A stretch of 64,000 nt of DNA from Chroococcidiopsis sp. CCMEE 29 (GTDB lineage: Bacteria; Cyanobacteriota; Cyanobacteriia; Cyanobacteriales; Chroococcidiopsidaceae). The DNA is taken from positions 2,722,001-2,786,000 of the forward strand of contig NZ_CP083761.1 in assembly GCF_023558375.1 (NCBI RefSeq). The letters are read 5' to 3'. Below are positions 1 to 64,000 of this stretch, in pieces. The number at the start of each line of letters is the position of its first letter. Position 1 is the stretch's first letter. The translations under genes and the position numbers were made by a program. The notes below the pieces were generated by a model. The model was not told where the DNA came from. It saw only the letters and a list, made by a program, of their open reading frames with translations, and ran no database searches.

Positions 1-284
1 ATATCTTTCAAAGTTTGATGTAAACGGATGAACTCTGCTTCAAATATGGCACCGTCGTAGTAGTGTGAGTGAGAGTCAAAGCAAGAAGAAAATCTGTGCC
101 AAGTCTGGATGTCTACACCACGGTCAACCTCACTGTAAATTACACGTAACATTCTGGTTTCAACACGAGGAAAAAACGCAATTATAACATCCTCATGTAT
201 TGTGACTTGCCAACCTAATTTTTGCAAAATTTGGGTTAGCTTTTTAAATGCTTCACCAATTGAATCGTAGGGCATCTCAAACAT
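1..284 (-). CDS. Hypothetical protein, cut by the window edge
   Basis: An open frame begins at the ATG at 284 (reverse strand) and runs off the left edge without a stop, giving at least 94 residues. It starts MFEMPYDSIGEAFKKL and continues with a mixed alpha/beta composition that is rich in His, Phe and Asp near residues 60-90. I do not recognise the family. It is the last visible member of the leftward accessory block and probably belongs to the same integrative element as the genes to its right. Confidence 0.6.
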   Translation of the reverse strand, partial: MFEMPYDSIGEAFKKLTQILQKLGWQVTIHEDVIIAFFPRVETRMLRVIYSEVDRGVDIQTWHRFSSCFDSHSHYYDGAIFEAEFIRLHQTLKD

Positions 285-353
285 TGTTTTACCTCAGGTT
301 TAGGGTATATACACCCGATTACAGGTGTAGTATATAGGTAAAAGTGCGTAAAG

Positions 354-581
354 GTGGATGTGATGTATAATGCAGACGACACCTGGTTGTATTCAACGCA
401 TTATTGTGATACAGCCTTTTGTGACACATTGCCAGGATGTTTGACGGCTATTGCAGATATGCCAGTAGATGTACCGTATTGGCAGGTGGCAGCAGCTTCA
501 ATTGAATGTTCACTCTACGGCTTTTATCAAACGGATTTATTTTGGATAGCCCATGTAAGTAAAGCCGCCACACGGGCGTAA
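354..581 (+). CDS. Small hypothetical protein (75 aa)
   Basis: A 75-residue frame opens with GTG or ATG codons at 354-363, preceded by a weak AAGGTGG-type ribosome site. It is rich in Cys, Tyr and Trp and has no motif I know. It lies divergent from the partial gene at 1-284 and converges on the next leftward gene. It is one of the few rightward frames in this block, so it could be a chance frame; there is no other good candidate for the gap. Confidence 0.4.
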   Translation: MDVMYNADDTWLYSTHYCDTAFCDTLPGCLTAIADMPVDVPYWQVAAASIECSLYGFYQTDLFWIAHVSKAATRA

Positions 582-592
582 CTTCATCCATA

Positions 593-1024
593 TCAGGGGA
601 TATCCTGTCCTAAAACTTGATAAACTTTGCCGATTCTTTCAGCTCCATCTGCCATAGCATAAGCGTTGCTCTCATAGGCTTTTGCAAATAACACACTGTA
701 CTGAGGGCAGGCATATTTAGTCGCTACAAATACGGTGCCGTACCCTCTACCTTTTTCCTCAAACGGTGCGTTTTTCAAGTTATGATCCACAGCCATTGCT
801 GTTAAAACTATCCCTACGTCTTCAATGACGAGGCAGCGCTCTTTTGCATCCTTTATCAACTCATTTCGCTGCCAATTGCTGTGTTTTTCACCCGTTACGA
901 TTGTCATATCGCGCACAATGCCAAACTGCCAGGTGCTGGTTGCAACTGCCCCTATGCCCCCGCCAACTGCCGCTATTGCTGTCCCTATGGATGCCCCGAT
1001 TAGCGCCCGATAAATTGCTCTCAT
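593..1024 (-). CDS. Hypothetical protein with N-terminal membrane or signal segment (143 aa)
   Basis: The frame starts at ATG 1024 with a good ribosome site (AAAGGAAG) a few bases upstream. Residues 5-30 are Ala/Gly-rich and hydrophobic, with GxxxG spacing, and could be a signal peptide or a single membrane anchor. The remaining hundred residues look soluble and contain three Cys (around residues 65, 107 and 1-2 turns apart from Tyr). I do not recognise a family. It sits among leftward phage-like genes and may be an exported or membrane-attached product of the element. Confidence 0.6.
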   Translation of the reverse strand: MRAIYRALIGASIGTAIAAVGGGIGAVATSTWQFGIVRDMTIVTGEKHSNWQRNELIKDAKERCLVIEDVGIVLTAMAVDHNLKNAPFEEKGRGYGTVFVATKYACPQYSVLFAKAYESNAYAMADGAERIGKVYQVLGQDIP

Positions 1025-1093
1025 GTCTTCCTTTAATTGAATTGTAAAGTTTTGTAAACGAGGGGCAGAGTGTTGATGTCTGCCCTGTAAATG

Positions 1094-2017
1094 TTAGCTA
1101 GACATCTGCATTAGTCGGATAACGATTGCAATGCATGTTTGTTTTACATTGGAGGCTACGGCGCTCATGCCAGAGGTTTTTTCACAAAAGACTTGCCAAG
1201 CTAATTCCATCCTTTGATTGAATTCCGTTGGTGTTGAAACAACCATAGGAGAAGTTGTTTTTAGCTTTTCTGTAGGACTTAATCCATACAATGCCCAACA
1301 AGCAAGATACACTCCATGTGTATATAGAGTTTGGGGCTTTAGGCGGGATTCTCTACGGACGAAATTCTGTGCACCATATTCGCAGAGTTCAGCGGGTTTA
1401 GCTTCAATGTTAAATATCGTTTCTCCCACGGATTCAATTGAATCTGGGTCTGCACCTTCTTTTTGAATATCCATGTGCTTATCCTCGAACTTACGCATCT
1501 TGCGAGAATCATTGTTGGACTTGATCAGCTTAATTAAGTCGTCGAGCTCTGTAAGATAAACGACGTTACAGCGAATTTCCTGGTCTAGAGCAGCATCCAA
1601 CAAATCGCTTATTGTGTCCTCATTGGTGTATTTAGCAGTTACAACCTGATAAATAGTGGCAGCAATTGCAGTCAATCTGTGTCGTCCGCCCACAATGTAG
1701 TAGCGATCAGAGGAGCTTTGGCATATCGCTAAAACCACATCCTCCATGAGCCACCCCTCATTTAAAAATATGGATGTGGCGAGTTTTTTAGCCCGGGTAT
1801 CATCGATATCATATTGTCGGAAAAGTTCCTCACTACTATTCATTGCCAGCATTAGAGTTCTGAGTGTGTAGTATTCGGAATTCTTTTTGTACACTCGTTT
1901 TTCTTGGTATGTTTCAGCAAACCAACGGGGATTACCCACATTTAATTGGATTTGTCCGACATTTTTGGGGGGGATTAGCTTGCGGGTGAAATTGGCGTTA
2001 AAAATTGAACCAATCAT
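1094..2017 (-). CDS. ParB/Srx nuclease-fold protein
   Basis: This 307-residue protein carries the signature of the ParB N-terminal (ParB/sulfiredoxin) fold: around residues 105-120 it reads YYIVGGRHRLTAIAA, the G-G-x-H-R-x-x-A form of the phosphate/nucleotide-binding box, with an aspartate/glutamate-rich helix before it. The C-terminal two thirds are helical without a clear helix-turn-helix. Such proteins in phages and plasmids act in partition, as DNA nicking or CTP-binding proteins, or as modification regulators. The role here is inferred from fold only. It is part of the leftward block, and no parA partner lies beside it, so classical partition is not supported. Confidence 0.7.
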   Translation of the reverse strand: MIGSIFNANFTRKLIPPKNVGQIQLNVGNPRWFAETYQEKRVYKKNSEYYTLRTLMLAMNSSEELFRQYDIDDTRAKKLATSIFLNEGWLMEDVVLAICQSSSDRYYIVGGRHRLTAIAATIYQVVTAKYTNEDTISDLLDAALDQEIRCNVVYLTELDDLIKLIKSNNDSRKMRKFEDKHMDIQKEGADPDSIESVGETIFNIEAKPAELCEYGAQNFVRRESRLKPQTLYTHGVYLACWALYGLSPTEKLKTTSPMVVSTPTEFNQRMELAWQVFCEKTSGMSAVASNVKQTCIAIVIRLMQMSS

Positions 2018-2086
2018 GGTTGTAAAATCCTTGTGTGTATTGTTTGATGCTGAGGGTTAGACTTTTGTGCCTAACCCTCGGTCTTT

Positions 2087-2383
2087 CTAAGCAGTTATTT
2101 GAGTTGCCACTACATCGTTTTCCTCCAGGTCTGCAAGGTTATCTAAACCCAACAAAATGCTTATGAGGGTTCGCACTACGGGTGGATGTATATGGTTAAA
2201 ACTCACTGAATAAACAAATGAATCCCGATATGGGTTCCACATAGTAATACGGTGCTGTGAGCCTTCCTTCTCAATCACCAAATAATGTGCAATGGCAGGA
2301 TAATCAGCTACATATGAATCACCTTGCTGCTCAATTTTGAACCCTGCCTCGGTCATATAGTGAAAGGGATTTTTGTAGTTCAT
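2087..2383 (-). CDS. Hypothetical protein (98 aa)
   Basis: A 98-residue frame from ATG 2383. It contains the segment HYLVIEKEGSQHRITMWNPYRDSF, written here only as the residue range 33-56, which looks like paired beta strands, then a helix ending in acidic residues. I do not recognise a family. It lies 69 bases downstream of the ParB-like gene in coordinates and is upstream of it in transcription, so the two may be cotranscribed. Its composition fits a small phage or plasmid accessory protein. Confidence 0.55.
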   Translation of the reverse strand: MNYKNPFHYMTEAGFKIEQQGDSYVADYPAIAHYLVIEKEGSQHRITMWNPYRDSFVYSVSFNHIHPPVVRTLISILLGLDNLADLEENDVVATQITA

Positions 2384-2473
2384 TGTTCATGGATGCCCAG
2401 GGAAAAACAAATCTGGAAAATCGCCGCCGTATGGATTCGATCCACAGCATCATGCTCGGACGGCGGCTCTTAA

Positions 2474-3238
2474 TTAAACTCCTCGCTTGCTGTAGAATTC
2501 CTTGATTGCAGCTATGACAACAGGATCATCAATTGGATAAAGTTTTAGTCCTCTCATCGCACCCCCGCACTCTCGTTCAGCTATTTGAGGCTCAGTGCCG
2601 TTGTAAGCCTCCCTCCAACACTTTGCGACGTGCTTACCGAGCGTAGATTCTTCTTTGCCAACTTTGTATCCAAGACGGTTTGCTATCTCAACACAACCCG
2701 AAAGTTGAGGCTTAGCAGGAAGAGCTAAAACATCAATTCCCCTCATTGCATGGTCAATCAAGATTTGAGCTATACGAGGGTCACGGCTGCTGATTTTTTG
2801 ATGCACAAAGTCAATCGCATCGGCGACAGATTTAGCAGCCTCTTCTGGATGTCTAGGGGCAAGGACAGGAGTTTGAGTAGCAGTGATCGCAATCTTCTCG
2901 CACTCTAAGAAGTAGAGCCGAATCTGCTTACCTTTTTCTGTACCCGCCATCATCCCCCACATCTTGAAGCAGTCAATCGTAAGGCTGATGTTTTCCCGCC
3001 TACTTCTTGCTGCCTTTTCTTGAGGAGAAAGCCTGGAAACACTGTGGTTGTCAGATTCCGGGTTATTCCGGAAATCAATTCCTTCAGTAAACCCGCAATT
3101 AAGTAAAGCTTCTTTTGCGGTATCTTTACGGCTGTACCCTAGCCAGTGCCAAGCATCATCAAAGTCAACGGGAAACTCAACCGTCTCCTGCATCCGTAGC
3201 AACTCAATCGCAGTCTCTTTCGTAAATTCGAGTAACAT
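2474..3238 (-). CDS. AntA/AntB-type phage antirepressor
   Basis: The first 120 residues match the AntA/AntB antirepressor layout: a helical start with a D-x-W-x-x-L-G-Y-S-R-K segment at about residues 28-38, a GFTEGIDF turn near 50-57, and the closing helix GTEKGKQIRLYFLECEK at about 100-116, which is the family hallmark. The C-terminal 130 residues are a separate helical domain with a possible DNA-binding end. Antirepressors of this kind bind or titrate a CI-like repressor and switch prophage genes on. The Cro/CI-type gene at 5444-5650 is the obvious candidate partner, but that link is inference. Confidence 0.75.
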   Translation of the reverse strand: MLLEFTKETAIELLRMQETVEFPVDFDDAWHWLGYSRKDTAKEALLNCGFTEGIDFRNNPESDNHSVSRLSPQEKAARSRRENISLTIDCFKMWGMMAGTEKGKQIRLYFLECEKIAITATQTPVLAPRHPEEAAKSVADAIDFVHQKISSRDPRIAQILIDHAMRGIDVLALPAKPQLSGCVEIANRLGYKVGKEESTLGKHVAKCWREAYNGTEPQIAERECGGAMRGLKLYPIDDPVVIAAIKEFYSKRGV

Positions 3239-3287
3239 GTGTTTAACCTATGAAAGTGGGTAATTCAGGTGGCTAGAGGTCGTAACT

Positions 3288-3458
3288 CTAGCCATTTTTC
3301 TCTTCAGCTTTCTGTGACTCCACAAAGCGAGTCATCACTTCAACCACAATTGAAGCAAAAGAAACCCCACGCACCCTCGCCATCTCTTCGACCGCCAATA
3401 CCACCGATATCGGCAGATGGATTGATTTTTGCAACTTCCTATCCTGTATCGCTACCAT
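3288..3458 (-). CDS. Ribbon-helix-helix (CopG/Arc-like) small DNA-binding protein
   Basis: A 56-residue frame from ATG 3458 with an AGGTG ribosome site. It reads as one beta strand (KLQKSIHLPISV) followed by two helices (residues about 20-30 and 34-50) with basic and hydrophobic spacing, which is the ribbon-helix-helix pattern. Such proteins are dimeric transcription regulators or antitoxins. No toxin gene is adjacent. The stop codon lies inside an 8-bp inverted repeat (GGCTAGAG at 3271-3278 and CTCTAGCC at 3286-3293) that may end transcription. The frame is shorter than most gene callers accept and competes with a rightward frame of poorer composition. Confidence 0.6.
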   Translation of the reverse strand: MVAIQDRKLQKSIHLPISVVLAVEEMARVRGVSFASIVVEVMTRFVESQKAEEKNG

Positions 3459-3591
3459 TTTTAAACACCTCGTAGATGGGTGGTCAAAGAACCCATCTAA
3501 GGTATACGCGATTTAGATATAGCGGTAAAGATTGAAAAATTCAAAACTTTGCGTTAGGTGCAGGGTTTTAAAGGACTGAGCAGAGGCGAAA

Positions 3592-3744
3592 TTATCGTTC
3601 TAAGACTTTGAGCATCGCTTGCTGTAACCTCAACGATTCGGGTGAATGCGGCTGATCATTGGTAGACCAGAAAATTAATTCAGTCAAAGCATCCTCACCT
3701 TCACGTTGCAAAATTAAGTGAAGCAGTTTTTCTATTGGCGACAT
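3592..3744 (-). CDS. Small hypothetical protein coupled to the HNH gene (50 aa)
   Basis: The frame starts at ATG 3744, whose A is the last base of the stop codon of the HNH gene upstream (TAATG arrangement), so it is probably translated by coupling. The product MSPIEKLLHLILQ onward is a helical 50-mer with no known motif. A longer version starting at 3774 would overlap the HNH gene by 31 bases and begins with an arginine-rich stretch that looks non-coding, so I prefer the shorter one. Confidence 0.5.
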   Translation of the reverse strand: MSPIEKLLHLILQREGEDALTELIFWSTNDQPHSPESLRLQQAMLKVLER

Positions 3745-4433
3745 TAGAACGGCGACTCCTCTTCTGGCACCCAAACACCTTTGCTGTCTCTCTTTCTAAC
3801 CTTGATGAGTGGGATTGTTAAAGCTCTTTCAATGCTCCAGCCAAGTTTCAAACGGGTTTTTAAAGTTGCAACACTTAACCCTACTAGCTCTGCCCACTCA
3901 CTAAGACATCGTGTTTCGCCTTGAAACTCAATTAAGCAATTGTTCCGTTTGTTACGCCCCTGAGTCTTTCTGTCAACCCAGCGACAATTTTCTTTGTAGT
4001 AACCTTTGTTGTTATCAATTCGGTCAATAGTATGGGCTTCACTCGGTCTATCTCCCATGTCTTCAAGAAAAGCCTCAAAGCTGTCTTTCCATCGGTCGCA
4101 AACAGTTACACCTCTGCCACCGTAATTTGGATAACTTTGGTTATTTGAATCTAAGCAACGTTTTTTGAGTCCTGCCCAAATAATCCACTCAGATTTGATT
4201 GCACCTGTTTGGGCATAACCATGTCTTAGATTGCTTTGACCTCTAGCGCACCCACAGCTCGCTGTATTCCCTTTACGCAAATTAGCGCCGCTAACTATGC
4301 AGATGTTTCCGCATACACATCGGCACTCCCATTTCGCCAATCTATCGGCACCTGTCTCTAAGTATTTGATTACAGTTAACTTTCCGAAAGTTAACCCCGT
4401 GATGTCTTTGAATGCATGGTTGCGATTATTCAT
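3744..4433 (-). CDS. HNH endonuclease, phage type with N-terminal zinc-binding segment
   Basis: The 229-residue product begins with a segment typical of phage HNH/AP2 proteins: GLTFGKLTVI at 13-22, then Cys pairs CRCVCG (37-42) and SCGC (about 59-62) that look like a zinc site. The nuclease part follows: NYGGRGVTVCDRW (about 103-115), then HTIDRIDNNKGYYKENCRW (about 134-152), which holds the H-N-N-type metal and catalytic residues. The C-terminus (170-210) resembles a small helix-turn-helix used by homing enzymes to read DNA. Such genes are self-spreading passengers or packaging helpers in phages. It overlaps the next small gene by one base. Confidence 0.8.
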   Translation of the reverse strand: MNNRNHAFKDITGLTFGKLTVIKYLETGADRLAKWECRCVCGNICIVSGANLRKGNTASCGCARGQSNLRHGYAQTGAIKSEWIIWAGLKKRCLDSNNQSYPNYGGRGVTVCDRWKDSFEAFLEDMGDRPSEAHTIDRIDNNKGYYKENCRWVDRKTQGRNKRNNCLIEFQGETRCLSEWAELVGLSVATLKTRLKLGWSIERALTIPLIKVRKRDSKGVWVPEEESPF

Positions 4434-4484
4434 GTATCCTCTTAGTGTGATTACGAGGGTGGGGTTATTAACCCCACCTTTTTC

Positions 4485-4781
4485 CTAGAACTCTTCTTCA
4501 TCCATAAGACCGGCTAGCTCTTGGGTTAAAGTAGCTAACCTCGATTCCTGTGTTCCGAGAGTTGTTTTCACAACCCCAAGCATCCTTTCTGTTTCATCCA
4601 ACAGCAAAGCTATCCGACGCTGTTTGCCTTGGTAATACGCTTGGAGGTAGTCTGGGTCATTTGACTCGAGATCTTTGCCATGGAAGCCGTCAGATGCCGC
4701 ATCTGCCATCATTTCCAGCAATGCATCATCCTGGCGGAATTGATATTCGTTATCGAAATATTGTTGTTCGTATGACATCAT
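4485..4781 (-). CDS. Hypothetical protein, acidic and helical (98 aa)
   Basis: The frame begins at ATG 4781 (a second ATG follows directly at 4778). The product is acidic, with an N-terminal half rich in Asp, Gln and Tyr and a C-terminal half (50-98) that is a probable coiled coil with Leu/Val heptads ending in MDEEEF. I know no family. It lies 51 bases upstream of the HNH gene in transcription order, within the same leftward run. Confidence 0.55.
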   Translation of the reverse strand: MMSYEQQYFDNEYQFRQDDALLEMMADAASDGFHGKDLESNDPDYLQAYYQGKQRRIALLLDETERMLGVVKTTLGTQESRLATLTQELAGLMDEEEF

Positions 4782-4858
4782 TGATTTAGGTTCCCTTTTG
4801 GTTGTGGAATCATGGGGGCAGGGACTTGCTTGGCGGCTGTTTCCTGCCTCTTTAATCG

Positions 4859-4990
4859 TTATGCGGTGAAAATGAACGTCAGTACATCTTGCTCATCAAC
4901 AATTCCATCCATCAGCCATTCGATCCAACGGCTGTAGACGGTATCATCACAGGCGGCACGTAATTGAGTTAGAATGGATGTAGAAAACAT
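4859..4990 (-). CDS. Small hypothetical protein (43 aa)
   Basis: A 43-residue frame starts at ATG 4990 behind an AAAAAGGAAC-like purine stretch and stops at 4859. It reads MFSTSILTQLRAACDD and continues as a single amphipathic helix with Trp, Met and acidic residues. The position fills the gap between two leftward genes, and codon use looks normal. It is too short for homology to be judged by eye. Confidence 0.45.
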   Translation of the reverse strand: MFSTSILTQLRAACDDTVYSRWIEWLMDGIVDEQDVLTFIFTA

Positions 4991-5086
4991 GTGTTTTTGT
5001 TCCTTTTTGGGTAATGTAGGGGTTGTCAATTGCACTTGGCAGCCCCTTTGTTTTAAGCAGTTTTATGCCGTACTTAGGGCAAGCTT

Positions 5087-5296
5087 TTAAATCCCCGATA
5101 ATGCAGCAATCAGCTCAGACTTTTTCATATCTCCATAGCGGGGCAATTTCCTTTGACTTGCTATTGCTTTAAGCTCTCGAATTGTCAACCGTTTCCGGTT
5201 CTTACCCCCGATGTATGGTCTTGGGGCTTTCCGGGTGGGGCTTGAAACTCGGCTCGTCACCGAGTACCCTCCGGTTGCGGTTCCTCCCGCTTCCAT
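5087..5296 (-). CDS. Rho-N/SAP-like small protein
   Basis: Residues 1-33 are Gly/Ser/Arg-rich and probably disordered. Residues 36-69 (LTIRELKAIASQRKL, then a YGDMKKSELIAAL helix) match the Rho termination factor N-terminal or SAP-like helix-extended-loop-helix, a nucleic-acid-binding motif common in short cyanobacterial and phage proteins. It is the first gene of the leftward block, and its start lies 148 bases from the divergent regulator gene, so its promoter is probably inside the palindrome-containing control region at 5297-5443. Its function is unknown; DNA or RNA binding is inferred. Confidence 0.6.
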   Translation of the reverse strand: MEAGGTATGGYSVTSRVSSPTRKAPRPYIGGKNRKRLTIRELKAIASQRKLPRYGDMKKSELIAALSGI

Positions 5297-5317
5297 ATTT
5301 ATATAATATCAACCACT

Positions 5318-5422
5318 TAATACTATTGTCAACTATTTAGTAATAATTATTCCCTATCTGTTGGGCTTTACGCCATAGGTTTTGCTAATTAGTTAATACT
5401 ATCAACTATATGATAGTATTAA
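5318..5422. promoter_or_regulatory. Divergent control region with a perfect 12-bp palindrome and a related repeat
   Basis: At 5393-5404 and 5411-5422 two 12-base arms (TTAATACTATCA and its exact complement) face each other over a 6-base spacer. A second, related copy of the half-site (TTAATACTATTGTCAACTAT) lies at 5318-5337. The sites sit between the leftward block and the rightward Cro/CI-type gene, the usual place for the operators of a phage-like genetic switch. Binding by the 5444-5650 product is inference. Confidence 0.6.
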
Positions 5423-5443
5423 GTTGGTGATAGAGTTGAGGAC

Positions 5444-5650
5444 ATGCCAGTGAAAAACAAAATCAAACAATATTTGGATAGCCGAGGAATAACCCGCTAC
5501 CAATTCAGGAAGGATACAGGAGTCGCCCAACGGACGGCTTATGATTTGTATGACAAGCCCGAGCAATTACCCTCGCCCGATGTACTTCGCAAAATATGCG
5601 ACGCATACGAAATACAACCAGGTGAAATTTTGGAGTGGGTGAAGAAATGA
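5444..5650 (+). CDS. Cro/CI-type (XRE) helix-turn-helix regulator
   Basis: A 68-residue one-domain protein. Residues 15-55 form the five-helix XRE fold: ITRYQFRKDTGVAQRTAYDLY is the helix-turn-helix (about 15-35), followed by PSPDVLRKICDAYEIQPGEILEW, which is the usual closing pair of helices. It probably binds the palindromes just upstream and represses both itself and the leftward block. There is no dimerisation or peptidase domain, so it is Cro-like rather than a full CI/LexA-type repressor. Its stop overlaps the start of the next small gene (ATGA). Confidence 0.75.
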   Translation: MPVKNKIKQYLDSRGITRYQFRKDTGVAQRTAYDLYDKPEQLPSPDVLRKICDAYEIQPGEILEWVKK

Positions 5651-5766
5651 TTCAGATATATGCCCCTCGACCACCACACTCAACAACAAAACAGTTGCTA
5701 AAATTGGATACTCAATTGATACTTAAAAAGGTGGTTAAGGGATGGGAAAGAGAGGCGGAGAAGTAA
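5647..5766 (+). CDS. Small hypothetical protein coupled to the regulator (39 aa)
   Basis: ATG at 5647 overlaps the TGA of the upstream regulator (ATGA), a sign of coupled translation. The 39-residue product is basic at its C-terminus (KKVVKGWEREAEK). Its TAA ends exactly one base before the tRNA-Pro-like sequence becomes recognisable at 5767. The frame may simply be what the recombination left behind, or a genuine coupled partner of the regulator. Confidence 0.4.
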   Translation: MIQIYAPRPPHSTTKQLLKLDTQLILKKVVKGWEREAEK

Positions 5767-5829
5767 GCAGCTTGGTAGCGCGCCACTTTGGGGTAGTGGA
5801 GGTCGTGGGTTCGAATCCCGCCGCTCCGA
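5756..5829 (+). tRNA. tRNA-Pro(GGG)-like sequence, probably a 3' fragment used as attachment site
   Basis: From 5767 to 5829 the sequence is a normal tRNA-Pro: D loop AGCTTGGTA, anticodon stem CCACT/AGTGG with loop TTGGGGT (anticodon GGG), T arm GTGGG-TTCGAAT-CCCGC and 3' acceptor CGCTCCG plus A73. The 5' part fails: only five of seven acceptor pairs form (CGGAG at 5756-5760), position 8 is G rather than T, and two of four D-stem pairs are lost. This is what remains when an element integrates into a tRNA gene and leaves a displaced 3' copy. An intact copy is not in the window. Confidence 0.6.
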
Positions 5830-5949
5830 TTGATGAAAACCCTTGTCACATGGCAACTATAGCCTTATCTACAACTGTCTGCCAGAGCGCGGGATTCTCA
5901 ATAAGCCCCGACTGAAGGGGTCATATTGGGTCGTTTTGGTTCATTTACT

Positions 5950-5971
5950 GGTAGATAAGTGGTAGACAAGA
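5950..5971. repeat. Tandem 11-bp repeat before the recombinase
   Basis: GGTAGATAAGT (5950-5960) is followed directly by GGTAGACAAGA (5961-5971), two mismatches apart. It lies between the tRNA fragment and the recombinase. Such short direct repeats next to int genes are often arm-type binding sites of the recombinase. Confidence 0.5.
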
Positions 5972-6068
5972 AATAGGGAACCAAACCAAGAGGATAGTCC
6001 AGGTAGGGGCTGATAAGGGTTGGCTGAGGCTGAGATGGACGTATCAGGGAAAGCGATATGCTCTAACC

Positions 6069-7133
6069 TTGGGGCTACCAGACTCCAACGTCAACAGAAC
6101 AGTTGCTCAACAGAAAGCGCATCAAATTGAGCTGGATATCGCAAGCGGGCATTTCGATCAAAGCTTGAAACGTTACAAACCTCAATACCAAAGGCTTGCT
6201 CAGATTTCAGCGGTAAACCTTTTTCGGCTGTTTACTGAGGAGAAGGCAAAACAGGCATACCAGCGCTCGCTAGAAAAGTACCGGGCAACTATTAATTACT
6301 TAGCTGATAATTACTTAGCTGAATATTTTCAGGACAAGTCAGCACAAGTTACCGAGTCAGCAGCCAAGGAGTTTGCTCAGTGGTTGAGCGATCGCCACGG
6401 ACAACTAGTCCTTAAAGAACGCATCAGCTTGCTTAAAGCTTGTTGGGAGTGGGGTCAAAAGAAGGAACTGGTGCTGACTAATCCCTGGGTTGGGCTGGTG
6501 GAGAGAATTAAGATTCCTCCGAAGCAGATGCCCAAGCCTTTTACCCGTGAAGAGATAGGTGCAATAATTCAGGCATTTAGGAGCGATCATTACTACCACC
6601 AATACGCTGACTATGTGGAGTTCTTGTTTGGCACGGGCTGTCGAACGAGCGAAGCGATTGGCTTGAGATGGAAACACCTGTCTGATGACTGCTCTGCTGT
6701 CTGGATTGGAGAGAGTCTAAGTCGGGGGGTGAGGAAATCAACCAAGACCAATCGGGCGAGAACGATTGCCCTCACTCCCAGGTTACAGGTAATGCTGCTA
6801 AATAAAAGACCTACTAACCCAGACTCGGATGGACTGGTATTCACTTCTCCTACAGGTAAGGCGATCAACGACCATAACTTCAGGAATCGTGCCTGGAAAA
6901 CTGTGTTAACCCGATTGGAGATTGACTACCGTAAGCCCTATACTACTCGCCACACTCTAATTAGCCATGCCCTAGATCTGAGGATGAATCCGGTAATGGT
7001 GGCTCAACTAACTGGGCACGACGTACAGACGCTGTATGAGAACTATGCTGGCGTTGTCAACTCAAAACCTACGCTGCCAGACCTGAGTCTTCAGGAATCG
7101 AGACTAACACCATTGAAATCACCGTGCTCCTAG
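6069..7133 (+). CDS. Tyrosine recombinase (phage-type integrase)
   Basis: The protein cuts and joins DNA at the attachment site. Order of parts: an arm-binding segment, a helical core-binding domain (about 50-130) and a catalytic domain (about 155-345). Catalytic residues visible are the first Arg in FGTGCRTSEAIGL, the YTTRHT box (Tyr replacing the usual first His), GHD, and the nucleophile Tyr in TLYENYAG. The frame stays open upstream to 5955 and there encodes a convincing arm-domain strand (KGWLRLRWTYQGKRYALTLGL), so TTG 6069 is too late. No ATG, GTG or TTG exists in frame between 5955 and 6069. Either a rare start is used or a frameshift has cut the true start. It lies next to the tRNA-Pro fragment, as usual for int. 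Confidence 0.8.
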   Translation: MGLPDSNVNRTVAQQKAHQIELDIASGHFDQSLKRYKPQYQRLAQISAVNLFRLFTEEKAKQAYQRSLEKYRATINYLADNYLAEYFQDKSAQVTESAAKEFAQWLSDRHGQLVLKERISLLKACWEWGQKKELVLTNPWVGLVERIKIPPKQMPKPFTREEIGAIIQAFRSDHYYHQYADYVEFLFGTGCRTSEAIGLRWKHLSDDCSAVWIGESLSRGVRKSTKTNRARTIALTPRLQVMLLNKRPTNPDSDGLVFTSPTGKAINDHNFRNRAWKTVLTRLEIDYRKPYTTRHTLISHALDLRMNPVMVAQLTGHDVQTLYENYAGVVNSKPTLPDLSLQESRLTPLKSPCS

Positions 7134-7307
7134 GAGTGAGGTCAAATTGCGGCTGTTGAACTTTCCAGAAGATGTGGAGGTGATCGCTGGCCTCATGCAA
7201 CTCGCTCAAAGTTGTAGAGGAGTCTGCTGATTACTAGAATCGTAGCGTGGCTCCCAGTACGTTAAACACTATCTGGTAGTAAGACATCCAACGGCTAGAT
7301 TCCTTGG

Positions 7308-8139
7308 GGCATTGTCAAGTTAATCGAGCAGAACTTTAAACAGACACTATTTTTCTCGGAGGACGGCAGTAGTGAGGATTAGGCAGCCGCTTGAGTGCCA
7401 GTTAACTCATGCCAACTCTCAAACCGTTGGCGCATCTGTTGGCGATATTCAGTTGCAGGGAGTAAGTGTTGTTTGGGATGAAAGTGTTGTCGAATCAGTT
7501 CATAGGATGAGCAAAATCGTTGCGCGTGTCCGGGGGATTTGAATCGTCTCATTCGTCGCTCTCGCATTCGCGTTGGCTGATGTGAATTCTCCGCTCGATT
7601 GTTTAATCCCTTGTGTTGCCGATGTTCTATATGAGGCAGCAGTTCCCGCTTCGCTGCACCATAACTCTTCAGCTTATCCGTCACAATCACCCGTGGGGCA
7701 AAGCCTTGTTTTTTGAGCAGCTTACGGAAAAACTTCTTAGCAGCAGCCTTGTCCCGATGTCGCTGCATCAAGATGTCGAGTACATTGCCGTCCTGGTCTA
7801 CCGCTCGCCCTAGGTAGTAGTGTTCTCCGTTGATGGTCACGACCATTTCGTCAAGATGCCACTTGTCGCCCACTCGAGGACGACGGCGACGAATCTCGTT
7901 GGCATACTGTTGCCCAAATTTCTGACACCAGGCTCGAATTGCTTCATGACTGACATCAATCCCACGATACAGCAGCACTTTTTGCACGTCCCTGTAGCTC
8001 AACGGGAAGGTGAAATACAACCAAACTGCATAGCTGATGATTTCCGTTGGGAAGCGATGGCGGGCGTACATGACAGGCAGAAACACAGTGGTATCCAGAT
8101 TCTACTATCTGCCGACCCCCTCATTAACTTGACAATACC
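7308..8139 (-). mobile_element. IS6-family insertion sequence, complete (832 bp)
   Basis: The element runs between inverted ends GGCATTGTCAAGTTAAT (7308) and GGTATTGTCAAGTTAAT (read inward from 8139) and contains one transposase gene. Its length is typical for the family. The 8 bases flanking each side do not match, so no target duplication is seen; this suggests that the present flanks arose by recombination or by replicative cointegrate formation rather than by simple insertion. Confidence 0.8.
7379..8086 (-). CDS. IS6-family DDE transposase
   Basis: The 235-residue protein has the IS6 layout: an N-terminal helix-turn-helix (about 20-60), the first catalytic Asp in WHLDEMVVTI, the second in IVTDKLKSYG and the Glu in NNRAENSHQPTR, followed by the R-rich MRERRMRRFKS helix. 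All three catalytic residues are present and the length is normal, so the enzyme may be active. It moves DNA by replicative, cointegrate-forming transposition. The gene reads away from the neighbouring gene cassette. No ribosome site stands out; an in-frame start at 8068 (MYARHRFP) is also possible. Confidence 0.9.
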   Translation of the reverse strand: MFLPVMYARHRFPTEIISYAVWLYFTFPLSYRDVQKVLLYRGIDVSHEAIRAWCQKFGQQYANEIRRRRPRVGDKWHLDEMVVTINGEHYYLGRAVDQDGNVLDILMQRHRDKAAAKKFFRKLLKKQGFAPRVIVTDKLKSYGAAKRELLPHIEHRQHKGLNNRAENSHQPTRMRERRMRRFKSPGHAQRFCSSYELIRQHFHPKQHLLPATEYRQQMRQRFESWHELTGTQAAA

Positions 8140-8459
8140 AGGGCAAGCTACCGCCCGACAATAAACATTTGAACAACTGGTCTTGGCATGTCTGGCATTA
8201 TGTCAAGTTTTACTGATAAGCAATAAAGTCGTCTTTTCGGAAAGCCTGCCGAAACAGGTGTAGATTAAGCTGTATTGACTAAGCCCAGCTAAACTTTTGC
8301 CTAAAGATACATGGAAACTTTCCATATATTTACCTCTATGGGCGTACTATATGGACAACTTGCAATGTATTCACCCTTAAAGGGGAAATACCTTGCTTTC
8401 CTCGCAATATAGTTCACCATATGTGAGTGCTATGTGGAAAAAATCAGTCTAATAAATTG

Positions 8460-9397
8460 TTAGCCGGCAGAGCGGTATCGTGATGCGTGAGCGGTTGGCC
8501 GAACGGTAGAGAGACATAGGCAGAACGTGGAGAGAAGAGCGATGAGAAAGCATAAGACCGGAACACGTGAAGAGTGGCTCGCGGCGCGGCTCAAGCTGCT
8601 CAAGGCGGAGAAGGAACTCATGCGGCGCAGCGACGAGGTGGCGCGGCAGCGCCAGGAGCTGCCGTGGGTACGGATCGACAAGGAGTATCGATTCGAGACG
8701 GACAAGGGCAGCGCGACATTAGCCGACCTGTTTCAAGGACGCTCGCAGCTCCTCGTCTATCACTTCATGTTCGGCTACGGATTCCGGCTCACCGACGAGC
8801 GCCGCGGATGCACCGGATGTTCCTTGATCGCCGATCACTTCGATGGTGTCAATGCCCACTTGAACGGCCGCGACATTAGTCTCGTTTGTGAGTCGATCGC
8901 CCCGTTGCCGGAGCTCCAGGGCTACAAGCGGCAAATGGGCTGGCGATTTCCGTGGGTTTCGTCGCTCGGGAGCGACTTCAGGTACGACTTCGGAGCCGCC
9001 TTCACCGAGGAACAGCAGAGAAACGGCGCCGACTACAACTATCAGCATGTCGATAAGGCCGAGCCGCAGAAGGAGGGCATGAGCGTCTTTGCGCTGCAGG
9101 ACGGCGCTGTCTACCACACCTACTCCACCTATGCCCGTGGCACCGAAGCGTTGATGGGGACCTACCAGTTCCTCGACCTCGCCCCGTGGGGCAGAAACGA
9201 GGAAGGCTTCGAATTTCCCCAAGCGTGGTGGCGCCGCCATGACGAATACGGCAGGGACTGAGCCAATCGCGATGTGGTCGATTCTTCGAGGGAGGTTCCT
9301 AACGCGCCTTCTGTGGATCACTCGTTGATTGATTAAGCCGCCTAACAGCCGGTTGCAGCGGACGGTCCGCTGCACGGTCCGCCGCTGAACCGGAACG
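8460..9397 (+). mobile_element. Integron-type gene cassette carrying a DUF899 gene
   Basis: The stretch has the build of a mobile integron cassette: it begins in a GTTAGCC core-like site (8459-8465), holds one gene with almost no promoter room, and ends in a full attC site (9340-9403) where the cut would fall after G9397. Base composition is much richer in G+C than the flanks on both sides, which are A+T-rich. No integron integrase or attI is visible. The cassette lies between inward-facing inverted ends of two IS6 copies (8139 and 9418), so the IS pair may have carried it here. Confidence 0.7.
8542..9261 (+). CDS. DUF899 thioredoxin-like protein
   Basis: The 239-residue product has the family signature throughout: REEWLAARLKLLKAEKEL at the start, LPWVRIDKEYRFET (about 42-55), GRSQLLVYHFMFG (about 69-81), a CTGCS site (about 95-99) in the position of a redox motif, GWRFPWVSSLGSDF (about 138-151) and a C-terminal LDLAPWGRNE. 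The family has a thioredoxin-like fold and unknown substrates. I start at ATG 8542; GTG 8527 would add five residues unlike relatives. G+C-rich codons differ from all neighbours, so the gene came from another lineage, most likely a proteobacterium or actinobacterium. It is the only gene of the cassette. Confidence 0.85.
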   Translation: MRKHKTGTREEWLAARLKLLKAEKELMRRSDEVARQRQELPWVRIDKEYRFETDKGSATLADLFQGRSQLLVYHFMFGYGFRLTDERRGCTGCSLIADHFDGVNAHLNGRDISLVCESIAPLPELQGYKRQMGWRFPWVSSLGSDFRYDFGAAFTEEQQRNGADYNYQHVDKAEPQKEGMSVFALQDGAVYHTYSTYARGTEALMGTYQFLDLAPWGRNEEGFEFPQAWWRRHDEYGRD

Positions 9398-9403
9398 TTA
9401 AAC
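9340..9403 (+). other. attC recombination site of the gene cassette
   Basis: R'' GCCTAAC (9340-9346) and R' GTTAAAC (9397-9403) fit the consensus RYYYAAC and GTTRRRY. Between them CCGGTT-CAGCGG pairs with CCGCTG-AACCGG, leaving a single unpaired G in the left arm. That extrahelical base is the hallmark that tells the integron integrase which strand to use. The middle forms a further GC-rich hairpin. Confidence 0.8.
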
Positions 9404-9417
9404 GCGACTATTTCTAA

Positions 9418-9490
9418 GGTATTGTCAAGTTAATGAGGGGGTCGGCAGATAGTAGAATCTGGATACCACTGTGTTTCTGCCTGTCATGTA
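9418..9490 (+). mobile_element. Truncated end of a second, inverted IS6 copy (73 bp)
   Basis: These 73 bases are the reverse complement of 8067-8139, the transposase-start end of the complete IS6 element, with no difference that I see. Identity stops exactly where the ISKra4 element begins at 9491. The rest of this copy is absent from the window. Confidence 0.85.
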
Positions 9491-9513
9491 GGGAGCATTC
9501 CACTTTATATTCT

Positions 9514-10317
9514 TCAAGTAGAGATTAGCTGATTAAGGTAGGCACAACGATGAGCCAAAACTTGAGGAACATTATCTTCCTTCCACTGCGCCCCTGAGAT
9601 TTTAGTTCGTCGATCAATTTGCTTGACCGTTGACTCCACCGCCCCAGAACCAATCGAACAAATCTGCTCGGCTTGATGATACTGATAATTGATGATGCGG
9701 TGGCGATGCTTGTTGAGATACTCACAAAAGTTCTGAGCTGGCTGAAGTTGACAGTTTGTAAATAAAGCTTTTGCTGCTTCTACCCGTCCTTGCCAAAGCA
9801 GAGTTTCTGCTTGATTGAGGCGTTTGAGGGAAACGCCGATCTTGTGCAAGTTTTCCATCAAGTGAAACCAGTCTAATACCTCCCGCCGCTGAGTGCTTGG
9901 AGTCAACTGAGCAACAATGTTCCAAATCCCATCATGTCCATCGCCAATACAGGTGAGTACGGGGGCTAACGGTTGAGCGTTGACCCAATCAATTACCACG
10001 GTATTGTCCCCAAACGAAGCAGCAACCTCCGCTGGTTCATGCAAGCAGGCAGCTTTGTAACCTTTCCAGCTACAAGCTTCTCCCTCAGGAGTGCGAATGC
10101 GAATATTGCCTCCATCAACACTGAGTTCCTCAACCGTTACTTGCGATTTAGGCAGGACAAAGTCCTGACGATGAACCAATCGCTGTTGCACACTCTTCGA
10201 CACCGCCATCCCCGTGAAATATTCGATGTCCTCTGCCGCATGTTGGTAAGACACATTCGCACTTACCCGCAAGCAACAAGTTTCGAGATACGGACTTAAT
10301 TGAGTGTGCCCTCGCAC
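9514..10317 (-). CDS. ISKra4-family transposase, C-terminal main frame
   Basis: The 267-residue frame (GTG start at 10317) carries the catalytic region: EELSVDGGNIRIR (first Asp, about 53-65), GDGHDGIWNI with the second acidic cluster (about 123-133), VLDWFHLMENLHKIG (about 143-157) and IGSGAVESTVKQIDRR (about 222-237), the latter bearing the Glu of a DDE-type site. The start lies only 2 bases past the end of the preceding frame and one base out of phase with it, so the full enzyme is probably the sum of both frames, joined by a -1 shift or broken by a mutation. One extra residue in EQICSIGSG versus the partner copy at 10652 (EGISIGSG) hints at sequence decay. Confidence 0.75.
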   Translation of the reverse strand: MRGHTQLSPYLETCCLRVSANVSYQHAAEDIEYFTGMAVSKSVQQRLVHRQDFVLPKSQVTVEELSVDGGNIRIRTPEGEACSWKGYKAACLHEPAEVAASFGDNTVVIDWVNAQPLAPVLTCIGDGHDGIWNIVAQLTPSTQRREVLDWFHLMENLHKIGVSLKRLNQAETLLWQGRVEAAKALFTNCQLQPAQNFCEYLNKHRHRIINYQYHQAEQICSIGSGAVESTVKQIDRRTKISGAQWKEDNVPQVLAHRCAYLNQLIST

Positions 10318-10319
10318 CT

Positions 10320-10580
10320 CTAACTTTTGGGCTTGTCCGCTCGTGATGGGGAGTTCTCCCAGGATGCTTTTAACTCGTCGTTGGTAGCCTGCGCTTGTGC
10401 CTGTGGTAGTTGCGATAAAAAAATCCCTACCTCCGGCATCACATGCTTCTGCATTTGACTTCGCACCGCCTGCTCAATCCCTGCCAGAGTTGTCAATTGC
10501 TCAGTTGGCGTATCATCATACAAAATCTTAGCAATGGCTTGGACATGCTCTTGAAGGGCTTGCTGTTGTTCAGGAGTCAT
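10320..10580 (-). CDS. ISKra4-family transposase, N-terminal frame
   Basis: The 86-residue frame MTPEQQQALQEHVQAIAKIL onward is the helical N-terminal region seen ahead of the catalytic part in this family. It ends in PKS-stop at 10320 immediately before the main frame, which is read one base back. The junction reads CCC AAA AGT TAG in the first frame and AAG TTA GAG GTG in the second. The A run could permit slippage, but the heptamer is not a canonical slip site. Confidence 0.65.
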   Translation of the reverse strand: MTPEQQQALQEHVQAIAKILYDDTPTEQLTTLAGIEQAVRSQMQKHVMPEVGIFLSQLPQAQAQATNDELKASWENSPSRADKPKS

Positions 10581-10651
10581 TGGAGGAGAACCATCATGCG
10601 ACAGGTTTATCTTCCCTGATTATCTCTCACTCAAAAAACTGGGATGCTCCC

Positions 10652-10893
10652 GTCACGACCTTTATTGCCTATCTCAACAAGCATCGGCACCGGATTGTCA
10701 ACTATGGCTATTATCAAGCGGAAGGCATTTCAATTGGTTCAGGTGCGATTGAATCAACGGTCAAACAGATAGGACGGCGAATTAAGATATCGGGGACACA
10801 ATGGAGCAAACACAATGTGCCGCAGGTGCTGAAGCAGCGCTGCGCCTACCTCAATGGACAGTTCTCGAAGTAAGACCTACAAAACTGGGATGC
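10652..10893 (+). pseudogene. Remnant of a second ISKra4-family transposase (C-terminal end)
   Basis: Only the last 70 or so residues remain (FIAYLNKHRHRIVNYGYY to KQRCAYLNGQFSK, stop at 10873), closely similar to the C-terminus of the 9514-10317 transposase but in the opposite orientation. An end-like sequence AACTGGGATGCACTC at 10878-10892 follows, matching the element end AACTGGGATGCTCCC. An ATG upstream at 10580 gives a longer frame, but that part is the inverted end of the neighbouring element and not a gene. Confidence 0.75.
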
Positions 10894-10984
10894 ACTCGAT
10901 TATTTCCCACTATGTAGTGCAATAGCTAATAAAAAAACACTCCTCATTAAAGAAGCGTTAGATAAGATTATTGTGATTGAAATA

Positions 10985-11641
10985 CTACTTATTCAGTAAT
11001 GATTTAAGCTGTTCTATTTGTTCTAGTGTTAGATTAGCAAAAAAATCAGTTACTTGATTAGGTAATTGTTGATGTGTTTGTTGTGTATTACAGTAGTAAA
11101 GCGACCCGGCTTAATTATTTTATTGCGCTCTATGTAGCTTTTATTATTTACTTTTTCATGGTGCCCACACCATTGTGCAATTACTTCTGGAGGTATGCCA
11201 AAAACGTTTACTTGATTGCTTATATATGTATGGCGTGTTGCGTATAGCCTGAGATATTGTTTTACTTTGCCTTCCTTAACCAATGTAGGGACTATCCCTA
11301 GTTTTTTACTTGGATATCTACCCGTCCAAGCATTTTGTAAGGTTTTTATTATAAGTATTTTACCTTCTTTAGATTTAATACCCATTAGCTAAGCCATTAT
11401 GTATCTGAGCAACCTTAGCGCTAATGGTATCAGCATTAGCTTTATCAATCTTTCCCTTGCTGTCTAGTACTGACAATCCTGTATTAGGTCTTTTCTGGTC
11501 TTTGCCATAGTACATCCTAGAATATGTCCTAGAGATGTTTAAACGATACCTGCCGCTAACTATATCCACGCCTACATTGTCTTTTCCTAATGACTTGACA
11601 AATTCCTTTTGCTTTTCTGACTTAAAATTCTTACTGCACAT
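10985..11641 (-). pseudogene. Decayed tyrosine recombinase (integrase)
   Basis: Three frames line up with an integrase. At 11375-11641 is an 88-residue N-terminal arm-binding segment (DIVSGRYRLNISRTYSRMYYG). At 11050-11385, one base out of phase, is the C-terminal half of the catalytic domain (LYATRHTYISNQ, AQWCGHHE, and Tyr in NNKSYIER). The usual tail continues in a third frame to the stop at 10985 (PNQVTDFFANLTLEQIEQ). The core-binding domain and the first catalytic Arg, about 150-200 residues, are missing. It is thus an internal deletion with at least two frame changes. The A+T-rich composition differs from the recombinase at 6069. Confidence 0.8.
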
Positions 11642-11655
11642 ACCTTATACTTGCT

Positions 11656-11677
11656 TGTACTCAATCTGTACTCAAAA
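11656..11677. repeat. Tandem 11-bp repeat before the decayed recombinase
   Basis: TGTACTCAATC (11656-11666) is followed directly by TGTACTCAAAA (11667-11677), 15 bases upstream of the pseudogene start. Its size and place mirror the repeat at 5950-5971 before the other recombinase. Confidence 0.5.
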
Positions 11678-11785
11678 TCGACTAATAAGCGTGATATATC
11701 TCATGGTTAAAATTATGAGTTAGAACCCAAAAACCAGGCTTGCCAATAGATACAGCAAGAATTCTAAAATGGATTGGATTCTTTT

Positions 11786-12727
11786 ATGACATTTTTTTGC
11801 AAAGACGAACAACTCGAAACCCTAGGCGATCGCGTTTTGGCAGCAACTTGGGCAGAATTTCCAGGACTAGCCCGTAACCAAATTGCTCTGACATGGGTTG
11901 TCTACGATCCCCCAGTACCAGTCAATACCGGCGGTGCTTTGAGTCCCGAAGCGTTCTGGAACTATCCAGTCCGAGGTTTTAGTTATCGCGGTGTTGAGCG
12001 GATCTACCCTGCTAGTCTAGTAAAACTGTTTTATCTAGTTGCGGTAGAGGAATGGCTAGAAAAAGGCATGATCCAGACTTCAACCGAGTTAGAACGAGCT
12101 ATTCGCGACATGATTGTTGATTCCAGCAACGATGCTACCAGCTTGGTTATCGATGTACTGACTGGAACCACTAGCGGTCCGGAGTTACCGCCAGGACCGT
12201 TTGAAACTTGGAAGTTACAGCGCAACATCGTCAACCGCTACTTCCAATCTCTCGGCTGGCATGAAATGGAAACAATTAACGTTAACCAAAAAACCTGGTG
12301 TGATGGTCCCTATGGGCGAGAACGGGCGTTTTTGGGAGAGTTAATGGAAAACCGCAATATGCTAACCACAAATGCCACGGCGCGGCTTCTGCACAGTATT
12401 GTGGGTGGAGTGGCAGTTTCGAGCGGGCGATCGAAAGCCATGATGGACTTGATGAAACGCAACCTCAACCCAGCAGATTTAACGACTGACGATGATGAAA
12501 ATCAGGTAACCGGTTTCTTGGGTGGCGGTCTCCCACCAAATGGACAATTGTGGTCAAAAGCAGGTTGGACTAGTCAAGTCCGCCATGATGCTGCATACAT
12601 AGAGTTACCTAACCAGCGCCCGTATTCGTTAGTAGTCTTTACAGAAGGAAAGGCGCATAGCAAAAACCGAGAGATTTTGCCTTTTGTTTCCCAGCAAATT
12701 GCTACCTGCATAGGTACTTTAGCATAG
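11786..12727 (+). CDS. Serine hydrolase of the class A beta-lactamase fold
   Basis: The 313-residue protein has the penicillin-recognising pattern: Ser77 and Lys80 in YPASLVKLF, an SSND segment in the place of the SDN loop (about residue 114) and WSKAGW near residue 255 in the place of the KTG box. It has no signal peptide or lipobox, unlike true secreted beta-lactamases, and probably acts inside the cell on an unknown ester or amide. I use ATG 11786; an in-frame TTG at 11774 adds four residues. It is the first gene of ordinary chromosomal character after the island. The substrate is unknown. Confidence 0.75.
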   Translation: MTFFCKDEQLETLGDRVLAATWAEFPGLARNQIALTWVVYDPPVPVNTGGALSPEAFWNYPVRGFSYRGVERIYPASLVKLFYLVAVEEWLEKGMIQTSTELERAIRDMIVDSSNDATSLVIDVLTGTTSGPELPPGPFETWKLQRNIVNRYFQSLGWHEMETINVNQKTWCDGPYGRERAFLGELMENRNMLTTNATARLLHSIVGGVAVSSGRSKAMMDLMKRNLNPADLTTDDDENQVTGFLGGGLPPNGQLWSKAGWTSQVRHDAAYIELPNQRPYSLVVFTEGKAHSKNREILPFVSQQIATCIGTLA

Positions 12728-13035
12728 CCTATATTCCAGTCTGATTACTTGATTTAGTATCACTATTTAGGTAGACAGTCAAACTTGACTTGCGGTAGAG
12801 GGTGGTAAAAATATTTAGACGTTAGCTTATAGGTAAGCACAAAACCTTACTTCAAAGTCGCTGTTTTTCTTGAAACTTTATCTACCGGCAGAAAAACAGC
12901 AACTACTCTTATTGAAGGTTTTATCGTTATTTTAATTTAGCCATTAGTCAAGGCACCTACAGTCCTGACCTCAAACTTTGAGGATAAAGTTTGTGCACGT
13001 AGGAAAAAGTAAAAAGATTTTTGTGTGAATTATTT
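12728..13035. other. Intergenic region with a long hairpin
   Basis: No gene seen. Arms GCTGTTTTTC (12860-12869) and GAAAAACAGC (12891-12900) are exact complements around a 21-base loop and may end transcription of the hydrolase gene. The rest is A+T-rich, with a possible promoter for the next gene. Confidence 0.4.
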
Positions 13036-14022
13036 ATGCATAACAACATATCTAAAACCAATAATTTGGGAACAAACAAAAATAATCAATCCTTTGAAGC
13101 ACCCCTATTTCTGACCAAACTTAAGAACAGTATTTGGCTCTTTGGTATTCCATCTTGCTTGTTAGGAGTTACCGATAGAAGTATTGCTTCATTTTCCGAT
13201 GGTTATCTATCTGCTCTGGATCTCGTGCAGTTATTTACAGCCTCTTTTTTACTTATAAGTTGGTTGTATTTGAAACCAGAGGAAAGTTTTAATAGGGGTG
13301 GCGTAAGCACGATCCAAAGCTACCGAACTAGTTCAAATCCTTACTTAGATGAAGTACATATATGTAAAGCTCAGTCCAGAATGCTTGAGTTGCAAGAGTA
13401 CCACATGATCAGCCAGGAGTATATTTTGCCTTTTCCCTATCTATGCCAAATCTATCATTTATTAAACTTAAAACATTTAGAAACAATTCACAATTTTAGC
13501 CTCAATAACCTAAAGGTGATTAAAGTAAGCCAGTTTCAGCCTTCAGGTAGTGGAGGAATACTCAAATTTCAAACAATTTTAGATTCTCCAGTTAATGCTT
13601 TGAGAATTTGGAGGCAACCGGTAGTTGAAGTAGGTTTAATATTGCATACTCCCTATACTGTTGAACTTAATATTCCTGTATACAACAACAAAAAAATAAT
13701 TGTAATGTTTAATGTTGTGCCTATAAGTAATACTGAGCATAAATTAATTATAGATATTTACAGCAACCTAGATTGGCCCAAACCATTATTGCAAATCCTC
13801 TTACATTTTGCCTCTTGTTTAACCCTCTGGGAAGATTTGCCCTATTTACGTAAACTAGCCGAACGAAATATGCATCGATTATTTAACTTAAATAGGGCTT
13901 CAAATCAGGAAACAATGGGGCTCTTTAGAAGGTTTATTGACCTATATGGTTCGCGCTTAGAACCATCGCAACCAATTAGAGCCATTGCAGGAGACAGAAT
14001 CGAGATGGCGGATGATTGCTAG
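13036..14022 (+). CDS. Hypothetical membrane-anchored protein (328 aa)
   Basis: I start at ATG 13036; TTG 13021 is in frame upstream. Residues about 25-90 hold two hydrophobic stretches (NSIWLFGIPSCLLGV and LVQLFTASFLLISWLY), likely a membrane hairpin. The remaining 240 residues look like a soluble mixed alpha/beta domain with beta strands at 150-215 and a helical C-terminus (LLHFASCLTLWEDLPYLRKLAERNM, given by position about 255-280). I do not recognise the family. A+T-rich codons set it apart slightly from its neighbours. It stands alone, convergent with the GH31 gene. Confidence 0.65.
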   Translation: MHNNISKTNNLGTNKNNQSFEAPLFLTKLKNSIWLFGIPSCLLGVTDRSIASFSDGYLSALDLVQLFTASFLLISWLYLKPEESFNRGGVSTIQSYRTSSNPYLDEVHICKAQSRMLELQEYHMISQEYILPFPYLCQIYHLLNLKHLETIHNFSLNNLKVIKVSQFQPSGSGGILKFQTILDSPVNALRIWRQPVVEVGLILHTPYTVELNIPVYNNKKIIVMFNVVPISNTEHKLIIDIYSNLDWPKPLLQILLHFASCLTLWEDLPYLRKLAERNMHRLFNLNRASNQETMGLFRRFIDLYGSRLEPSQPIRAIAGDRIEMADDC

Positions 14023-14114
14023 TCTTATTCATGTCTAGTTGAACAGCCATAGTTAAAGCCGACGCGAGGGCGCCTAGAAAACTTGCTCATGGGCTAGATG
14101 GACTTCACCACTCT

Positions 14115-16451
14115 TCAAAAAGTTAGACGGTTGGCTGTGCCATCATCTTGGAAGCGCTGTTCTCCAACACCGACCAGTTGAACAATTACTTCACGGGAAG
14201 GTGGTATCCATTGCCCGTCTCGCGAACCGATTTCAACAATTGTTTGTTGTCCAGCCTGATGTACGCGATAAGCTGTGGTTGCCCAGGCACCAGCACGATA
14301 CTCAAAGCTATGTCCATCGTCTTCGTAGAGCGTCGACTCACCCGTCCCCGGCCAAATGCGTAGCGTCAACTGATCGAGCGGTTGTTCATCGGTATATTGC
14401 ATCACTGGTCCCATCGGAATGATGGCACCTGCTCGGACATAAAGTGGCATTCGCTCTAGTGGTGCGTGAGCAAGGAGGTGTGTTGGTCCGTCATAGCATT
14501 TACCACTCCACCAGTCATACCAAGTACCTTGGGGGATATACACAGCGCGATGCTCGATTCCCGGTCGGTAAATTGGTGCCGCCATTAGTGATGAGCCAAG
14601 TAATACCTGATCGTAAAGTGTGTAGGTGTTTAAATCATTCGGGAAATGGTAGAATAAAGGGCGTAAAATTGGTGTGCCAGTTGTCGCTGCTTCCCAGAAG
14701 AGCGTGTAGAAGTAGGGTAGTAGTTGGTAACGTAGATTAATGTACTCGCGGCAAATACGTTCAATGCGATCGCCAAATACCCACGGCTCATGCTGGGCTG
14801 TAGACATGGCTGAGTGACCGCGCATCAGTGGGTACAGCATCCCTACCTGCATCCACCGGGCGAATAGTTCAGCAGTTGCATTGCCAGCGAAACCACCGAC
14901 ATCACAACCGACAAAGGCAACACCCGATAAGCCCATATTGCAGAGCATTGGCAGGGATATCTCCAGATGCTCCCATAATGATTGGTTATCGCCCATCCAC
15001 ACAGATGACCAGCGCTGAATCCCTGCGTAGCCTGAGCGTGTTAGCACGAAGGAGCGATCGTTAGGACGTAATTGTTTCAGACCTTCGCAGGAGGCGCGAG
15101 CCATTGTTAATCCATAGAGATTGTGGGCTTCTACATGCGTCGTACGTTCATTCGCTGGACCTTGAGGTGCATCGAAGGGAAACCAGGTTTTTTCACCCCG
15201 ATCGCCAAAGGGTCGGTCATCAATGGCGGGTTCGTTCATATCATTCCAAATCCCAGCAACACCAATACTCGTGAGACTTTTGTGCAAGTCGCCCCACCAG
15301 TCGCGCACATCAGGACAGAGAAAATCGGGAAAGACGGCTTTTTCAGGCCAGACATAGCCGTGAAATAGTTGACCATCGGCTTTACGCACAAAATAGTTTT
15401 GTTCTATCCCCTGGTCAAAGACATGATAGTCTGCCTCCGGTTCATACTTCACACCTGGATCGATGATCGTCACTGTCTTAAAGCCATCCTGCGCTAAATC
15501 GCTTATCAGTTGGTCAGGATTGGGAAAACGCTTAGGACTCCAGGTGAAGACGCGGTAGCCGCGCATGTAGTCGATATCAAGATGAATCACATCACAAGGG
15601 ATGCGGCGGGTACGAAATTCCTGTGCAAGTTCGCGTACCACCGTTTCCGATTCGTAACTCCAGCGACATTGGTGATAGCCAAGCGCCCACCGAGGCGGCA
15701 TCGGCATCCGACCCGTTAATTGAGTGTAGGTGCGGAGGATCTGGGCGGGTTCAGGACCGTAAATAATGTAGTAATCCAGTTCGCTGCTGTGGGTTTCCAT
15801 CCGCCAGACTCCCGGTTGTTCTGCACCGATATCGAACTGGCTCCAAAAGGTGGTATTGAAAAAGATGCCGTATGCAACTTCTGGACGCAGGGCAATAAAA
15901 AACGGGATTGCCTGGTACATTTCATCAGTAAGTGAGCCGTAATCTAGGGCATCAACTGTCCAGTTTGTTTTTACCTCACTCCGTTTATCGAGCAGTCCAG
16001 TGCGTTCGCCAAAACCATAGAAATGCTCGTCAGCTTCAATTTGCTTCCAGCCTGCAACTGCACCCAGGCGCCAGCCTACTCCCATGTCTGCATCCTGGGC
16101 AAACGGACGACCTGCTGAGTCGAAGCAGGTAATACGGCAAGGATGGCGTTGGACATGCACAGACATCTGCTCAGTTTTAATTTCTACAGCTTCAGCGGTT
16201 TCCTCTACTTTGAACGGTACAACTTGCCATTCTGCATCATCCAGTGTCACTGCCCAGGAGCGGCGTGGTATAAACTCGCCGCTTGGTGCTAAACGCACTC
16301 GAAGTAAATTTGGTGCCAGCACAGTGATTACCAGCTGTGGTTCGCCACATTTGAAGCAGACAGAGCGATCGCTTCGCTGTATATCTTGTACTTCTCCTAA
16401 TGTTGACCAAGGCAGATCGGTTGTATGCAATTGTCCAAAGTATTGCGGCAT
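14115..16451 (-). CDS. Alpha-glucosidase, glycoside hydrolase family 31
   Basis: The enzyme removes alpha-linked glucose units from oligosaccharides. After an N-terminal beta-sandwich (about 1-230) comes the (beta/alpha)8 barrel: DVIHLDIDYM (about 288-297), the nucleophile Asp in GIWNDMNEPA (about 393-402), MGDNQSLWEHL (about 470-480) and GFAGNATAELFARWMQ. C-terminal beta domains with YEDDG and AGAIIPMGP close the protein. I start at ATG 16451 (MPQYFGQLHTTDLPW), which is how relatives begin; ATG 16520 would add 23 residues. At 778 residues it is normal for bacterial GH31. No signal peptide is seen, so it is probably cytoplasmic, acting in glycogen or maltooligosaccharide turnover. Confidence 0.9.
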   Translation of the reverse strand: MPQYFGQLHTTDLPWSTLGEVQDIQRSDRSVCFKCGEPQLVITVLAPNLLRVRLAPSGEFIPRRSWAVTLDDAEWQVVPFKVEETAEAVEIKTEQMSVHVQRHPCRITCFDSAGRPFAQDADMGVGWRLGAVAGWKQIEADEHFYGFGERTGLLDKRSEVKTNWTVDALDYGSLTDEMYQAIPFFIALRPEVAYGIFFNTTFWSQFDIGAEQPGVWRMETHSSELDYYIIYGPEPAQILRTYTQLTGRMPMPPRWALGYHQCRWSYESETVVRELAQEFRTRRIPCDVIHLDIDYMRGYRVFTWSPKRFPNPDQLISDLAQDGFKTVTIIDPGVKYEPEADYHVFDQGIEQNYFVRKADGQLFHGYVWPEKAVFPDFLCPDVRDWWGDLHKSLTSIGVAGIWNDMNEPAIDDRPFGDRGEKTWFPFDAPQGPANERTTHVEAHNLYGLTMARASCEGLKQLRPNDRSFVLTRSGYAGIQRWSSVWMGDNQSLWEHLEISLPMLCNMGLSGVAFVGCDVGGFAGNATAELFARWMQVGMLYPLMRGHSAMSTAQHEPWVFGDRIERICREYINLRYQLLPYFYTLFWEAATTGTPILRPLFYHFPNDLNTYTLYDQVLLGSSLMAAPIYRPGIEHRAVYIPQGTWYDWWSGKCYDGPTHLLAHAPLERMPLYVRAGAIIPMGPVMQYTDEQPLDQLTLRIWPGTGESTLYEDDGHSFEYRAGAWATTAYRVHQAGQQTIVEIGSRDGQWIPPSREVIVQLVGVGEQRFQDDGTANRLTF

Positions 16452-16520
16452 ATCAGTTTTTGAGTGAGTAAAAATCTTTTTGCATTCATGATCACAAACT
16501 AACTTCACATTAGAAATCAT

Positions 16521-17087
16521 CCTGCCGTTAGAGGTTGAGCAAAACTTTAGTAGTTAAATACTTAACACTAATATGACTGCTAGAGAGGAGAGGAAATTTT
16601 CGTTTTTGCCTAAACTTTTCATAAAAACTAACAAATTTTACATAGGTGCCTGAGAGCAAATAACAGTAATGCTCCTCATAGCAATTTAGCCAGAATATTT
16701 TGCAGCTCTCCACGATTTTTCCACTATTTTCATCTATTGAGTAATTTCAGGTCTTTTAGTGAATTGATCGGATGAAAATTTAACCGTGTTTTATAGACAG
16801 AGCAGGCTGCTAGGGTTCCGCGTCAACGCAAAAGGCGGGGGAGGGAGATGTTACCTCGTCTAGCGTTTTCTGGCTGCACATCTATTCCTTCGCTATTTAT
16901 AATGCCCTCATCGGTTACTTGCTGCTGCACTGCGAGCAACCGGGCATCTAGAGCCTTTTGTTCTTTTTCTTCGCAATCGATTGGCAGCGGAATAGTATGC
17001 CCCCTAATTTGCTTGGGTATTGGCTGCGTTGCTCCTGTAAGGAGCGAATACAAAAAACCGTACTACTTTTATAAGAGCAAGAATCTG
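16521..17087. other. Intergenic region, little gene content
   Basis: About 560 bases between the glucosidase and the channel gene. A leftward 76-residue frame at 16823-17053 (MYSLLTGATQPIPKQIRGH onward) has a natural amino-acid mix, with a Gln/Glu-rich helix, and may be a small gene or the relic of one; I cannot decide. The frame of the channel gene also stays open here but reads as Cys/Ser/Pro-rich nonsense. Two poly-T tracts are present, with no clear promoter. Confidence 0.3.
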
Positions 17088-17903
17088 ATGAATAACCGGA
17101 GTACAGCTGAAAAACAAGCACTCAATCAAGAACGGTACGAGATTTTACAACAGCTTGAAGACTGGCTGGATATGCCACTGCTTGTGTTGGGCTTCGCGTG
17201 GTTAGTGCTGTTTGTCATTGAGCTAATCTGGGGTCTGAGCCCTCTGCTCGAAGTCCTCGGCTGGGTCATTTGGTTAATATTTATCCTAAACTTCACAGTC
17301 GAATTCATCCTGGCTCCACGCAAGATCGCTTATCTCAAAAGCAACTGGCTGACTGCTATTTCCCTACTGGTGCCAGCGCTGCGTGTCTTTAGGATCGCGC
17401 GCCTTCTCCGCTTGCTGAGAACGGCACGAGCCACTCGTGGGTTGAAATTATTTCGTGTGATCGCTCGAACGAATCGAGGGATGCGATCGCTGGGAGCAAG
17501 CTTAGGTCGTCGCGGCTTCGGCTACGTCGTGGCACTGACGCTGATTATTACCCTAGTAGGAGCAGCGGGGATGTATGCCTTTGAAAGCAACACTCCTGAT
17601 GGTCGCGGTCTGAATGATTACGGGAGTGCCTTGTGGTGGACAGCCATGATTATGACGACATTGGGCTCGGAATACTGGCCGCAAACCCCAGAGGGGCGAG
17701 TGCTTTGCTTTATCTTGGCGCTATATGCTTTCGCGGTGTTTGGTTACTTAACGGCAGCGATCGCCACGTTCTTTGTCGGTCGCGATGCTGAAGATGACGA
17801 AGCTGAGATTGCAGGTGGCAAATCAATTGCAGCGCTGCATGCCGAAATCAAAGCCTTGCGTACCGAAATCCAAGGGCTGTCACGCCAGCAACCGGAACCA
17901 TGA
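17088..17903 (+). CDS. Voltage-gated-type ion channel with non-standard pore motif
   Basis: The 271-residue protein has six membrane segments. S1-S3 lie at about 30-90, then an S4-like arginine-rich helix at about 100-130 (RVFRIARLLRLLRTARATRG), S5 at about 150-170, a pore loop, S6 at about 205-230 and a C-terminal coiled coil (IAALHAEIKALRTEIQGL) that could tetramerise it. In place of the potassium filter TVGYGD the pore reads TTLGSEYWPQT, so selectivity cannot be assumed. I start at ATG 17088 because the upstream frame is compositionally unlike a protein. It stands alone, convergent with tRNA-Asn. Confidence 0.85.
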   Translation: MNNRSTAEKQALNQERYEILQQLEDWLDMPLLVLGFAWLVLFVIELIWGLSPLLEVLGWVIWLIFILNFTVEFILAPRKIAYLKSNWLTAISLLVPALRVFRIARLLRLLRTARATRGLKLFRVIARTNRGMRSLGASLGRRGFGYVVALTLIITLVGAAGMYAFESNTPDGRGLNDYGSALWWTAMIMTTLGSEYWPQTPEGRVLCFILALYAFAVFGYLTAAIATFFVGRDAEDDEAEIAGGKSIAALHAEIKALRTEIQGLSRQQPEP

Positions 17904-17927
17904 CTCTTTTTAGCTGGATTTTTTTAA

Positions 17928-17999
17928 CTCCCCAGGTAGGATTCGAACCTACGACCAATCGGTTAACAGCCGACCGCTCTACCACTGAGCTACTGAGGA
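17928..17999 (-). tRNA. tRNA-Asn(GTT)
   Basis: On the reverse strand the 72-nt sequence starts TCCTCAGTAGCTCAGTGG, has anticodon GTT in the loop CTGTTAA, a T arm with GTTCGAATC, and a closing acceptor CTGGGGA plus G73. All stems pair. CCA is not encoded. Confidence 0.95.
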
Positions 18000-18139
18000 T
18001 TGCGAATTCTTATACTAACGGTACAAGGGAGCAGTTGGCAAGCATTCTGCCAAATTTTTTTGATAATTTTTCTATCGATGCTCAATTCTAGAAGCCTAAA
18101 CAGCTTATACCTGATTTGAGGGCAGCTAGTTATCAACAT

Positions 18140-18733
18140 TTATATATCTTTCAGTCCCAGACGCAAGTCAGCCAGGCGCTGCCGAGCCTTTGCATCAATT
18201 GAATTAGCTAAAAACCTACTAGAAGACTGTTTTTTTGGTTTGTGCTGCCGCACCCGAATGGCTGCAGATTCTACTTCACCTGCAAGTTGCTGAGCTGACA
18301 TCCATTCGGCACCATACCCCATTACCATCAGTTGCTGTGTCCGGTCTGAGGTGGCAACGATCAACCGAGACTGAGAGCAGTGAGGAGGTTTACGAGGCAA
18401 AACTGCTTTTGGTAACACTCTATTTGTATAGGAGTAAAAACAGGCACAAGCTTTTTCTATGTAAGTATCTGCTGTCTGTCCGAAATCAGTATAATGAACC
18501 GATAAATTCTGAGTAATGTCTTCTTGAGTACTACAAGTGTTTTGATACTGGGCATCAAATACAATTTGAGTTTGAAACCCCTGAAATGTAGTGTAGTTGA
18601 TCAACGCTTCGATTAGTTGGCAGCGAGATGCCTCTAATCCAGCGTCATCACGGGTTTTTTTGAGGTAGGACCAAGCGCCAATGATGTTATAGCCGTCTAC
18701 CAGTAAAACGGCGTGAGGTGAGGAACGAGTCAT
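18140..18733 (-). CDS. NYN-domain (YacP-like) putative ribonuclease
   Basis: The first 150 residues match the NYN/YacP PIN-like nuclease fold: LLVDGYNIIGAW (about 10-21) carries the first metal-binding Asp and Asn, QIVFDAQYQ (about 56-64) the next Asp, and LIVATSDRTQQL (about 125-136) the SD signature. YacP/Rae1 relatives cut ribosome-bound mRNA in Bacillus. The C-terminal 40 residues are basic and helical. The length of 197 residues is usual for cyanobacterial members. The gene stands alone; its role in cyanobacteria is unproven. Confidence 0.8.
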   Translation of the reverse strand: MTRSSPHAVLLVDGYNIIGAWSYLKKTRDDAGLEASRCQLIEALINYTTFQGFQTQIVFDAQYQNTCSTQEDITQNLSVHYTDFGQTADTYIEKACACFYSYTNRVLPKAVLPRKPPHCSQSRLIVATSDRTQQLMVMGYGAEWMSAQQLAGEVESAAIRVRQHKPKKQSSSRFLANSIDAKARQRLADLRLGLKDI

Positions 18734-19070
18734 AAGTTTAGGATGAAATGTTTCTAAAGATAAAATTATTTACAATTTTAACAATAATTGAAGTATCACT
18801 TATAACACTCTGAACAACAAAATATCGTAGACAGTTGTCTATATCTTGCGCCAGACCGATGACCCGCCTGTTATCAATTTTGGAGTTTTGATTGAGAAAT
18901 CCTTAGCGTGAGGCACTTTCGGTGTAGCGATTTGTAGCCAAGCTAAAGCAAAATGGTAGCAAATTAATTTGCCGGCTAATAGCAGAAGTCCTCTCAAAAG
19001 GACTGGGAAAGCAATTGAACAAACTCTAATAGCTGCCAAGTTCGGCGCGTCAAGATGCTATATCTCGAAT
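18734..19070. other. Intergenic region without a supported gene
   Basis: A leftward 66-residue frame at 18839-19039 is hydrophobic at its start but has no ribosome site or recognisable pattern, and I regard it as chance. A-rich sequence at 18740-18800 probably holds the promoter of the NYN gene. Confidence 0.4.
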
Positions 19071-19727
19071 TTACTTCAAGCGTTGTTTAAGGCGTTTTGG
19101 CTCTCCTTGATCCACTAAAGAGCCTTGTTCTAGCAAAAAAGCGCCATCACAATAATTTAATTCGTCTAAGCGATGGGTCACCCAAAGGGCAGTGAGTCCC
19201 CGGCTTTTGACTAGGTTTTGCACTTGAGCTACCAAATCAAGCTGGCTATCTGGATCTAGAAGAGCAGTGGGTTCATCCAGCAGTAAAACTTCGCACTGAC
19301 GCGCGATCGCCCCAGCAATTGCTACCCGTTGTTTCTGTCCCCCACTTAATGCATAAATAGGCCTTCTTTGCAACTCCAACAAGTTAACAGCAGAAAGTGC
19401 CTCTTTTACTCGCTGACGTACCTGGGCTGGCGGCAGCTTTTCCTCCACTAGCCCAAAGGCAACATCAGCACCAACCGTCGGCATCACCAATTGATGATCG
19501 GGATTTTGAAAGACAAAGCCAACGGGGTGTAGAATCCGAATCTCGCCGGCTTGAGGAGTCAACAACTGAGCCAATAATCTTAGTAGCGTCGATTTTCCAC
19601 TGCCGTTAGCACCCAAAAGCATCCAAAATTCACCCTTAGGCACCTCTAAAGAGCAGGATTTTAACACCTGCTCTCCTTTGGGCCAACGGAAGGATAAATT
19701 CTGCACTTGAATGGCAAGTTCAGCCAT
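19071..19727 (-). CDS. ABC transporter ATP-binding protein (EcfA/CbiO type)
   Basis: A 218-residue ATPase with every motif in place: Walker A GANGSGKST (about 38-46), Q-loop FVFQNPDHQL (about 74-83), signature LSGGQKQR (about 129-136), Walker B VLLLDEPT (about 148-155) and the H-loop in WVTHRLDEL. The QNPDHQ form of the Q-loop is typical of energy-coupling-factor and metal importers (EcfA, CbiO, NikO). No transmembrane partner is adjacent, so the substrate is unknown. I start at ATG 19727; TTG 19745 would overlap the upstream gene's stop. It follows the UPF0367 gene by 14 bases and is probably cotranscribed. Confidence 0.85.
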   Translation of the reverse strand: MAELAIQVQNLSFRWPKGEQVLKSCSLEVPKGEFWMLLGANGSGKSTLLRLLAQLLTPQAGEIRILHPVGFVFQNPDHQLVMPTVGADVAFGLVEEKLPPAQVRQRVKEALSAVNLLELQRRPIYALSGGQKQRVAIAGAIARQCEVLLLDEPTALLDPDSQLDLVAQVQNLVKSRGLTALWVTHRLDELNYCDGAFLLEQGSLVDQGEPKRLKQRLK

Positions 19728-19741
19728 TTGTACACCAATTG

Positions 19742-20011
19742 TCAAGTTGATTCTGCCAGCGAGAAGAAGCCTGGGGTTTTGCCAGCAGCTGCACTGTCTT
19801 TCTGAGACATCTGTACTCCAGAAATTTCACTAGCACGGATAGCAACTTTTTTTTCTCCCTGGCGATCGCACGTTAGTTCCACAATGTCAGGGTTGCCAGA
19901 GCGCATTGCTTCTAGAATTTGTTTGTAAACAACCTCAGCTTCCTCAGCTGACTTCCGTTGCACCGACACCGGAAAGGGCGTGTTCTTCAAAGTCAAGTCG
20001 ATTGTGAACAT
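19742..20011 (-). CDS. UPF0367 family protein
   Basis: The 89-residue sequence begins MFTIDLTLKNTPFPVSVQRK and continues with a helix (AEEAEVVYKQILEAMRSG) and a strand pair ending GKTPGFFSL. This is the conserved cyanobacterial UPF0367 family, function unknown. It is a small soluble beta-alpha-beta protein. It lies directly upstream of the ABC ATPase gene on the same strand. Confidence 0.85.
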   Translation of the reverse strand: MFTIDLTLKNTPFPVSVQRKSAEEAEVVYKQILEAMRSGNPDIVELTCDRQGEKKVAIRASEISGVQMSQKDSAAAGKTPGFFSLAEST

Positions 20012-20074
20012 TTTGCTTTAAGCAATTTAACTGTAGAACTCAATTTTAGCGCTAGCTAGTCGTTGTCCTAGTAG

Positions 20075-20143
20075 GTAGTAGGTAGTATTCTGGGCGTTAG
20101 CGCGTCAATCTCAAACAGTTATTTTCAACTTGACAGAGTACTA
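20075..20143. repeat. Dispersed repeat, copy 1
   Basis: Shares three blocks with 27214-27298: GTAGTAGGTAGTATTCT at the left, GCGTCAATCTCAA in the middle and a 22-base block from TTTTCAACTTGA to GAGTACTA at the right. Its last three bases are the stop codon of the flippase-like gene. Confidence 0.7.
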
Positions 20144-21100
20144 AAAGCGATCAGGGCGTTTTTGTAGACTGCGAACGGTTGTCAAATATTGCCCCAGAAA
20201 AGGCAGACCACCAATCGCTGGTAGCAGGTAGCGTGACGTACAAAGTAAACCTAAGGCAGCAGCAGTAGGTGCATTTAAATAAGGTTGATAGAATGCAATT
20301 AGAGCAGCATCACGTGTACCCACACCCGCAAACGTCAGCGGCAGCAAACCCGCCAAAATTGCCAATGGAGCTAAGGCTAGATTTGCTAAAAAGGGAGTCC
20401 AAGCTTTGAGGGCAAGAATAAAAAACCAAATTTGTAGTAAGTGTAAAAACCAAATAAAGATTGAAGTGCTAGTAATCTTCAATAATTGAGCTTTATCATG
20501 CCAGAAATATTCATGCATTTCCCCCCAGGAAATTCTGAGTTTTTCTAGCTTCGGTTTAAGTTTCTTCGGGGCGATCGCCTTACCAATAATAAAAAACACT
20601 TGGGCAAATTGGCGGGAGCTAAGTAGTAGCAGCCCAGTTATTAATCCGAAAGCCACTCCACCTGTCATTATCCAAAATAGCCAATTCTTACTGGGATAAA
20701 ACATTAAGCCAAATACACACCACAGCAGGAGCGACAGCATATCGCAGGCTTTCTCAAATACAACTAAAGATAGTGACAACGACCCATCCAAGTGTCCTCG
20801 TTGCTTCATGAAATAGGCTTTAGCAATATCACCCATCTTTGATGGCAGTACCATATTGAGTACACTAGCAACTAAGATGAGGCGATTGGCTTCACCAAAC
20901 CCTAGCCTTGCTCTAGAGGGCATTAATTGTTGCAACCGCCATGCTGTGATTAGAGTTAGGGGTATTACCATGCCAAGGCTGATAGCCATCCACCAGCCGT
21001 TGCAATTTTGGAATACCTTTATGAGGCTGCTAAAATCAATTTTTGAGTAGATTACTGCCAGGATCAGTAAGCTGACAGCGATGGAAATCAATCGCTTCAT
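20141..21100 (-). CDS. Flippase-like membrane protein (LPG synthase TM family)
   Basis: The 319-residue protein has eight or so membrane helices and the family marks of the lysylphosphatidylglycerol synthase TM/UPF0104 group: an N-terminal FSSLIKVFQNCNGWW, VLPSKMGDIAKAYFMKQ (about 90-106) and a C-terminal LLPLTFAGVGTRDAAL (about 252-267). Relatives flip or transfer lipids in the membrane. No aminoacyl-transfer domain is present. It overlaps nothing but starts one base after the upstream gene ends, so it is the second gene of an operon with the toroid protein. The role in glycolipid or polymer export is inference. Its stop codon lies inside a dispersed repeat. Confidence 0.8.
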   Translation of the reverse strand: MKRLISIAVSLLILAVIYSKIDFSSLIKVFQNCNGWWMAISLGMVIPLTLITAWRLQQLMPSRARLGFGEANRLILVASVLNMVLPSKMGDIAKAYFMKQRGHLDGSLSLSLVVFEKACDMLSLLLWCVFGLMFYPSKNWLFWIMTGGVAFGLITGLLLLSSRQFAQVFFIIGKAIAPKKLKPKLEKLRISWGEMHEYFWHDKAQLLKITSTSIFIWFLHLLQIWFFILALKAWTPFLANLALAPLAILAGLLPLTFAGVGTRDAALIAFYQPYLNAPTAAALGLLCTSRYLLPAIGGLPFLGQYLTTVRSLQKRPDRF

Positions 21101-21101
21101 C

Positions 21102-22715
21102 TTAAAAATGGCGCTCCAATTTCATTGATTGACCCGGAGCAAGTGTTTTAACTTCCTTAGTTAGGTCCAGCCAGGGCTGCAATTGACTCTCTTGAAAAGT
21201 ACGGCTCATCACAACATAGATTGAAGTCTGATCGCAGCCGATACCTGCAGCAGTTACATGTTCCCAAGTTTGAGCTTGCAGTTCATCAAATACACACCAA
21301 TGCCCATTCTCCCACTTCAGCTGGCGATAGAAGCGGAAGGGTGCACTTCTCTTGCCAACAATTAAGATTTTTTGCAGTAGCTTCCGAATCAAGTTGGGAA
21401 AGAACCGTCCCAATGTCAGCATGACAATCCGCAGGATTAATAAGTTGAGTGGAGTCATCTGCTTTTGTTTCGCCCAACCAAGTTGACCGTGGATAGAAAT
21501 TTCGTTCTCACTCATGTTGATTCGATAATCTCCAACCAAATGGCCGACAGCATTCTTACGTTTATTTTTCTCAAGTACCTGCAGCGAAAACTGGGTATCT
21601 GAAGCTATCAGCTGATTGTCACGAAAGAGTTTGAACACCCCACCTTTATTCAGCGCTAGATACAGTTCATACTGAGTTGCTCCCCCTGTTAAAGTGGATC
21701 GGCGGTCAATCAGGATTTTTGCTTCTTTTAACCAAATCCGACCTGTGGAACGGGATAAAGGCGGGGGACGGTCAGCGACAAAATCCTTCCAAGCTAGTAA
21801 ATAATTCCAAGTATGGTGTCCGATGATATGGTCATCGCTGTAGCAAGGTGCAAGTCCATTAGCCAGTCCGGACAAAAAGGCATCATTAATCCGGAGTGCA
21901 TCAGGTATCCATCGCCCAACCAATTCAAAACCGTGGGGAAAAAAGTTGTAGGTATTGCGGCTAGTGTATTCTCCGCCATAAGAGCCATCTGGATGAATGA
22001 AGTGGGAAGCTAACTCAACGGCTTTGATCAGCGCTTCTTTGATTCTGATATCTTGCCTTAACTGATAAATCCGCGCCAGACAAGAAATCGTGAGTGTGTG
22101 GTAGCCAGGATCGCATCCTTCGTACTCCTGAAACCAGCCCTCGGAACTTTGCCAAGACAACACTTGTTCTAAGCGTTGTACTTTGGCGCGGTCCCACTTC
22201 GATGTCTGTAACAACTTTGAGAGCAATTCCAAACACAGTACAATCAGGGCTTGATGGTTGGTAAGCCGTCCGCTCTCTTGATGATGGGCTAGCCAGTCTG
22301 CTCGCTTTTCAAAGAAACGGAGGGCAGTTTTATTCTCTAGTCTCAACCGGGTGTAGCTTTCAATGCAGGCAAGTAATGAAAAAGCTGCTGCCCCTCCAGC
22401 GCGTTCGTAGGGAAAATAATCGTCGCAGGAACCGTCTGAGTGCGCACTACGGGCGGCGAAAAGAATACCCGCTTCGACCCACTGAGGAATCACTGACTGC
22501 TGGTAGAAAGGGTTATCTGGCAGGTTGGTATCGTATGCCAATGCTAAGGGCAATACGAATTCTTGTGCCATGCCGCTGGGGAAATCAATAATTTTGTAAT
22601 GCCAGAAGTTGCGGTCAAAGCAGCCGTAGGTAGGGCTGTGGACGTTGCGGTCTAGTAGAGTCAAAATTTTGGGAATTTGGGCGATCGCTTCGCGGGCAAA
22701 TAAATTTCTACTCAT
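21102..22715 (-). CDS. Alpha/alpha-toroid protein, heparinase-like (537 aa)
   Basis: The first 300 residues are repeated helices with aromatic and glycine-rich turns (DGSCDDYFPYERA near 95, SEGWFQEYEGCDPGYHTLT near 190-208, HPDGSYGGEYTSRNTYNFFPHG near 240-262), as in polysaccharide lyases and epimerases. The last 200 look like beta strands resembling the C-terminal sheet domain of heparinase II/III. I cannot name the activity; a glycan-processing role fits the neighbours (flippase-like protein directly downstream, GT2 gene upstream). There is no signal peptide. The start at ATG 22715 is the only one before the conserved region. Confidence 0.6.
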   Translation of the reverse strand: MSRNLFAREAIAQIPKILTLLDRNVHSPTYGCFDRNFWHYKIIDFPSGMAQEFVLPLALAYDTNLPDNPFYQQSVIPQWVEAGILFAARSAHSDGSCDDYFPYERAGGAAAFSLLACIESYTRLRLENKTALRFFEKRADWLAHHQESGRLTNHQALIVLCLELLSKLLQTSKWDRAKVQRLEQVLSWQSSEGWFQEYEGCDPGYHTLTISCLARIYQLRQDIRIKEALIKAVELASHFIHPDGSYGGEYTSRNTYNFFPHGFELVGRWIPDALRINDAFLSGLANGLAPCYSDDHIIGHHTWNYLLAWKDFVADRPPPLSRSTGRIWLKEAKILIDRRSTLTGGATQYELYLALNKGGVFKLFRDNQLIASDTQFSLQVLEKNKRKNAVGHLVGDYRINMSENEISIHGQLGWAKQKQMTPLNLLILRIVMLTLGRFFPNLIRKLLQKILIVGKRSAPFRFYRQLKWENGHWCVFDELQAQTWEHVTAAGIGCDQTSIYVVMSRTFQESQLQPWLDLTKEVKTLAPGQSMKLERHF

Positions 22716-22780
22716 GCATAAATAATTTTATGTTTTTAAACGCAGCGGTACGCAGAGGGTTTTTAAGTAAAGGGTTTTGC

Positions 22781-23767
22781 CTAGCCCCTAGCCCCTAGCC
22801 TCTGTTTTTTGATCAGATTCGATTCTATTTCAGACCGTCGCAGCCGTAGTTGAATATCTTCTAGCATTTTGCGATTGACAGCCATCAAGTCTGCAACTAA
22901 ACCAAGTATCCATAGTTGAACTCCAATAATTATTAGAATGGCTGTCAAAATTAAGCTGGGAACATGAGTCCTGGGAGTGCCTTCTAAAAATAAAAATATC
23001 CAACGGATACCAAGTATTACTCCTAAGGTAAAAGGAATACTCCCCAAAATTGTGAAAAATCGGAGAGGCTTATAGGTCATGAAAATGCGTAAGATGGTGA
23101 AAAGCGATCGCTGAACATATGCTGGGATACTTTTCACCAAGCGCGAAGGTCTTAAATACTTATTTGTTCTGATTGGTACAGACGTAATACTCATACCTTT
23201 TTGACCCGCCTGAATGATCGTTTCTAATGTATAGGTGTATTCGTTAAACACATTCAGCTGCATTGCTGCTTCGCGGCTAATTGCCCGAAAGCCGCTAGGG
23301 GCATCAGGAATATTAGTATTACTAGCAACGCGTACAACCCAACTGCCTAGTTTTTGTAAAAACTTTTTGAATGGGGAAAAGTGCTTAATTTTACTAATCG
23401 GTCGTGTACCGATGACAATTTCAGCTTTGCCTAATAAGATTGGTTCAATGAGCTGAGGAATATCATCAGCACAGTATTGATTATCTGCATCTGTGTTAAC
23501 AATGATATCTGCCCCGGCAATCAGGCAGGCTTCTATTCCTGCCATAAAGGCTTTAGCAAGCCCTTGATTATGGTTAAGATTAACGATGTGATCGACACCA
23601 AATTCACGAGCAACTTCAACAGTTTTGTCAGTGCTGCCATCATTAATCACCAACCATTCTATCCGACTCACTCCAGGAAGTTGGCGCGGCAGTGCAGATA
23701 GTGTAACTCCCAGGGTTGTTTCCTCGTTATAACAAGGAACTTGAATAATCAGTTTAGGCATATTCAT
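22781..23767 (-). CDS. Family 2 glycosyltransferase with two C-terminal membrane helices
   Basis: A polyprenyl-phosphate sugar transferase-like enzyme of 328 residues. GT-A motifs: PCYNEETTLG (about 10-19), VINDGSTDKT (about 39-48), the metal-binding NTDADNQY (about 90-97) and GFRAISREA (about 157-165). Two membrane segments near 240-262 and 272-300 anchor it. Such enzymes load dolichol- or undecaprenyl-phosphate with glucose or mannose, which GT-C enzymes then use. A GT-C-like gene starts 735 bases away on the other strand, and flippase-like and toroid genes lie just downstream. The second ATG at 23761 (MPKLI) is an alternative start. Confidence 0.85.
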   Translation of the reverse strand: MNMPKLIIQVPCYNEETTLGVTLSALPRQLPGVSRIEWLVINDGSTDKTVEVAREFGVDHIVNLNHNQGLAKAFMAGIEACLIAGADIIVNTDADNQYCADDIPQLIEPILLGKAEIVIGTRPISKIKHFSPFKKFLQKLGSWVVRVASNTNIPDAPSGFRAISREAAMQLNVFNEYTYTLETIIQAGQKGMSITSVPIRTNKYLRPSRLVKSIPAYVQRSLFTILRIFMTYKPLRFFTILGSIPFTLGVILGIRWIFLFLEGTPRTHVPSLILTAILIIIGVQLWILGLVADLMAVNRKMLEDIQLRLRRSEIESNLIKKQRLGARG

Positions 23768-24502
23768 GGTCAGAAGTTGTTAAAGTTTTGCTGAAACTGT
23801 ACATCTTGCTACTAATTTTGCCTAAAGCGAACTACTGTAGTATAAAATACAGCTAATTTGTCTAAAATATCCAGTGGTTATGCTTGTGGTGCTTCCTTAA
23901 CTTTCTGTAATCTAGGAGGTACTACAGCGTTGCATAGGATTTTAACGCTACTTGCATACTGGAATAGTTTTCCTACCTGCAATAGTGCAAGTAGGAATTT
24001 TGACACTGCCAAGGAATTTCTTAGAAGATAACAAGTGTGTTGCAGCGATCAACCTGGATAATATCCAGGTTTGACACTATTTTGTTTAGCCAATCATAAC
24101 TTTTAATACATTCTTCACATAACCGCTCAAAGTTTTAATAATTGCTTTACAGAAGACTATCTACAGAAGACTATACAGTTGTTGCTCTATAAAGCTCTAT
24201 AAAAATATTGAGCTTGAATTTTATTCAAAAAGCTAGGCGAGGCATATTTCATGAGACTATGGCTATTGCATCTATACCAATTCAATAAATGCCTGCTACA
24301 ATACGGCATCGAAAATTTAGCTCCATCTAGTCAACGTTGCGATCGCTGCTTAATTGAGGCTTTCTAGACGCTTGAAGGCCTCAGAGTGCAGTTATCCCAG
24401 AGGTGCTGCCACAACCGCTCTCTTGGTATGAACAGAATTAAGCCGGTATTCCAGCTTTGAGCGATTGAGAATTAATTTTGTTAATCTCCGACATTAAGTG
24501 AC
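23768..24502. other. Long divergent intergenic region with several palindromes
   Basis: It separates the GT2 gene from the divergent GT-C gene. An exact palindrome AACCTGGATA/TATCCAGGTT around one A lies at 24051-24071. An imperfect hairpin TCCTACCTGCA/TGCAAGTAGGA lies at 23971-23996 and is followed by ATTTT. Direct repeats of TACAGAAGACTAT occur near 24146 and 24160, and CTCTATAAAG/CTCTATAAAA near 24187. A 38-residue frame at 24251-24367 lacks support. The palindromes may be operators or terminators for a short transcript. Confidence 0.4.
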
Positions 24503-26182
24503 ATGGTGAATAAACGAAAGTTTTGGCGTTTTCTCGTTAATCTGTGCGAAGGCATCCGTGAGTGGCTAAGCGATCGAGAAAATCTGTTTTTCATGGTACT
24601 TATCCTCGTTCACCTGCTCCCTATCTGGTTATTCAAATACTTTCCCTCACAGGACGGACCCGCGCACCTCTACAACTCAAATGTTTTGCGTCAGTACTAT
24701 TTTCCAGAGCGCAGTTTATTCCGCGAGTATTATTTCATCAATCAACAGTTAGCACCAAACTGGTTTATCCATCTTGTCATGGCAGGGCTAATGTATGTCG
24801 TGCCACCGCTTGTTGCAGAGAAGCTCCTCTTAAGCAGCTACGTCATCCTTTTGCCAATCTCGATTCGCTATGCGCTGCACGCCATTCGTCCTGACGCAAA
24901 ATTTCTTGCTTTTCTGGCATTCCCATTTATTTACAACAGAATGCTTCACATGGGCTTTTACAATTTCTCGTTTAGTCTGCCCATGTTCTTTTTTGTTGTT
25001 GGCTACTGGCTGAAGTACCAGAACCAATTCACACTTCGCAATACAGTGACGCTGGGCTTCTTGGCGCTATTGCTCTACTTCTGCCATCTAGTCTCGCTGG
25101 TACCAGCATGTGTGGCGATCGCCGTCTTGACGGTGTGGCTGACGCTATTTGAAGTTGCTCAACAGTTACGTCAGCAGGAATTCGACCCGCAATCACTCTG
25201 GAAGGCTTTTAGAAGGCGAGCACTGATGCCGTTGTGTGCGTTTTTGCCAACGCTAATAATAGCCGCAATGTTTACCCTCAGTAAGGAAAGTGCCGCCGAA
25301 CACAATATATTCCAAGTGCCTATCTGGAAACAAGCGTTGAAACTCCTCTCCCTCAACTCAATCGGCTCGTACCACAGACTAGAGGTTTTGTTATCAACAG
25401 CACTCGCAGGTCTGTTTGTGGCGATCTTTATTTACCTGATGATTTCAAAGGTAGCTCATCGTCAGATCAATCGTTGGGATGGGCTTCTCCTGCTCGTTGC
25501 TACGTATGTAGTCATTTACTTCATCGCACCTAATGCAATGTATGGAGGCGGACACCTTATTCCCATTAACGTTCGGCTGATCTTCTATCCGTTTTTTGCA
25601 CTAATTCTCTGGTTTGGGGCGCAGTCATATCAAAGGCTAATGAAGCGGAGAATCCAGATTATTGCTGTAGGAATTTCTTTGATGCTACTCGGAATCCATA
25701 CGGTGAAATACGCGGAACTCAATAACTACATGGAAGAGTATGTATCGGGAATGAACCTGATAGAGCCGAATACCACACTTCTTACCCACCACCTAGATAG
25801 CCTAGATAAGCGGGGGCGTGCACCTAACGGACAGGTTGTCTCGTGGCGGATAGAACCTTTTGAGAATTTTTCAGCCTATGTCGCGGCACAGAGGCATCTC
25901 GTTGATCTGAGGAACTATGCTGCTGGGCGAGACTATTTCCCCATCATGTTCCGGTCTAGCCTCAATCCATACATCCACATCAATACTGATGACATCACCT
26001 ATTCTCAGGAAACAGGAGGACGTGTAGACTACGTGCTCGTTTGGGGCTTGCATAAGGAAGATCGTGAAAATGAAGAGACAAAATCCATTTTTAGACAGCT
26101 TCAAGATGGATACGAGCTTATTTACACATCCCCGCAACGAGGATTAAAGCAGTTATATCGCCGAAAGGACTGGAAGCAGTAG
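24503..26182 (+). CDS. GT-C-type membrane glycosyltransferase-like protein (559 aa)
   Basis: The protein has about ten to twelve membrane helices. After the first helix (about 32-48) comes FPSQDGPAHLYNSNV, an acidic loop in the place of the catalytic Asp of GT-C enzymes. The C-terminal 150 residues (from NNYMEEYVSGM) form a soluble domain. Relatives in cyanobacteria are annotated only as hypothetical membrane proteins; transfer of a sugar from a lipid carrier is inferred from topology and from the nearby GT2 gene. It stands at the start of a rightward pair with the SirB1-like gene 105 bases on. Confidence 0.65.
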   Translation: MVNKRKFWRFLVNLCEGIREWLSDRENLFFMVLILVHLLPIWLFKYFPSQDGPAHLYNSNVLRQYYFPERSLFREYYFINQQLAPNWFIHLVMAGLMYVVPPLVAEKLLLSSYVILLPISIRYALHAIRPDAKFLAFLAFPFIYNRMLHMGFYNFSFSLPMFFFVVGYWLKYQNQFTLRNTVTLGFLALLLYFCHLVSLVPACVAIAVLTVWLTLFEVAQQLRQQEFDPQSLWKAFRRRALMPLCAFLPTLIIAAMFTLSKESAAEHNIFQVPIWKQALKLLSLNSIGSYHRLEVLLSTALAGLFVAIFIYLMISKVAHRQINRWDGLLLLVATYVVIYFIAPNAMYGGGHLIPINVRLIFYPFFALILWFGAQSYQRLMKRRIQIIAVGISLMLLGIHTVKYAELNNYMEEYVSGMNLIEPNTTLLTHHLDSLDKRGRAPNGQVVSWRIEPFENFSAYVAAQRHLVDLRNYAAGRDYFPIMFRSSLNPYIHINTDDITYSQETGGRVDYVLVWGLHKEDRENEETKSIFRQLQDGYELIYTSPQRGLKQLYRRKDWKQ

Positions 26183-26286
26183 GAAAGCGATTTAATTTAT
26201 GTACTAAGTAGAAACAAATGTGTATTTCAACTCCAGTATTGGCTCAAACAGCGATTGCAATTCTCAAACCAGCATGAGTTTAAATT

Positions 26287-27108
26287 ATGGATTTCCCTCT
26301 AGCGCGGCAATATTTCTATCAAGAAGTTACTCAGCCTGACGAGCAGATAGATCTAGCAAAGGCAGCGCTTTACATTGCCCAAGAAGAATATCCAGACCTT
26401 CACCCAGCAGAATATATCAATGCCCTTGATACGATGGCGGCTGAGGTGCAAACACGTTTGCCAACTCAACAGTATCCCTTGCGGATCGTTCAAAGTATCA
26501 ATCAGTACTTGTATGATGACTTAGGATTTAGGGGCAATACAACCGATTATTACGACCCTGACAATAGCTTTTTAAATGAAGTAATTGATCGGCGAACTGG
26601 TATTCCTATTACCCTGGCGCTGGTTTATCTGGAGGTAGCACGGCGGATTGATTTTCCGATGGTGGGAGTAGGGATGCCGGGACATTTCCTCATCCGTCCA
26701 GATGTGCCACAGATGGAAATTTTTGTCGATGTTTTCAATCGCGGCGAAATCATGTTTCCCGAGGATTGTCAGGAAAGAATTAGGCAAATTTACGGTCAGC
26801 CAGTCACACTGCAACCAGAATTTTTGGAACCGGTGACCCCTAAACAATTTTTAGTACGTCTGCTGAGCAATCTAAAAATCATTTATTTGAGACGAGAGGA
26901 GCTGGAAAAAGCTCTGGCAGTAGTTGAACGAATTTTGCTATTGTTTCCAGAGATGCCAGGGGAATTGCGCGATCGCGGTTTGATTTGCTATCAGTTGGGG
27001 CGCTGGGTAGCAGCGATTGCTGACTTTGAGACTTATCTAGCTAAGGTTCCCGATGCCGATGATGCCCCTGTGATTCGCCGGTTATTGAAACAGTTAGGGA
27101 GAATTTAG
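26287..27108 (+). CDS. SirB1 family protein (transglutaminase-like plus TPR)
   Basis: The 273-residue protein shows the SirB1 layout: a transglutaminase-like core at about 45-175 with NSFLNEVIDRRTGIPITLALVYLEVARR (positions 96-123) and GMPGHFLIR (about 133-141), where the active-site Cys of true transglutaminases is absent, then TPR-like helices at about 190-265. Members are widespread; the function is uncertain and links to transcription control in enterobacteria are old and indirect. Normal length. A dispersed repeat follows within 110 bases. Confidence 0.85.
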   Translation: MDFPLARQYFYQEVTQPDEQIDLAKAALYIAQEEYPDLHPAEYINALDTMAAEVQTRLPTQQYPLRIVQSINQYLYDDLGFRGNTTDYYDPDNSFLNEVIDRRTGIPITLALVYLEVARRIDFPMVGVGMPGHFLIRPDVPQMEIFVDVFNRGEIMFPEDCQERIRQIYGQPVTLQPEFLEPVTPKQFLVRLLSNLKIIYLRREELEKALAVVERILLLFPEMPGELRDRGLICYQLGRWVAAIADFETYLAKVPDADDAPVIRRLLKQLGRI

Positions 27109-27213
27109 GAGGGGCGAGGGATCAGGGGTCAGAGGTCAGGGAAGGAAGCACAGACTTGGAGTGGAATACAGAGGAACTAGTGGTTTGTCAACCAAAAATT
27201 GAGGGGGTAGAGT

Positions 27214-27298
27214 GTAGTAGGTAGTATTCTCCTCATCACCGCGTCACTGCGTCACCGCGTCAATCTCAATCCATCATTTTCAACTTGACAGAGTACTA
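27214..27298. repeat. Dispersed repeat, copy 2
   Basis: Second copy of the element at 20075-20143, 16 bases longer in the middle, where GCGTCAC units are repeated. It has the same left and right blocks and the same orientation. It lies between the convergent SirB1-like and SRPBCC genes. Confidence 0.7.
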
Positions 27299-27340
27299 GG
27301 TACACAAAGATATTCTTGATGAACCCCTGACTCCTGACCC

Positions 27341-27802
27341 CTAGCCCCTGACCCCTTGATAAAACTCCTCTGCCACCCGTTTAAGTCGGCGCAGTTGAGC
27401 TTGCATATCTTCTTTTGTCCAACGTATAGCAAAGGTATTGAAACCCCAGTCAATTATGGGGTTAGGAATCTCAAACTCAAAACGGTTGATCAGGTGCGTT
27501 CCCTGTGCCACTGGCTGACATTCCCAGCGATCGCTGCCTTGGAAAAATCCCTCAAATTGCCAAACAATCAGTCCCGGTGCCCGTTCCACGACTACGCTTT
27601 TAAGAGTGGGCTTGAGTACAGGAATTTGAATCACAAATCGACTACGGCTACCAATATCGGAACTCCAATCACCCACTGGTTCGCAACGTAGGGCGGGATT
27701 GAGCCAACGATGCATCAACATGCGATCGGTGATACACTGCTCAACTACAGTAGCACTGGCATTGATTTGAATGGATTGTTCAAAAACTTGACCAGGTGAC
27801 AT
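27341..27802 (-). CDS. SRPBCC (START-like) domain protein
   Basis: A single-domain 153-residue protein with the helix-grip pattern: an N-terminal strand (QSIQINASATVVEQCI), two short helices, a run of antiparallel strands (RSRFVIQIPVL, VVVERAPGLIVWQFEGF) and a long C-terminal helix (IRWTKEDMQAQLRRLKRVAEEF). The family binds hydrophobic ligands such as lipids or pigments, or acts in polyketide chemistry; the ligand here is unknown. It stands alone, facing the SirB1-like gene. Confidence 0.8.
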   Translation of the reverse strand: MSPGQVFEQSIQINASATVVEQCITDRMLMHRWLNPALRCEPVGDWSSDIGSRSRFVIQIPVLKPTLKSVVVERAPGLIVWQFEGFFQGSDRWECQPVAQGTHLINRFEFEIPNPIIDWGFNTFAIRWTKEDMQAQLRRLKRVAEEFYQGVRG

Positions 27803-28104
27803 TTAGGAGGGGCGAGGATAAATGCAGTTGATTTAAGTAATAACATTAAAAGTTATCTTTGCTAAAAAAATGAATGAATAAGTAATTTTTTTAGGTTAAT
27901 TCTCTACAAGGATAGATGCGTAATTAGAAAATGAAGAATCACGCTGTATTAGGAAAATCTGATTTCACCGTTATTGCTTAATCTACAGGCAAAATACTAG
28001 TGAAATAACTAAATGGTGTATAGGATTATTCACAGAAATACTTTCCGTTAGGAGAAAATGTTGGTATTTTCTCTTGTGGCATTTGATGTTAACTCAGGAA
28101 AACC
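27803..28104. other. Intergenic region, nothing distinct
   Basis: About 300 A+T-rich bases between divergent genes, presumably holding both promoters. I see no gene, palindrome or repeat of note. Confidence 0.4.
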
Positions 28105-29970
28105 ATGAATGGAACTTGGCAAGGTATAGCCCATATGACGGGTGTTGGTGTGCCAATCCGTGCACCACAAATTTGGGCGCAGGTAACACAGGCACCGGCT
28201 CCGACCTTTGACCCAGCTCAACCAGGAGCAGCTGTCGGAGCTGGGGTGGACTATACGCGTGGGCTGCTGCAAAATTTGGCGGCGTTTATTCCCAGCTTAC
28301 TGGCGGCAGTCGTGATTTTATTAGTCGGCTGGCTGATTGCGGCGATCGCCAAAGCCGCGACTCGGGGACTGCTCAATCGCACTGACATAGATAATCGAAT
28401 TGCTGCTGGCGTGACAGGTCGTACAGATACTGGCGACTTACCCAGGGTAGAGAACTTAATCGCTAACGTGGTCTTTTGGATCATCATCTTGTTTACTGTA
28501 GTGGCAGTTTTACAGACACTACAGCTGCAGGGAGTCTCTCAGCCACTCAACACTTTTCTTAATCAGGTAATTGGCTTCATCCCAAGGTTGCTGGGTGCCA
28601 TAATCTTGCTGGGAATCGCCTGGTTGTTAGCGACCATTGTGAAGCTGGTGACAACGCGCGGATTGCAAGCAGCTAGGCTGGATGAGCGTTTGGATCAGCG
28701 ACCAGCAGGCGCACCGCGCGATCCAAATCAATTGTCTCTGAGCGAGACGATTGGCACTGCTCTATATTGGTTCATCTTTCTGCTGTTTCTGATCCCAATT
28801 CTAGATACTCTGGGGCTACAGCAGGCACTACGACCAGTAGAGAATCTTGTTCAGCAGATTATCTTGATTGTGCCGAACATCCTGGCAGCGGTGCTGATTG
28901 CTGCTGCTGGTTGGCTCCTGGCTCAGGTGGTGCGGCGGATTGTGACGAACTTGCTGGCATCAACTGGAATTGATCGGGCAGGAACTCGGTTTGGACTGAG
29001 CCGAACTGGAGGGGGGCAATCTTTATCTGGGATTATTGGCACGATTGTCTACGTCCTGATTTTAATTCCTGTAGCGATCGCAGCACTCAATGCCCTGCGA
29101 ATTGATGCAATTTCAGTTCCGGCGATCGCCATGCTGCAACAGATCCTCAATGCCCTGCCTGCAATTTTCACAGCGGCATTGGTTCTAATTTTGGCCTATT
29201 TCTTGGGGCGATTTGTGGCAGATCTGGTCACCAATATCCTCACCAGCTTGGGCTTCAATAACATCTTCTCTGTGTTGGGTTTACCAACACCCCCTAGAAG
29301 ACAGGTTGTAGCTCCACCACCACCTAGAACATCAGAACCGGAAGTTACTACCATACCTTCACCGCCACCCAGAGCACCAGAACCGGGAGTTACCATACGT
29401 CAAGCTGATCAGCCAACGGTGATTCAGCCTTCTGAGCCAACTAGGACAGAAACAGTTACAACCAGGACAACATCTGAGCCAACTAGGGCAGAAGCAGTTA
29501 CTACCAGAACACCATCAGAAATTGTCGGTATCATCGTCCTAGTCGGCATCATGCTGTTTGCTACTGTTACAGCAGTCAACATTCTGGGGATTGTGGCACT
29601 GACAGCACTGATCACCGGAATTACTGTGATATTGGGGCAGATTTTGGCAGGATTGGTGGTGTTTGCGATTGGTCTATTCTTGGCGAATCTGGCTTATAGC
29701 ATCATTACTAGCTCTGGCGGTAATCGACAGGCACAGATTTTAGGTCAAATTGCCCGTATTGCCATCATTGTTTTGGTGTCAGCGATGGCACTACAACTGA
29801 TTGGGATTGCCCAGGATATCGTCAACTTAGCATTTGGACTACTACTAGGTGCGATCGCTGTTGCCATTGCCCTTGCCTTTGGTTTAGGCAGCCGCGACAT
29901 TGCTGGTCAGCAAGTGAGAGAGTTACTTAACTCTTTCCAGCAAAAACGCAATCAACCACCGCGAACTTAA
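28105..29970 (+). CDS. Multi-pass membrane protein with repeated TM-helix domains (mechanosensitive-channel related)
   Basis: The 621-residue protein repeats a unit several times: a long Leu/Ala/Val-rich helix followed by GxLIAAIAKAATRGLLNRTDID-like turns (about 70-95, 170-195, 260-285, 345-375), the conserved TM-helix domain of CmpX-type and MscS-related proteins. Residues about 390-475 are a Pro/Thr/Glu-rich linker with repeated TRTE and TTRTPSE units. Three more membrane helices follow (about 475-590), and the end is charged. A role in turgor or membrane tension is inferred from relatives. There is no MscS pore motif. The single rightward gene has a purine-rich AGGAAAACC before ATG 28105. 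Confidence 0.75.
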   Translation: MNGTWQGIAHMTGVGVPIRAPQIWAQVTQAPAPTFDPAQPGAAVGAGVDYTRGLLQNLAAFIPSLLAAVVILLVGWLIAAIAKAATRGLLNRTDIDNRIAAGVTGRTDTGDLPRVENLIANVVFWIIILFTVVAVLQTLQLQGVSQPLNTFLNQVIGFIPRLLGAIILLGIAWLLATIVKLVTTRGLQAARLDERLDQRPAGAPRDPNQLSLSETIGTALYWFIFLLFLIPILDTLGLQQALRPVENLVQQIILIVPNILAAVLIAAAGWLLAQVVRRIVTNLLASTGIDRAGTRFGLSRTGGGQSLSGIIGTIVYVLILIPVAIAALNALRIDAISVPAIAMLQQILNALPAIFTAALVLILAYFLGRFVADLVTNILTSLGFNNIFSVLGLPTPPRRQVVAPPPPRTSEPEVTTIPSPPPRAPEPGVTIRQADQPTVIQPSEPTRTETVTTRTTSEPTRAEAVTTRTPSEIVGIIVLVGIMLFATVTAVNILGIVALTALITGITVILGQILAGLVVFAIGLFLANLAYSIITSSGGNRQAQILGQIARIAIIVLVSAMALQLIGIAQDIVNLAFGLLLGAIAVAIALAFGLGSRDIAGQQVRELLNSFQQKRNQPPRT

Positions 29971-30047
29971 GAGAGCAGGGGGAGCAGGGGGAGCAGGCTT
30001 CGACCTGAGCTCAGCCGAAGGGGAAGCAGGGGGAGATATTCCCCGCG

Positions 30048-31604
30048 TCACCGCGTCCCCGTGTCCTCTTCTTCACTCCTCACTTTCTTGCCCCTCGCCC
30101 CTAGTTTTGCCACTAGTTCATCCTTAATGCGGTTAAGAATTGAAGCTTCATCTAGTGAAGCCACAATGCGGTTCACAACGGCTTTAGGACCATCGGGTCC
30201 CCAAGAAGCTCCATTGGCTAAGTAAGCTTTGGCAACTTGTCCAATGCCATAAGAAGAGACACCAGCTACCCCAGCTTGAGTCAGCGCCACAGATAAATAA
30301 GGACCGAAGGCAGCGCCACCAGTAGCTGGAGTTGATATACCAAGTAAGCCTTTGAGGGAACTCAAGCCCAAGTTAGCCAACAGTTCACTGGCGCTGATGC
30401 CACCCATACTGATGGCAATTTTTTGTAGCAGCCCTACAGCTCCTGCCTGGGTCATTTGGATACCATACAGCTTGGATAAGGTCAAAATCAGGGTGACATC
30501 AATCACAGCACCGCTGAGGAGATCAACTAAAGTAACTGGGTTGAGGGCGATCGCCAATGCCTTTGTCATCACTGCTCGCCAAATTATCTGGTTGGCGCTG
30601 TTGTCACGAATCATTAGTTTCCGCTGTACCAATTGCTCATTCACGCTGTCAGCGTAGAGCATGGTGTTGAGGGCAACCAAGGCTTTGCCTTCCCGATGCA
30701 AGATTTCTAAGATCTTGAGCTTCAGCTCCTCCACTTGGGGCTGGCTAGGACTCAGCTGGACGCCCCTGCTGCCGTCAGAGCGCACAATTGCTTTTCTCAC
30801 GAGCGGTGAAGCAGCTGCCATCACAATTTCATCAGGTGAGAGTAGCTCTCGCACTCGCTCATCCCGGATTTTGTGATAAATTGCCATCCGGTCTGCTTGG
30901 GGATATTGGTCAATTTTGTTGAATACGAGCAAGATAGGCTTACCAGCTTCCCGCAGTTGGGCAAGCGCTACGTGTTCCACCTTGGTCATGTCACCGGCAA
31001 TGACAAACAAAATTAGATCTGCCTGTTTTGCTACTTGCTGAGCTAGAGCGGCGCGGGTTTCACCGTCTACTTCGTCTAAACCAGGAGTATCAATTAACTC
31101 TACCTGAGACTGCCCCAGACCAGACAGAGTGACTTTCACATAGCGATCGCCATCTCCTACAATCTCCTCACTAGTGGTCCAGCTGGCACGTTGACTGTTG
31201 CGGGTAACGCCGTGTAACGGACCCGTTTCAAACATGGCTTGCCCTACCAAGGCGTTGAGCAAAGAAGATTTACCACGTCCCACCATGCCAAACGCAGCAA
31301 TCTGCACGACTCTACGCTCCAAATTCACCAGCATGGTTTCTAGCTGAGCAATTTCTACCTCGAGTCCAGTCTGCTCCTGGGGTGTCAAATCAAGCTTGAC
31401 TACTAAGTCTCGCAGTACTGTCTGTGCCTGTTTGTAGTTCAGTTCCGCCTGTATGTCTTCAAATGTCCAAATTGCGCTGTCCAGTTCTTCCTCTAAGTTA
31501 AGGGAACTAAGACGAGTTGAGGTCGTTGAAGGGGGATTTCCTCCCTCAAACTCCTGTGACAATTTATGCCCATGGGGAGTCGGGTTAGGCAGTGCAGAAG
31601 TCAA
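30048..31604 (-). CDS. Dynamin-like/Era-type GTPase with C-terminal DUF697-like domain
   Basis: The GTPase domain spans about 85-290: P-loop GMVGRGKSSLLNAL (about 104-117), G3 DTPGLDEV (about 175-182) and G4 NKID (about 231-234). The C-terminal 200 residues contain Gly/Ala-rich membrane helices (about 350-460) of the DUF697 kind. It probably acts at membranes. A TTG at 31604 follows AGGAGG at a 6-base gap, while TTG 31610 is too close to that site, so I start at 31604. The last residues (GARGKKVRSEEEDTGTR) are encoded in repeat-like GGGGCGAGGGG and CGCGTC sequence and may vary between strains. Confidence 0.85.
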   Translation of the reverse strand: MTSALPNPTPHGHKLSQEFEGGNPPSTTSTRLSSLNLEEELDSAIWTFEDIQAELNYKQAQTVLRDLVVKLDLTPQEQTGLEVEIAQLETMLVNLERRVVQIAAFGMVGRGKSSLLNALVGQAMFETGPLHGVTRNSQRASWTTSEEIVGDGDRYVKVTLSGLGQSQVELIDTPGLDEVDGETRAALAQQVAKQADLILFVIAGDMTKVEHVALAQLREAGKPILLVFNKIDQYPQADRMAIYHKIRDERVRELLSPDEIVMAAASPLVRKAIVRSDGSRGVQLSPSQPQVEELKLKILEILHREGKALVALNTMLYADSVNEQLVQRKLMIRDNSANQIIWRAVMTKALAIALNPVTLVDLLSGAVIDVTLILTLSKLYGIQMTQAGAVGLLQKIAISMGGISASELLANLGLSSLKGLLGISTPATGGAAFGPYLSVALTQAGVAGVSSYGIGQVAKAYLANGASWGPDGPKAVVNRIVASLDEASILNRIKDELVAKLGARGKKVRSEEEDTGTR

Positions 31605-31728
31605 AGTCAAACCTCCTGTTATCAGCAGCTCTACTTCCAGAAAATGGCTGCATCAATTTGATCGCTATACTTCTTCGATCCTAGTCGCTTAACTGCGGTA
31701 AGGTTGGGTTTGATATCGTGGGGAGTAT

Positions 31729-32028
31729 GTGCCTGGAAAACAGTCAGCAGCAATAGAACAAATCGTGAGTGCTAAGCGTTTGCCAGAAACCATTGCTTAT
31801 GTCAGGATCACGCGTCAATCCTGGCAACAAGGTGTGCTTGAGGGAGAAGTGAGAGCCAGTGAGTTTGAGTGGCACTTCCAGTGGTGTTTCCGCCGGGGTG
31901 AATTATCTGTTAAGCCTTCGCAAGGTCGAGCTTTAATCCAAGAGCCACTTGGTCGCTTCTTGGAGCAACGAGATTATCAGCTAGAGCCAGGAGGAGACTA
32001 TGCTTTTACAATTCGGGCAGAATTATAA
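31729..32028 (+). CDS. Conserved cyanobacterial hypothetical protein (99 aa, possibly DUF3146)
   Basis: Starts at GTG 31729. The sequence (KRLPETIAYVRITRQSWQQG, then EFEWHFQWCFRRGELSVKP) is a set of beta strands with conserved Trp and Phe and looks like a small cyanobacteria-specific family; DUF3146 is my best guess from memory, not a checked match. It is divergent from the GTPase gene, with 124 bases between. A composite intergenic repeat begins directly at its stop codon. Confidence 0.65.
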   Translation: MPGKQSAAIEQIVSAKRLPETIAYVRITRQSWQQGVLEGEVRASEFEWHFQWCFRRGELSVKPSQGRALIQEPLGRFLEQRDYQLEPGGDYAFTIRAEL

Positions 32029-32029
32029 G

Positions 32030-32136
32030 GGCGAGGGGCGAGGGGTTAGGAGTTAGGGATTTTAGATTTTGGATTTTGGATTTTGGATTACACTCTTGCT
32101 TCCCCTGCTCCCGAAGCTCCCCCTGCTTCCCCTGCT
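32030..32136 (+). repeat. Composite intergenic repeat, copy A
   Basis: Order of parts: GCGAGGGG units, TTAGGG, a run of ATTTTGG heptamers (GATTTTAGATTTTGG start), ATTACACTCTT, then GCTTCCCCTGCTCC units. The same order recurs at 32647-32783 and 63286-63394 and, reversed, at 54755-54945. Confidence 0.75.
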
Positions 32137-32139
32137 CTT

Positions 32140-32628
32140 CTAATCCCTGACCCCTGATCCCTGACCCCTGACCCCTGCTTCTGCTAGGCGGTTCAAGTAT
32201 CTTTCGATTAGCAAAATAGCAACAATGTCATCCACTGGTCGCGGTGGTTGTCGCAAACCTTGTGGCAGTAGACGCGAAAAACCTTTGGGGGGGTACATCT
32301 GCCAATAGCGATCGCGTGCCTCTAAGCTGGTGTAGCGTTCATCTACCATGACAACGGATAAAGCCTGTGGTAATTCTTGGCTCAGTTTTTGTTGCCAATG
32401 CTTAGCTGTGGTTTGGTCGCCCATTACTAGTAAAGAAATGGAAAATTGCTGTTGCAGTGCTTGGATAGTAGCGATCGCCTGTCCTGATGTCACGATTTGA
32501 TGATAATGCAGCTGACGATTTAGACCCATCACTGCTAATCCACACTTATCCCGACCTGGATCAAGGCCTAAGATCATTGTCTGACGCAAAGAATTCGGAT
32601 TGGGACTCAGGGAAATGCTTGAGGGCAT
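32140..32628 (-). CDS. YqgF/RuvX-like nuclease-fold protein
   Basis: RNase H-like fold of the YqgF family: MILGLDPGRDKCGLAVM (about 18-34) with the first catalytic Asp, LLVMGDQTTAKHW (about 65-77), VMVDERYTSLEAR (about 92-104) and RPVDDIVAILLIERYL (about 130-145) with the last Asp. RuvX proteins mature the 16S rRNA 5' end; cyanobacteria also carry this divergent second version. ATG 32577 could be the start, as 32628 adds 17 low-complexity residues. The C-terminus GVRGQGSGVRD is encoded by the repeat GGGGTCAGGG, so the natural end has been extended or replaced by repeat DNA. Confidence 0.8.
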   Translation of the reverse strand: MPSSISLSPNPNSLRQTMILGLDPGRDKCGLAVMGLNRQLHYHQIVTSGQAIATIQALQQQFSISLLVMGDQTTAKHWQQKLSQELPQALSVVMVDERYTSLEARDRYWQMYPPKGFSRLLPQGLRQPPRPVDDIVAILLIERYLNRLAEAGVRGQGSGVRD

Positions 32629-32646
32629 GGTTGATGCAAGAGATTA

Positions 32647-32783
32647 GGGCGAGGGGCGAGGGGCGAGGGGCGAGGGGTTAGGGATTAGGGGTTAGGGGTT
32701 AGGGGATTTTAGATTTTGGATTTTGGATTTTGGATTTTGGATTACACTCTTACTCCCCCTGCCTCCCCTGCTCCCCCTGCTCT
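32647..32783 (+). repeat. Composite intergenic repeat, copy B
   Basis: Same order as copy A with more GCGAGGGG units and one more ATTTTGG heptamer. Its right end overlaps the last 30 or so bases of the DUF3084 gene and supplies the residues GREQGEQGRQGE. Confidence 0.75.
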
Positions 32784-34318
32784 CTGCCTTGTTGAAGAAT
32801 GTTTGGAGAAGATTGGGGGGTAGGTATTGGTTCAGGCGTATCTGTCGTTTCTTCACTAACCCTGCCGGTGCTAAAAACAATTTGTCCGTTGCGAACTGCT
32901 ACTAGTTCTACTTTTAAAGGTCCAGCAGTGTAAGTGTCCTCTGCTGCGACAGCTTTGAGTTCTACTGGTTGATTGTGCTGCCTCAGTTGTTCAAAGAAGT
33001 GGCTTAGTGTTTGAATGCGATTATCTCCAATTTGGATAGTATCTCCCACGATCATGCCAGCACGCTGGGCACGAAATTTAGAAGCCCCTAGCAATAGGTC
33101 GACTCGTTGCCGGATCTCCTCAGTTGACATGGTAGTTGGATCGGCAGCAATCGCAGCTAATACATCGCCTGCCGAGAACACTAGTTGATTGAGAGCGACA
33201 TCGGCAAAAACTTGTACGGTCTTTTCTCCCAAGACGTAATTACCAGCTGAGAGAATTCGCACAACATAGTCACGACCATCAGCAATTTGCTTAATAATTT
33301 GGTCGACTTGTGCATCTGAGATTCTAACTAGCCGCTCACTTACCTGGTCGATTCCCGGTTGAGTCAACTGGATGGCAGTCCGGTTTGCTTCGCGCAGGAG
33401 TTGGTCTACTGCTTGGCGAGCTTCTGAGGGTTTAACAATGCGAACCACGCCAGCAGCAAGGACTTGACCCCGAGACAAGGCTACATTGCCTCGCCGCAAC
33501 ACTTGCAAATTTCGTTCCAAAAATTGCGCTTCTTGTTCTAGATATTCCTGTTGTTTTTCTAGTTCTTTAAGGCGAGTTTCCCGTTGAGCAATCACTAGGT
33601 TGCGATCGGCAATTTCTCGATCGCGCTGATTAATCGTTTGATCTAGTTTTGCAATCTCCTCGTCACGCTGGGCGATCTGGGCTTTGAGTTCGTTGCGTTG
33701 TTCAACCAATTGCTGAAGTTCTGCCTGGCGTTTTTGAATTTCTGAACGCAATGCTCTTGCCTGTTGGGAAACGGTTTTGAGTCGAGCTTGAGCTTGCTGA
33801 AACTGAGAGCTGACTCGACTCAACTCGCTTTGGGTGCGCCTCAGTTGAGCTTGAGTTTGGGCTTGTTTGGCGATCACTGCCTGCAACGATCGATTGATTT
33901 CTTCCAAGCGCTGCTCAGCCTCTGCTTGCCGCTTTTGCGCCTCTGCTTGTTGGGCTTTCTGTTCAGCTCTGGATTCGGCTAGTTCTCTCTCTACCCGAAG
34001 TTTCTCGGTATTTGTAGCTTCTAACTGCTGACGGGTAGTTCCCAGTTGCTCGCGCTTGGTTCTCAGATCTCTTTGAATTTCTTCTAGTTCAAACACTCCA
34101 GTTCGCAATCGTTCGTCAGCAGCAAACAAAATTGCCAGCGTAGATGCAGAAATGATGCTGCCAGTCAAAATTGTGACAACAACGGCGGTTTTGCGGGGGC
34201 GAAGATTGAACAGGCTCAGGCGTGCCTTCCCCACCTTTGTGCCCAGGCGATCGCCCACCGTTGCGATCACGCCCCCTAAAATCAAAATTGCCGCAATCAG
34301 AATGTAGGCGGTGGTCAT
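32750..34318 (-). CDS. DUF3084 domain protein, membrane-anchored coiled coil
   Basis: The 522-residue protein begins with two membrane helices (about 4-20 and 47-68) around the sequence LGTKVGKARLSLFNLRPRKTAVVVT (about 25-49), the mark of the cyanobacterial DUF3084 family. A long coiled coil follows (about 75-285, Gln/Glu/Arg heptads). A beta-rich C-terminal domain (about 290-495) contains FRAQRAGMIVGD. The family is probably an envelope or scaffold protein of unknown role. The C-terminal dozen residues come from a repeat sequence and are likely not conserved. Confidence 0.85.
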   Translation of the reverse strand: MTTAYILIAAILILGGVIATVGDRLGTKVGKARLSLFNLRPRKTAVVVTILTGSIISASTLAILFAADERLRTGVFELEEIQRDLRTKREQLGTTRQQLEATNTEKLRVERELAESRAEQKAQQAEAQKRQAEAEQRLEEINRSLQAVIAKQAQTQAQLRRTQSELSRVSSQFQQAQARLKTVSQQARALRSEIQKRQAELQQLVEQRNELKAQIAQRDEEIAKLDQTINQRDREIADRNLVIAQRETRLKELEKQQEYLEQEAQFLERNLQVLRRGNVALSRGQVLAAGVVRIVKPSEARQAVDQLLREANRTAIQLTQPGIDQVSERLVRISDAQVDQIIKQIADGRDYVVRILSAGNYVLGEKTVQVFADVALNQLVFSAGDVLAAIAADPTTMSTEEIRQRVDLLLGASKFRAQRAGMIVGDTIQIGDNRIQTLSHFFEQLRQHNQPVELKAVAAEDTYTAGPLKVELVAVRNGQIVFSTGRVSEETTDTPEPIPTPQSSPNILQQGREQGEQGRQGE

Positions 34319-34470
34319 TTCGGTCTGTATATGTTAACCGTCCAGATCCAGCCTACTTCAAGCACCTAGCGTTTGGGAATTTTCTCTAAACTAGGGATGA
34401 GGGATAGTAGACACATCTTTGTTACCCTAGTAGCTTTTCTTTACCCTCAGTACAGAACCACTAGCCACTT

Positions 34471-35142
34471 TTAAGTAAACTGCTGGCTCAAGGCTACTGG
34501 GTTGTGCACGGTAATCTTCTTTTTATGGATTGAAATCATATTGTTTTCCCGCAATTCTCCCAACAGTCGGGTAACGGTAACGCGGGTAGAGCCAATTGCT
34601 TCGGCGATCGCCTGATGGGAAAGCTTTAGATCAATCGTCAGTCCTTCAGAACTGGGTAAACCAAAATCCCGACAAAGAATCAGCAGAAAACTTACTAAGC
34701 GAGAACCCATGTCTCGGTGAGCCAAAGTTTCAATCATCATTTCTGTCTGTAGAATCCGCGATGATAGTCCCCGTAGCAGTAACATCGACAATTCCGGACT
34801 ATTCTTTAGCGATTGCTCTACCTGATCGATCGGCGCTGACAGCAACTCTACTGGCGTAAAAGCTACTGCATGGTAAAACCGATCTGAGCGGTTTCCTGTC
34901 AGCAGCGACAGAACTCCAAAAACGCTATTTTCTCGCAGCAGCGCCACAGTAATTTCTTCTCCAGCCTCGTAAACCCTGGATAACTTGACAGCGCCTTTAA
35001 GCAGAAAATACACTCTTTCCGCTGGATCTCCAGGAAAAAATATTGTTTTGCCCCGTTCAAAAACTTCCACAACTGGGGGAAATGCTCCGGTTCCGATCTG
35101 ACGGAACACAGATGCTAGCGGTCTATCTTGCATCACGACCAT
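34471..35142 (-). CDS. ntcA: Global nitrogen regulator NtcA (Crp/Fnr family)
   Basis: NtcA activates nitrogen-assimilation genes when 2-oxoglutarate is high. The 223 residues are close to known NtcA along the whole length: the effector-binding beta-roll at 20-120 ([21 protein letters not shown], by position 36-56), the long dimer helix (about 125-150) and the helix-turn-helix [21 protein letters not shown] at about 176-196. The start ATG 35142 gives the usual N-terminus ([15 protein letters not shown]). The gene stands alone with 500 bases upstream that include a perfect NtcA box, consistent with the autoregulation known in other cyanobacteria. Confidence 0.95.
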
Positions 35143-35642
35143 ATTTCTTGCCCTAACCCTTGCCCTAACCTATTGACCGAAAGACTACACGAAAGCGCTT
35201 ACCAACCAATACTTCAAATCCTTCATCAATTATCCCCGCTGAAAACTTTTGACCTTTAAAACTCTTAAGATAAGTTGTATCCAATTTTTTGTATCACGAA
35301 TTACACAATTTCTCGAAACATGAACAGCCTACTGTTTCGAGTAAGCTTCCCTAATCTGTAATTAGCAGGTTTCGATAGCACTTTTTAAAACACCTTGTCA
35401 ATATCTTAAGCTAGAAAATGCATCTTATTTAACTTTTCGCTAGAACTGTGTACCCAACTCCTGAACCAGAAAGCATGCCCAGATTAGAGTATTCTCCTAA
35501 TGGCTTCTTTATTGATAAAAAATTAGGAGCTAGGGGCAAGAGGCTGAAGGCTAGGAACTAAGGTTTAGAGAATAATCTTAACCCTGACCCTGACCCCTGA
35601 CCCCTGACCCCTCCTCTAATCCCTACTCTCACATTGATGTTT
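35143..35642. other. Divergent intergenic region between ntcA and fabI
   Basis: No gene seen. It holds the NtcA box at 35291-35304 and, near fabI (35577-35620), a run of CCCTGA/CCCCTGA heptamers typical of this genome's intergenic repeats. Palindromic ACTGTTTCGAGTA-like sequence lies near 35330. Confidence 0.5.
35291..35304. promoter_or_regulatory. NtcA-binding site (GTA-N8-TAC)
   Basis: GTATCACGAATTAC fits the consensus GTA-N8-TAC exactly and lies 149 bases upstream of the ntcA start. The site is symmetric. Toward ntcA a TATCTT box follows after 18 bases, shorter than the usual 22-24. Toward fabI a TACTGT follows after 25 bases. Confidence 0.65.
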
Positions 35643-36419
35643 ATGCTAGATTTAACCGGAAAAAATGCCTTAGTTACTGGCATTGCTAATAATCGCTCGA
35701 TCGCCTGGGGTATCGCCCAACAGCTGCATAAAGCAGGAGCAAATCTGGGCATTACTTATCTACCAGACGAAAAAGGGCGCATGGAAAAAAAAGTAGCCGA
35801 ACTGGTAGAACCGCTTAATCCCAGCTTATTTGTCTCCTGTGACGTGCAGAATGAAGCGCAGGTGCAGTCTACCTTCGATGCCATCCGCGACAAGTGGGGC
35901 AAGTTAGATATCTTGATCCATTGTCTTGCTTTTGCCAATAAGGAAGATTTAAGCGGAGAGTTTAGCAGTACATCACGCTCAGGCTTTACTCAAGCTTTAG
36001 AAATCAGCACTTACTCCCTAATTCAATTGAGTGGAGCAGCTAAACCCTTAATGACACAGGGAGGTAGTATCGTTACGCTTACCTATTTGGGTGGTGTGCG
36101 GGCAATACCTAACTACAATGTCATGGGAGTTGCCAAGGCGGGGTTAGAAGCAAGTGTGCGTTACCTAGCAGCTGAACTTGGATCTCAAAATATTAGGGTA
36201 AATGCCATTTCAGCGGGTCCAATCCGCACTTTGGCTTCTTCGGCAGTTGGTGGCATTTTGGACATGATTCATCATGTAGAGGAAGTAGCTCCCCTCCGAC
36301 GTACGGTGACTCAGATGGAAGTGGGAAATGCTGCTGCTTTCTTATGTAGCGATCTGGCTAGTGGTATTACAGGTCAAGTTTTGTATGTAGATGCGGGTTA
36401 CGAAATCATGGGAATGTAG
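35643..36419 (+). CDS. fabI: Enoyl-ACP reductase FabI
   Basis: Last step of each fatty-acid elongation round (NADH-dependent reduction of enoyl-ACP). The 258-residue short-chain reductase has the FabI nucleotide motif GIANNRSIAWGIAQ (about 11-24), LDILIHCLAFAN (about 87-98) and the catalytic Tyr-x6-Lys in YNVMGVAKAGLEAS (about 153-166), and ends with GYEIMGM. I start at ATG 35643 (MLDLTGKNALVTG), as relatives do; ATG 35637 adds MF. The run of CCCCTGA repeats lies just upstream, so promoter space is limited. hisB follows after 115 bases on the same strand. Confidence 0.93.
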   Translation: MLDLTGKNALVTGIANNRSIAWGIAQQLHKAGANLGITYLPDEKGRMEKKVAELVEPLNPSLFVSCDVQNEAQVQSTFDAIRDKWGKLDILIHCLAFANKEDLSGEFSSTSRSGFTQALEISTYSLIQLSGAAKPLMTQGGSIVTLTYLGGVRAIPNYNVMGVAKAGLEASVRYLAAELGSQNIRVNAISAGPIRTLASSAVGGILDMIHHVEEVAPLRRTVTQMEVGNAAAFLCSDLASGITGQVLYVDAGYEIMGM

Positions 36420-36534
36420 AAGAGGGGATAGGGGATAGGGATTAGGGGTTAGGGACACCATATGCGATCGCCCACGAGCTAGCCTGTAGGATTAGATAAT
36501 AGATTTAATTATTTCTTACAGTCAGCTTTCTTTC

Positions 36535-37176
36535 ATGCAGACAAGCGATCGCCAAATTCTATCCTCACTACACGAGCCAGCTTTACCACCTCGGACTGCC
36601 TCTGTTAGCCGTAAAACACACGAAACCGATGTCCAAGTTAGCTTGAATCTTGATGGTACAGGTAAATGCACAGCGGCAACGGGCATTCCGTTTTTGGACC
36701 ATATGCTGCATCAAATCGCTTCGCATGGGCTAATTGACCTAGAGGTAAGGGCTACTGGCGATCTGGAAATTGACGATCACCACACGAATGAAGATGTGGG
36801 AATTACTCTGGGGCAAGCTTTGGGGAAAGCACTGGGCGATCGCAAGGGAATTGTGCGCTTTGGTAATTTCCTTGCTCCCCTGGATGAAGCTTTAATTCAG
36901 GTGGCGTTAGACTTTTCTGGTCGCCCTCACCTTAGCTATGGCTTGCAAATTCCCACTCAGAGGGTTGGTACCTACGACACCCAGCTAGTGCGGGAGTTCT
37001 TTGTTGCTTTGGTAAATCATAGCCAGATGACGCTGCACATTCGTCAGCTGGATGGAATTAATTCACACCACATCATTGAAGCAACATTTAAGGCCTTTGC
37101 GCGATCGCTTCGCATGGCAGCGGAAATCGATCCGCGTCGTGCGACTGCAATTCCTAGTTCCAAAGGCGTTTTGTAG
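36535..37176 (+). CDS. hisB: Imidazoleglycerol-phosphate dehydratase HisB
   Basis: Sixth step of histidine synthesis; needs Mn. The 213-residue protein shows the two repeated halves with metal-binding motifs: [11 protein letters not shown] (about 65-75), [12 protein letters not shown] (about 82-93) and [19 protein letters not shown] (about 168-186). The first 20 residues are variable. The length is normal for the one-function bacterial form. It lies behind fabI in the same direction; whether they share a transcript is not clear. Confidence 0.95.
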
Positions 37177-37356
37177 GTTAAACCGCCAAAACCTAGAGCA
37201 CCAACATAAAGGTTAATACAAAGGTTTAATTAGAGGTGCGTTAGCTTTAGCCATAGGCTGTAGCGTCAAATTGCTATAGCTATTGCCCCTAGGACAGGGG
37301 TTAGAAATAAGGCGTATATGATATAAAAGTCGATAATTCTTAAAAATTGTTCATCA

Positions 37357-38826
37357 ATGCTGATTTCCTCCTCTGGTTTGTCCAAGGTCAAAGACTCAGT
37401 AAAAGAAAAAATTTTTTTCGGTCACGAACCTAGTACCGAATTAATCGCCATCTTAACAGTCTATTTTGTCCAGGGCATCTTAGGGCTAGCTCGTTTAGCT
37501 GTTAGCTTTTTCCTCAAAGATGAACTTGGTCTCACTCCAGCGGATCTGTCTGCTCTACTTGGCATTGTCGCCCTGCCGTGGATTATCAAACCAGTGTTTG
37601 GCTTTATCTCCGATGGTTTACCAATCTTTGGCTATCGGCGGCGACCCTACTTGGTGCTATCAGGGCTACTAGGAGCAGTCTCTTGGGTGAGTCTAGCAAC
37701 GATTGTTCACACACCGATAGGGGCGACCTTGGCGATCGCTCTTGGTTCCCTCTCTGTTGCTGTCAGTGACGTAATTGTTGATTCGTTGGTAGTAGAACGG
37801 GTAAGAGCAGAATCTCAAGCGGAGGCAGGCTCGCTCCAATCTCTCTGCTGGGGTGCTTCAGCTTTTGGGGGCTTGATTACTGCCTACTTCAGCGGCTTAC
37901 TACTAGAGCATGTCACTACCCGCACTGTATTTTGGATTACAGCGTCTTTCCCGTTAATTGTCTCAGGGGTTGCTTGGTTAATTTCAGAATCGCCAGTGAG
38001 CGAGGCGTTTGGTTCAGACTCGAAAGCGCATAGCAACTGGTTAACAGTTGGAAATCAACTCAAACAATTACGTCAAACTGTTACTCAAAAAGCAATTGGA
38101 CTACCTACTGCATTTATTTTCATCTGGCAAGCTACCCCAACCACTGATGCCGCCTTTTTCTTTTTCACTACTAATGAACTGGGGTTTGAACCAGAATTTT
38201 TAGGACGAGTGCGCTTGGTGACAAGTATTGCCTCCTTGGTGGGTGTCTGGCTATTTCAGCGCTTCCTCAAAACCATCCCCTTTCGCGTCATTTTTGGTTG
38301 GAGTACCGTCCTCTCAGCTGCCTTGGGCATGACGATGCTGCTGCTGGTAACTCACGCTAACCGTGCTTTGGGCATTGACGACCACTGGTTCAGTCTGGGA
38401 GATAGTCTCATCCTCACCGTAATGGGACAAATTGCTTATATGCCTGTCTTGGTGCTAGCTGCACGACTTTGCCCCCCCGGTATAGAAGCAACCTTGTTTG
38501 CCTTGCTGATGTCTGTCTCGAATCTGGCAGGACTTGTTTCCTACGAGTTAGGATCAGTGCTGATGCATTGGTTAGGCATTACCGAAACTAACTTTGATTC
38601 CCTCTGGCTGTTGGTAGTAATTGCCAATGTCACTACGCTATTGCCACTGCCATTCCTCAACTGGCTACCCGCTGCTGAGAAACCCGAGGCAACCTTGCAA
38701 CCCGTGCCAGCGATGGAAGCTAATGCTACAGCCTCAAAGCACATGGGACAGACATTTTTGCCTGACTTGTCTGAATTAGTACCGCAGTCATTGCGACGAG
38801 AAGCCTTTGAAGAACCAGCTGAGTAG
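37357..38826 (+). CDS. Folate/biopterin transporter (FBT family, MFS-like)
   Basis: The 489-residue protein has about twelve membrane helices. Family marks: GILGLARLAVSFFLKDELGLTPADLSALLG (about 35-64), PWIIKPVFGFISDGLPIFGYRRRPYL (about 70-95) and the VSDVIVDSLVVERVRAES block (about 135-152). Cyanobacterial and plastid relatives carry folates across membranes (the Synechocystis slr0642 type). Residues 440-489 are a soluble tail. The start at ATG 37357 has no strong ribosome site. It is followed by the carotenoid oxygenase gene after 105 bases in the same direction. Confidence 0.85.
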   Translation: MLISSSGLSKVKDSVKEKIFFGHEPSTELIAILTVYFVQGILGLARLAVSFFLKDELGLTPADLSALLGIVALPWIIKPVFGFISDGLPIFGYRRRPYLVLSGLLGAVSWVSLATIVHTPIGATLAIALGSLSVAVSDVIVDSLVVERVRAESQAEAGSLQSLCWGASAFGGLITAYFSGLLLEHVTTRTVFWITASFPLIVSGVAWLISESPVSEAFGSDSKAHSNWLTVGNQLKQLRQTVTQKAIGLPTAFIFIWQATPTTDAAFFFFTTNELGFEPEFLGRVRLVTSIASLVGVWLFQRFLKTIPFRVIFGWSTVLSAALGMTMLLLVTHANRALGIDDHWFSLGDSLILTVMGQIAYMPVLVLAARLCPPGIEATLFALLMSVSNLAGLVSYELGSVLMHWLGITETNFDSLWLLVVIANVTTLLPLPFLNWLPAAEKPEATLQPVPAMEANATASKHMGQTFLPDLSELVPQSLRREAFEEPAE

Positions 38827-38931
38827 GGGCGGGTTTTTAGTATTGTTCTGTTCTTCCATAGTTATGTCTGTTAAACCCGCCCCTACTGCTTATTCCATTT
38901 TCCTCGCCCCTCGCCCCTGGCCCCTAAACCT

Positions 38932-40416
38932 ATGCAAAGTTTTCAGCTTCACGAACGCGCCTCATCAGTCCCGATCAACTCCTACCAGCGCGAAGATTGG
39001 CAGAAAGGATACGAATCTCTCAAACAAGAGGGTAATTACTGGATCGATGATGTAGAAGGGCAAATCCCCACCGAACTACACGGCACTCTGTTTCGCAATG
39101 GTCCTGGTTTACTGGATGTTAACGGTCAGCCGATTCACCATCCCTTTGATGGCGATGGCATGATTAGTGCGATCGCCTTTCATAATGGTCGTGCCCACTT
39201 TCGTAACCGCTTTATCCGCACCACTGGCTATTTAGAAGAACAGAAGGCAGGGAAAATTCTCTATCGCGGCGTTTTTGGTACCCAAAAGCCCGGTGGTTGG
39301 TTAGCGAATGCCTTTGATTTCAGACTCAAAAATATTGCCAACACGAACGTCATTTACTGGGGTGGTAAACTCTTGGCATTGTGGGAAGCCGCAGACCCCC
39401 ATCGTCTTGACCCACATACACTAGAAACACTGGGGAAAGATTCTCTCAACGGTGTTTTAGCAGAAGGTGAAGCTTTTGCTGCTCATCCGCGCTTCGATCC
39501 CAGCTGTGGCCAGGATGGCGGCGCTCCTTGCTTGGTAAACTTTTCCATTAAACCTGCTCTATCCACGACAATTACTATTTTTGAGCTAGACTCAACTGCC
39601 AAAGTTGTTAGAAAACACGCTCACAGTGTTCCGGGTTTTGCTTTTATCCACGATTTTGCGATTACACCAAACTACTGCATATTCTTTCAAAATCCCGTTG
39701 CCTTCAATCCCCTGCCTTTCGTGTTCGGCTTGCGAGGACCAGGGGAATGTATCAAGTTCCAGCCGCATCAGCCCACTCGGGTAATTTTAATTCCCCGCCA
39801 CACCTCCAAATCAGTAAAGATTCTGGAAACTCAGTCTGGCTTTGTCTTCCACCACGCCAATGCTTTTGAGCAAGGCGATGAAGTTGTGATTGACTCAATT
39901 TGCTACGAATCATTGCCAGAGGTGGAACCAGGGAGCGATTTTAAACAGGTAGATTTTGATGCCCTCCAGCCAGGACAACTGTGGCGGTTTCATCTCAACC
40001 TGAAGGATAAAGCGGTGTCGCGAGAGTTGATTGAAGATCGGTGCTGTGAGTTTCCTAGTATGCACAAGGAACGAGTCGGACGACCTTATCGCTACTTGTA
40101 TATGGGTGCAGCTGATGCTGAGAGTGGGAATGCGCCGCTGCAAGCAATTCTCAAAGTTGATTTAGAGTCAGGAGAACGGCAAATCTGGAGTGCTGCACCG
40201 CGCGGCTTTGTCAGTGAGCCGATTTTTGTTGAGCGCCCCAACTCTACGATTGAGGATGACGGTTGGGTGCTGACTTTAGTTTACGACGCCGCCCACCATC
40301 GCTCAGATGTGGTGGTGTTGGATGCTCGGAATTTGAATCAGGGAGCGATCGCCCGACTACATCTGAAGCATCATATTCCGTATGGACTACATGGGACTTT
40401 TGCCCCAGGTTTGTAG
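38932..40416 (+). CDS. Carotenoid cleavage oxygenase (apocarotenoid 15,15'-oxygenase type)
   Basis: A seven-bladed propeller enzyme that splits carotenoids or apocarotenoids with O2. The 494-residue length is usual. Iron-binding histidines are expected in HPRFDPS (about 184-190), FIHDFAIT (about 238-245), VFHHANAF (about 304-311) and YGLHGTFAPG at the C-terminus (about 484-493), and all four motifs are present. DGDGMISAIAFHNGRAHFRNRF (by position 75-96) is also typical. Retinal-forming activity is possible but cannot be told from sequence. It is the last gene of the rightward run before the heat-shock cluster. Confidence 0.9.
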   Translation: MQSFQLHERASSVPINSYQREDWQKGYESLKQEGNYWIDDVEGQIPTELHGTLFRNGPGLLDVNGQPIHHPFDGDGMISAIAFHNGRAHFRNRFIRTTGYLEEQKAGKILYRGVFGTQKPGGWLANAFDFRLKNIANTNVIYWGGKLLALWEAADPHRLDPHTLETLGKDSLNGVLAEGEAFAAHPRFDPSCGQDGGAPCLVNFSIKPALSTTITIFELDSTAKVVRKHAHSVPGFAFIHDFAITPNYCIFFQNPVAFNPLPFVFGLRGPGECIKFQPHQPTRVILIPRHTSKSVKILETQSGFVFHHANAFEQGDEVVIDSICYESLPEVEPGSDFKQVDFDALQPGQLWRFHLNLKDKAVSRELIEDRCCEFPSMHKERVGRPYRYLYMGAADAESGNAPLQAILKVDLESGERQIWSAAPRGFVSEPIFVERPNSTIEDDGWVLTLVYDAAHHRSDVVVLDARNLNQGAIARLHLKHHIPYGLHGTFAPGL

Positions 40417-40512
40417 CAATAAAAGGAGTCAGGAATAGAAGTGTACGGGGATTGCGATCGCTCTTTGGCATAGAACCGAACCTGCGACACTGAAGCGTTA
40501 AGCTAATTTTTA

Positions 40513-40597
40513 TTCAGGAAGCTTGAGATTGAGCCTCCTGAATTATAGAGCAAGTAATCAATTCCGGCGTTCAGGAAGCTTGAAATTGAGTCTTCTA
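40513..40597 (+). repeat. Direct repeat in the hsp20 upstream region
   Basis: TTCAGGAAGCTTGAGATTGA (start 40513) recurs at 40570 with one change (GAAATT for GAGATT), then diverges. The first copy continues to CCTCCTGAA and can fold on itself. It may be a control element of the heat-shock gene or a past duplication of the leader. Confidence 0.55.
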
Positions 40598-40620
40598 AAA
40601 TCAAACTTAAATTTTAGAGG
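40592..40620 (+). promoter_or_regulatory. Putative RNA thermometer hairpin at the first hsp20 ribosome site
   Basis: CTTCTAAAAT (40592-40601) pairs with ATTTTAGAGG (40611-40620) through ten pairs, one of them G-U, around a 9-base loop. The 3' arm contains the ribosome site AGAGG, nine bases before ATG 40630. The weak A-U core is what is needed for melting on heating. Confidence 0.6.
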
Positions 40621-40629
40621 TGACAACAT

Positions 40630-41070
40630 ATGGCACTGACTCGTTGGGAACCCTTCCGGGAAATTGACACTTTACAGCGACAAATGAATCGCTTATTTGA
40701 TAGCCTGGCGACCACAGATGGTGGTGAAAATGCTAGTTTCTCCTTCGTGCCTGCTGCCGAAATGCAAGAAACTGAAGACGCGATTCATCTGAGACTAGAA
40801 ATTCCTGGTATGGAAGCAAAAGATCTAGATGTACAAGTTACCGCCGAAGCAGTTTCCATTAACGGTGAGCGGAAGTCGGAAACTAAAACTGAAGACAAAG
40901 GGGTAACTCGTTCTGAGTTTCGTTACGGCAAATTCCAGCGGGTGATACCCTTACCTGCCAGAATTCAGAACGACAAAGTGCAAGCTGAATACAAAAATGG
41001 TGTTCTAAACCTAACCTTGCCGAAAGCTGAATCGGAAAAGAATAAAGTTATCAAAGTTAATCTTGGGTAA
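40630..41070 (+). CDS. Small heat shock protein, Hsp20/alpha-crystallin family
   Basis: The 146-residue chaperone holds unfolding proteins in large oligomers. The N-terminus ALTRWEPFREIDTLQRQMNRLFDSL is typical of cyanobacterial HspA. The alpha-crystallin domain is about residues 45-135 (AEMQETEDAIHLRLEIPGM, VQVTAEAVSINGERKSE), with the closing ADLP-type GVLNLTLPKAE (about 123-133) and the I-x-V tail IKVNLG. The ribosome site AGAGGTGA is built into a hairpin. It is the first gene of the hsp20-hsp20-dnaK'-dnaJ-cbpM cluster. Confidence 0.93.
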   Translation: MALTRWEPFREIDTLQRQMNRLFDSLATTDGGENASFSFVPAAEMQETEDAIHLRLEIPGMEAKDLDVQVTAEAVSINGERKSETKTEDKGVTRSEFRYGKFQRVIPLPARIQNDKVQAEYKNGVLNLTLPKAESEKNKVIKVNLG

Positions 41071-41197
41071 TTGTCTCTGATTTAGCTAGCATAACGCAAC
41101 AGTAGTTCTGTGTACCCTGATACGACGATAAGGATATCGCTCTAGTGATTGATGAGCCAGCTTTTGGTCTTTCATATGTTCGAGTTGAGCGTTGAAG

Positions 41198-41226
41198 CTC
41201 TAAAAATTACTTGATACTTTGGAGGT
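41198..41226 (+). promoter_or_regulatory. Possible RNA thermometer hairpin at the second hsp20 ribosome site
   Basis: CTCTAAA (41198-41204) pairs with TTTGGAG (41218-41224) through seven pairs (one G-U) over a 13-base loop. The 3' arm covers GGAG of the strong ribosome site GGAGGT before ATG 41233. It is weaker than the first hsp20 hairpin. Confidence 0.4.
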
Positions 41227-41232
41227 AAAACT

Positions 41233-41769
41233 ATGGCATTAGTTCATTGGGAACCTTTCCGAGAAATTGAAAGCCTGCAACGTGAGATGAACCGCCTATT
41301 TGAGCGCATGATGCTTCCGACTGAGCGCTCTGACGTTATGGCTGCTGGACCTGCTTTTATACCCCCGGCGGAAATGCATGAAGCCGCCGATCGGATCACC
41401 CTCAAAATGGAAGTGCCTGGCATAGAAGCCAAGGATCTTGATGTTAAAGTTACGGCTGAAGCGGTTGCTATCAGTGGCGAACGCAAATCTGAAATCAAGA
41501 GCGACGAAAGAGGCATGCAGCGTTCCGAATTCCGCTATGGCAGATTCCAACGGGTCATTCCCTTGCCAGCTCGAATTCAGAACGACAAGGTGCAAGCTGA
41601 ATTTAAGAACGGTGTCTTATGCTTGACAATGCCTAAAGCTGAGGAAGAAAAGAACAGGGTCGTCACCATTAACCTGGGAGGACAAACTCACCAAGGGCAA
41701 ATTGAGCCAGGACATCAGGTCAATGGTCAACCTGCAACCCAACCTCAGGAGCAGAACCAACCTGCATAA
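41233..41769 (+). CDS. Small heat shock protein, Hsp20/alpha-crystallin family (second copy)
   Basis: At 178 residues it is a paralogue of the gene 163 bases upstream, with the same N-terminus (ALVHWEPFREIESLQREMNRLFERM), the same crystallin domain (about 52-140) and GVLCLTMPKAEEEKN. It differs by a 35-residue Gln/Pro-rich tail after the crystallin domain (GQTHQGQIEPGHQ onward), which relatives often lack. The ribosome site GGAGGT is strong but may be hidden in a small hairpin. A strong terminator follows at 41848. Confidence 0.93.
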   Translation: MALVHWEPFREIESLQREMNRLFERMMLPTERSDVMAAGPAFIPPAEMHEAADRITLKMEVPGIEAKDLDVKVTAEAVAISGERKSEIKSDERGMQRSEFRYGRFQRVIPLPARIQNDKVQAEFKNGVLCLTMPKAEEEKNRVVTINLGGQTHQGQIEPGHQVNGQPATQPQEQNQPA

Positions 41770-41847
41770 CCTAGGTTAACTTTGTCCAACCCTCTTAATC
41801 AATTGTTTCCTGACACTTTAACTTAAGACGACAGGAAAAGATCGGCA

Positions 41848-41906
41848 ACAGGATTGACAGGACAATCCGCCCTAAAAGTATTTCCTGTCAGTCCTGTTTA
41901 TATTTT
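41848..41906 (+). terminator. Strong terminator after the second hsp20 gene
   Basis: ACAGGATTGACAGGA (41848-41862) pairs with TCCTGTCAGTCCTGT (41883-41897) over its full 15 bases, with one T-G pair, around a 20-base loop, and is followed by TTATATTTT. It separates the hsp20 pair from the dnaK fragment. Confidence 0.75.
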
Positions 41907-41939
41907 CCCAACCCAAGTCATCACCAGAGAATTTCAGGA

Positions 41940-42147
41940 GTTGAACGCCTGGTCAAGGCTGCGGAAGCTCACGCGGCTGAGGACAGAAAGCGCCGCGAAC
42001 AAATTGACACTAAGAACATGTCCGCTGAAATGACCGTAATATCTCTCCCTCACCCCCTGCCCCTCTCCCAAGCTTGGGAGAGGGGTGCCGGAGGCGGGGT
42101 GAGGGCTACTAAGATTATGGGCAATTAACCGGATTTGATCTAAGAAC
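41940..42147 (+). pseudogene. dnaK remnant split by a 130-bp insertion
   Basis: Bases 41940-42019 encode VERLVKAAEAHAAEDRKRRE and QIDTKN, the end of the substrate domain and lid start of DnaK. The frame then enters foreign DNA and stops at 42126. The foreign DNA (about 42021-42139) is bounded by an 11-base direct repeat CTAAGAACATG (42010-42020 and 42140-42150). Removing one repeat plus the insert restores an unbroken DnaK frame into the gene at 42148. Its centre is a GC-rich palindrome, CCTCTCCCAAG/CTTGGGAGAGG (about 42051-42072), flanked by CCTCACCCC and GGGGTGAGG. Confidence 0.75.
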
Positions 42148-42438
42148 ATGGCTAACTCCTTGGCTTATCAAGCTGAAAAACAACTGAAGGACTTGGGTGA
42201 TAAAGTTCCCGCAGGTGAGCGGAGCACAGTTGAAGGTTTGGTGTCAGATTTACGCCAGGCAATCAATCAAGAGAACTACGATCGCATGAAGTCCCTCAGT
42301 AATGACTTGCAGCAAGCTCTGATGCAAGTAGGGAGCGCTGTCTATGGTCAAGCAGGAGGCACGACGGGTGATGGTGGTGCTCCTCGCGGTAGTGGCACTG
42401 ATGATGTAATTGATGCCGATTTTGTGGACAGTAAGTAA
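42148..42438 (+). CDS. C-terminal fragment of DnaK (Hsp70 lid domain)
   Basis: The 96 residues ANSLAYQAEKQLKDLGDKVP onward are the helical lid and disordered tail of DnaK, ending DDVIDADFVDSK, as in full-length proteins. ATPase and most of the substrate domain are absent; no other piece lies in the 10 kb upstream. An ATG happens to sit at the junction, so the piece could be made as a free lid fragment, but there is no ribosome site. A 9-base inverted repeat TTGTGGACA/TGTCCACAA (42422-42430 and 42450-42458) spans the stop. It may be inert or could compete with real DnaK for partners. Confidence 0.8.
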   Translation: MANSLAYQAEKQLKDLGDKVPAGERSTVEGLVSDLRQAINQENYDRMKSLSNDLQQALMQVGSAVYGQAGGTTGDGGAPRGSGTDDVIDADFVDSK

Positions 42439-42519
42439 TTTTGTGAGCTTGTCCACAATGCGGAAGAGGCGCGATCGCTCGCGTCTCTTCATCATGAAAT
42501 CTTGGGAGGTGATACACTC

Positions 42520-43515
42520 TTGGCTGCAACTGATTTTAAGGACTATTACGAAATTTTAGGAGTGAGCAAGACAGCAAGTCCCGATGAAATCAAAAAGGCT
42601 TACCGGAAACTGGCGAGGAAATATCACCCTGACTTAAACCCTGGTGATAAACAAGCAGAACAGCGCTTCAAAGAAATTAATGAGGCGAATGAAGTCCTCT
42701 CTGACCCAGAGAAGCGGCAAAAATATGACCAGTTTGGTCAATATTGGAAGCAAGCTAGTGAAGGTGGTGTGCCACCGGGAGCCGGTCTAGGCGTCGACGG
42801 GTTTGATTTCGGTCAGTACAGCAACTTTGATGATTTCATTAATGAACTGCTAGGACGGGTTGGAGGTCGAGAGCACACAGGGAGACGAGTCTATACCTAT
42901 CGCACTTCAACTGGTCCGAGGAGTGGATTTAGTGATTTCGAGGATATGTTTGGGGGTGGTTTTGGCACCCAAGCTCCTGCCCCAGATACAGAAGCAGCGA
43001 TTACGCTCACCATGTCAGAAGGCTTTCATGGCACACAGAAGCGGTTGCAGCTCGACGGGGAAACGATCAATGTCCGAATTCCCCCAGGTGCTAAATCGGG
43101 AAGCCGTATCCGCATCAAGGGCAAAGGGCAAGTGAGTCCGTTCAGTCAAGAACGGGGAGACTTATACCTGACAATTGAGTTAATGCCCCATCCCTTCTTC
43201 CAGTTTGACGGGGATGATATTGTCTGCGAAGTACCAATTACACCGGATGAAGCGGCGTTAGGAGCAAAGATCAAAGTACCTACGCCGGATGGCAGTGTGA
43301 CAATGACACTTCCCACTGGGGTGCAGTCGGGACAATCTTTGCGGCTGCGGGGAAAGGGCTGGCTCCGACCGAAGGACGGACGCGCAGATCAGATTGTCAA
43401 GCTCAAAATTGTCGTGCCGAAGGATCTAAGTACCGCAGAGCGGGAGTGCTATGAAAAGCTCCGTGCTGCCAGCAGTTTTAATCCCCGTGCTGCTATAGAG
43501 GAGGTAAGACTATGA
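42520..43515 (+). CDS. DnaJ-class co-chaperone, CbpA-like
   Basis: J-domain protein of 331 residues: [37 protein letters not shown] (about 6-42) has the HPD motif that stimulates DnaK. A Gly/Phe linker follows (about 85-150), then two C-terminal substrate domains (about 165-320). The zinc fingers of true DnaJ are absent, as in CbpA. Start: TTG 42520 lies 8 bases after GGGAGGTG, a strong site; TTG 42502 would put that site inside the gene. It overlaps the cbpM-like gene by four bases (ATGA) and forms an operon with it. Confidence 0.9.
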
Positions 43516-43820
43516 GCCAATTTGGTCTATCGCATGTGGTGGTATCTCAAGAGGGCGATCGCCTCTATTCGTTCGAGCAGGCAGCAATCCTGACACAGAC
43601 ATCCGTGACAGTAGTAAAAGGCTTTGCCTCGTTGGGATTAATTGAACCCATAGGCGTGATGCTGCGAGCAAGAGATGTTACCCGCATCGCTCAAATTCAA
43701 CGCCTACGCCGTGATTTAGGGCTAAACCTAGTAGGAGCATCAATGGTTCTGGATATGGCTCAAGAAATTGCCCAACTGCGGGCGCAACTGCAACTCTACC
43801 AACAAAGAAAAAACGCTTGA
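43512..43820 (+). CDS. CbpM-like modulator of the J protein (MerR-type helix-turn-helix)
   Basis: The 102-residue protein has a winged-helix start ([30 protein letters not shown], about 17-46) and a C-terminal helical coil ([25 protein letters not shown]). CbpM binds the J-domain of CbpA and blocks it. The start overlaps the J-protein stop (ATGA), so both are made together, as in the cbpA-cbpM operon of enterobacteria. Confidence 0.8.
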
Positions 43821-44005
43821 TCAAAAATAGTGCCGCGCATTCTACGACTGCACTGAAGGTCAGTCGTTAGTTAGCGGCGCATCTTGAGCTTAGATATATT
43901 TCAACGGTTCGCGCTTAGCCGTCGGAGTCTTCACAAACTATACTGTCACTTCAACGGTATGATAAGTCTTAGAGTCGTTTTGTAAATTTGCTGTAACGCA
44001 CTGCT

Positions 44006-44095
44006 ATGGAGATTTTGACATTAGGCTGGGTTTCATTACTGGTTGTCTTTACCTGGTCAATTGCAATGGTAGTTTGGGGTCGAAACGGATTTTAA
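44006..44095 (+). CDS. petN: Cytochrome b6-f complex subunit 8, PetN
   Basis: A 29-residue one-helix subunit, [20 protein letters not shown] and then MVVWGRNGF, nearly invariant in cyanobacteria and plastids. It sits in the thylakoid membrane at the edge of the cytochrome b6-f dimer. The upstream bases (43880-44005) presumably hold its promoter. Confidence 0.95.
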
Positions 44096-44102
44096 AACTC
44101 AA

Positions 44103-44288
44103 GTGGAAACGACAGCTCTAAATATTCTTTTTTCAGCTGCTTTTCTCCTGCTGGTAGTTGTGTCCGGGGGGATTATTTATCTAACGGCAGCAGAATGGCG
44201 CGATCGCCGTCGCCAAGCCCGAGAGAAGCGCGCTGCTAAGGCTGATACTAAGAAGGCTGCTACTAAGGCTGTTACTAAGCGCAAGTAA
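44103..44288 (+). CDS. Small membrane protein with basic tail (61 aa)
   Basis: Starts at GTG 44103, seven bases after petN ends, so it is likely cotranscribed with petN. It has one membrane helix (about 9-29, AAFLLLVVVSGGIIYLTA) then a lysine/arginine-rich tail with AAKADTKKAATKA repeats. Similar short membrane proteins follow petN in other cyanobacteria, to my recollection; the function is unknown. Confidence 0.65.
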   Translation: METTALNILFSAAFLLLVVVSGGIIYLTAAEWRDRRRQAREKRAAKADTKKAATKAVTKRK

Positions 44289-44376
44289 GGCAGCTTAATT
44301 ACTCGCCTTTGAACTGTTACGGGCGTAGACTCCGTAACAACAAGGACTATTAACTTGACAAAAAAGCCCGGTCGAG

Positions 44377-45951
44377 CTAGGCGCGCTGAGCACCTGGTCG
44401 CCCATCTTCGACTGCAAATGAAGCTAGAGTGCTGATAGTAGCGTTTTGGTCGAGGATAGTAGAAACTGCTCGGAAATCTGACTGCCAGCGATCGCGCGTG
44501 AGGTGACAACGGACGTAACCCCGGAATTCGCCGTTAAAGAACTTAGTATGGGGGTTGCTCGCTAATGCCGCTGTAACTGGAGCAATAAACCGGGCTGGAA
44601 AGTCGGAGGAGATTGAAGTGCCCACGAACTCAGTACCGACAGTTCGCGAATCGGGTTTGCTGAAGTCGGTCTTGAGGTCGTGTACCCAGCTTGAGTGAAT
44701 GTCGCCAGCGATCACAATTGGGTTGGAGGGTTGTCGCTGATCCAGAAACTCCAGCAGTCGATTGCGAGCTGCTACATAGCCATCCCACTGATCGAGGTTG
44801 AATACTTTCATATCTGGACGAGGATCAAAGTTATATTCAGCCAGCATTGTCTGCTGAGCGATCGCACTCCAACGGGCTTGTGACTGAGCCAAACCTTGAA
44901 ATAGCCAACGCTCCTGTTCCTTTCCAGTCATAGTAGCATTTGGGTCGAAAGCCTCTTTACAGCGAGGCTTGATCCCGTCACCGCATGGCTGATTAGTGCG
45001 GTACTGGCGAGTATCCAACACATTAAAATCGGCTAGGTCGCCGAACGTAAACCGCCGATAAAGTTGCATATTTGCTCCCTTGGGCAGTGATGAGCGCCGC
45101 AGTGGCATGTGCTCATAGTATGCCTGATAAGCATTGGCTCGTCGTTCCAAAAACGCTTGCTTATTTTGGTCATCTTCAGGATGATTGCCAGCGTAGTTGT
45201 TGTTAACTTCGTGGTCGTCCCAAGTAACTATCCAAGGAAACGCAGCATGAGCCGCCTGAAGGTTCGGGTCAGTTTTGTACAGAGCGTAGCGGTTACGGTA
45301 GTCGGTAAGGGTAATAATTTCAGGACTGTTATGCTGGCGTGGTTTGCCGGGTCGCGGTCCGTACTCGTAAATGTAGTCACCGAGGTGGACAACTAGATCA
45401 AGGTCTTCCTCTGCCATGTGTTTGTAGGCTGAGTAATAACCATTCTGCCAGTCCTGACAGGAAGCAAACGCGAAGCGCAACTGATTAAGGCGATCGCCGC
45501 GCGCTGGAGCAGTACGTGTGCGTCCGATCGGACTAAGTTCATTACCGACTCGGAATTGGTACCAGTACCATTGCTCAGGCTGCAGCCCCTGTACATCAAC
45601 GTGGATGGAATGCCCAAATTCTGGTGTAGCCAGCACTTTGCCCCGTCTAACAATCCGCTTCATGCTCTCATCAGCTGAAACTTGCCACTGCACAGGGTAA
45701 TTTTGCTGTGGTATAGCGCCTTTATTGAGTGGATTGGGAGCCAGCCGCGTCCATAACACCACACTGTCCGGGAGTGGATCGCCGGAAGCGACACCGAGAC
45801 TAAACGGGTAGCCAGAGAATTTCGGTTGGGCAACTACTCTTTTAGACCACTGACTGCCAAGCGCTAAACCAGTTAAGGCTCCAGCACCTATAAGTAAGCT
45901 CCGCCGCTTGATTCGACTCGATAGCAAGTGTTCGAAATCACAGCGATTCAT
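44377..45951 (-). CDS. phoD: Alkaline phosphatase PhoD
   Basis: Secreted phosphodiesterase/phosphomonoesterase using Fe and Ca. The N-terminus SSRIKRRSLLIGAGALTG carries a twin-arginine signal (RR at about 17-18). Catalytic and metal sites appear in FSLGVASGDPLPDSVVLWTRL (about 51-71), FASCQDWQNGYYSAY (about 163-177), VVHLGDYIYEYG (about 187-198), TWDDHEVNNNYAG (about 243-255) and VIAGDIHSSW (about 421-430). ATG 45951 is five bases from AAAGGAG; GTG 45957 overlaps that site, so I start at 45951. It is probably induced by phosphate shortage, though I did not find a clear Pho box. Confidence 0.93.
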   Translation of the reverse strand: MNRCDFEHLLSSRIKRRSLLIGAGALTGLALGSQWSKRVVAQPKFSGYPFSLGVASGDPLPDSVVLWTRLAPNPLNKGAIPQQNYPVQWQVSADESMKRIVRRGKVLATPEFGHSIHVDVQGLQPEQWYWYQFRVGNELSPIGRTRTAPARGDRLNQLRFAFASCQDWQNGYYSAYKHMAEEDLDLVVHLGDYIYEYGPRPGKPRQHNSPEIITLTDYRNRYALYKTDPNLQAAHAAFPWIVTWDDHEVNNNYAGNHPEDDQNKQAFLERRANAYQAYYEHMPLRRSSLPKGANMQLYRRFTFGDLADFNVLDTRQYRTNQPCGDGIKPRCKEAFDPNATMTGKEQERWLFQGLAQSQARWSAIAQQTMLAEYNFDPRPDMKVFNLDQWDGYVAARNRLLEFLDQRQPSNPIVIAGDIHSSWVHDLKTDFSKPDSRTVGTEFVGTSISSDFPARFIAPVTAALASNPHTKFFNGEFRGYVRCHLTRDRWQSDFRAVSTILDQNATISTLASFAVEDGRPGAQRA

Positions 45952-46111
45952 ATCCACTCCTTTGAAGATTTTTTAAAATGGCAACTTAGAAAGCGCTAAG
46001 TTACGACCGAGATTGCTTTTTATCAGCGATCGCCAGCTTTTTCAAACTGAAACACAGACGAACTTGCCAAGCTAGTATTAACTACTCCTAAAACACTACC
46101 CTCTAAAGTTA

Positions 46112-46522
46112 ATGATGCGGCTGATCTTAATAGCAATTTTGCTGGGACTGCTGACAGCTTGTGGCACTGCCAGAATGGAACTGAGTAGCAAGCTAGTGCA
46201 AAGAGCATTAGCGCTTCAGTTATCGCAAACGCAACAGCACTTAAGCCAGCAACTACAATTGTCTGTACCCCCAAGGTTTGAAATTAATCAATTGGCGATC
46301 GCGCAACAGCAACGATTTGTTCTACAAGATTTACCCACCTACCGAGTCCGAGGTACTTACGACCTCACGATTCAGCTACCAACACGGCAAGTAACTCAAC
46401 AGCACAATCCATTTGAAGTGTACCTGCAACGCCAGAAAGAAGGAAAAACTTGGCGTTTGGCTGTTCCCCAATCAACTAGTAAGGAGACTGGAACAGTTTG
46501 GCGTACCTACTTAATTGATTGA
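46112..46522 (+). CDS. Small lipoprotein (136 aa)
   Basis: The N-terminus MMRLILIAILLGLLTACGTA is a lipoprotein signal with lipobox LTAC, so Cys17 becomes lipid-modified. The mature 120 residues are Gln-rich with beta strands (FEINQLAIAQQQRFVLQDLP; YRVRGTYDLTIQLP). I know no family name; similar short lipoproteins occur in other cyanobacteria. It converges on cobM, whose end is 13 bases away. A second ATG at 46115 gives the same signal. Confidence 0.75.
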   Translation: MMRLILIAILLGLLTACGTARMELSSKLVQRALALQLSQTQQHLSQQLQLSVPPRFEINQLAIAQQQRFVLQDLPTYRVRGTYDLTIQLPTRQVTQQHNPFEVYLQRQKEGKTWRLAVPQSTSKETGTVWRTYLID

Positions 46523-46534
46523 CCGAAGAAGGGG

Positions 46535-47365
46535 TCAGGGGGAAGAGGTAGAGGAACCCCAGGGAGCAGGGCGAAACAGGTGGGTATGTTCGGGATGATA
46601 TAGACGGGAACGCGCTTTTGCTACTCCCAATGCTGGACTAATCACATATAGCGTTGTTCGAATCAGATTTTCCTGCTGAGTAACAGATGCCATTTTGTCA
46701 AGGGTTACCAGCAAAATTTTTTCATCCGACCAACCCAGCCGAAAGCAAATCGCTACGGGGGTTTCATCTGGATAGTGCTCTAGCAGTTGATTTTGGGCGA
46801 CTTCAACGTGACGTGCACTGAGGTAGAGGCAGAGGCTAGCCTGGTGTGCTGCCAAGGATGCTAATTCCTCCCGCGCTGGCACTTCAGTACGACCACTAAT
46901 ACGACTGAGGATAATAGTTTGGACGAGTCCTGGGACAGTTAGCTCAACTTTAAGTTTGGCAGCAGCGGCTTGGAAGGCACTGATTCCGGGGATGACTTCA
47001 AATGGAATATTAGCTGCTGCTAGGGCTTGCATTTGCTCGTGAATCGCACTGTAAAGACTTGGATCGCCAGATTGCAGCCGAACTACAGATTGTTGCGATC
47101 GCACTTTTTCAACCATTACTGGCAGAATCTCTTCCAAAGTCTTATTTGCAGTGTGGATAATTTCAGCCTCTGGACGGCAAAGTTGCAAAATCTGTCGAGG
47201 CACTAAAGAGTCAGCAAATAAAATCACATCCGCCTGCATCAACAGTTTCTGCGCTTTAACTGTTAATAAGTCCGGATCGCCTGGTCCCGCCCCCACAATG
47301 TATACTCCTGGGGCTAAGGGTTGGAGCGGTGTTTGATGATTTAGCTGGGTAATAGATTCAGGCAT
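46535..47365 (-). CDS. cobM: Precorrin-4 C11-methyltransferase CobM
   Basis: Adds the C11 methyl group in vitamin B12 (pseudocobalamin) synthesis, using SAM. The tetrapyrrole methylase fold shows VYIVGAGPGDPDLLTVKAQKLL (about 22-43), VRLQSGDPSLYSAIHEQ (about 94-110), EVIPGISAFQAAAAKL (about 121-136) and SRISGRTEVP (about 155-164). ATG 47365 (MPESITQL) is preferred; an in-frame TTG at 47392 would add nine residues. The gene lies alone; the region upstream contains a structured candidate RNA. Confidence 0.92.
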   Translation of the reverse strand: MPESITQLNHQTPLQPLAPGVYIVGAGPGDPDLLTVKAQKLLMQADVILFADSLVPRQILQLCRPEAEIIHTANKTLEEILPVMVEKVRSQQSVVRLQSGDPSLYSAIHEQMQALAAANIPFEVIPGISAFQAAAAKLKVELTVPGLVQTIILSRISGRTEVPAREELASLAAHQASLCLYLSARHVEVAQNQLLEHYPDETPVAICFRLGWSDEKILLVTLDKMASVTQQENLIRTTLYVISPALGVAKARSRLYHPEHTHLFRPAPWGSSTSSP

Positions 47366-47407
47366 TGGCGATCGCTGATTTGATTTTTCCAAAAAATTTC
47401 GCTTTTG

Positions 47408-47493
47408 TTCCGGATACTACCAATTTCCCTGTGAAGTAATAAATGGTAGATGCACCGGACTTAAGCCCTAGATTCAGTCATTAGGGCTTTTTT
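47408..47493 (+). ncRNA. Candidate small RNA between cobM and lgt
   Basis: On the plus strand CCGGATACTACCA (47411-47423) can pair through CCGG and TACCA with TGGTAGATGCACCGG (47444-47458). A perfect terminator follows directly: AAGCCCTA (47463-47470), loop, TAGGGCTT (47482-47489) and T6. Both flanking genes read leftward, so the rightward terminator has no gene to serve. A transcript of about 85 nt is the simplest reading. I find no protein frame and no confident promoter, and do not recognise a known family. Confidence 0.5.
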
Positions 47494-47513
47494 CTTATTT
47501 CTGAACAAGGAAT

Positions 47514-48395
47514 TCATCGTTCTGAGGCTTCTACTCCTTCCTCACGCACAGGAGCAACATCTGGTAAAGAGCGCTTGTAAATGTAAAGCCACGCTAACCC
47601 AGCTAATCCCAACATAATTCCGACTAAACTCACCACCTGAGCTATCCGTAGGGGTCCTAACATCAAGCTATCAGTTCGTAAGGCTTCTATCCAGAAGCGT
47701 CCCAGGCTGTAGGCTACCCAGTAAACCAAAAACAGTGTACCCGCCTTCAAGTGCAGCTTTCCCTTCAAACCCCGAAAAAAAAGAGTTAGTAATAGCCCAA
47801 ACACCATCAAATTCCACAGGGATTCATAGAGAAATGTGGGATGGAAATAGGCAAAGTCAGCGTATTCTGTAGGACGCTGATTTAGGGGAATATAGAGCTT
47901 CCAGGGTAAATTGGTGGGACTCCCAAAGGCTTCGGAGTTGAAAAAATTTCCCCAGCGACCGATCGCCTGACCCAGAATCAGTGAAGGAGCAACCAAATCT
48001 GCTAGTTGCCAGAAAGAAATTCGATTGAGTCGGGCAAAAATTAATGCGGCAGCAATGCCACCCAGAATAGCTCCATGAATCGCAATCCCACCTTGCCAAA
48101 TTGCAATAATCTGCCCCGGATTTTGAGCGTACGCCGACCAATTAAATAAAACGTAATACAGTCGGGCAGCCGGAATTGCTGCAATCACTAACCAGATTAC
48201 CAAGTCACCCACCAAATCTGGATTAATATGACGGCGCTTTGCCAAATATTGGGAAAGGCTGACTCCAATTAACACCGCTGCCGCAATTAAGAGCCCATAC
48301 CAGCGGATAGTCAGTGGTCCGATCCTGACCAAAATTGGTCCTGGGGAAGCAAATTGAAACGCCAAAGGTAGGGAAGGAATAGCCGGTAACATCAT
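47514..48395 (-). CDS. lgt: Prolipoprotein diacylglyceryl transferase Lgt
   Basis: Transfers diacylglycerol from phosphatidylglycerol to the lipobox Cys of lipoproteins. Seven membrane helices; the signature [19 protein letters not shown] (about 104-122) and the Lgt hallmark [13 protein letters not shown] (about 147-159) are both present, as is [22 protein letters not shown] (by position 173-194). The length of 293 residues is normal. Its likely clients include the small lipoprotein at 46112. The end of the gene abuts the candidate RNA terminator, which in the leftward sense lacks a T run. Confidence 0.95.
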
Positions 48396-48603
48396 ACCAT
48401 TTTGGATTTTGGATTTTAGATTTTGGATACTGACCTACATCTCCCGCATCAGTCTACACGATTAATCTTATGCCGCCTTGGTCCCTTGTGGGGACGAGTG
48501 GCGAGTGATGAGTTCTCCCCCTGCTTTCTCTACTCCCTACTCCCGGAAATTAAGCTAACGTCATAATATATACGCTCATCCCCTGTTTCAGGTTTATCCC
48601 ACC

Positions 48604-49689
48604 ATGGGCAGCAAAGACCAAAATCAGTTTCAACAGACTGCCACCCTTACTCCAAAGCAGCCTACTAAACTAGGTGCCTCAACAGCTTTGTTAGGGGCTT
48701 CTTTAGCAGAATTGTCTGCTTGGGTGCAACAGCAGGGGCAACCAGCTTATCGGGGGCGTCAACTGCACGACTGGATTTATCACAAAGGTGTGCGATCGCT
48801 TACGGAAATTTCCGTCTTTTCTAAAGAATGGCGTTCTACTCTCGCAGATGTCCCGATTGGGCGTTCAACACTGCACTATCGCTCTGTTGCCCCGGATGAT
48901 ACGGTAAAATATCTCCTGCGACTGGCAGATGGTAAAATCATTGAAGCTGTGGGCATCCCGACTGAAAAACGCCTAACTGTCTGCGTCTCTACCCAGGTTG
49001 GTTGTCCAATGGCTTGTGACTTCTGCGCCACAGGCAAGGGCGGTTTCAGCCGCAATCTGGCACAGCACGAAATTATCGATCAGGTTTTAACTGTTCAAGA
49101 AGACTTCCAGCGACGTGTCAGCCACATTGTGTTTATGGGTATGGGTGAGCCGTTGCTGAACATAGAAAATGTAGTAGCAGCGATTAGGTCACTGAATGAA
49201 GATGTGGGTATCAGTCAACGCTCAATCACTCTTTCTACTGTAGGTATCCGCGGTCGCATTCACCAGCTAGCTCAACACCAACTTCAAGTTACTCTCGCTG
49301 TTAGCCTCCATGCCTCTAATCAAGAGTTACGGGAAAAACTCATTCCTAGCGCTCACAAATATCCCATTCAGGACTTACTAGCAGAATGCCGAGAATACGT
49401 GCACCTAACGGGTCGCCGCATCACTTTTGAATATATCCTTTTGGATGGAGTAAATGACTTACCAGAGCAAGCGGCAGAATTAGCTCAGCTGCTGCGCGGT
49501 TTTCAAAGTCACGTTAACTTAATCCCCTACAATCCCATCCGAGAGGCGACCTATCAACGACCTAGTTCCCGCCGCATCCAAGCCTTTGCCAGCGTTCTGA
49601 AACAGCAAAAGATTGCTGTCAGTGTTCGTTACTCCAGAGGACTGGAGGCGGATGCTGCCTGTGGACAACTCCGGACGACGCATACTTAA
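48604..49689 (+). CDS. rlmN: 23S rRNA/tRNA adenine C2-methyltransferase RlmN
   Basis: Radical-SAM enzyme that methylates A2503 of 23S rRNA and A37 of some tRNAs. The radical motif C-x3-C-x2-C is seen in [11 protein letters not shown] (about 135-145). [13 protein letters not shown] (about 176-188), ITLSTVGI and the C-terminal [17 protein letters not shown] (about 340-356), with the Cys that carries the methyl, are all present. The first 30 residues vary. The start at ATG 48604 follows a repeat-rich stretch. Its 3' third is overlapped on the other strand by the frame at 49519-49866. Confidence 0.95.
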
Positions 49690-49866
49690 CTTGCGGGCAT
49701 CAATACCAGGGGCATAAGCCTCTATCACTCTTCCAGTTTGAGAGCAGGTTACCATCAAGTAGTCGCAGCTTGGGCATTGGGTTCGGACTATCTGGCTACT
49801 TGTAATATAATGACGTTCACCTTCACTGCCGCAGTTAGGACAGTAAATTTTTTGGATTATCGACAT
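49519..49866 (-). CDS. Small zinc-ribbon protein, running antisense into rlmN
   Basis: Residues 1-58 ([20 protein letters not shown], then [19 protein letters not shown] and [16 protein letters not shown]) are a well-kept cyanobacterial zinc-ribbon family with two CxxC pairs, often mislabelled as PriA. The rest (about 60-115) is the antisense of rlmN and looks non-coding. The frame has no stop before rlmN, so either the protein has gained a 55-residue tail or translation ends earlier through sequence variation I cannot see. It is probably a nucleic-acid or metal-binding protein; the function is unknown. Confidence 0.7.
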
Positions 49867-50423
49867 TTTGACCCCTCTTGATGTGATGCAAGCATTTTTT
49901 TAAGAAAAATTGAAAATCATACTTGAAAACGAGTAGGCTTTGCAGAATTCAACAAAAATTAGCAAAATTTAGCTAAAAACCAGATTTTAGAACCGCTCAA
50001 AAATGAGATGATTTCCCTGAGCTTGTTATCTTAATTATCTCAAGTTACTCTGGGCTATTGCAATCCAACTTTGGACGTAAAAACTGATGTGTTTGCCGTT
50101 ACCTTTGCTTAGAATTACCGTGATCCCCATCTTGAATCCCTTTAATTGTATCGTATGCAGTCAATAGGAAGATTGATTTAGCATCAAGCTTTAGCTCTAT
50201 TAGCTTTAGCAGAACTCAAGAGTTGAACCCGCCAGAACGAGTGCTAATCTGACTCATGATTCAACGTTATACACTTATTTTTAATATTTACTTAAGATTT
50301 GTAGGTCGTCGTCAGTTAGATTACTGAGTCGTAATCTCATTACAAAAGATGCCGCAAGTAATTCTACTCGGCATCAGTTATTATCCCTGAATGAAGAAGA
50401 TTATTTCGGGTACAAATCTTTAA
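49867..50423. other. Intergenic region upstream of the zinc-ribbon gene
   Basis: About 560 A+T-rich bases with no supported frame. A half-site GAGTGCTAA at 50230-50240 recalls half of a CIRCE element, but the partner half is missing. The uvrC terminator is at its right end. Confidence 0.4.
50348..50375 (-). terminator. Terminator of uvrC
   Basis: GATGCCG (50348-50354) and CGGCATC (50369-50375) are exact complements around 14 bases. Read leftward, the stem is followed by TTTTGTA, as expected for the end of the leftward uvrC gene, whose stop is 49 bases upstream. Confidence 0.6.
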
Positions 50424-52346
50424 TTAATCTAAAGATGGATGAAAATAATCGTAGATTTCCTTAGCTAAGCGATCGCCAATCCCTGGAGCCTTAGCTAACT
50501 GTTCTAGAGTGGCTTGCCGGATGTAGTCAACCGAACGAAAATGCGCTAACAGCTGTTTTTGTCGCTGGTATCCCAGTCCTGAAATTTCATCTAAACGCGA
50601 TCGCCGCAGGTTATCACTCCGTTGCTGGCGATGGAAACTGACTGCAAAGCGGTGCGCCTCATCCCGTAGCCGCCGTAACAGTTGTACCCCTGGTTGCTCA
50701 GCATCAGTCTCCAGTGGCTGAGATTCACCTGGCAAGAAAATCTCTTCTCGCTGCTTGGCAAGGCTAACGACTCGCAGGTCTTCCATTAAGTTCATCTCTT
50801 GTAAGACCGCGACCACAGATGACAGCTGACCTTTGCCACCATCAATCATCACTAAATCTGGCCAGTCCGGATTTCCCACTCGCGGCAATTGTGGATCTTC
50901 CCCAAACTTGCGGAAGCGGCGGCGGATCACCTCAGCCAAACTAGCAAAATCATCCGAGTGACCAGCAGTCACAGTCGGGTTCTTAATCTTATAGTGGCGA
51001 TAGTGTTGCTTGGCTGGTAAACCATCAATGAACACGACTTGAGATGCCACTGCATTCGCCCCCTGAATGTGAGAGATGTCGTAGCCTTCAATTCGGTGAG
51101 GCAAGTCAGGTAAGTCTAGAATTGCCGCTAAATCCTGCATTGCCTGTTCATTGCGATCGCTCAAGCGTTGAGTCCGTGCCAGTTCATACTCAGCATTGCG
51201 CTCCACCATTTCAATCATTTCTGCTTTAGCGGAGCGTTGGGGAGCCACAATCAATACTTTTCTTCCCTTCCGCTCACTTAAAGCTGCTGCCAACATCTCC
51301 CCATCGGGCAACTCATGCTGCACCAGAATCTCCACAGGGATTTCCACCGAGTCTGCTGTTTGGTAATGCTCCTCTAACACCCGCTGCAAAATTGTCCCAG
51401 GTTCTGCCGCTTGGGCATCGGCAACGAATCCCAGTCGTCCTACCAATTGCCCAGCTCGAATCTGGAACAGCTGAATGCAGGCATGTTGTTCATCCGCTGC
51501 CAGGGCAATCGCATCCCTTGACACCGTATCATCCGGCAAAGATACTTTCTGCTCAGCATTCAACGACTTCAAACCTGTAATTTGGTCTCGAATCCGCGCT
51601 GCCGACTCAAAGTTTAGTGCCTCTGCTGACTTATGCATCTGCTCTGTCAATATATCAATCAATTCCTGAGCCCGACCTTGGAACACCATCGCTACTTTTT
51701 GCACAGTTTTGCGGTATTCCTCAGCTGAAATCAGCTGTTGACACACCCCTGGACAACGCCCCAAGTCATAGTTCAGGCAGACCCGGTCTTTGAACAAAGG
51801 CTGAGGTCGCTGCCGCAGTGCAAACAGCCGCTTGGATAACCGCAATATGTTCCGTAACAGTCGCGCATCAGTATAAGGTCCGTAATACTTATCTTCTTTC
51901 TTACCTATCCGTCGATTGCGGGTGATGAAAATCCGGGGATAATCTTCTGACCAGGTGATACAGACATAGGGATATTTCTTGTCATCCTTGAGCAGCACAT
52001 TGAAATAAGGTTGGTGCTGCTTAATCAGATTTGCTTCTAGTGCCAGGGCTTCTGCTTCTGTATCCGTGACGATGAACTCAATTTCTGCTACCTGCTTCAC
52101 CATCATGGCTATGCGATCGCTCAATTTTTGGGAGTCACGGAAATAAGAACGAACCCGCGATCGTAACTTTCGGGATTTACCTATATAGATGATGCGATCG
52201 CTGGCATCGCGCATGAAATAAACCCCTGGTTCTGATGGAATCTCTTTCAGACGCTGATTTAAGCGTTCTGGATCTTTAACCAGTGGCAGCGTTTTATTCG
52301 CTGGTGTTACCTCAGCACCTGACTGATCTAGTGAACTTACGTACAT
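50424..52346 (-). CDS. uvrC: Excinuclease ABC subunit C, UvrC
   Basis: Makes both incisions in nucleotide excision repair with UvrB. Parts in order: GIY-YIG nuclease ([22 protein letters not shown], by position 40-61), a Cys cluster ([16 protein letters not shown], about 187-202), the UvrB-binding UVR helix pair (about 223-258), the RNase H-like endonuclease ([15 protein letters not shown], about 424-438; [10 protein letters not shown], about 499-508) and the helix-hairpin-helix end ([20 protein letters not shown]). At 640 residues it is normal. ATG 52346 adds about 20 variable residues before the conserved start. Confidence 0.96.
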
Positions 52347-52533
52347 TGTCGTTTTATAAGTTTGATATAATACAACCAGTCTTTTTGATAAAGATGAAAT
52401 TAACTTTTGGCTCCAAAAGATGAATTTGTAATGAGTACGGCTAATTTTTTAGGAGTTGAGTTTAGATTAGTAGAAGCAGTATATAACAAAAGCCTTTGTA
52501 GCTTATGAGCTACATTACACGAAAGTCATAACC

Positions 52534-52713
52534 ATGAATTTAGAAGAATTTGAAGCGCAGTACCGGCATAAACTTGATGAAAGCCTTAACCAACTCCAAT
52601 CAGCAGTTTTGTTACTGGCGCAACTAGAAACTACAATTACCGATCTTGGTCATAATTTACACAGCCTCAGTCAAACATTTGAAGAATATCTTACCCAACA
52701 ACAAGCTGAATGA
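52534..52713 (+). CDS. Small helical hypothetical protein (59 aa)
   Basis: ATG 52534 to TGA 52711-52713 encodes MNLEEFEAQYRHKLDESLNQ and on to EEYLTQQQAE, an amphipathic coiled-coil-like helix pair. Similar 55-60 residue proteins occur in other cyanobacteria, to my recollection, without a known role. It lies between uvrC and the response regulator, converging on the latter with a 13-base gap. It is below the length limit of common gene callers. Confidence 0.6.
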   Translation: MNLEEFEAQYRHKLDESLNQLQSAVLLLAQLETTITDLGHNLHSLSQTFEEYLTQQQAE

Positions 52714-52726
52714 ATTGAAGTAAACT

Positions 52727-53161
52727 TTACGTCGTTAAATTATGCAATTCCTCTTGAATCGCTTGTTTTAACTCATTAAGATTAACTGGCTTAACCAAGT
52801 AACGTCGTGCTCCTAAATTGAGCGCACGTTCCCGATCAGCTTTAAATGCAAACGCCGAAACTACAATCACAGGAAGGTGCTGCCAGTCCGATTGTTGAAT
52901 TTGTTCGAGTAGCGTGTAGCCATCAATGCCTGGTAGCTTCAAGTCTAACAAAATGAGGTGAGGCTGGAAGACACACAAGGTTTGAAAAAAATCAGAGCCA
53001 TTAGCCAAAGAGAGAATCTGGTATCCACAAAAATCCAGATATTCAGCCAACATCTGCCGATTTAGGTCGTTATCTTCAACAAGTAAAATTTTTTTGTGTG
53101 CAGCACTGGGTTTGACAACGATACCCGCATTCACTTTTAGGCTTTCTTGATTACTGTTCAC
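52727..53161 (-). CDS. Single-domain response regulator (CheY-like receiver)
   Basis: A 144-residue receiver: acidic pair in ILLVEDNDLNRQML (about 24-37), phosphoacceptor Asp in LILLDLKLPGIDGY (Asp at about 73), Thr/Ser switch in PVIVVSAFAFKADRE (about 95-109) and the conserved Lys in RRYLVKPVNLNEL (about 119-131). There is no output domain. The first 18 residues are an extra, probably flexible, lead. No histidine kinase is adjacent. It resembles the receivers of cyanobacterial hybrid systems. Confidence 0.85.
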   Translation of the reverse strand: MNSNQESLKVNAGIVVKPSAAHKKILLVEDNDLNRQMLAEYLDFCGYQILSLANGSDFFQTLCVFQPHLILLDLKLPGIDGYTLLEQIQQSDWQHLPVIVVSAFAFKADRERALNLGARRYLVKPVNLNELKQAIQEELHNLTT

Positions 53162-53556
53162 AAGCTGGTCTTCTCTAGAAGACGGTTAAAAGTTGGATCT
53201 GCAAATAAAGTGCTACCAATTTTGGATTTTAAATTTTAGATTTTGGATTGAGAAACTCTTGCTGCAAGATACTTACAGCATAGTGATTTATAGCCTGCCT
53301 AACTAAAAACGGTAGCATCTAATGTAACTATCTTTAACACCAATTTTATATCTAAGGGGCATTTTATGTAACCAAGTTCAGTAGAACTTCATCCAAAACT
53401 CATTTATTTGCCAAGTGGATATAAAGCTCCAGGTCAACTAGAGCACTCTTACATATTACAAAAGATTCTCAATAAATCAAATATTCAGCCTCAGCTTTTT
53501 CTGAGCAGGATGGCAAATCGTCCAGATCTAGGATTGAGTTTAGAGTTTCAACCGGA
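53162..53556. other. Intergenic region with a possible gene relic
   Basis: An open stretch from about 53370 to 53632 on the plus strand reads PSSVELHPKLIYLPSGYKAP and NRPDLGLSLEFQPDYRTGAI, protein-like but without a good start and overlapping the 3' end of the aminotransferase gene. It may be a relic. A short ATTTTGG-type repeat lies at 53220-53248. Confidence 0.3.
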
Positions 53557-54747
53557 TTATAGAACAGGCGCAATTCTGTTAACCGCTGTTTCGAGAACAG
53601 ATGGGTCATGCACCAAGGCAAACCTAACATAACCTTCACCGGATTTGCCAAACCCAGCGCCAGGTGAAGCGGCAACCCCGGTTGTTTCTACCAAATGGGT
53701 ACAAAATCGCACCGAATCCTTAGCCCAAGGTTCAGGGAGCTTTGCCCAGGCGTACATTGTAGCAGCTGGGGTAGGAACCTGCCAGCCTATACGATGCAGA
53801 GCGCTGATAAAAGCATCCCGTCGCTGTCGGAATGTGGTAACGGTAGCTTGAACACCTGTTTGAGGACCAGTTAGAGCGGCGATCGCACCGTTCAAAATTC
53901 CCCGATACTGGTTAAAATCAATCGCTGCTTTCACCTGTCGCAAGGCGCGAATTAGTTGGGCATTGCCAATAGCATAGCCAATCCGAAAGCCACCCATGTT
54001 GTAGGACTTGGAAAGGGTGAAAAACTCAATCGAGACGCTTTTTTCTGGATCGGCTTGCAGAATTGAGGGGGCGAGGGCTTTTGGATTAGCTGTTGTTTCT
54101 GCTTCGTCTTCAAACACCAAGTCAACATAGGGGAAGTCGTGAACCAGCACTAGATTGTGTTGCTGACAAAAAGCAACAGCAGCTTTGAAGAAAGATAGCG
54201 GGGCAATCGCGGCAGTAGGATTATGAGGATAACTCAACACCATCATCCGCGACTGAGCTAAAACTGGTGCCGGGACTTCTTCTAGCACTGGCAAAAACCC
54301 ATTTTCTGCTCGTAGCGGCATTGGGTAAATCTGACCACTGGCTAAGTAGACTCCCCCAGCATGAGACGGATAACCTGGATCGAGCAGGAGAGCAAAATCT
54401 CCCGGATTTAGCACTGCTACAGGTAAATGGGCTGTACCTTCTTGAGAACCAATCAGCGGCAGCACCTCAGTTTCTGGATCGACAGTAATGCCAAATTTCT
54501 GCGTATACCAATTGGCTGCTGCTTGACGAAAAGCTTGAGTGCCGTGAAACAGCAAATAGCCGTGGGTGCTAGTGTCATTTAGAGACTGGGTGATCGCTTC
54601 AATGACATGTGCCTCAGCTGCTAGATCTGAAGACCCCAACGATAAGTCAATCAAGTCTTGCCCAGCAGCCACTGCCCTAGCCTTTGCCCGATCCATGTCG
54701 GCAAACACATTAGCTTGCAGGAATTCTAAACGCTTGGCAAACTGCAT
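53557..54747 (-). CDS. PLP-dependent aminotransferase, class I (LL-diaminopimelate aminotransferase-like)
   Basis: The 396-residue enzyme has the fold-type I set: IDLSLGSSDLAAEAHVIEA (about 33-51), GSQEGTAHLPVAVLNPGD (about 100-117), SYPHNPTAAIAP (about 173-184), VHDFPYVDLVFE (about 202-213) with the PLP-ring Asp, TLSKSYNMGGFRIGYA (about 246-261) with the PLP Lys, and the Arg of YVRFAL near the end that binds the substrate carboxylate. It is closer to the DapL/aspartate group than to alanine transaminases, but the exact substrate cannot be told. A composite repeat lies upstream. Confidence 0.85.
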   Translation of the reverse strand: MQFAKRLEFLQANVFADMDRAKARAVAAGQDLIDLSLGSSDLAAEAHVIEAITQSLNDTSTHGYLLFHGTQAFRQAAANWYTQKFGITVDPETEVLPLIGSQEGTAHLPVAVLNPGDFALLLDPGYPSHAGGVYLASGQIYPMPLRAENGFLPVLEEVPAPVLAQSRMMVLSYPHNPTAAIAPLSFFKAAVAFCQQHNLVLVHDFPYVDLVFEDEAETTANPKALAPSILQADPEKSVSIEFFTLSKSYNMGGFRIGYAIGNAQLIRALRQVKAAIDFNQYRGILNGAIAALTGPQTGVQATVTTFRQRRDAFISALHRIGWQVPTPAATMYAWAKLPEPWAKDSVRFCTHLVETTGVAASPGAGFGKSGEGYVRFALVHDPSVLETAVNRIAPVL

Positions 54748-54754
54748 GGACTTT

Positions 54755-54945
54755 AATTAGGGGCGAGGGGCGAGGGGCGAGGGGCGAGGGACGAGGGAGC
54801 AGGGGAAGCTTTCTTGAGCAGGGGAGGCAGGGGAACTCGGGGCCCCTACGAAGTGGGGATTAGGGGCAGCAGGGGAAGCAAGAGTGTAATCCAAAATCCA
54901 AAATCTAAAATCCCCTAACCCCTAACCCCTAGCCACTAGCCCCTT
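54755..54945 (-). repeat. Composite intergenic repeat, copy C (reversed)
   Basis: Reads, from right to left, in the same order as copies A, B and D: AGGGGTT units, CCAAAATC heptamers, AAGAGTGTAAT, then CCCCTGC units, with an extra GCGAGGGG run at its left end. It fills the whole gap between the aminotransferase and thioredoxin genes. Confidence 0.7.
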
Positions 54946-54946
54946 C

Positions 54947-55270
54947 CTAAAGGTGAGTATCTAAGAGGCTGACTAGTTTTTGTTTGCCGATGGCTCCCTC
55001 GGAGGCTTCTAACACCTCATTTCCCTGAACTAGCCTAATTGCAGGTACACCTTCTACCTGATACAGCTTGACAGTGGCAGGGTTAGGGTCAACTTCCATT
55101 TTAACTACCTTGAGGCGATCGCTGTAATTGTCCGCAACCCAATCTATCAACGGCGACATCAACCGACAAGGACCACACCAGGAAGCCCAAAAGTAAACTA
55201 ATACAGGCTGATTGGCTTTCAGTACTTCCGTTTCAACCTCAGTATCTGTAATTGTAGTGACGCTGCTCAT
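54947..55270 (-). CDS. trxA: Thioredoxin
   Basis: A 107-residue thiol-disulfide oxidoreductase with the redox centre WASWCGPCRLMSP (about 28-40; active CGPC), the cis-proline loop VEGVPAIRLV (about 72-81) and the usual Asp in the buried strand (VYFWA replaces VDFWA, so the buried Asp of E. coli Trx is Tyr here). This puts it in one of the divergent cyanobacterial thioredoxin groups; the symbol is used loosely. It is separated from vipp1 by 163 bases. Confidence 0.85.
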   Translation of the reverse strand: MSSVTTITDTEVETEVLKANQPVLVYFWASWCGPCRLMSPLIDWVADNYSDRLKVVKMEVDPNPATVKLYQVEGVPAIRLVQGNEVLEASEGAIGKQKLVSLLDTHL

Positions 55271-55433
55271 GAAACTATTCCTTCGGCATGCATCGAACTC
55301 AACCGCAAATGGGTCAGTATTTAGCCTTTTCTAGGATAGACCGAATTGAAGTAGGCCAAGATAAACTCTTGAATCCAGTTAAAATTTGTGTAATCGTGGA
55401 TGAAAAGTAGTCTATCAAGGCCTGATTTGTTGC

Positions 55434-56216
55434 TTAGAGTTGATCCAACTGCGATCGCAAACGTTCTAAGTCATCATCAATTTCTTGATTTGATTTTGAG
55501 CTAGTTGGCTGTTGAGCAGCTTGGGGTAGTGATGGCTGGTTTTGGGGAGTAGCAGGTCCCAACGACATCTGCGCTTTTAAGGCTGCTAATTCATCATCAA
55601 CATCGCTGCCAGCTTCCAGAGCCGCAAATTGACCTTCTAAATTGTCACCAACTAATTCTGCTGCTGATTGAGCACGAGCTTCTTGCATTAAGACTTTTTC
55701 TTCCATCCGCTCGAAGGCAGCCATTGCACTGCTGGTTCCTAAACGACCTACAGTGCTTTGCAGTTGTTCCTGAGCTTTAGCAGCACTGCTCCGTGCCTTG
55801 AGCATATCTTTCTTGGTCTTAGCTTCGGAAATTTTACTTTCCAATGCAATCAAGTTGCGCTTGAGAGCGTCAGTCTGACCAACTTGCTTAGCCAAGCTGG
55901 CTTGGAGCGTATTGGCAGTTTCGGCAAAATTCTTCTTTCGCTCTAGTGCCTGGCGGGCAAGGTTTTCATCACCTTTTTGCAGCGCTAGTTGAGCATTGCG
56001 TTGCCACCTGTTGGCTTCACCTTGGGCTTGATTGTACTGTTGCTCACTGCGTTTTTGAGCGGCAATTGTTTGGGCAACTGCCTGACGCAGCTGTACCAAG
56101 TCTTCCTGCATTTCCAGGATAGCCTGCTCTAGCATTTTTTCAGGGTCTTCAGCCTTGCTGACCAAATCGTTCAGGTTGGATTTGACAACTCTGCTAATGC
56201 GATCAAATAATCCCAT
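55434..56216 (-). CDS. vipp1: Vipp1/IM30 (PspA family membrane-remodelling protein)
   Basis: Forms ring and rod assemblies that support thylakoid membranes. The 260-residue protein starts with MGLFDRISRVVKSNLNDLVSKAEDPEKMLEQ, the amphipathic membrane helix and PspA core (by position 1-31), continues as coiled coil to about 215, and has the extra C-terminal helix NQEIDDDLERLRSQLDQL (about 243-260) after a Pro/Gln linker, which distinguishes Vipp1 from PspA. A paralogue without that helix lies 337 bases upstream on the same strand. Confidence 0.88.
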   Translation of the reverse strand: MGLFDRISRVVKSNLNDLVSKAEDPEKMLEQAILEMQEDLVQLRQAVAQTIAAQKRSEQQYNQAQGEANRWQRNAQLALQKGDENLARQALERKKNFAETANTLQASLAKQVGQTDALKRNLIALESKISEAKTKKDMLKARSSAAKAQEQLQSTVGRLGTSSAMAAFERMEEKVLMQEARAQSAAELVGDNLEGQFAALEAGSDVDDELAALKAQMSLGPATPQNQPSLPQAAQQPTSSKSNQEIDDDLERLRSQLDQL

Positions 56217-56553
56217 AACTTTGTTTTCCTTTTGGGGTCTACTAGGTAAGTGTTTGTTGTCCTGCTAGCTCAAAACTACTGAATTTAATTTGCGAGAGCA
56301 AGGTTAATCAGTTCCTTTCCCCTATTCTTAACATAAGCCCTTACTGTAAACCCCGTCTAAGTTTGCCGTTCCAACTATTAGTTCAGAGGGGTCACTGGAA
56401 AGGGAACCACTAAAAAGGGTGGGATTGAGAGCAAGGGCTTTTTGTTTGTTGTGCTTTAGCATCTTGCAACAATCTTTGTTAAACTAAAACCTCTAACTCA
56501 AAACTCAGACTTATTCTCTCCCCGACCTCTGACCCCTTCTTGTGGGAGAATAT

Positions 56554-57288
56554 TTACTCTTGCCTGTTTCTCCCAGCATCTTTTATAGTAGTTGAGGAGC
56601 TATCAGGTAACTGAGGCTGGGGATCTGTACCAGCAATTAGCTGCTGCCTCATCGAGGCTAGTTCAGCATCAATATCACTGCTAGCTTCCAGGGAAGCAAA
56701 TTGCTTTTGTAAATCATCGGTTCCGAGTTCAGCGATCGCTTCTGACTGAGCTTCGAGTTGCAAAACTTTCTCTTCCATCCGCTCAAAGGCACTCAAGGAA
56801 CTACTAGTGTTGACTCCACCCAGCATTTCATTCAGTCTCTGAGACGCTTGGGCTGAACGGGAACGAGCAATGTACATATCTTTCTTCGTTTTGGCTTCGG
56901 CTATTTTGCTTTCTAGGGTTTGCATATCCTTTTTCAGCCTAACCACTACGCTGCTTTGTTGCTCAATTTGAGAATGTAACGCTGTCGCAGTTTCTTGATA
57001 AGATTTTCGCCTAGTGAGTGCTTCTCGCGCCAAGACATCGTTTCCCTGCTGTAAGGCGGTTTGGGCGCGGCGATACCATTCTTCTGCTGTAGTCTGAGCT
57101 TGGTGTGCCTGCCTTTCTGTGCGTTTTTGAGTGGCGATCGCTTGAGCCACAGCCTGCCGAAGTTGAACCAGATCCTCCTGCATATCCATAACGGTCTGTT
57201 CCAGGATCTTTTCTGGATCCTCTGCTTGACCAATTAGAGCATTAAGATTTGCGCGAATCACTCGCAGGATGCGGTCAATTAGTCCCAT
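56554..57288 (-). CDS. PspA/IM30 family protein (paralogue without Vipp1 tail)
   Basis: 244 residues, about the same core as the Vipp1 gene downstream: MGLIDRILRVIRANLNALIGQAEDPEKILEQ (by position 1-31), an Arg/Lys/Gln-rich coiled coil to about 210, SSSLSAFERMEEKVLQLEAQSEA (about 160-182). The end is short and polar (PDSSSTTIKDAGRNRQE), with no Vipp1 helix, so it is nearer to PspA, the stress-induced membrane protector. The two probably arose by duplication. The 270-base gap upstream may hold the promoter; the gap between the genes holds another. Confidence 0.85.
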   Translation of the reverse strand: MGLIDRILRVIRANLNALIGQAEDPEKILEQTVMDMQEDLVQLRQAVAQAIATQKRTERQAHQAQTTAEEWYRRAQTALQQGNDVLAREALTRRKSYQETATALHSQIEQQSSVVVRLKKDMQTLESKIAEAKTKKDMYIARSRSAQASQRLNEMLGGVNTSSSLSAFERMEEKVLQLEAQSEAIAELGTDDLQKQFASLEASSDIDAELASMRQQLIAGTDPQPQLPDSSSTTIKDAGRNRQE

Positions 57289-57531
57289 AACGGCTCTCCA
57301 TTTTCGTTGCCGATTTCACATATATATAGAAAGGCTGCCCATTGCCTAAACCCGTTACTGGATCGGCTAACTTTGTCAGCAGCAGATCCTGGTGGGATAT
57401 TACACTCATGGTATCGTACCTTTTCCGCAATAAGGGAGTGAGAGCGTGACAAATGGCAAGTGAATCCTGGCTCCTAACTCCTGTTTACTGTTTACTGTTT
57501 ACTGTCTCCTGATTCCTCAATCTTTAGTAGC

Positions 57532-58107
57532 ATGTCCTTTAAATCGCTCGATGGCATATTGAACTCTTTGGCAGAACAAAGGGTGTGGCAGGAGCAACCA
57601 TTTCAACTTTTACTCAAGTATTGGCCTAATGTTGTAGGAGTAACAGTTGCGGCTCATACTCGCCCAGTATCGATTCAGCGAAAAATATTGTGGGTAGCGA
57701 CTTCTAGCGCTGTCTGGGCGCAGGAACTCTCCTTTAGTCGCCAGCGTATTCTAGAAAAATTGAACGGACAGTTGCCTAGTCCTTTGCTGGATATTCGCTT
57801 TTCTACAGCTGGGTGGCAGCATTCTCAAAACAGTCATCCAGCTGCTAATAGTCAGGCAAAAACTAGTTTATCGCGCGATCATCCTAGCTACGTTGTCGAT
57901 GCGCCTAGTATGCCCAAGAACAGCAAGAGTAGTGAAAATTCTCCAAATTCAGTATTTCAGCACTGGGCTAAGGTGATGCAAGCGCGATCGCATGACTTAC
58001 CGCTTTGTCCCCAGTGTCGCTGTCCCACACCTCCAGGTGAAATACAACGCTGGGCAATGTGTTCCATCTGTACTGCCAAACAGCGTTCGTTAACTACTGA
58101 GTCCTGA
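57532..58107 (+). CDS. DUF721/DciA-like protein with C-terminal zinc ribbon
   Basis: Residues 5-95 match the DUF721 domain of DciA, the helicase loader: LLKYWPNVVGVTVAAHTRPVSIQRKILWVATSSAVWAQELSFSRQRILEKLN (by position 27-78). A long polar linker (100-155) leads to CPQCRCPTPPGEIQRWAMCSICTAKQ (about 161-186), which has the spacing of a zinc ribbon. In bacteria DciA brings DnaB to origins. The added ribbon is typical of cyanobacterial versions. It has no operon partners. A TTTACTG heptamer run lies just upstream. Confidence 0.85.
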   Translation: MSFKSLDGILNSLAEQRVWQEQPFQLLLKYWPNVVGVTVAAHTRPVSIQRKILWVATSSAVWAQELSFSRQRILEKLNGQLPSPLLDIRFSTAGWQHSQNSHPAANSQAKTSLSRDHPSYVVDAPSMPKNSKSSENSPNSVFQHWAKVMQARSHDLPLCPQCRCPTPPGEIQRWAMCSICTAKQRSLTTES

Positions 58108-58604
58108 GTCCTGAGTTACTAGTTGAAACAGAACTTAATCAACATTAGATTAGACACTCACCAGCGTAAGGTTTAATTTCATTTCTGAAAGTGCATCCTT
58201 CGTTAGAAAGAGATTATTTAATTTTCAGTAAATTCACTAATATCTTGTTTAAATAGAGGGTTTAATCCAAGTATTTTTACTAACTAGCAGGCTCTAAAGT
58301 TCACGTGAATTCTGAGGAATCTTTGTTTTTTTGCTTAAGTCAAGTCGGGGATCTACCTAGATTGATTCTTTTTTATCTTGATCCCCAAATATTTTTGTTT
58401 GAAACTCGTTCGTTCTCTTAAAGCTTTTGTGTCTGCTTCTTAACTTAAAAATTGAAATTTATAACAAGAATATAAATAAATTCTAAAATTGCCTTTTGTT
58501 GGGAAAACGCTAGAACCTAGACTAATCCTTCGTTTGCTGGATTAATTCCCTTGGGTCTATCGAGGCAAAATAAAAGCATAGACCAATCCCAAACAATCAT
58601 TTTT
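58108..58604. other. Intergenic region, little structure
   Basis: About 500 A+T-rich bases. GGGGATC (58348-58354) and GATCCCC (58380-58386) are complementary across 25 bases and might be a terminator; they are followed by AAATATTTTTG. No frame is supported. Confidence 0.35.
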
Positions 58605-58916
58605 ATGAAAACCTTAAAATCTCTAACTTCTGCCTGCCGATATTGTCGGCATTACAAGCCAGAAGGACGGCGTGGTGGAATGTGTCAGATGCTTGAGGTG
58701 TCAGTTCACGGTAGCTGGAAAGCTTGTGCTTTAGCGCTGCCAGTCTTTGCTCCCGCTTGGGAAGGTATAGAAGGAATAATGGTATTGGATGAAATACCGG
58801 TAGTTGCTTCTTGCCGGTCTCTAGTTTCTGCGCTAGAAGTTTCTCAGCTAGATTCATCTGAGCAAGCAGTTGGTTCCATCCCTGAAAGAAAGAAAGCTGA
58901 GCCAGTGCTAGCGTGA
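58605..58916 (+). CDS. Conserved Cys-rich hypothetical protein (103 aa)
   Basis: ATG 58605 (MKTLKSLTSACRYCRHYK) follows a weak site; GTG/TTG starts upstream at 58551 look non-coding. Cys at about residues 11, 14, 27 and 39 (CRYC, GGMCQML, WKACALALP) could bind a metal or a cofactor. Residues 39-70 hold a hydrophobic stretch (ALALPVFAPAWEGIEGIMVL), and the end is polar. I recall similar short proteins from other cyanobacteria without a function. Confidence 0.65.
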   Translation: MKTLKSLTSACRYCRHYKPEGRRGGMCQMLEVSVHGSWKACALALPVFAPAWEGIEGIMVLDEIPVVASCRSLVSALEVSQLDSSEQAVGSIPERKKAEPVLA

Positions 58917-58945
58917 CTTAGAGCAATCTATTGTTCGCCAGAAGT

Positions 58946-59779
58946 CTAAGGCAGCCAGGGATATTGACGAAAATTAGGTTGACGTTTTTCTAAGAAAGCC
59001 TGTTTACCTTCAGCTCCTTCTTCAGTCATGTAATAGAGTAGGGTGGCATTTCCTGCCAATTCTTGTAAACCTGCTTGACCGTCACAATCAGCATTAAAGG
59101 CAGCTTTAAGACAGCGAATGGCGATCGGACTTTTTTCTAAAATTTCGCTTGCCCATTGAATACCTTCCTGTTCCAGCTGTTCGACTGGGACAACACAATT
59201 AACTAAGCTCATTTCTAGTGCCTGTGCTGCTGTGTATTGACGGCAGAGAAACCAGATTTCCCGTGCCTTTTTTTGACCGACAATCCGGGCAAGATAGCTT
59301 GCCCCAAAACCACCATCGAAGCTACCAACTTTGGGACCAGTTTGACCAAAAATGGCGTTGTCAGCTGCGATCGTTAGGTCACAGATCAGGTGTAAGACGT
59401 GTCCGCCACCGATCGCATATCCAGCTACCAGCGCAATCACAACTTTGGGCATGGAACGGATGAGACGTTGCAGATCCAGCACGTTCAAGCGGGGGATACC
59501 ATCATCATCCACGTACCCTGCTGTGCCGCGTACACTTTGATCGCCCCCAGCACAGAAGGCATATTTGCCATCGGTATGAGGTCCAGCACCAGTAAATAGA
59601 ACAACACCGATGCTAGTGTCCTCTCTGGCATCACAGAAAGCGTCATACAGTTCAAACACTGTTTTAGGACGGAAGGCGTTTCGTTTGTGAGGACGATTGA
59701 TCGTAATTTTGGCGATGCCGTCAGTCTTGTGGTAAAGGATGTCTTCGTAGATTTTGGCAGTTTGCCAGTTGATTTGCAT
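58946..59779 (-). CDS. menB: 1,4-dihydroxy-2-naphthoyl-CoA synthase MenB
   Basis: Closes the naphthoquinone ring in phylloquinone (vitamin K1) synthesis for photosystem I. The crotonase-fold protein of 277 residues has [18 protein letters not shown] (about 29-46), the MenB oxyanion loop [13 protein letters not shown] (about 73-85), [20 protein letters not shown] (by position 117-136) and [18 protein letters not shown] (about 143-160). The last residues YPWLP match relatives. It runs alone, converging on the Cys-rich gene. Confidence 0.95.
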
Positions 59780-60058
59780 GGGAAAAGGAGTGCGCTACAG
59801 CTTGAGAATTTTAACCCAACCTACGCAATCCAGGCGACCAAGTAGAACGCAAAGTTGGAGCGCTCGCTGTGCCATTATGGCGTAGGTAAGGAAAATGAGT
59901 TCACAGAAAATCAAACAACCACAATTAGGTAATCTATTCAAGAATATGACGGCAACAGGATAAATATCCAAATGAACCGAGTGCCAAGGCGTTGGAATAG
60001 TAATATTTTTTTCTTTACTGATTAAGATAACTGATGACTAAAGTTAAACTAACCACTT

Positions 60059-60253
60059 GTGGAACCAACTGAAGCACAGTTTCTAGTTTTCAACGCTCTG
60101 GACACTTTGGCTCTAGTTAATTACGATTTCTACGATCAAGAAAGGGGAAATTGGTACATAGATACCCCGAGTCCAGTTTTACCAAGGTCGGTTATATTAC
60201 CAAGTGGAGAAGTAATTCCCTTTGAGTGGGTGCAAAATTATGACGAAACCTGA
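60059..60253 (+). CDS. Small hypothetical protein (64 aa)
   Basis: Starts at GTG 60059 with no clear ribosome site. MEPTEAQFLVFNALDTLALV and on to LPSGEVIPFEWVQNYDET: an acidic, aromatic-rich small protein. It overlaps the next gene by 14 bases, which suggests a coupled pair. I do not recognise it. Confidence 0.5.
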   Translation: MEPTEAQFLVFNALDTLALVNYDFYDQERGNWYIDTPSPVLPRSVILPSGEVIPFEWVQNYDET

Positions 60254-60473
60254 CCCTATCAAACAACAGCAAGCCGCCCGAATGGGAGAACTAGCTACTA
60301 TAGCACGGCAGCGATATTTAGATGCTGGTGGCGATCCTCAGCATTCCGCCAACGAGAAATACATGACCGAGGAAGAAAGGCAAGAATACCTGGGTTTAGC
60401 ACGTCAAGTTTTTGATGACGAATATATTAACAACTATTTACAAAAGAAGCGTCAGAAAAGTCAAAAAGTATGA
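60240..60473 (+). CDS. Small hypothetical protein (77 aa), overlapping pair
   Basis: ATG 60240 (MTKPDPIKQQQAARMGEL) lies inside the end of the preceding gene; an upstream GTG at 60222 is less likely. The protein is helical, Gln/Arg/Glu-rich, with RYLDAGGDPQHSANEKYMTEEER in the middle. The family is unknown. Pairing and overlap recall small toxin-antitoxin or stress gene pairs, but nothing in either sequence proves that. Confidence 0.5.
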   Translation: MTKPDPIKQQQAARMGELATIARQRYLDAGGDPQHSANEKYMTEEERQEYLGLARQVFDDEYINNYLQKKRQKSQKV

Positions 60474-60639
60474 AGGCGATCGCACAATTAAACCATTACC
60501 AAAAAAGGGGCTAGGGGTTAGGGATTAGGGATTAGGGTAAGAAAGTTGATAGTTGACAGTTGACAGTTAGAAGATTTTCCCTCTTCATTGTCAACTGTCT
60601 AATCCCTCTGAAAATCTATTTGGGATTGCTATATAGGGT

Positions 60640-61527
60640 TCAAAACTTAAAAGAACCAAGAATCATTCCGACAAGTAACAGAAAACCAATCCAAACGTTC
60701 TGGCGGAAAATTTCAGCATAAGTAAGTTGGGGAAGCTGTGGGTTTCGGAGTCGGATATAGTGCCAAATCCATCCGAGGGTAGCAAGCAAAAGAGCGATCC
60801 AGAAGGGAAAGTTCAGCTGCATAACAACACCCAGCCAACCTAGCAGTAAAACAGTGCCAGCAAAGAAAATCCCAACAGCATCGGCGGCGTAGTCACCAAA
60901 GAACAAAGCACTAGAGTTAATGCCAATTCGCCGATCGTCCTCGCGATCGCTCATGGCATAAACGGTGTCAAATCCCAGCGTCCAAAGCACAGTAGCACCC
61001 CAAAGTAGCCAAGTGGCAACCTCTAAACGAGCGATCGCCGCACTCCAACTAATCAATACAGCAAAACCCCAAGCAATTGACAGTACCAGTTGAGGGACTG
61101 GAAACACACGCTTTGCGCCTGGGTACAACACAATTACTGGAACTGCTGCCACGCACAACCAGAACGATAAAGGGTTGAGATAAAAGGCGAGAACAGCAGC
61201 ACAACTTAGAGCTACTAAAGCAATGACAATGCCAACTTTAACTGAGAGTGCCCTGGAAGCTAAAGGGCGATTCCGTGTTCTGTTAACCTGTGGATCGATA
61301 TCCCTATCCCATAAATCATTGAGCACACACCCAGCACCACTGGTTGCGAGAGTACCCAGCACAATCACACCGACTAGAGGCAATGGTGGTGTTCCCCGTG
61401 CTGCCAAAAACACAGCCCACAGCGCAGGAATCATTAAGATTAAGCGTCCTGCTGGCTTATCCCACCTTAAAAGCCGGATGATAGTGAGCCAGATCGGATC
61501 TGGATTGTGTTGTTGCTGAATCAGCAT
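60640..61527 (-). CDS. UbiA-type prenyltransferase, 4-hydroxybenzoate polyprenyltransferase
   Basis: Integral membrane enzyme attaching a polyprenyl chain to an aromatic head (plastoquinone synthesis in cyanobacteria). The two Asp-rich Mg-binding motifs are present: NDLWDRDIDPQVNRTRNRPLAS (about 68-89) and YAMSDREDDRRIGINSSALFFG (about 190-211). There are about eight to nine membrane helices. The 295-residue length and sequence resemble cyanobacterial UbiA (Synechocystis slr0926 type) rather than homogentisate or chlorophyll synthases. It is divergent from ppx with 105 bases between. Confidence 0.88.
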   Translation of the reverse strand: MLIQQQHNPDPIWLTIIRLLRWDKPAGRLILMIPALWAVFLAARGTPPLPLVGVIVLGTLATSGAGCVLNDLWDRDIDPQVNRTRNRPLASRALSVKVGIVIALVALSCAAVLAFYLNPLSFWLCVAAVPVIVLYPGAKRVFPVPQLVLSIAWGFAVLISWSAAIARLEVATWLLWGATVLWTLGFDTVYAMSDREDDRRIGINSSALFFGDYAADAVGIFFAGTVLLLGWLGVVMQLNFPFWIALLLATLGWIWHYIRLRNPQLPQLTYAEIFRQNVWIGFLLLVGMILGSFKF

Positions 61528-61631
61528 CGTTTGGAATAATGAATATAGAACGATTAATCGTGTCTTTTCCCCTATAGGATATCCTTATTCATGAAAGTCT
61601 GGGCTGGGGTAATAACCCTAGATAAATCTAG

Positions 61632-63281
61632 ATGGTAAGTTCAGTTTCAACCAGCTGGCTGAATGCTCCGACTCAAGTAATCGAGCAAGAACAGATCCTT
61701 GCTGCCATTGATATGGGGACAAACTCACTTCATATGGTGGTAGTACAAATTCAACCAACGCTGCCAACTTTTAGTATCATTGCCAGAGAGAAAGATACTG
61801 TTAGGTTAGGCGATCGCTGTCCTAATTCGGGTGAGCTGAAACCAGAGGTAATGGCACGGGCGATCGCGACTTTAGGGCGCTTTCAAGAAATTGCCAAAAG
61901 CCTGAATGCACAAACAATCATTGCTGTTGCCACCAGTGCCGTGCGCGAGGCTCCCAACGGTAAAGACTTTTTGCAACAGGTAGAAGCTGAGATAGGCTTA
62001 AGCGTTGACCTAATTTCTGGTCAAGAGGAAGCCAGACGGATCTACCTTGGCGTGCTGTCGGGGATGGAATTCAATAATCAGCCCCACATCATCATTGACA
62101 TCGGCGGCGGTTCAACAGAATTAGTTCTAGGCGATGGTCATGAGCCGCGCTCTCTCAGCAGTACCAAAGTTGGTGCAGTGCGACTGACTGCGGAATATAT
62201 TACTACCGACCCCATTAGCAATGCTGAGTTTCAGTTCTTGCAATCTTACGTTCGCGGTTCACTGGAACGTCCGGTTGAGGAGATACAGGCTGCTCTACAG
62301 CCAAGAGAAACTCCTCGGTTAGTGGGAACTTCAGGCACGATTGAAGCGCTAGCTATCATTCAGGCGCGAGAAAAGCTAGGCATGGCTCCCTCGCCACTTA
62401 CTGGCTACCAGCTGAGTCTCAAAGATCTGCGGGATTTGGTTAATCGCTTGCGGAAGCTAAATAATTCTGAACGGGCGGCAATTCCAGGCATGTCGGAGCG
62501 ACGTTCAGAAATTATTCTGGCTGGTGCAGTCATTTTACAGGAAGCGATGACTTTATTGGGCGTTGAGTCTCTGACAGTGTGTGAGCGATCGCTTCGAGAA
62601 GGAGTAATTGTTGACTGGATGCTCACCCACGGCTTAATTGAAGACCGACTGCGCTACCAAAGTTCAGTGCGGCAGCGGAGTGTAATTAAAACTGCTCAGA
62701 AATACCAGGTTAATTTAGAACATAGCGATCGCGTGGCAGTATTTGCCCTCACCTTATTCGATCAAACCCAAGGGCTACTCCATCGGTGGGGGTCAGAAGA
62801 ACGAGAACTACTCTGGGCAGCCGCGATTTTACACAACTGCGGTCACTACATCAGTCATTCTTCACATCATAAACACTCTTATTACTTAATTCGCAATGGT
62901 GACTTGCTCGGTTACACCGAAAGCGAGATTGAAATCATTGCTAATTTAGCTCGCTATCACCGCAGAAGCCCTCCCAAGAAAAAGCATGAGAACTACCGCA
63001 ACTTGCCCAGCAAAGAACATCGACTGATAGTCAACCAGCTGAGTGCTTTACTACGATTGGCTGTAGCCCTCGATCGGCGACAGATTGGTGCGATTGAGCG
63101 AGTGCGGTGTGAATACGACATATATAACCAAGAACTACGCTTGTGGCTGCGTGCATCCCAGCCTAATGATGACTGTGCCCTAGAACTGTGGAGTTTGAAT
63201 TACAAAAAAGGGGTGTTCGAGGCGGAATATGGCGTGAAGTTATCGACGAATCTAGAACCAGCAGTCGTGTCGGTTAGCTAG
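61632..63281 (+). CDS. ppx: Exopolyphosphatase / guanosine pentaphosphate phosphatase (Ppx/GppA)
   Basis: Shortens polyphosphate from its ends. The ASKHA-fold domain shows AAIDMGTNSLHMVVVQI (about 25-41), TIIAVATSAVREAPNG (about 95-110), HIIIDIGGGSTELVLG (about 152-167) and LVGTSGTIEAL (about 230-240). A C-terminal HD-like domain (about 340-520) has LHNCGHYISHSSHHKHSYYLI (by position 409-429). The 549-residue length is usual for the long form. It starts at ATG 61632. It stands alone. Confidence 0.93.
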   Translation: MVSSVSTSWLNAPTQVIEQEQILAAIDMGTNSLHMVVVQIQPTLPTFSIIAREKDTVRLGDRCPNSGELKPEVMARAIATLGRFQEIAKSLNAQTIIAVATSAVREAPNGKDFLQQVEAEIGLSVDLISGQEEARRIYLGVLSGMEFNNQPHIIIDIGGGSTELVLGDGHEPRSLSSTKVGAVRLTAEYITTDPISNAEFQFLQSYVRGSLERPVEEIQAALQPRETPRLVGTSGTIEALAIIQAREKLGMAPSPLTGYQLSLKDLRDLVNRLRKLNNSERAAIPGMSERRSEIILAGAVILQEAMTLLGVESLTVCERSLREGVIVDWMLTHGLIEDRLRYQSSVRQRSVIKTAQKYQVNLEHSDRVAVFALTLFDQTQGLLHRWGSEERELLWAAAILHNCGHYISHSSHHKHSYYLIRNGDLLGYTESEIEIIANLARYHRRSPPKKKHENYRNLPSKEHRLIVNQLSALLRLAVALDRRQIGAIERVRCEYDIYNQELRLWLRASQPNDDCALELWSLNYKKGVFEAEYGVKLSTNLEPAVVSVS

Positions 63282-63285
63282 CTCA

Positions 63286-63394
63286 AGAAGGGGTTAGGGG
63301 ATTTTAGATTTTGGATTTTGGATTTTGGATTACACTCTTAGCTTCCCCTGCTGCTCCTGCTTCCCTTGCTCAAGAAAGCTCCCCCTGCTTTGCG
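63286..63394 (+). repeat. Composite intergenic repeat, copy D
   Basis: AGGGGTTAGGGG, ATTTTGG heptamers, ATTACACTCTT, then GCTTCCCCTGC units, with an AAGAAAGCTCCCCC end. It fills the space between ppx and the next gene, and its right end overlaps nothing coding. Confidence 0.75.
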
Positions 63395-63396
63395 GT

Positions 63397-63690
63397 TCAA
63401 TCTCCGCGCAGGTTTTGATAGCGGTAGAACGCATAAGTATCAAACAGTGCTCCCACTAGACTACAGGTCATACTGATCACAACCAGCCCTCGGAAAGGAT
63501 TGCCGTTGCCAAAAGTGGCTAAAAATTGTACAAGCTGCGCCACGATCGCCTGGCCTGTAGTTTGCCAGCCAGGGATGTAACTGAGTACGAATACACCAAC
63601 CAGTCCCCCGCCAACTAATAACATTGGGGCAACAAAGCTGAAAATAATTGTCAGCAGCAGGGAACGGAGAAAGTTAGGCAAAATGCTCAT
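63397..63690 (-). CDS. Small membrane protein (97 aa), conserved in cyanobacteria
   Basis: Two membrane helices are clear (about 10-34 and 60-85: LLLTIIFSFVAPMLLVGGGLVGVFVL; LVVISMTCSLVGALFDTYAFY, by position). The protein is otherwise short loops ending in YRYQNLRGD. I have seen similar hypothetical proteins in cyanobacteria but know no function. It starts at ATG 63690. It is the last gene of the window, reading leftward. Confidence 0.7.
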   Translation of the reverse strand: MSILPNFLRSLLLTIIFSFVAPMLLVGGGLVGVFVLSYIPGWQTTGQAIVAQLVQFLATFGNGNPFRGLVVISMTCSLVGALFDTYAFYRYQNLRGD

Positions 63691-64000
63691 GAAGCACGCT
63701 TTCCGTCAGTCAAGTTGACAAGGGACGTCTAGGGATGTTTGTCACTTTCTACAATAAGAGTGATCGCTCCTCAGCGGTTCAAATTTCAAGAATCTTAAGT
63801 TTTTATTAAAAGTTTTGTCTACTACTTCAAAGTGATGTTGCTAGTCTCATAGATACATTAAGGTGAACAAAGTCTTGAAACATTGTTCTTTTCGTCAGTT
63901 CAGGGCTTTTAGTTAAACTAGCAACTCCTTCAGCTCAGCGATTAATTCTGAGACTAGCTTTAAATTAGTTAAATATTGACAAAGACATTAGTTTGTAGTG
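63691..64000. other. Right-edge intergenic region
   Basis: About 310 A+T-rich bases, no frame seen. TTGACA near 63975 could be the -35 box of a promoter for a gene beyond the window. Confidence 0.35.

What the first reader, a model, noticed from the sequence alone, without database searches (positions are those of the whole stretch)
40592..41226. Paired putative RNA thermometers in the hsp20 leaders
In the first leader ten pairs (A-U rich, one G-U) cover the AGAGG ribosome site. In the second, seven pairs cover GGAG. A similar arrangement controls the hsp17 mRNA of Synechocystis. Two in one cluster, different in strength, could give stepwise heat response.
Basis: partly seen in the sequence, partly recalled or inferred. 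Interest (0 to 1): 0.6.

Follow-up and report, generated by a model that had tools for sequence, protein, structure and literature searches.

The report
Divergent hsp20 RNA thermometer leader
The RNA leader of the first of two neighbouring small heat-shock genes belongs to a conserved class of cyanobacterial leaders that includes a tested temperature sensor, and it carries a duplicated segment that may act as a counter-latch; the second leader shows no good sign of being a thermometer.

Summary
Both stems exist as described, but they do not deserve equal weight.

Leader 1 (about 40516-40629, hsp20-1) is conserved. A sequence-only model built from 23 other cyanobacterial leaders, without the window, finds this leader as its only convincing place in the genome (E 1.1e-8). 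It matches Rfam RF02698 (Avalong, Anabaena variabilis) end to end, but far below the gathering score. A conserved promoter block places the transcript start upstream of the left arm.

The 10-bp stem is only half of the anatomy. The leader holds two copies of AGGAAGCTTGARATTGAGYCTYCT. Across 42 diverged relatives copy 1 is matched to copy 2, including copy 1's 5' end to the anti-Shine-Dalgarno strand, which would release the ribosome site. Shuffled or foreign copies of copy 1 make the site harder to open in silico. So the anti-SD strand has two exclusive partners; in the window the two states are close in energy.

Leader 2 (hsp20-2): the 7-bp stem is no better than in shuffles (p 0.42), is predicted to form less than 10% of the time, and its left arm is not conserved. 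'Paired, stepwise' thermometers are not supported.

Leader 1 is a new variant of a known kind; the heat response itself is inferred, not shown.

The parts
40443..40482 (+). conserved promoter block: GTACGGGGATTGCGATCGC (40443-40461) and AGAACCGAACC (40472-40482); probably a K-box-like heat promoter element (name by recall, not tested)
   Evidence: conserved before the relatives' leaders; coordinates
40500..40507 (+). -10-like AAGCTAAT, aligned with GATCTAAT of relatives; transcript start inferred at about 40508-40516
40516..40526 (+). copy 1, element 1A (AGGAAGCTTGA), proposed anti-anti-SD
40529..40542 (+). copy 1, element 1B (TTGAGCCTCCTGAA), pairs with 2A
40570..40583 (+). copy 2, element 2A (TTCAGGAAGCTTGA)
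40586..40601 (+). copy 2, element 2B with the anti-SD arm CTTCTAAAAT (40592-40601)
40611..40620 (+). right arm ATTTTAGAGG with the ribosome site AGAGG (40616-40620)
40630..41070 (+). hsp20-1 (146 aa, HSP20 domain)
41198..41224 (+). claimed second thermometer: arms 41198-41204 and 41218-41224; not supported
41233..41769 (+). hsp20-2 (178 aa, HSP20 domain)

Best explanation
Leader 1 (about 40516-40629) is a divergent homologue of the long Avalong-type RNA thermometer of Nostoc-like cyanobacteria. Shown by computation: homology, a conserved promoter in front of it, a ten-pair stem over the ribosome site, and a duplicated upstream element whose two copies are kept complementary to each other. Inferred: at growth temperature the anti-SD strand 40592-40601 covers AGAGG and limits translation of hsp20-1; heat melts this A-U-rich stem; the freed anti-SD strand can then be held by the 5' end of the leader (copy 1), which helps to keep the ribosome site open. 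Leader 2 is an ordinary intergenic leader without a thermometer of the proposed kind.
For: Window-free sequence model hits leader 1 in the own genome at E 1.1e-8 and nothing unrelated below E 2; end-to-end match to RF02698; the same leader in front of hsp20 genes in 101 of 218 genomes of the Nostoc-type family and in two genomes of another family; RF02698 itself recognises the relatives L254 (160.6 bits) and L031 (149.8 bits); conserved promoter block; opening cost high against shuffles and background genes and falling with temperature; copy 1 matched to copy 2 and opposing SD masking. Function of the A. variabilis relative: PMC4166951.
Against: No expression or probing data. The score is far below the RF02698 gathering score (23.7 against 154). 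The SD stem itself shows no covariation. Whole leaders of relatives are not more masked than shuffles. Energy models give no consistent temperature-driven exchange of the two states.
Confidence: 0.62

Rival explanations
1. Two independent zipper thermometers of different strength give a stepwise response of the two hsp20 genes.
For: Both stems can be drawn over the SD; two RNA thermometers in one operon are known from Pseudomonas putida hspX/hspY (PMC4166951).
Against: Leader 2 stem at chance, probability under 0.1, left arm not conserved.
Confidence: 0.08
2. The repeats are a DNA operator: each copy is a palindrome bound by a heat-shock repressor just downstream of the transcript start, and RNA pairing is a by-product.
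For: Each copy is roughly palindromic (AAGCTtgagattgAGCTT); single-copy leaders keep a perfect palindrome; 1A:1B complementarity is marginally above the tree null (p 0.037).
Against: An operator predicts matching within copies, but matching is between copies: swap tests give p 0.0002 for 1A:2B and 1B:2A against 0.28 and 0.92 for 1A:1B and 2A:2B. The distance between copies varies much.
Confidence: 0.15
3. The extended hairpin is a 5' stabiliser of the mRNA against RNases, and the SD stem is incidental.
For: The extended hairpin is the better conserved structure; the SD stem shows no covariation; single-copy leaders keep the 5' hairpin.
Against: Copies from 2A onward mask the SD more than shuffles do (p 0.036); the A. 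variabilis relative is reported to control SD access (PMC4166951).
Confidence: 0.12
4. Leader 1's stem is a chance product of an A-U-rich leader.
For: A stem as long occurs in about 16% of shuffles.
Against: The leader and its promoter are conserved across diverged genomes and its copies are kept complementary.
Confidence: 0.05

Closest known systems
Avalong 5' UTR thermometer, Rfam RF02698 (Anabaena variabilis; Cimdins et al. 2014, not held here, cited through PMC4166951)
   Same: hsp20 leader of similar length; end-to-end alignment; 1B:2A extended hairpin; stem over the SD; same promoter block in the relatives
   Different: Far below the gathering score; copy 1 nearly complementary to copy 2 over its whole length; the ROSE-like G/C pattern opposite the SD is absent; the competing 1A:2B helix is not in the Rfam structure
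Synechocystis hsp17 thermometer (PMC4477652)
   Same: hsp20 leader of a cyanobacterium, stem over the SD
   Different: [quoted passage not shown] here the AUG is outside the claimed stem and the leader is about 115 nt with two copies of one element
Pseudomonas putida hspX/hspY thermometers (PMC4166951)
   Same: Precedent for two thermometers in one hsp operon
   Different: Here only the first of two leaders has support

Membership tests
RF02698 Avalong_thermometer | score at or above the gathering score (154 bits) | tested here: not met
   23.7 bits; the evident relative L031 also misses it at 149.8 bits, so the cut-off is drawn round near-identical sequences
RF02698 Avalong_thermometer | full-length alignment upstream of hsp20 | tested here: met
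   model positions 1-131 aligned to 40515-40635; gene
RF02698 Avalong_thermometer | homology of sequence independent of structure | tested here: met
   window-free sequence model of 23 relatives, E 1.1e-8; bridge to RF02698 through L254 and L031
RF02698 Avalong_thermometer | temperature-dependent translation | not testable with these tools
   needs probing and reporter fusions
[quoted passage not shown]
   the claimed stem ends at 40620, AUG at 40630
ROSE element | UUGCU-type motif opposite the SD | tested here: not met
   the strand opposite the SD is CUUCUAAAAU; the definition of ROSE is from recall
fourU thermometer | four U opposite the SD | tested here: not met
   AGAGG is opposed by CUUCU

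The most novel reading that the evidence does not exclude
The long hsp20 leaders of this class are two-state switches and not simple zippers: the 5' end of the transcript (1A) is an anti-anti-SD that competes with the ribosome site for the same anti-SD strand, so that the two copies together set a bistable heat response.
Probability: 0.35. Interest if true: 0.62.

Novelty: new variant of a known kind. Interest (0 to 1): 0.42.

Why it matters
It widens a thermometer class that Rfam recognises only near one species to about half of the Nostoc-type genomes searched and to a few outside that family. It also exposes a conserved competing helix that simple masking of the ribosome site does not explain and that can be tested with a handful of mutants.

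Tried and rejected
Leader 2 as a thermometer: rejected on chance level, competition and lack of conservation. Covariation of the SD stem: no signal. A crossover of the two states with temperature: none consistent in ViennaRNA for 42 relatives, so the direction of a switch cannot be read from energies. Local hairpins within each copy: no coupling between species, though 1A:1B is marginal under the tree null. The A. variabilis paper is not held. Third hsp20 of the genome (G000:C1, about 1945448, minus strand): its SD is not unusually masked.

Full report
Setting. The window is part of a 6.39 Mb cyanobacterial genome. Two hsp20 genes lie at 40630-41070 and 41233-41769, followed by a DnaK-C-terminal-like ORF, a DnaJ and an ORF with a MerR_2 domain (CbpM-like).

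The observation. The ten-pair stem 40592-40601/40611-40620 and the seven-pair stem 41198-41204/41218-41224 are both in the sequence. By stem length neither beats shuffled leaders (p 0.16-0.17 and 0.42-0.48). By the cost of opening the ribosome site, leader 1 is high (p 0.033 with 60 nt upstream, 0.073 with 115 nt) and is equalled by only 3-5% of 63 genes of the genome; leader 2 is not high with 60 nt upstream (p 0.71). With 115 nt upstream leader 2's site is covered by a different partner (p 0.04), and the claimed stem has probability 0.001 at 25 C and under 0.1 at 45 C.

Homology of leader 1. RF02698 (Avalong thermometer) aligns to 40515-40635 from end to end at 23.7 bits, E 0.008-0.038, gathering score 154. 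Leaders of hsp20 genes in Nostoc, Fortiea, Komarekiella and others carry the same motif, AAGCTTGARATTGAGCCTCCTAAGA..TCTTAGAGGTGATA..ATG. A sequence-only model from 23 such leaders, without the window, finds leader 1 as the best place in the own genome (37.6 bits, E 1.1e-8; the copy-1 repeat of the same leader second, E 0.011; nothing else below E 2). RF02698 recognises two of the relatives, L254 and L031, at 160.6 and 149.8 bits, which bridges the window to the Rfam family. A structured model that includes the window finds the leader in 51 of 391 genomes of the order at E 0.01 (a few of the weakest, such as L192, L195 and L196, look spurious), in 101 of 218 genomes of the Nostoc-type family at E 1e-4, and in 2 of 50 genomes of a second family, where two separate hsp20 loci each carry it. 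In the window's own family the other hsp20 leaders seen are of different types, with only one marginal, doubtful hit.

Promoter. Upstream of these leaders a block GTACGGTTATTGCGATCGC..ATAAAACCGAACCTACT..GATCTAAT is conserved and ends just before AGGAAGCTT. The window has GTACGGGGATTGCGATCGC (40443-40461), AGAACCGAACC (40472-40482) and AAGCTAAT (40500-40507). The transcript start is therefore inferred at about 40508-40516, upstream of the left arm.

Anatomy. The leader contains two copies of one element, 1A-1B (40516-40542) and 2A-2B (40570-40596), and 2B runs into the anti-SD arm. RNAalifold on 27 leaders, with no structure given, returns copy 1 paired with copy 2 (1A:2B and 1B:2A) and not the SD stem. 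On 42 representatives clustered at 85% identity, native 1A:2B and 1B:2A duplexes are stronger than species-swapped ones (p 0.0002 each), while 2B:SD, 1A:1B and 2A:2B are not (p 0.68, 0.28, 0.92). With substitutions redistributed on a tree as the null, 1B:2A gives p 0.0025, 1A:2B 0.032, both together 0.0025, 1A:1B 0.037, 2A:2B 0.11, 2B:SD 0.31. Column-wise tests agree in direction. 1B:2A corresponds to the extended hairpin of the Avalong model; 1A:2B would compete with the SD for the anti-SD strand. The SD test has little power, because the SD hardly varies.

Effect of copy 1 in silico. Across the 42 leaders the mean cost of opening the SD is 3.5 kcal/mol native, 4.5 with copy 1 shuffled (p 7e-6) and 4.0 with copy 1 taken from another species (p 1e-4). 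Cut from 2A onward, the leaders mask the SD more than shuffles do (5.4 against 4.4, p 0.036); whole leaders do not (3.5 against 4.2). Copy 1 thus behaves as an anti-anti-SD. Relatedness of the sequences inflates these p values. In the window the two states lie within a few kcal/mol, and which one wins depends on the assumed transcript ends. Three genomes of one genus have a single-copy leader (L191, L274, L277) that keeps a 1A:2B-like local hairpin; in two of them the SD is covered by a small new hairpin.

Mechanism. Most likely leader 1 limits translation of hsp20-1 by masking AGAGG and opens on heating; the freed anti-SD strand can be held by the 5' end of the leader. The masking stem, the competing helix and their conservation are computed. 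Heat response, its direction and its size are inferred from the A. variabilis relative, which is reported to control access to the SD and to carry an additional extended hairpin (PMC4166951). No consistent thermal crossover of the two states was found in energy models, so the switch is a proposal.

Leader 2. Similarity to other genomes is nearly confined to the SD and the start codon, there is no AACCGAA box in front of it, and no closer orthologue of hsp20-2 than the hsp20-1 type was found in its family. A stepwise pair of thermometers is not supported.

Known versus new. Thermometers in cyanobacterial hsp20 leaders, including one with an extended hairpin, are known (PMC4166951, PMC7760821), and so are two thermometers in one operon. 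New here, as far as the held literature shows, are the breadth of the class, the divergent homologue in the window with nearly complementary copies, and the conserved competition for the anti-SD strand. The original paper could not be read, so priority for the last point is unverified.

Noticed in passing
40443-40482 and hsp20 loci: Inverted pair GTTCGG/GTACGG..TTGCGAT..AACCGAAC upstream of most hsp20 leaders of the order, also those with unrelated leaders; probably a K-box-like heat promoter element. It is absent before hsp20-2.
   Followed up: partly
L174, L182, L184, L179 (genomes G305, G317): Two separate hsp20 loci in one genome each carry the Avalong-type leader: a genuine case of two such leaders in one cell.
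   Followed up: no
L191, L274, L277 (genomes G383, G403, G404): Single-copy leaders that look like deletions between the two copies; they keep GGAAGCUU..GAGCUUCC as a local hairpin, and two of them have a new hairpin AUUGCUUC-uaau-GAGGUGAU over the SD.
   Followed up: partly
about 42042-42107: G+C-rich inverted repeat CCCTCACCCCCTGCCCCTCTCCC..GGGAGAGGGG..GGGGTGAGGG between hsp20-2 and the DnaK-like ORF; looks like a dispersed repeat.
   Followed up: no
42148-42438: Short ORF matching only the C-terminal end of HSP70 (PF00012 positions 534-598), next to DnaJ and a MerR_2 (CbpM-like) ORF.
   Followed up: no
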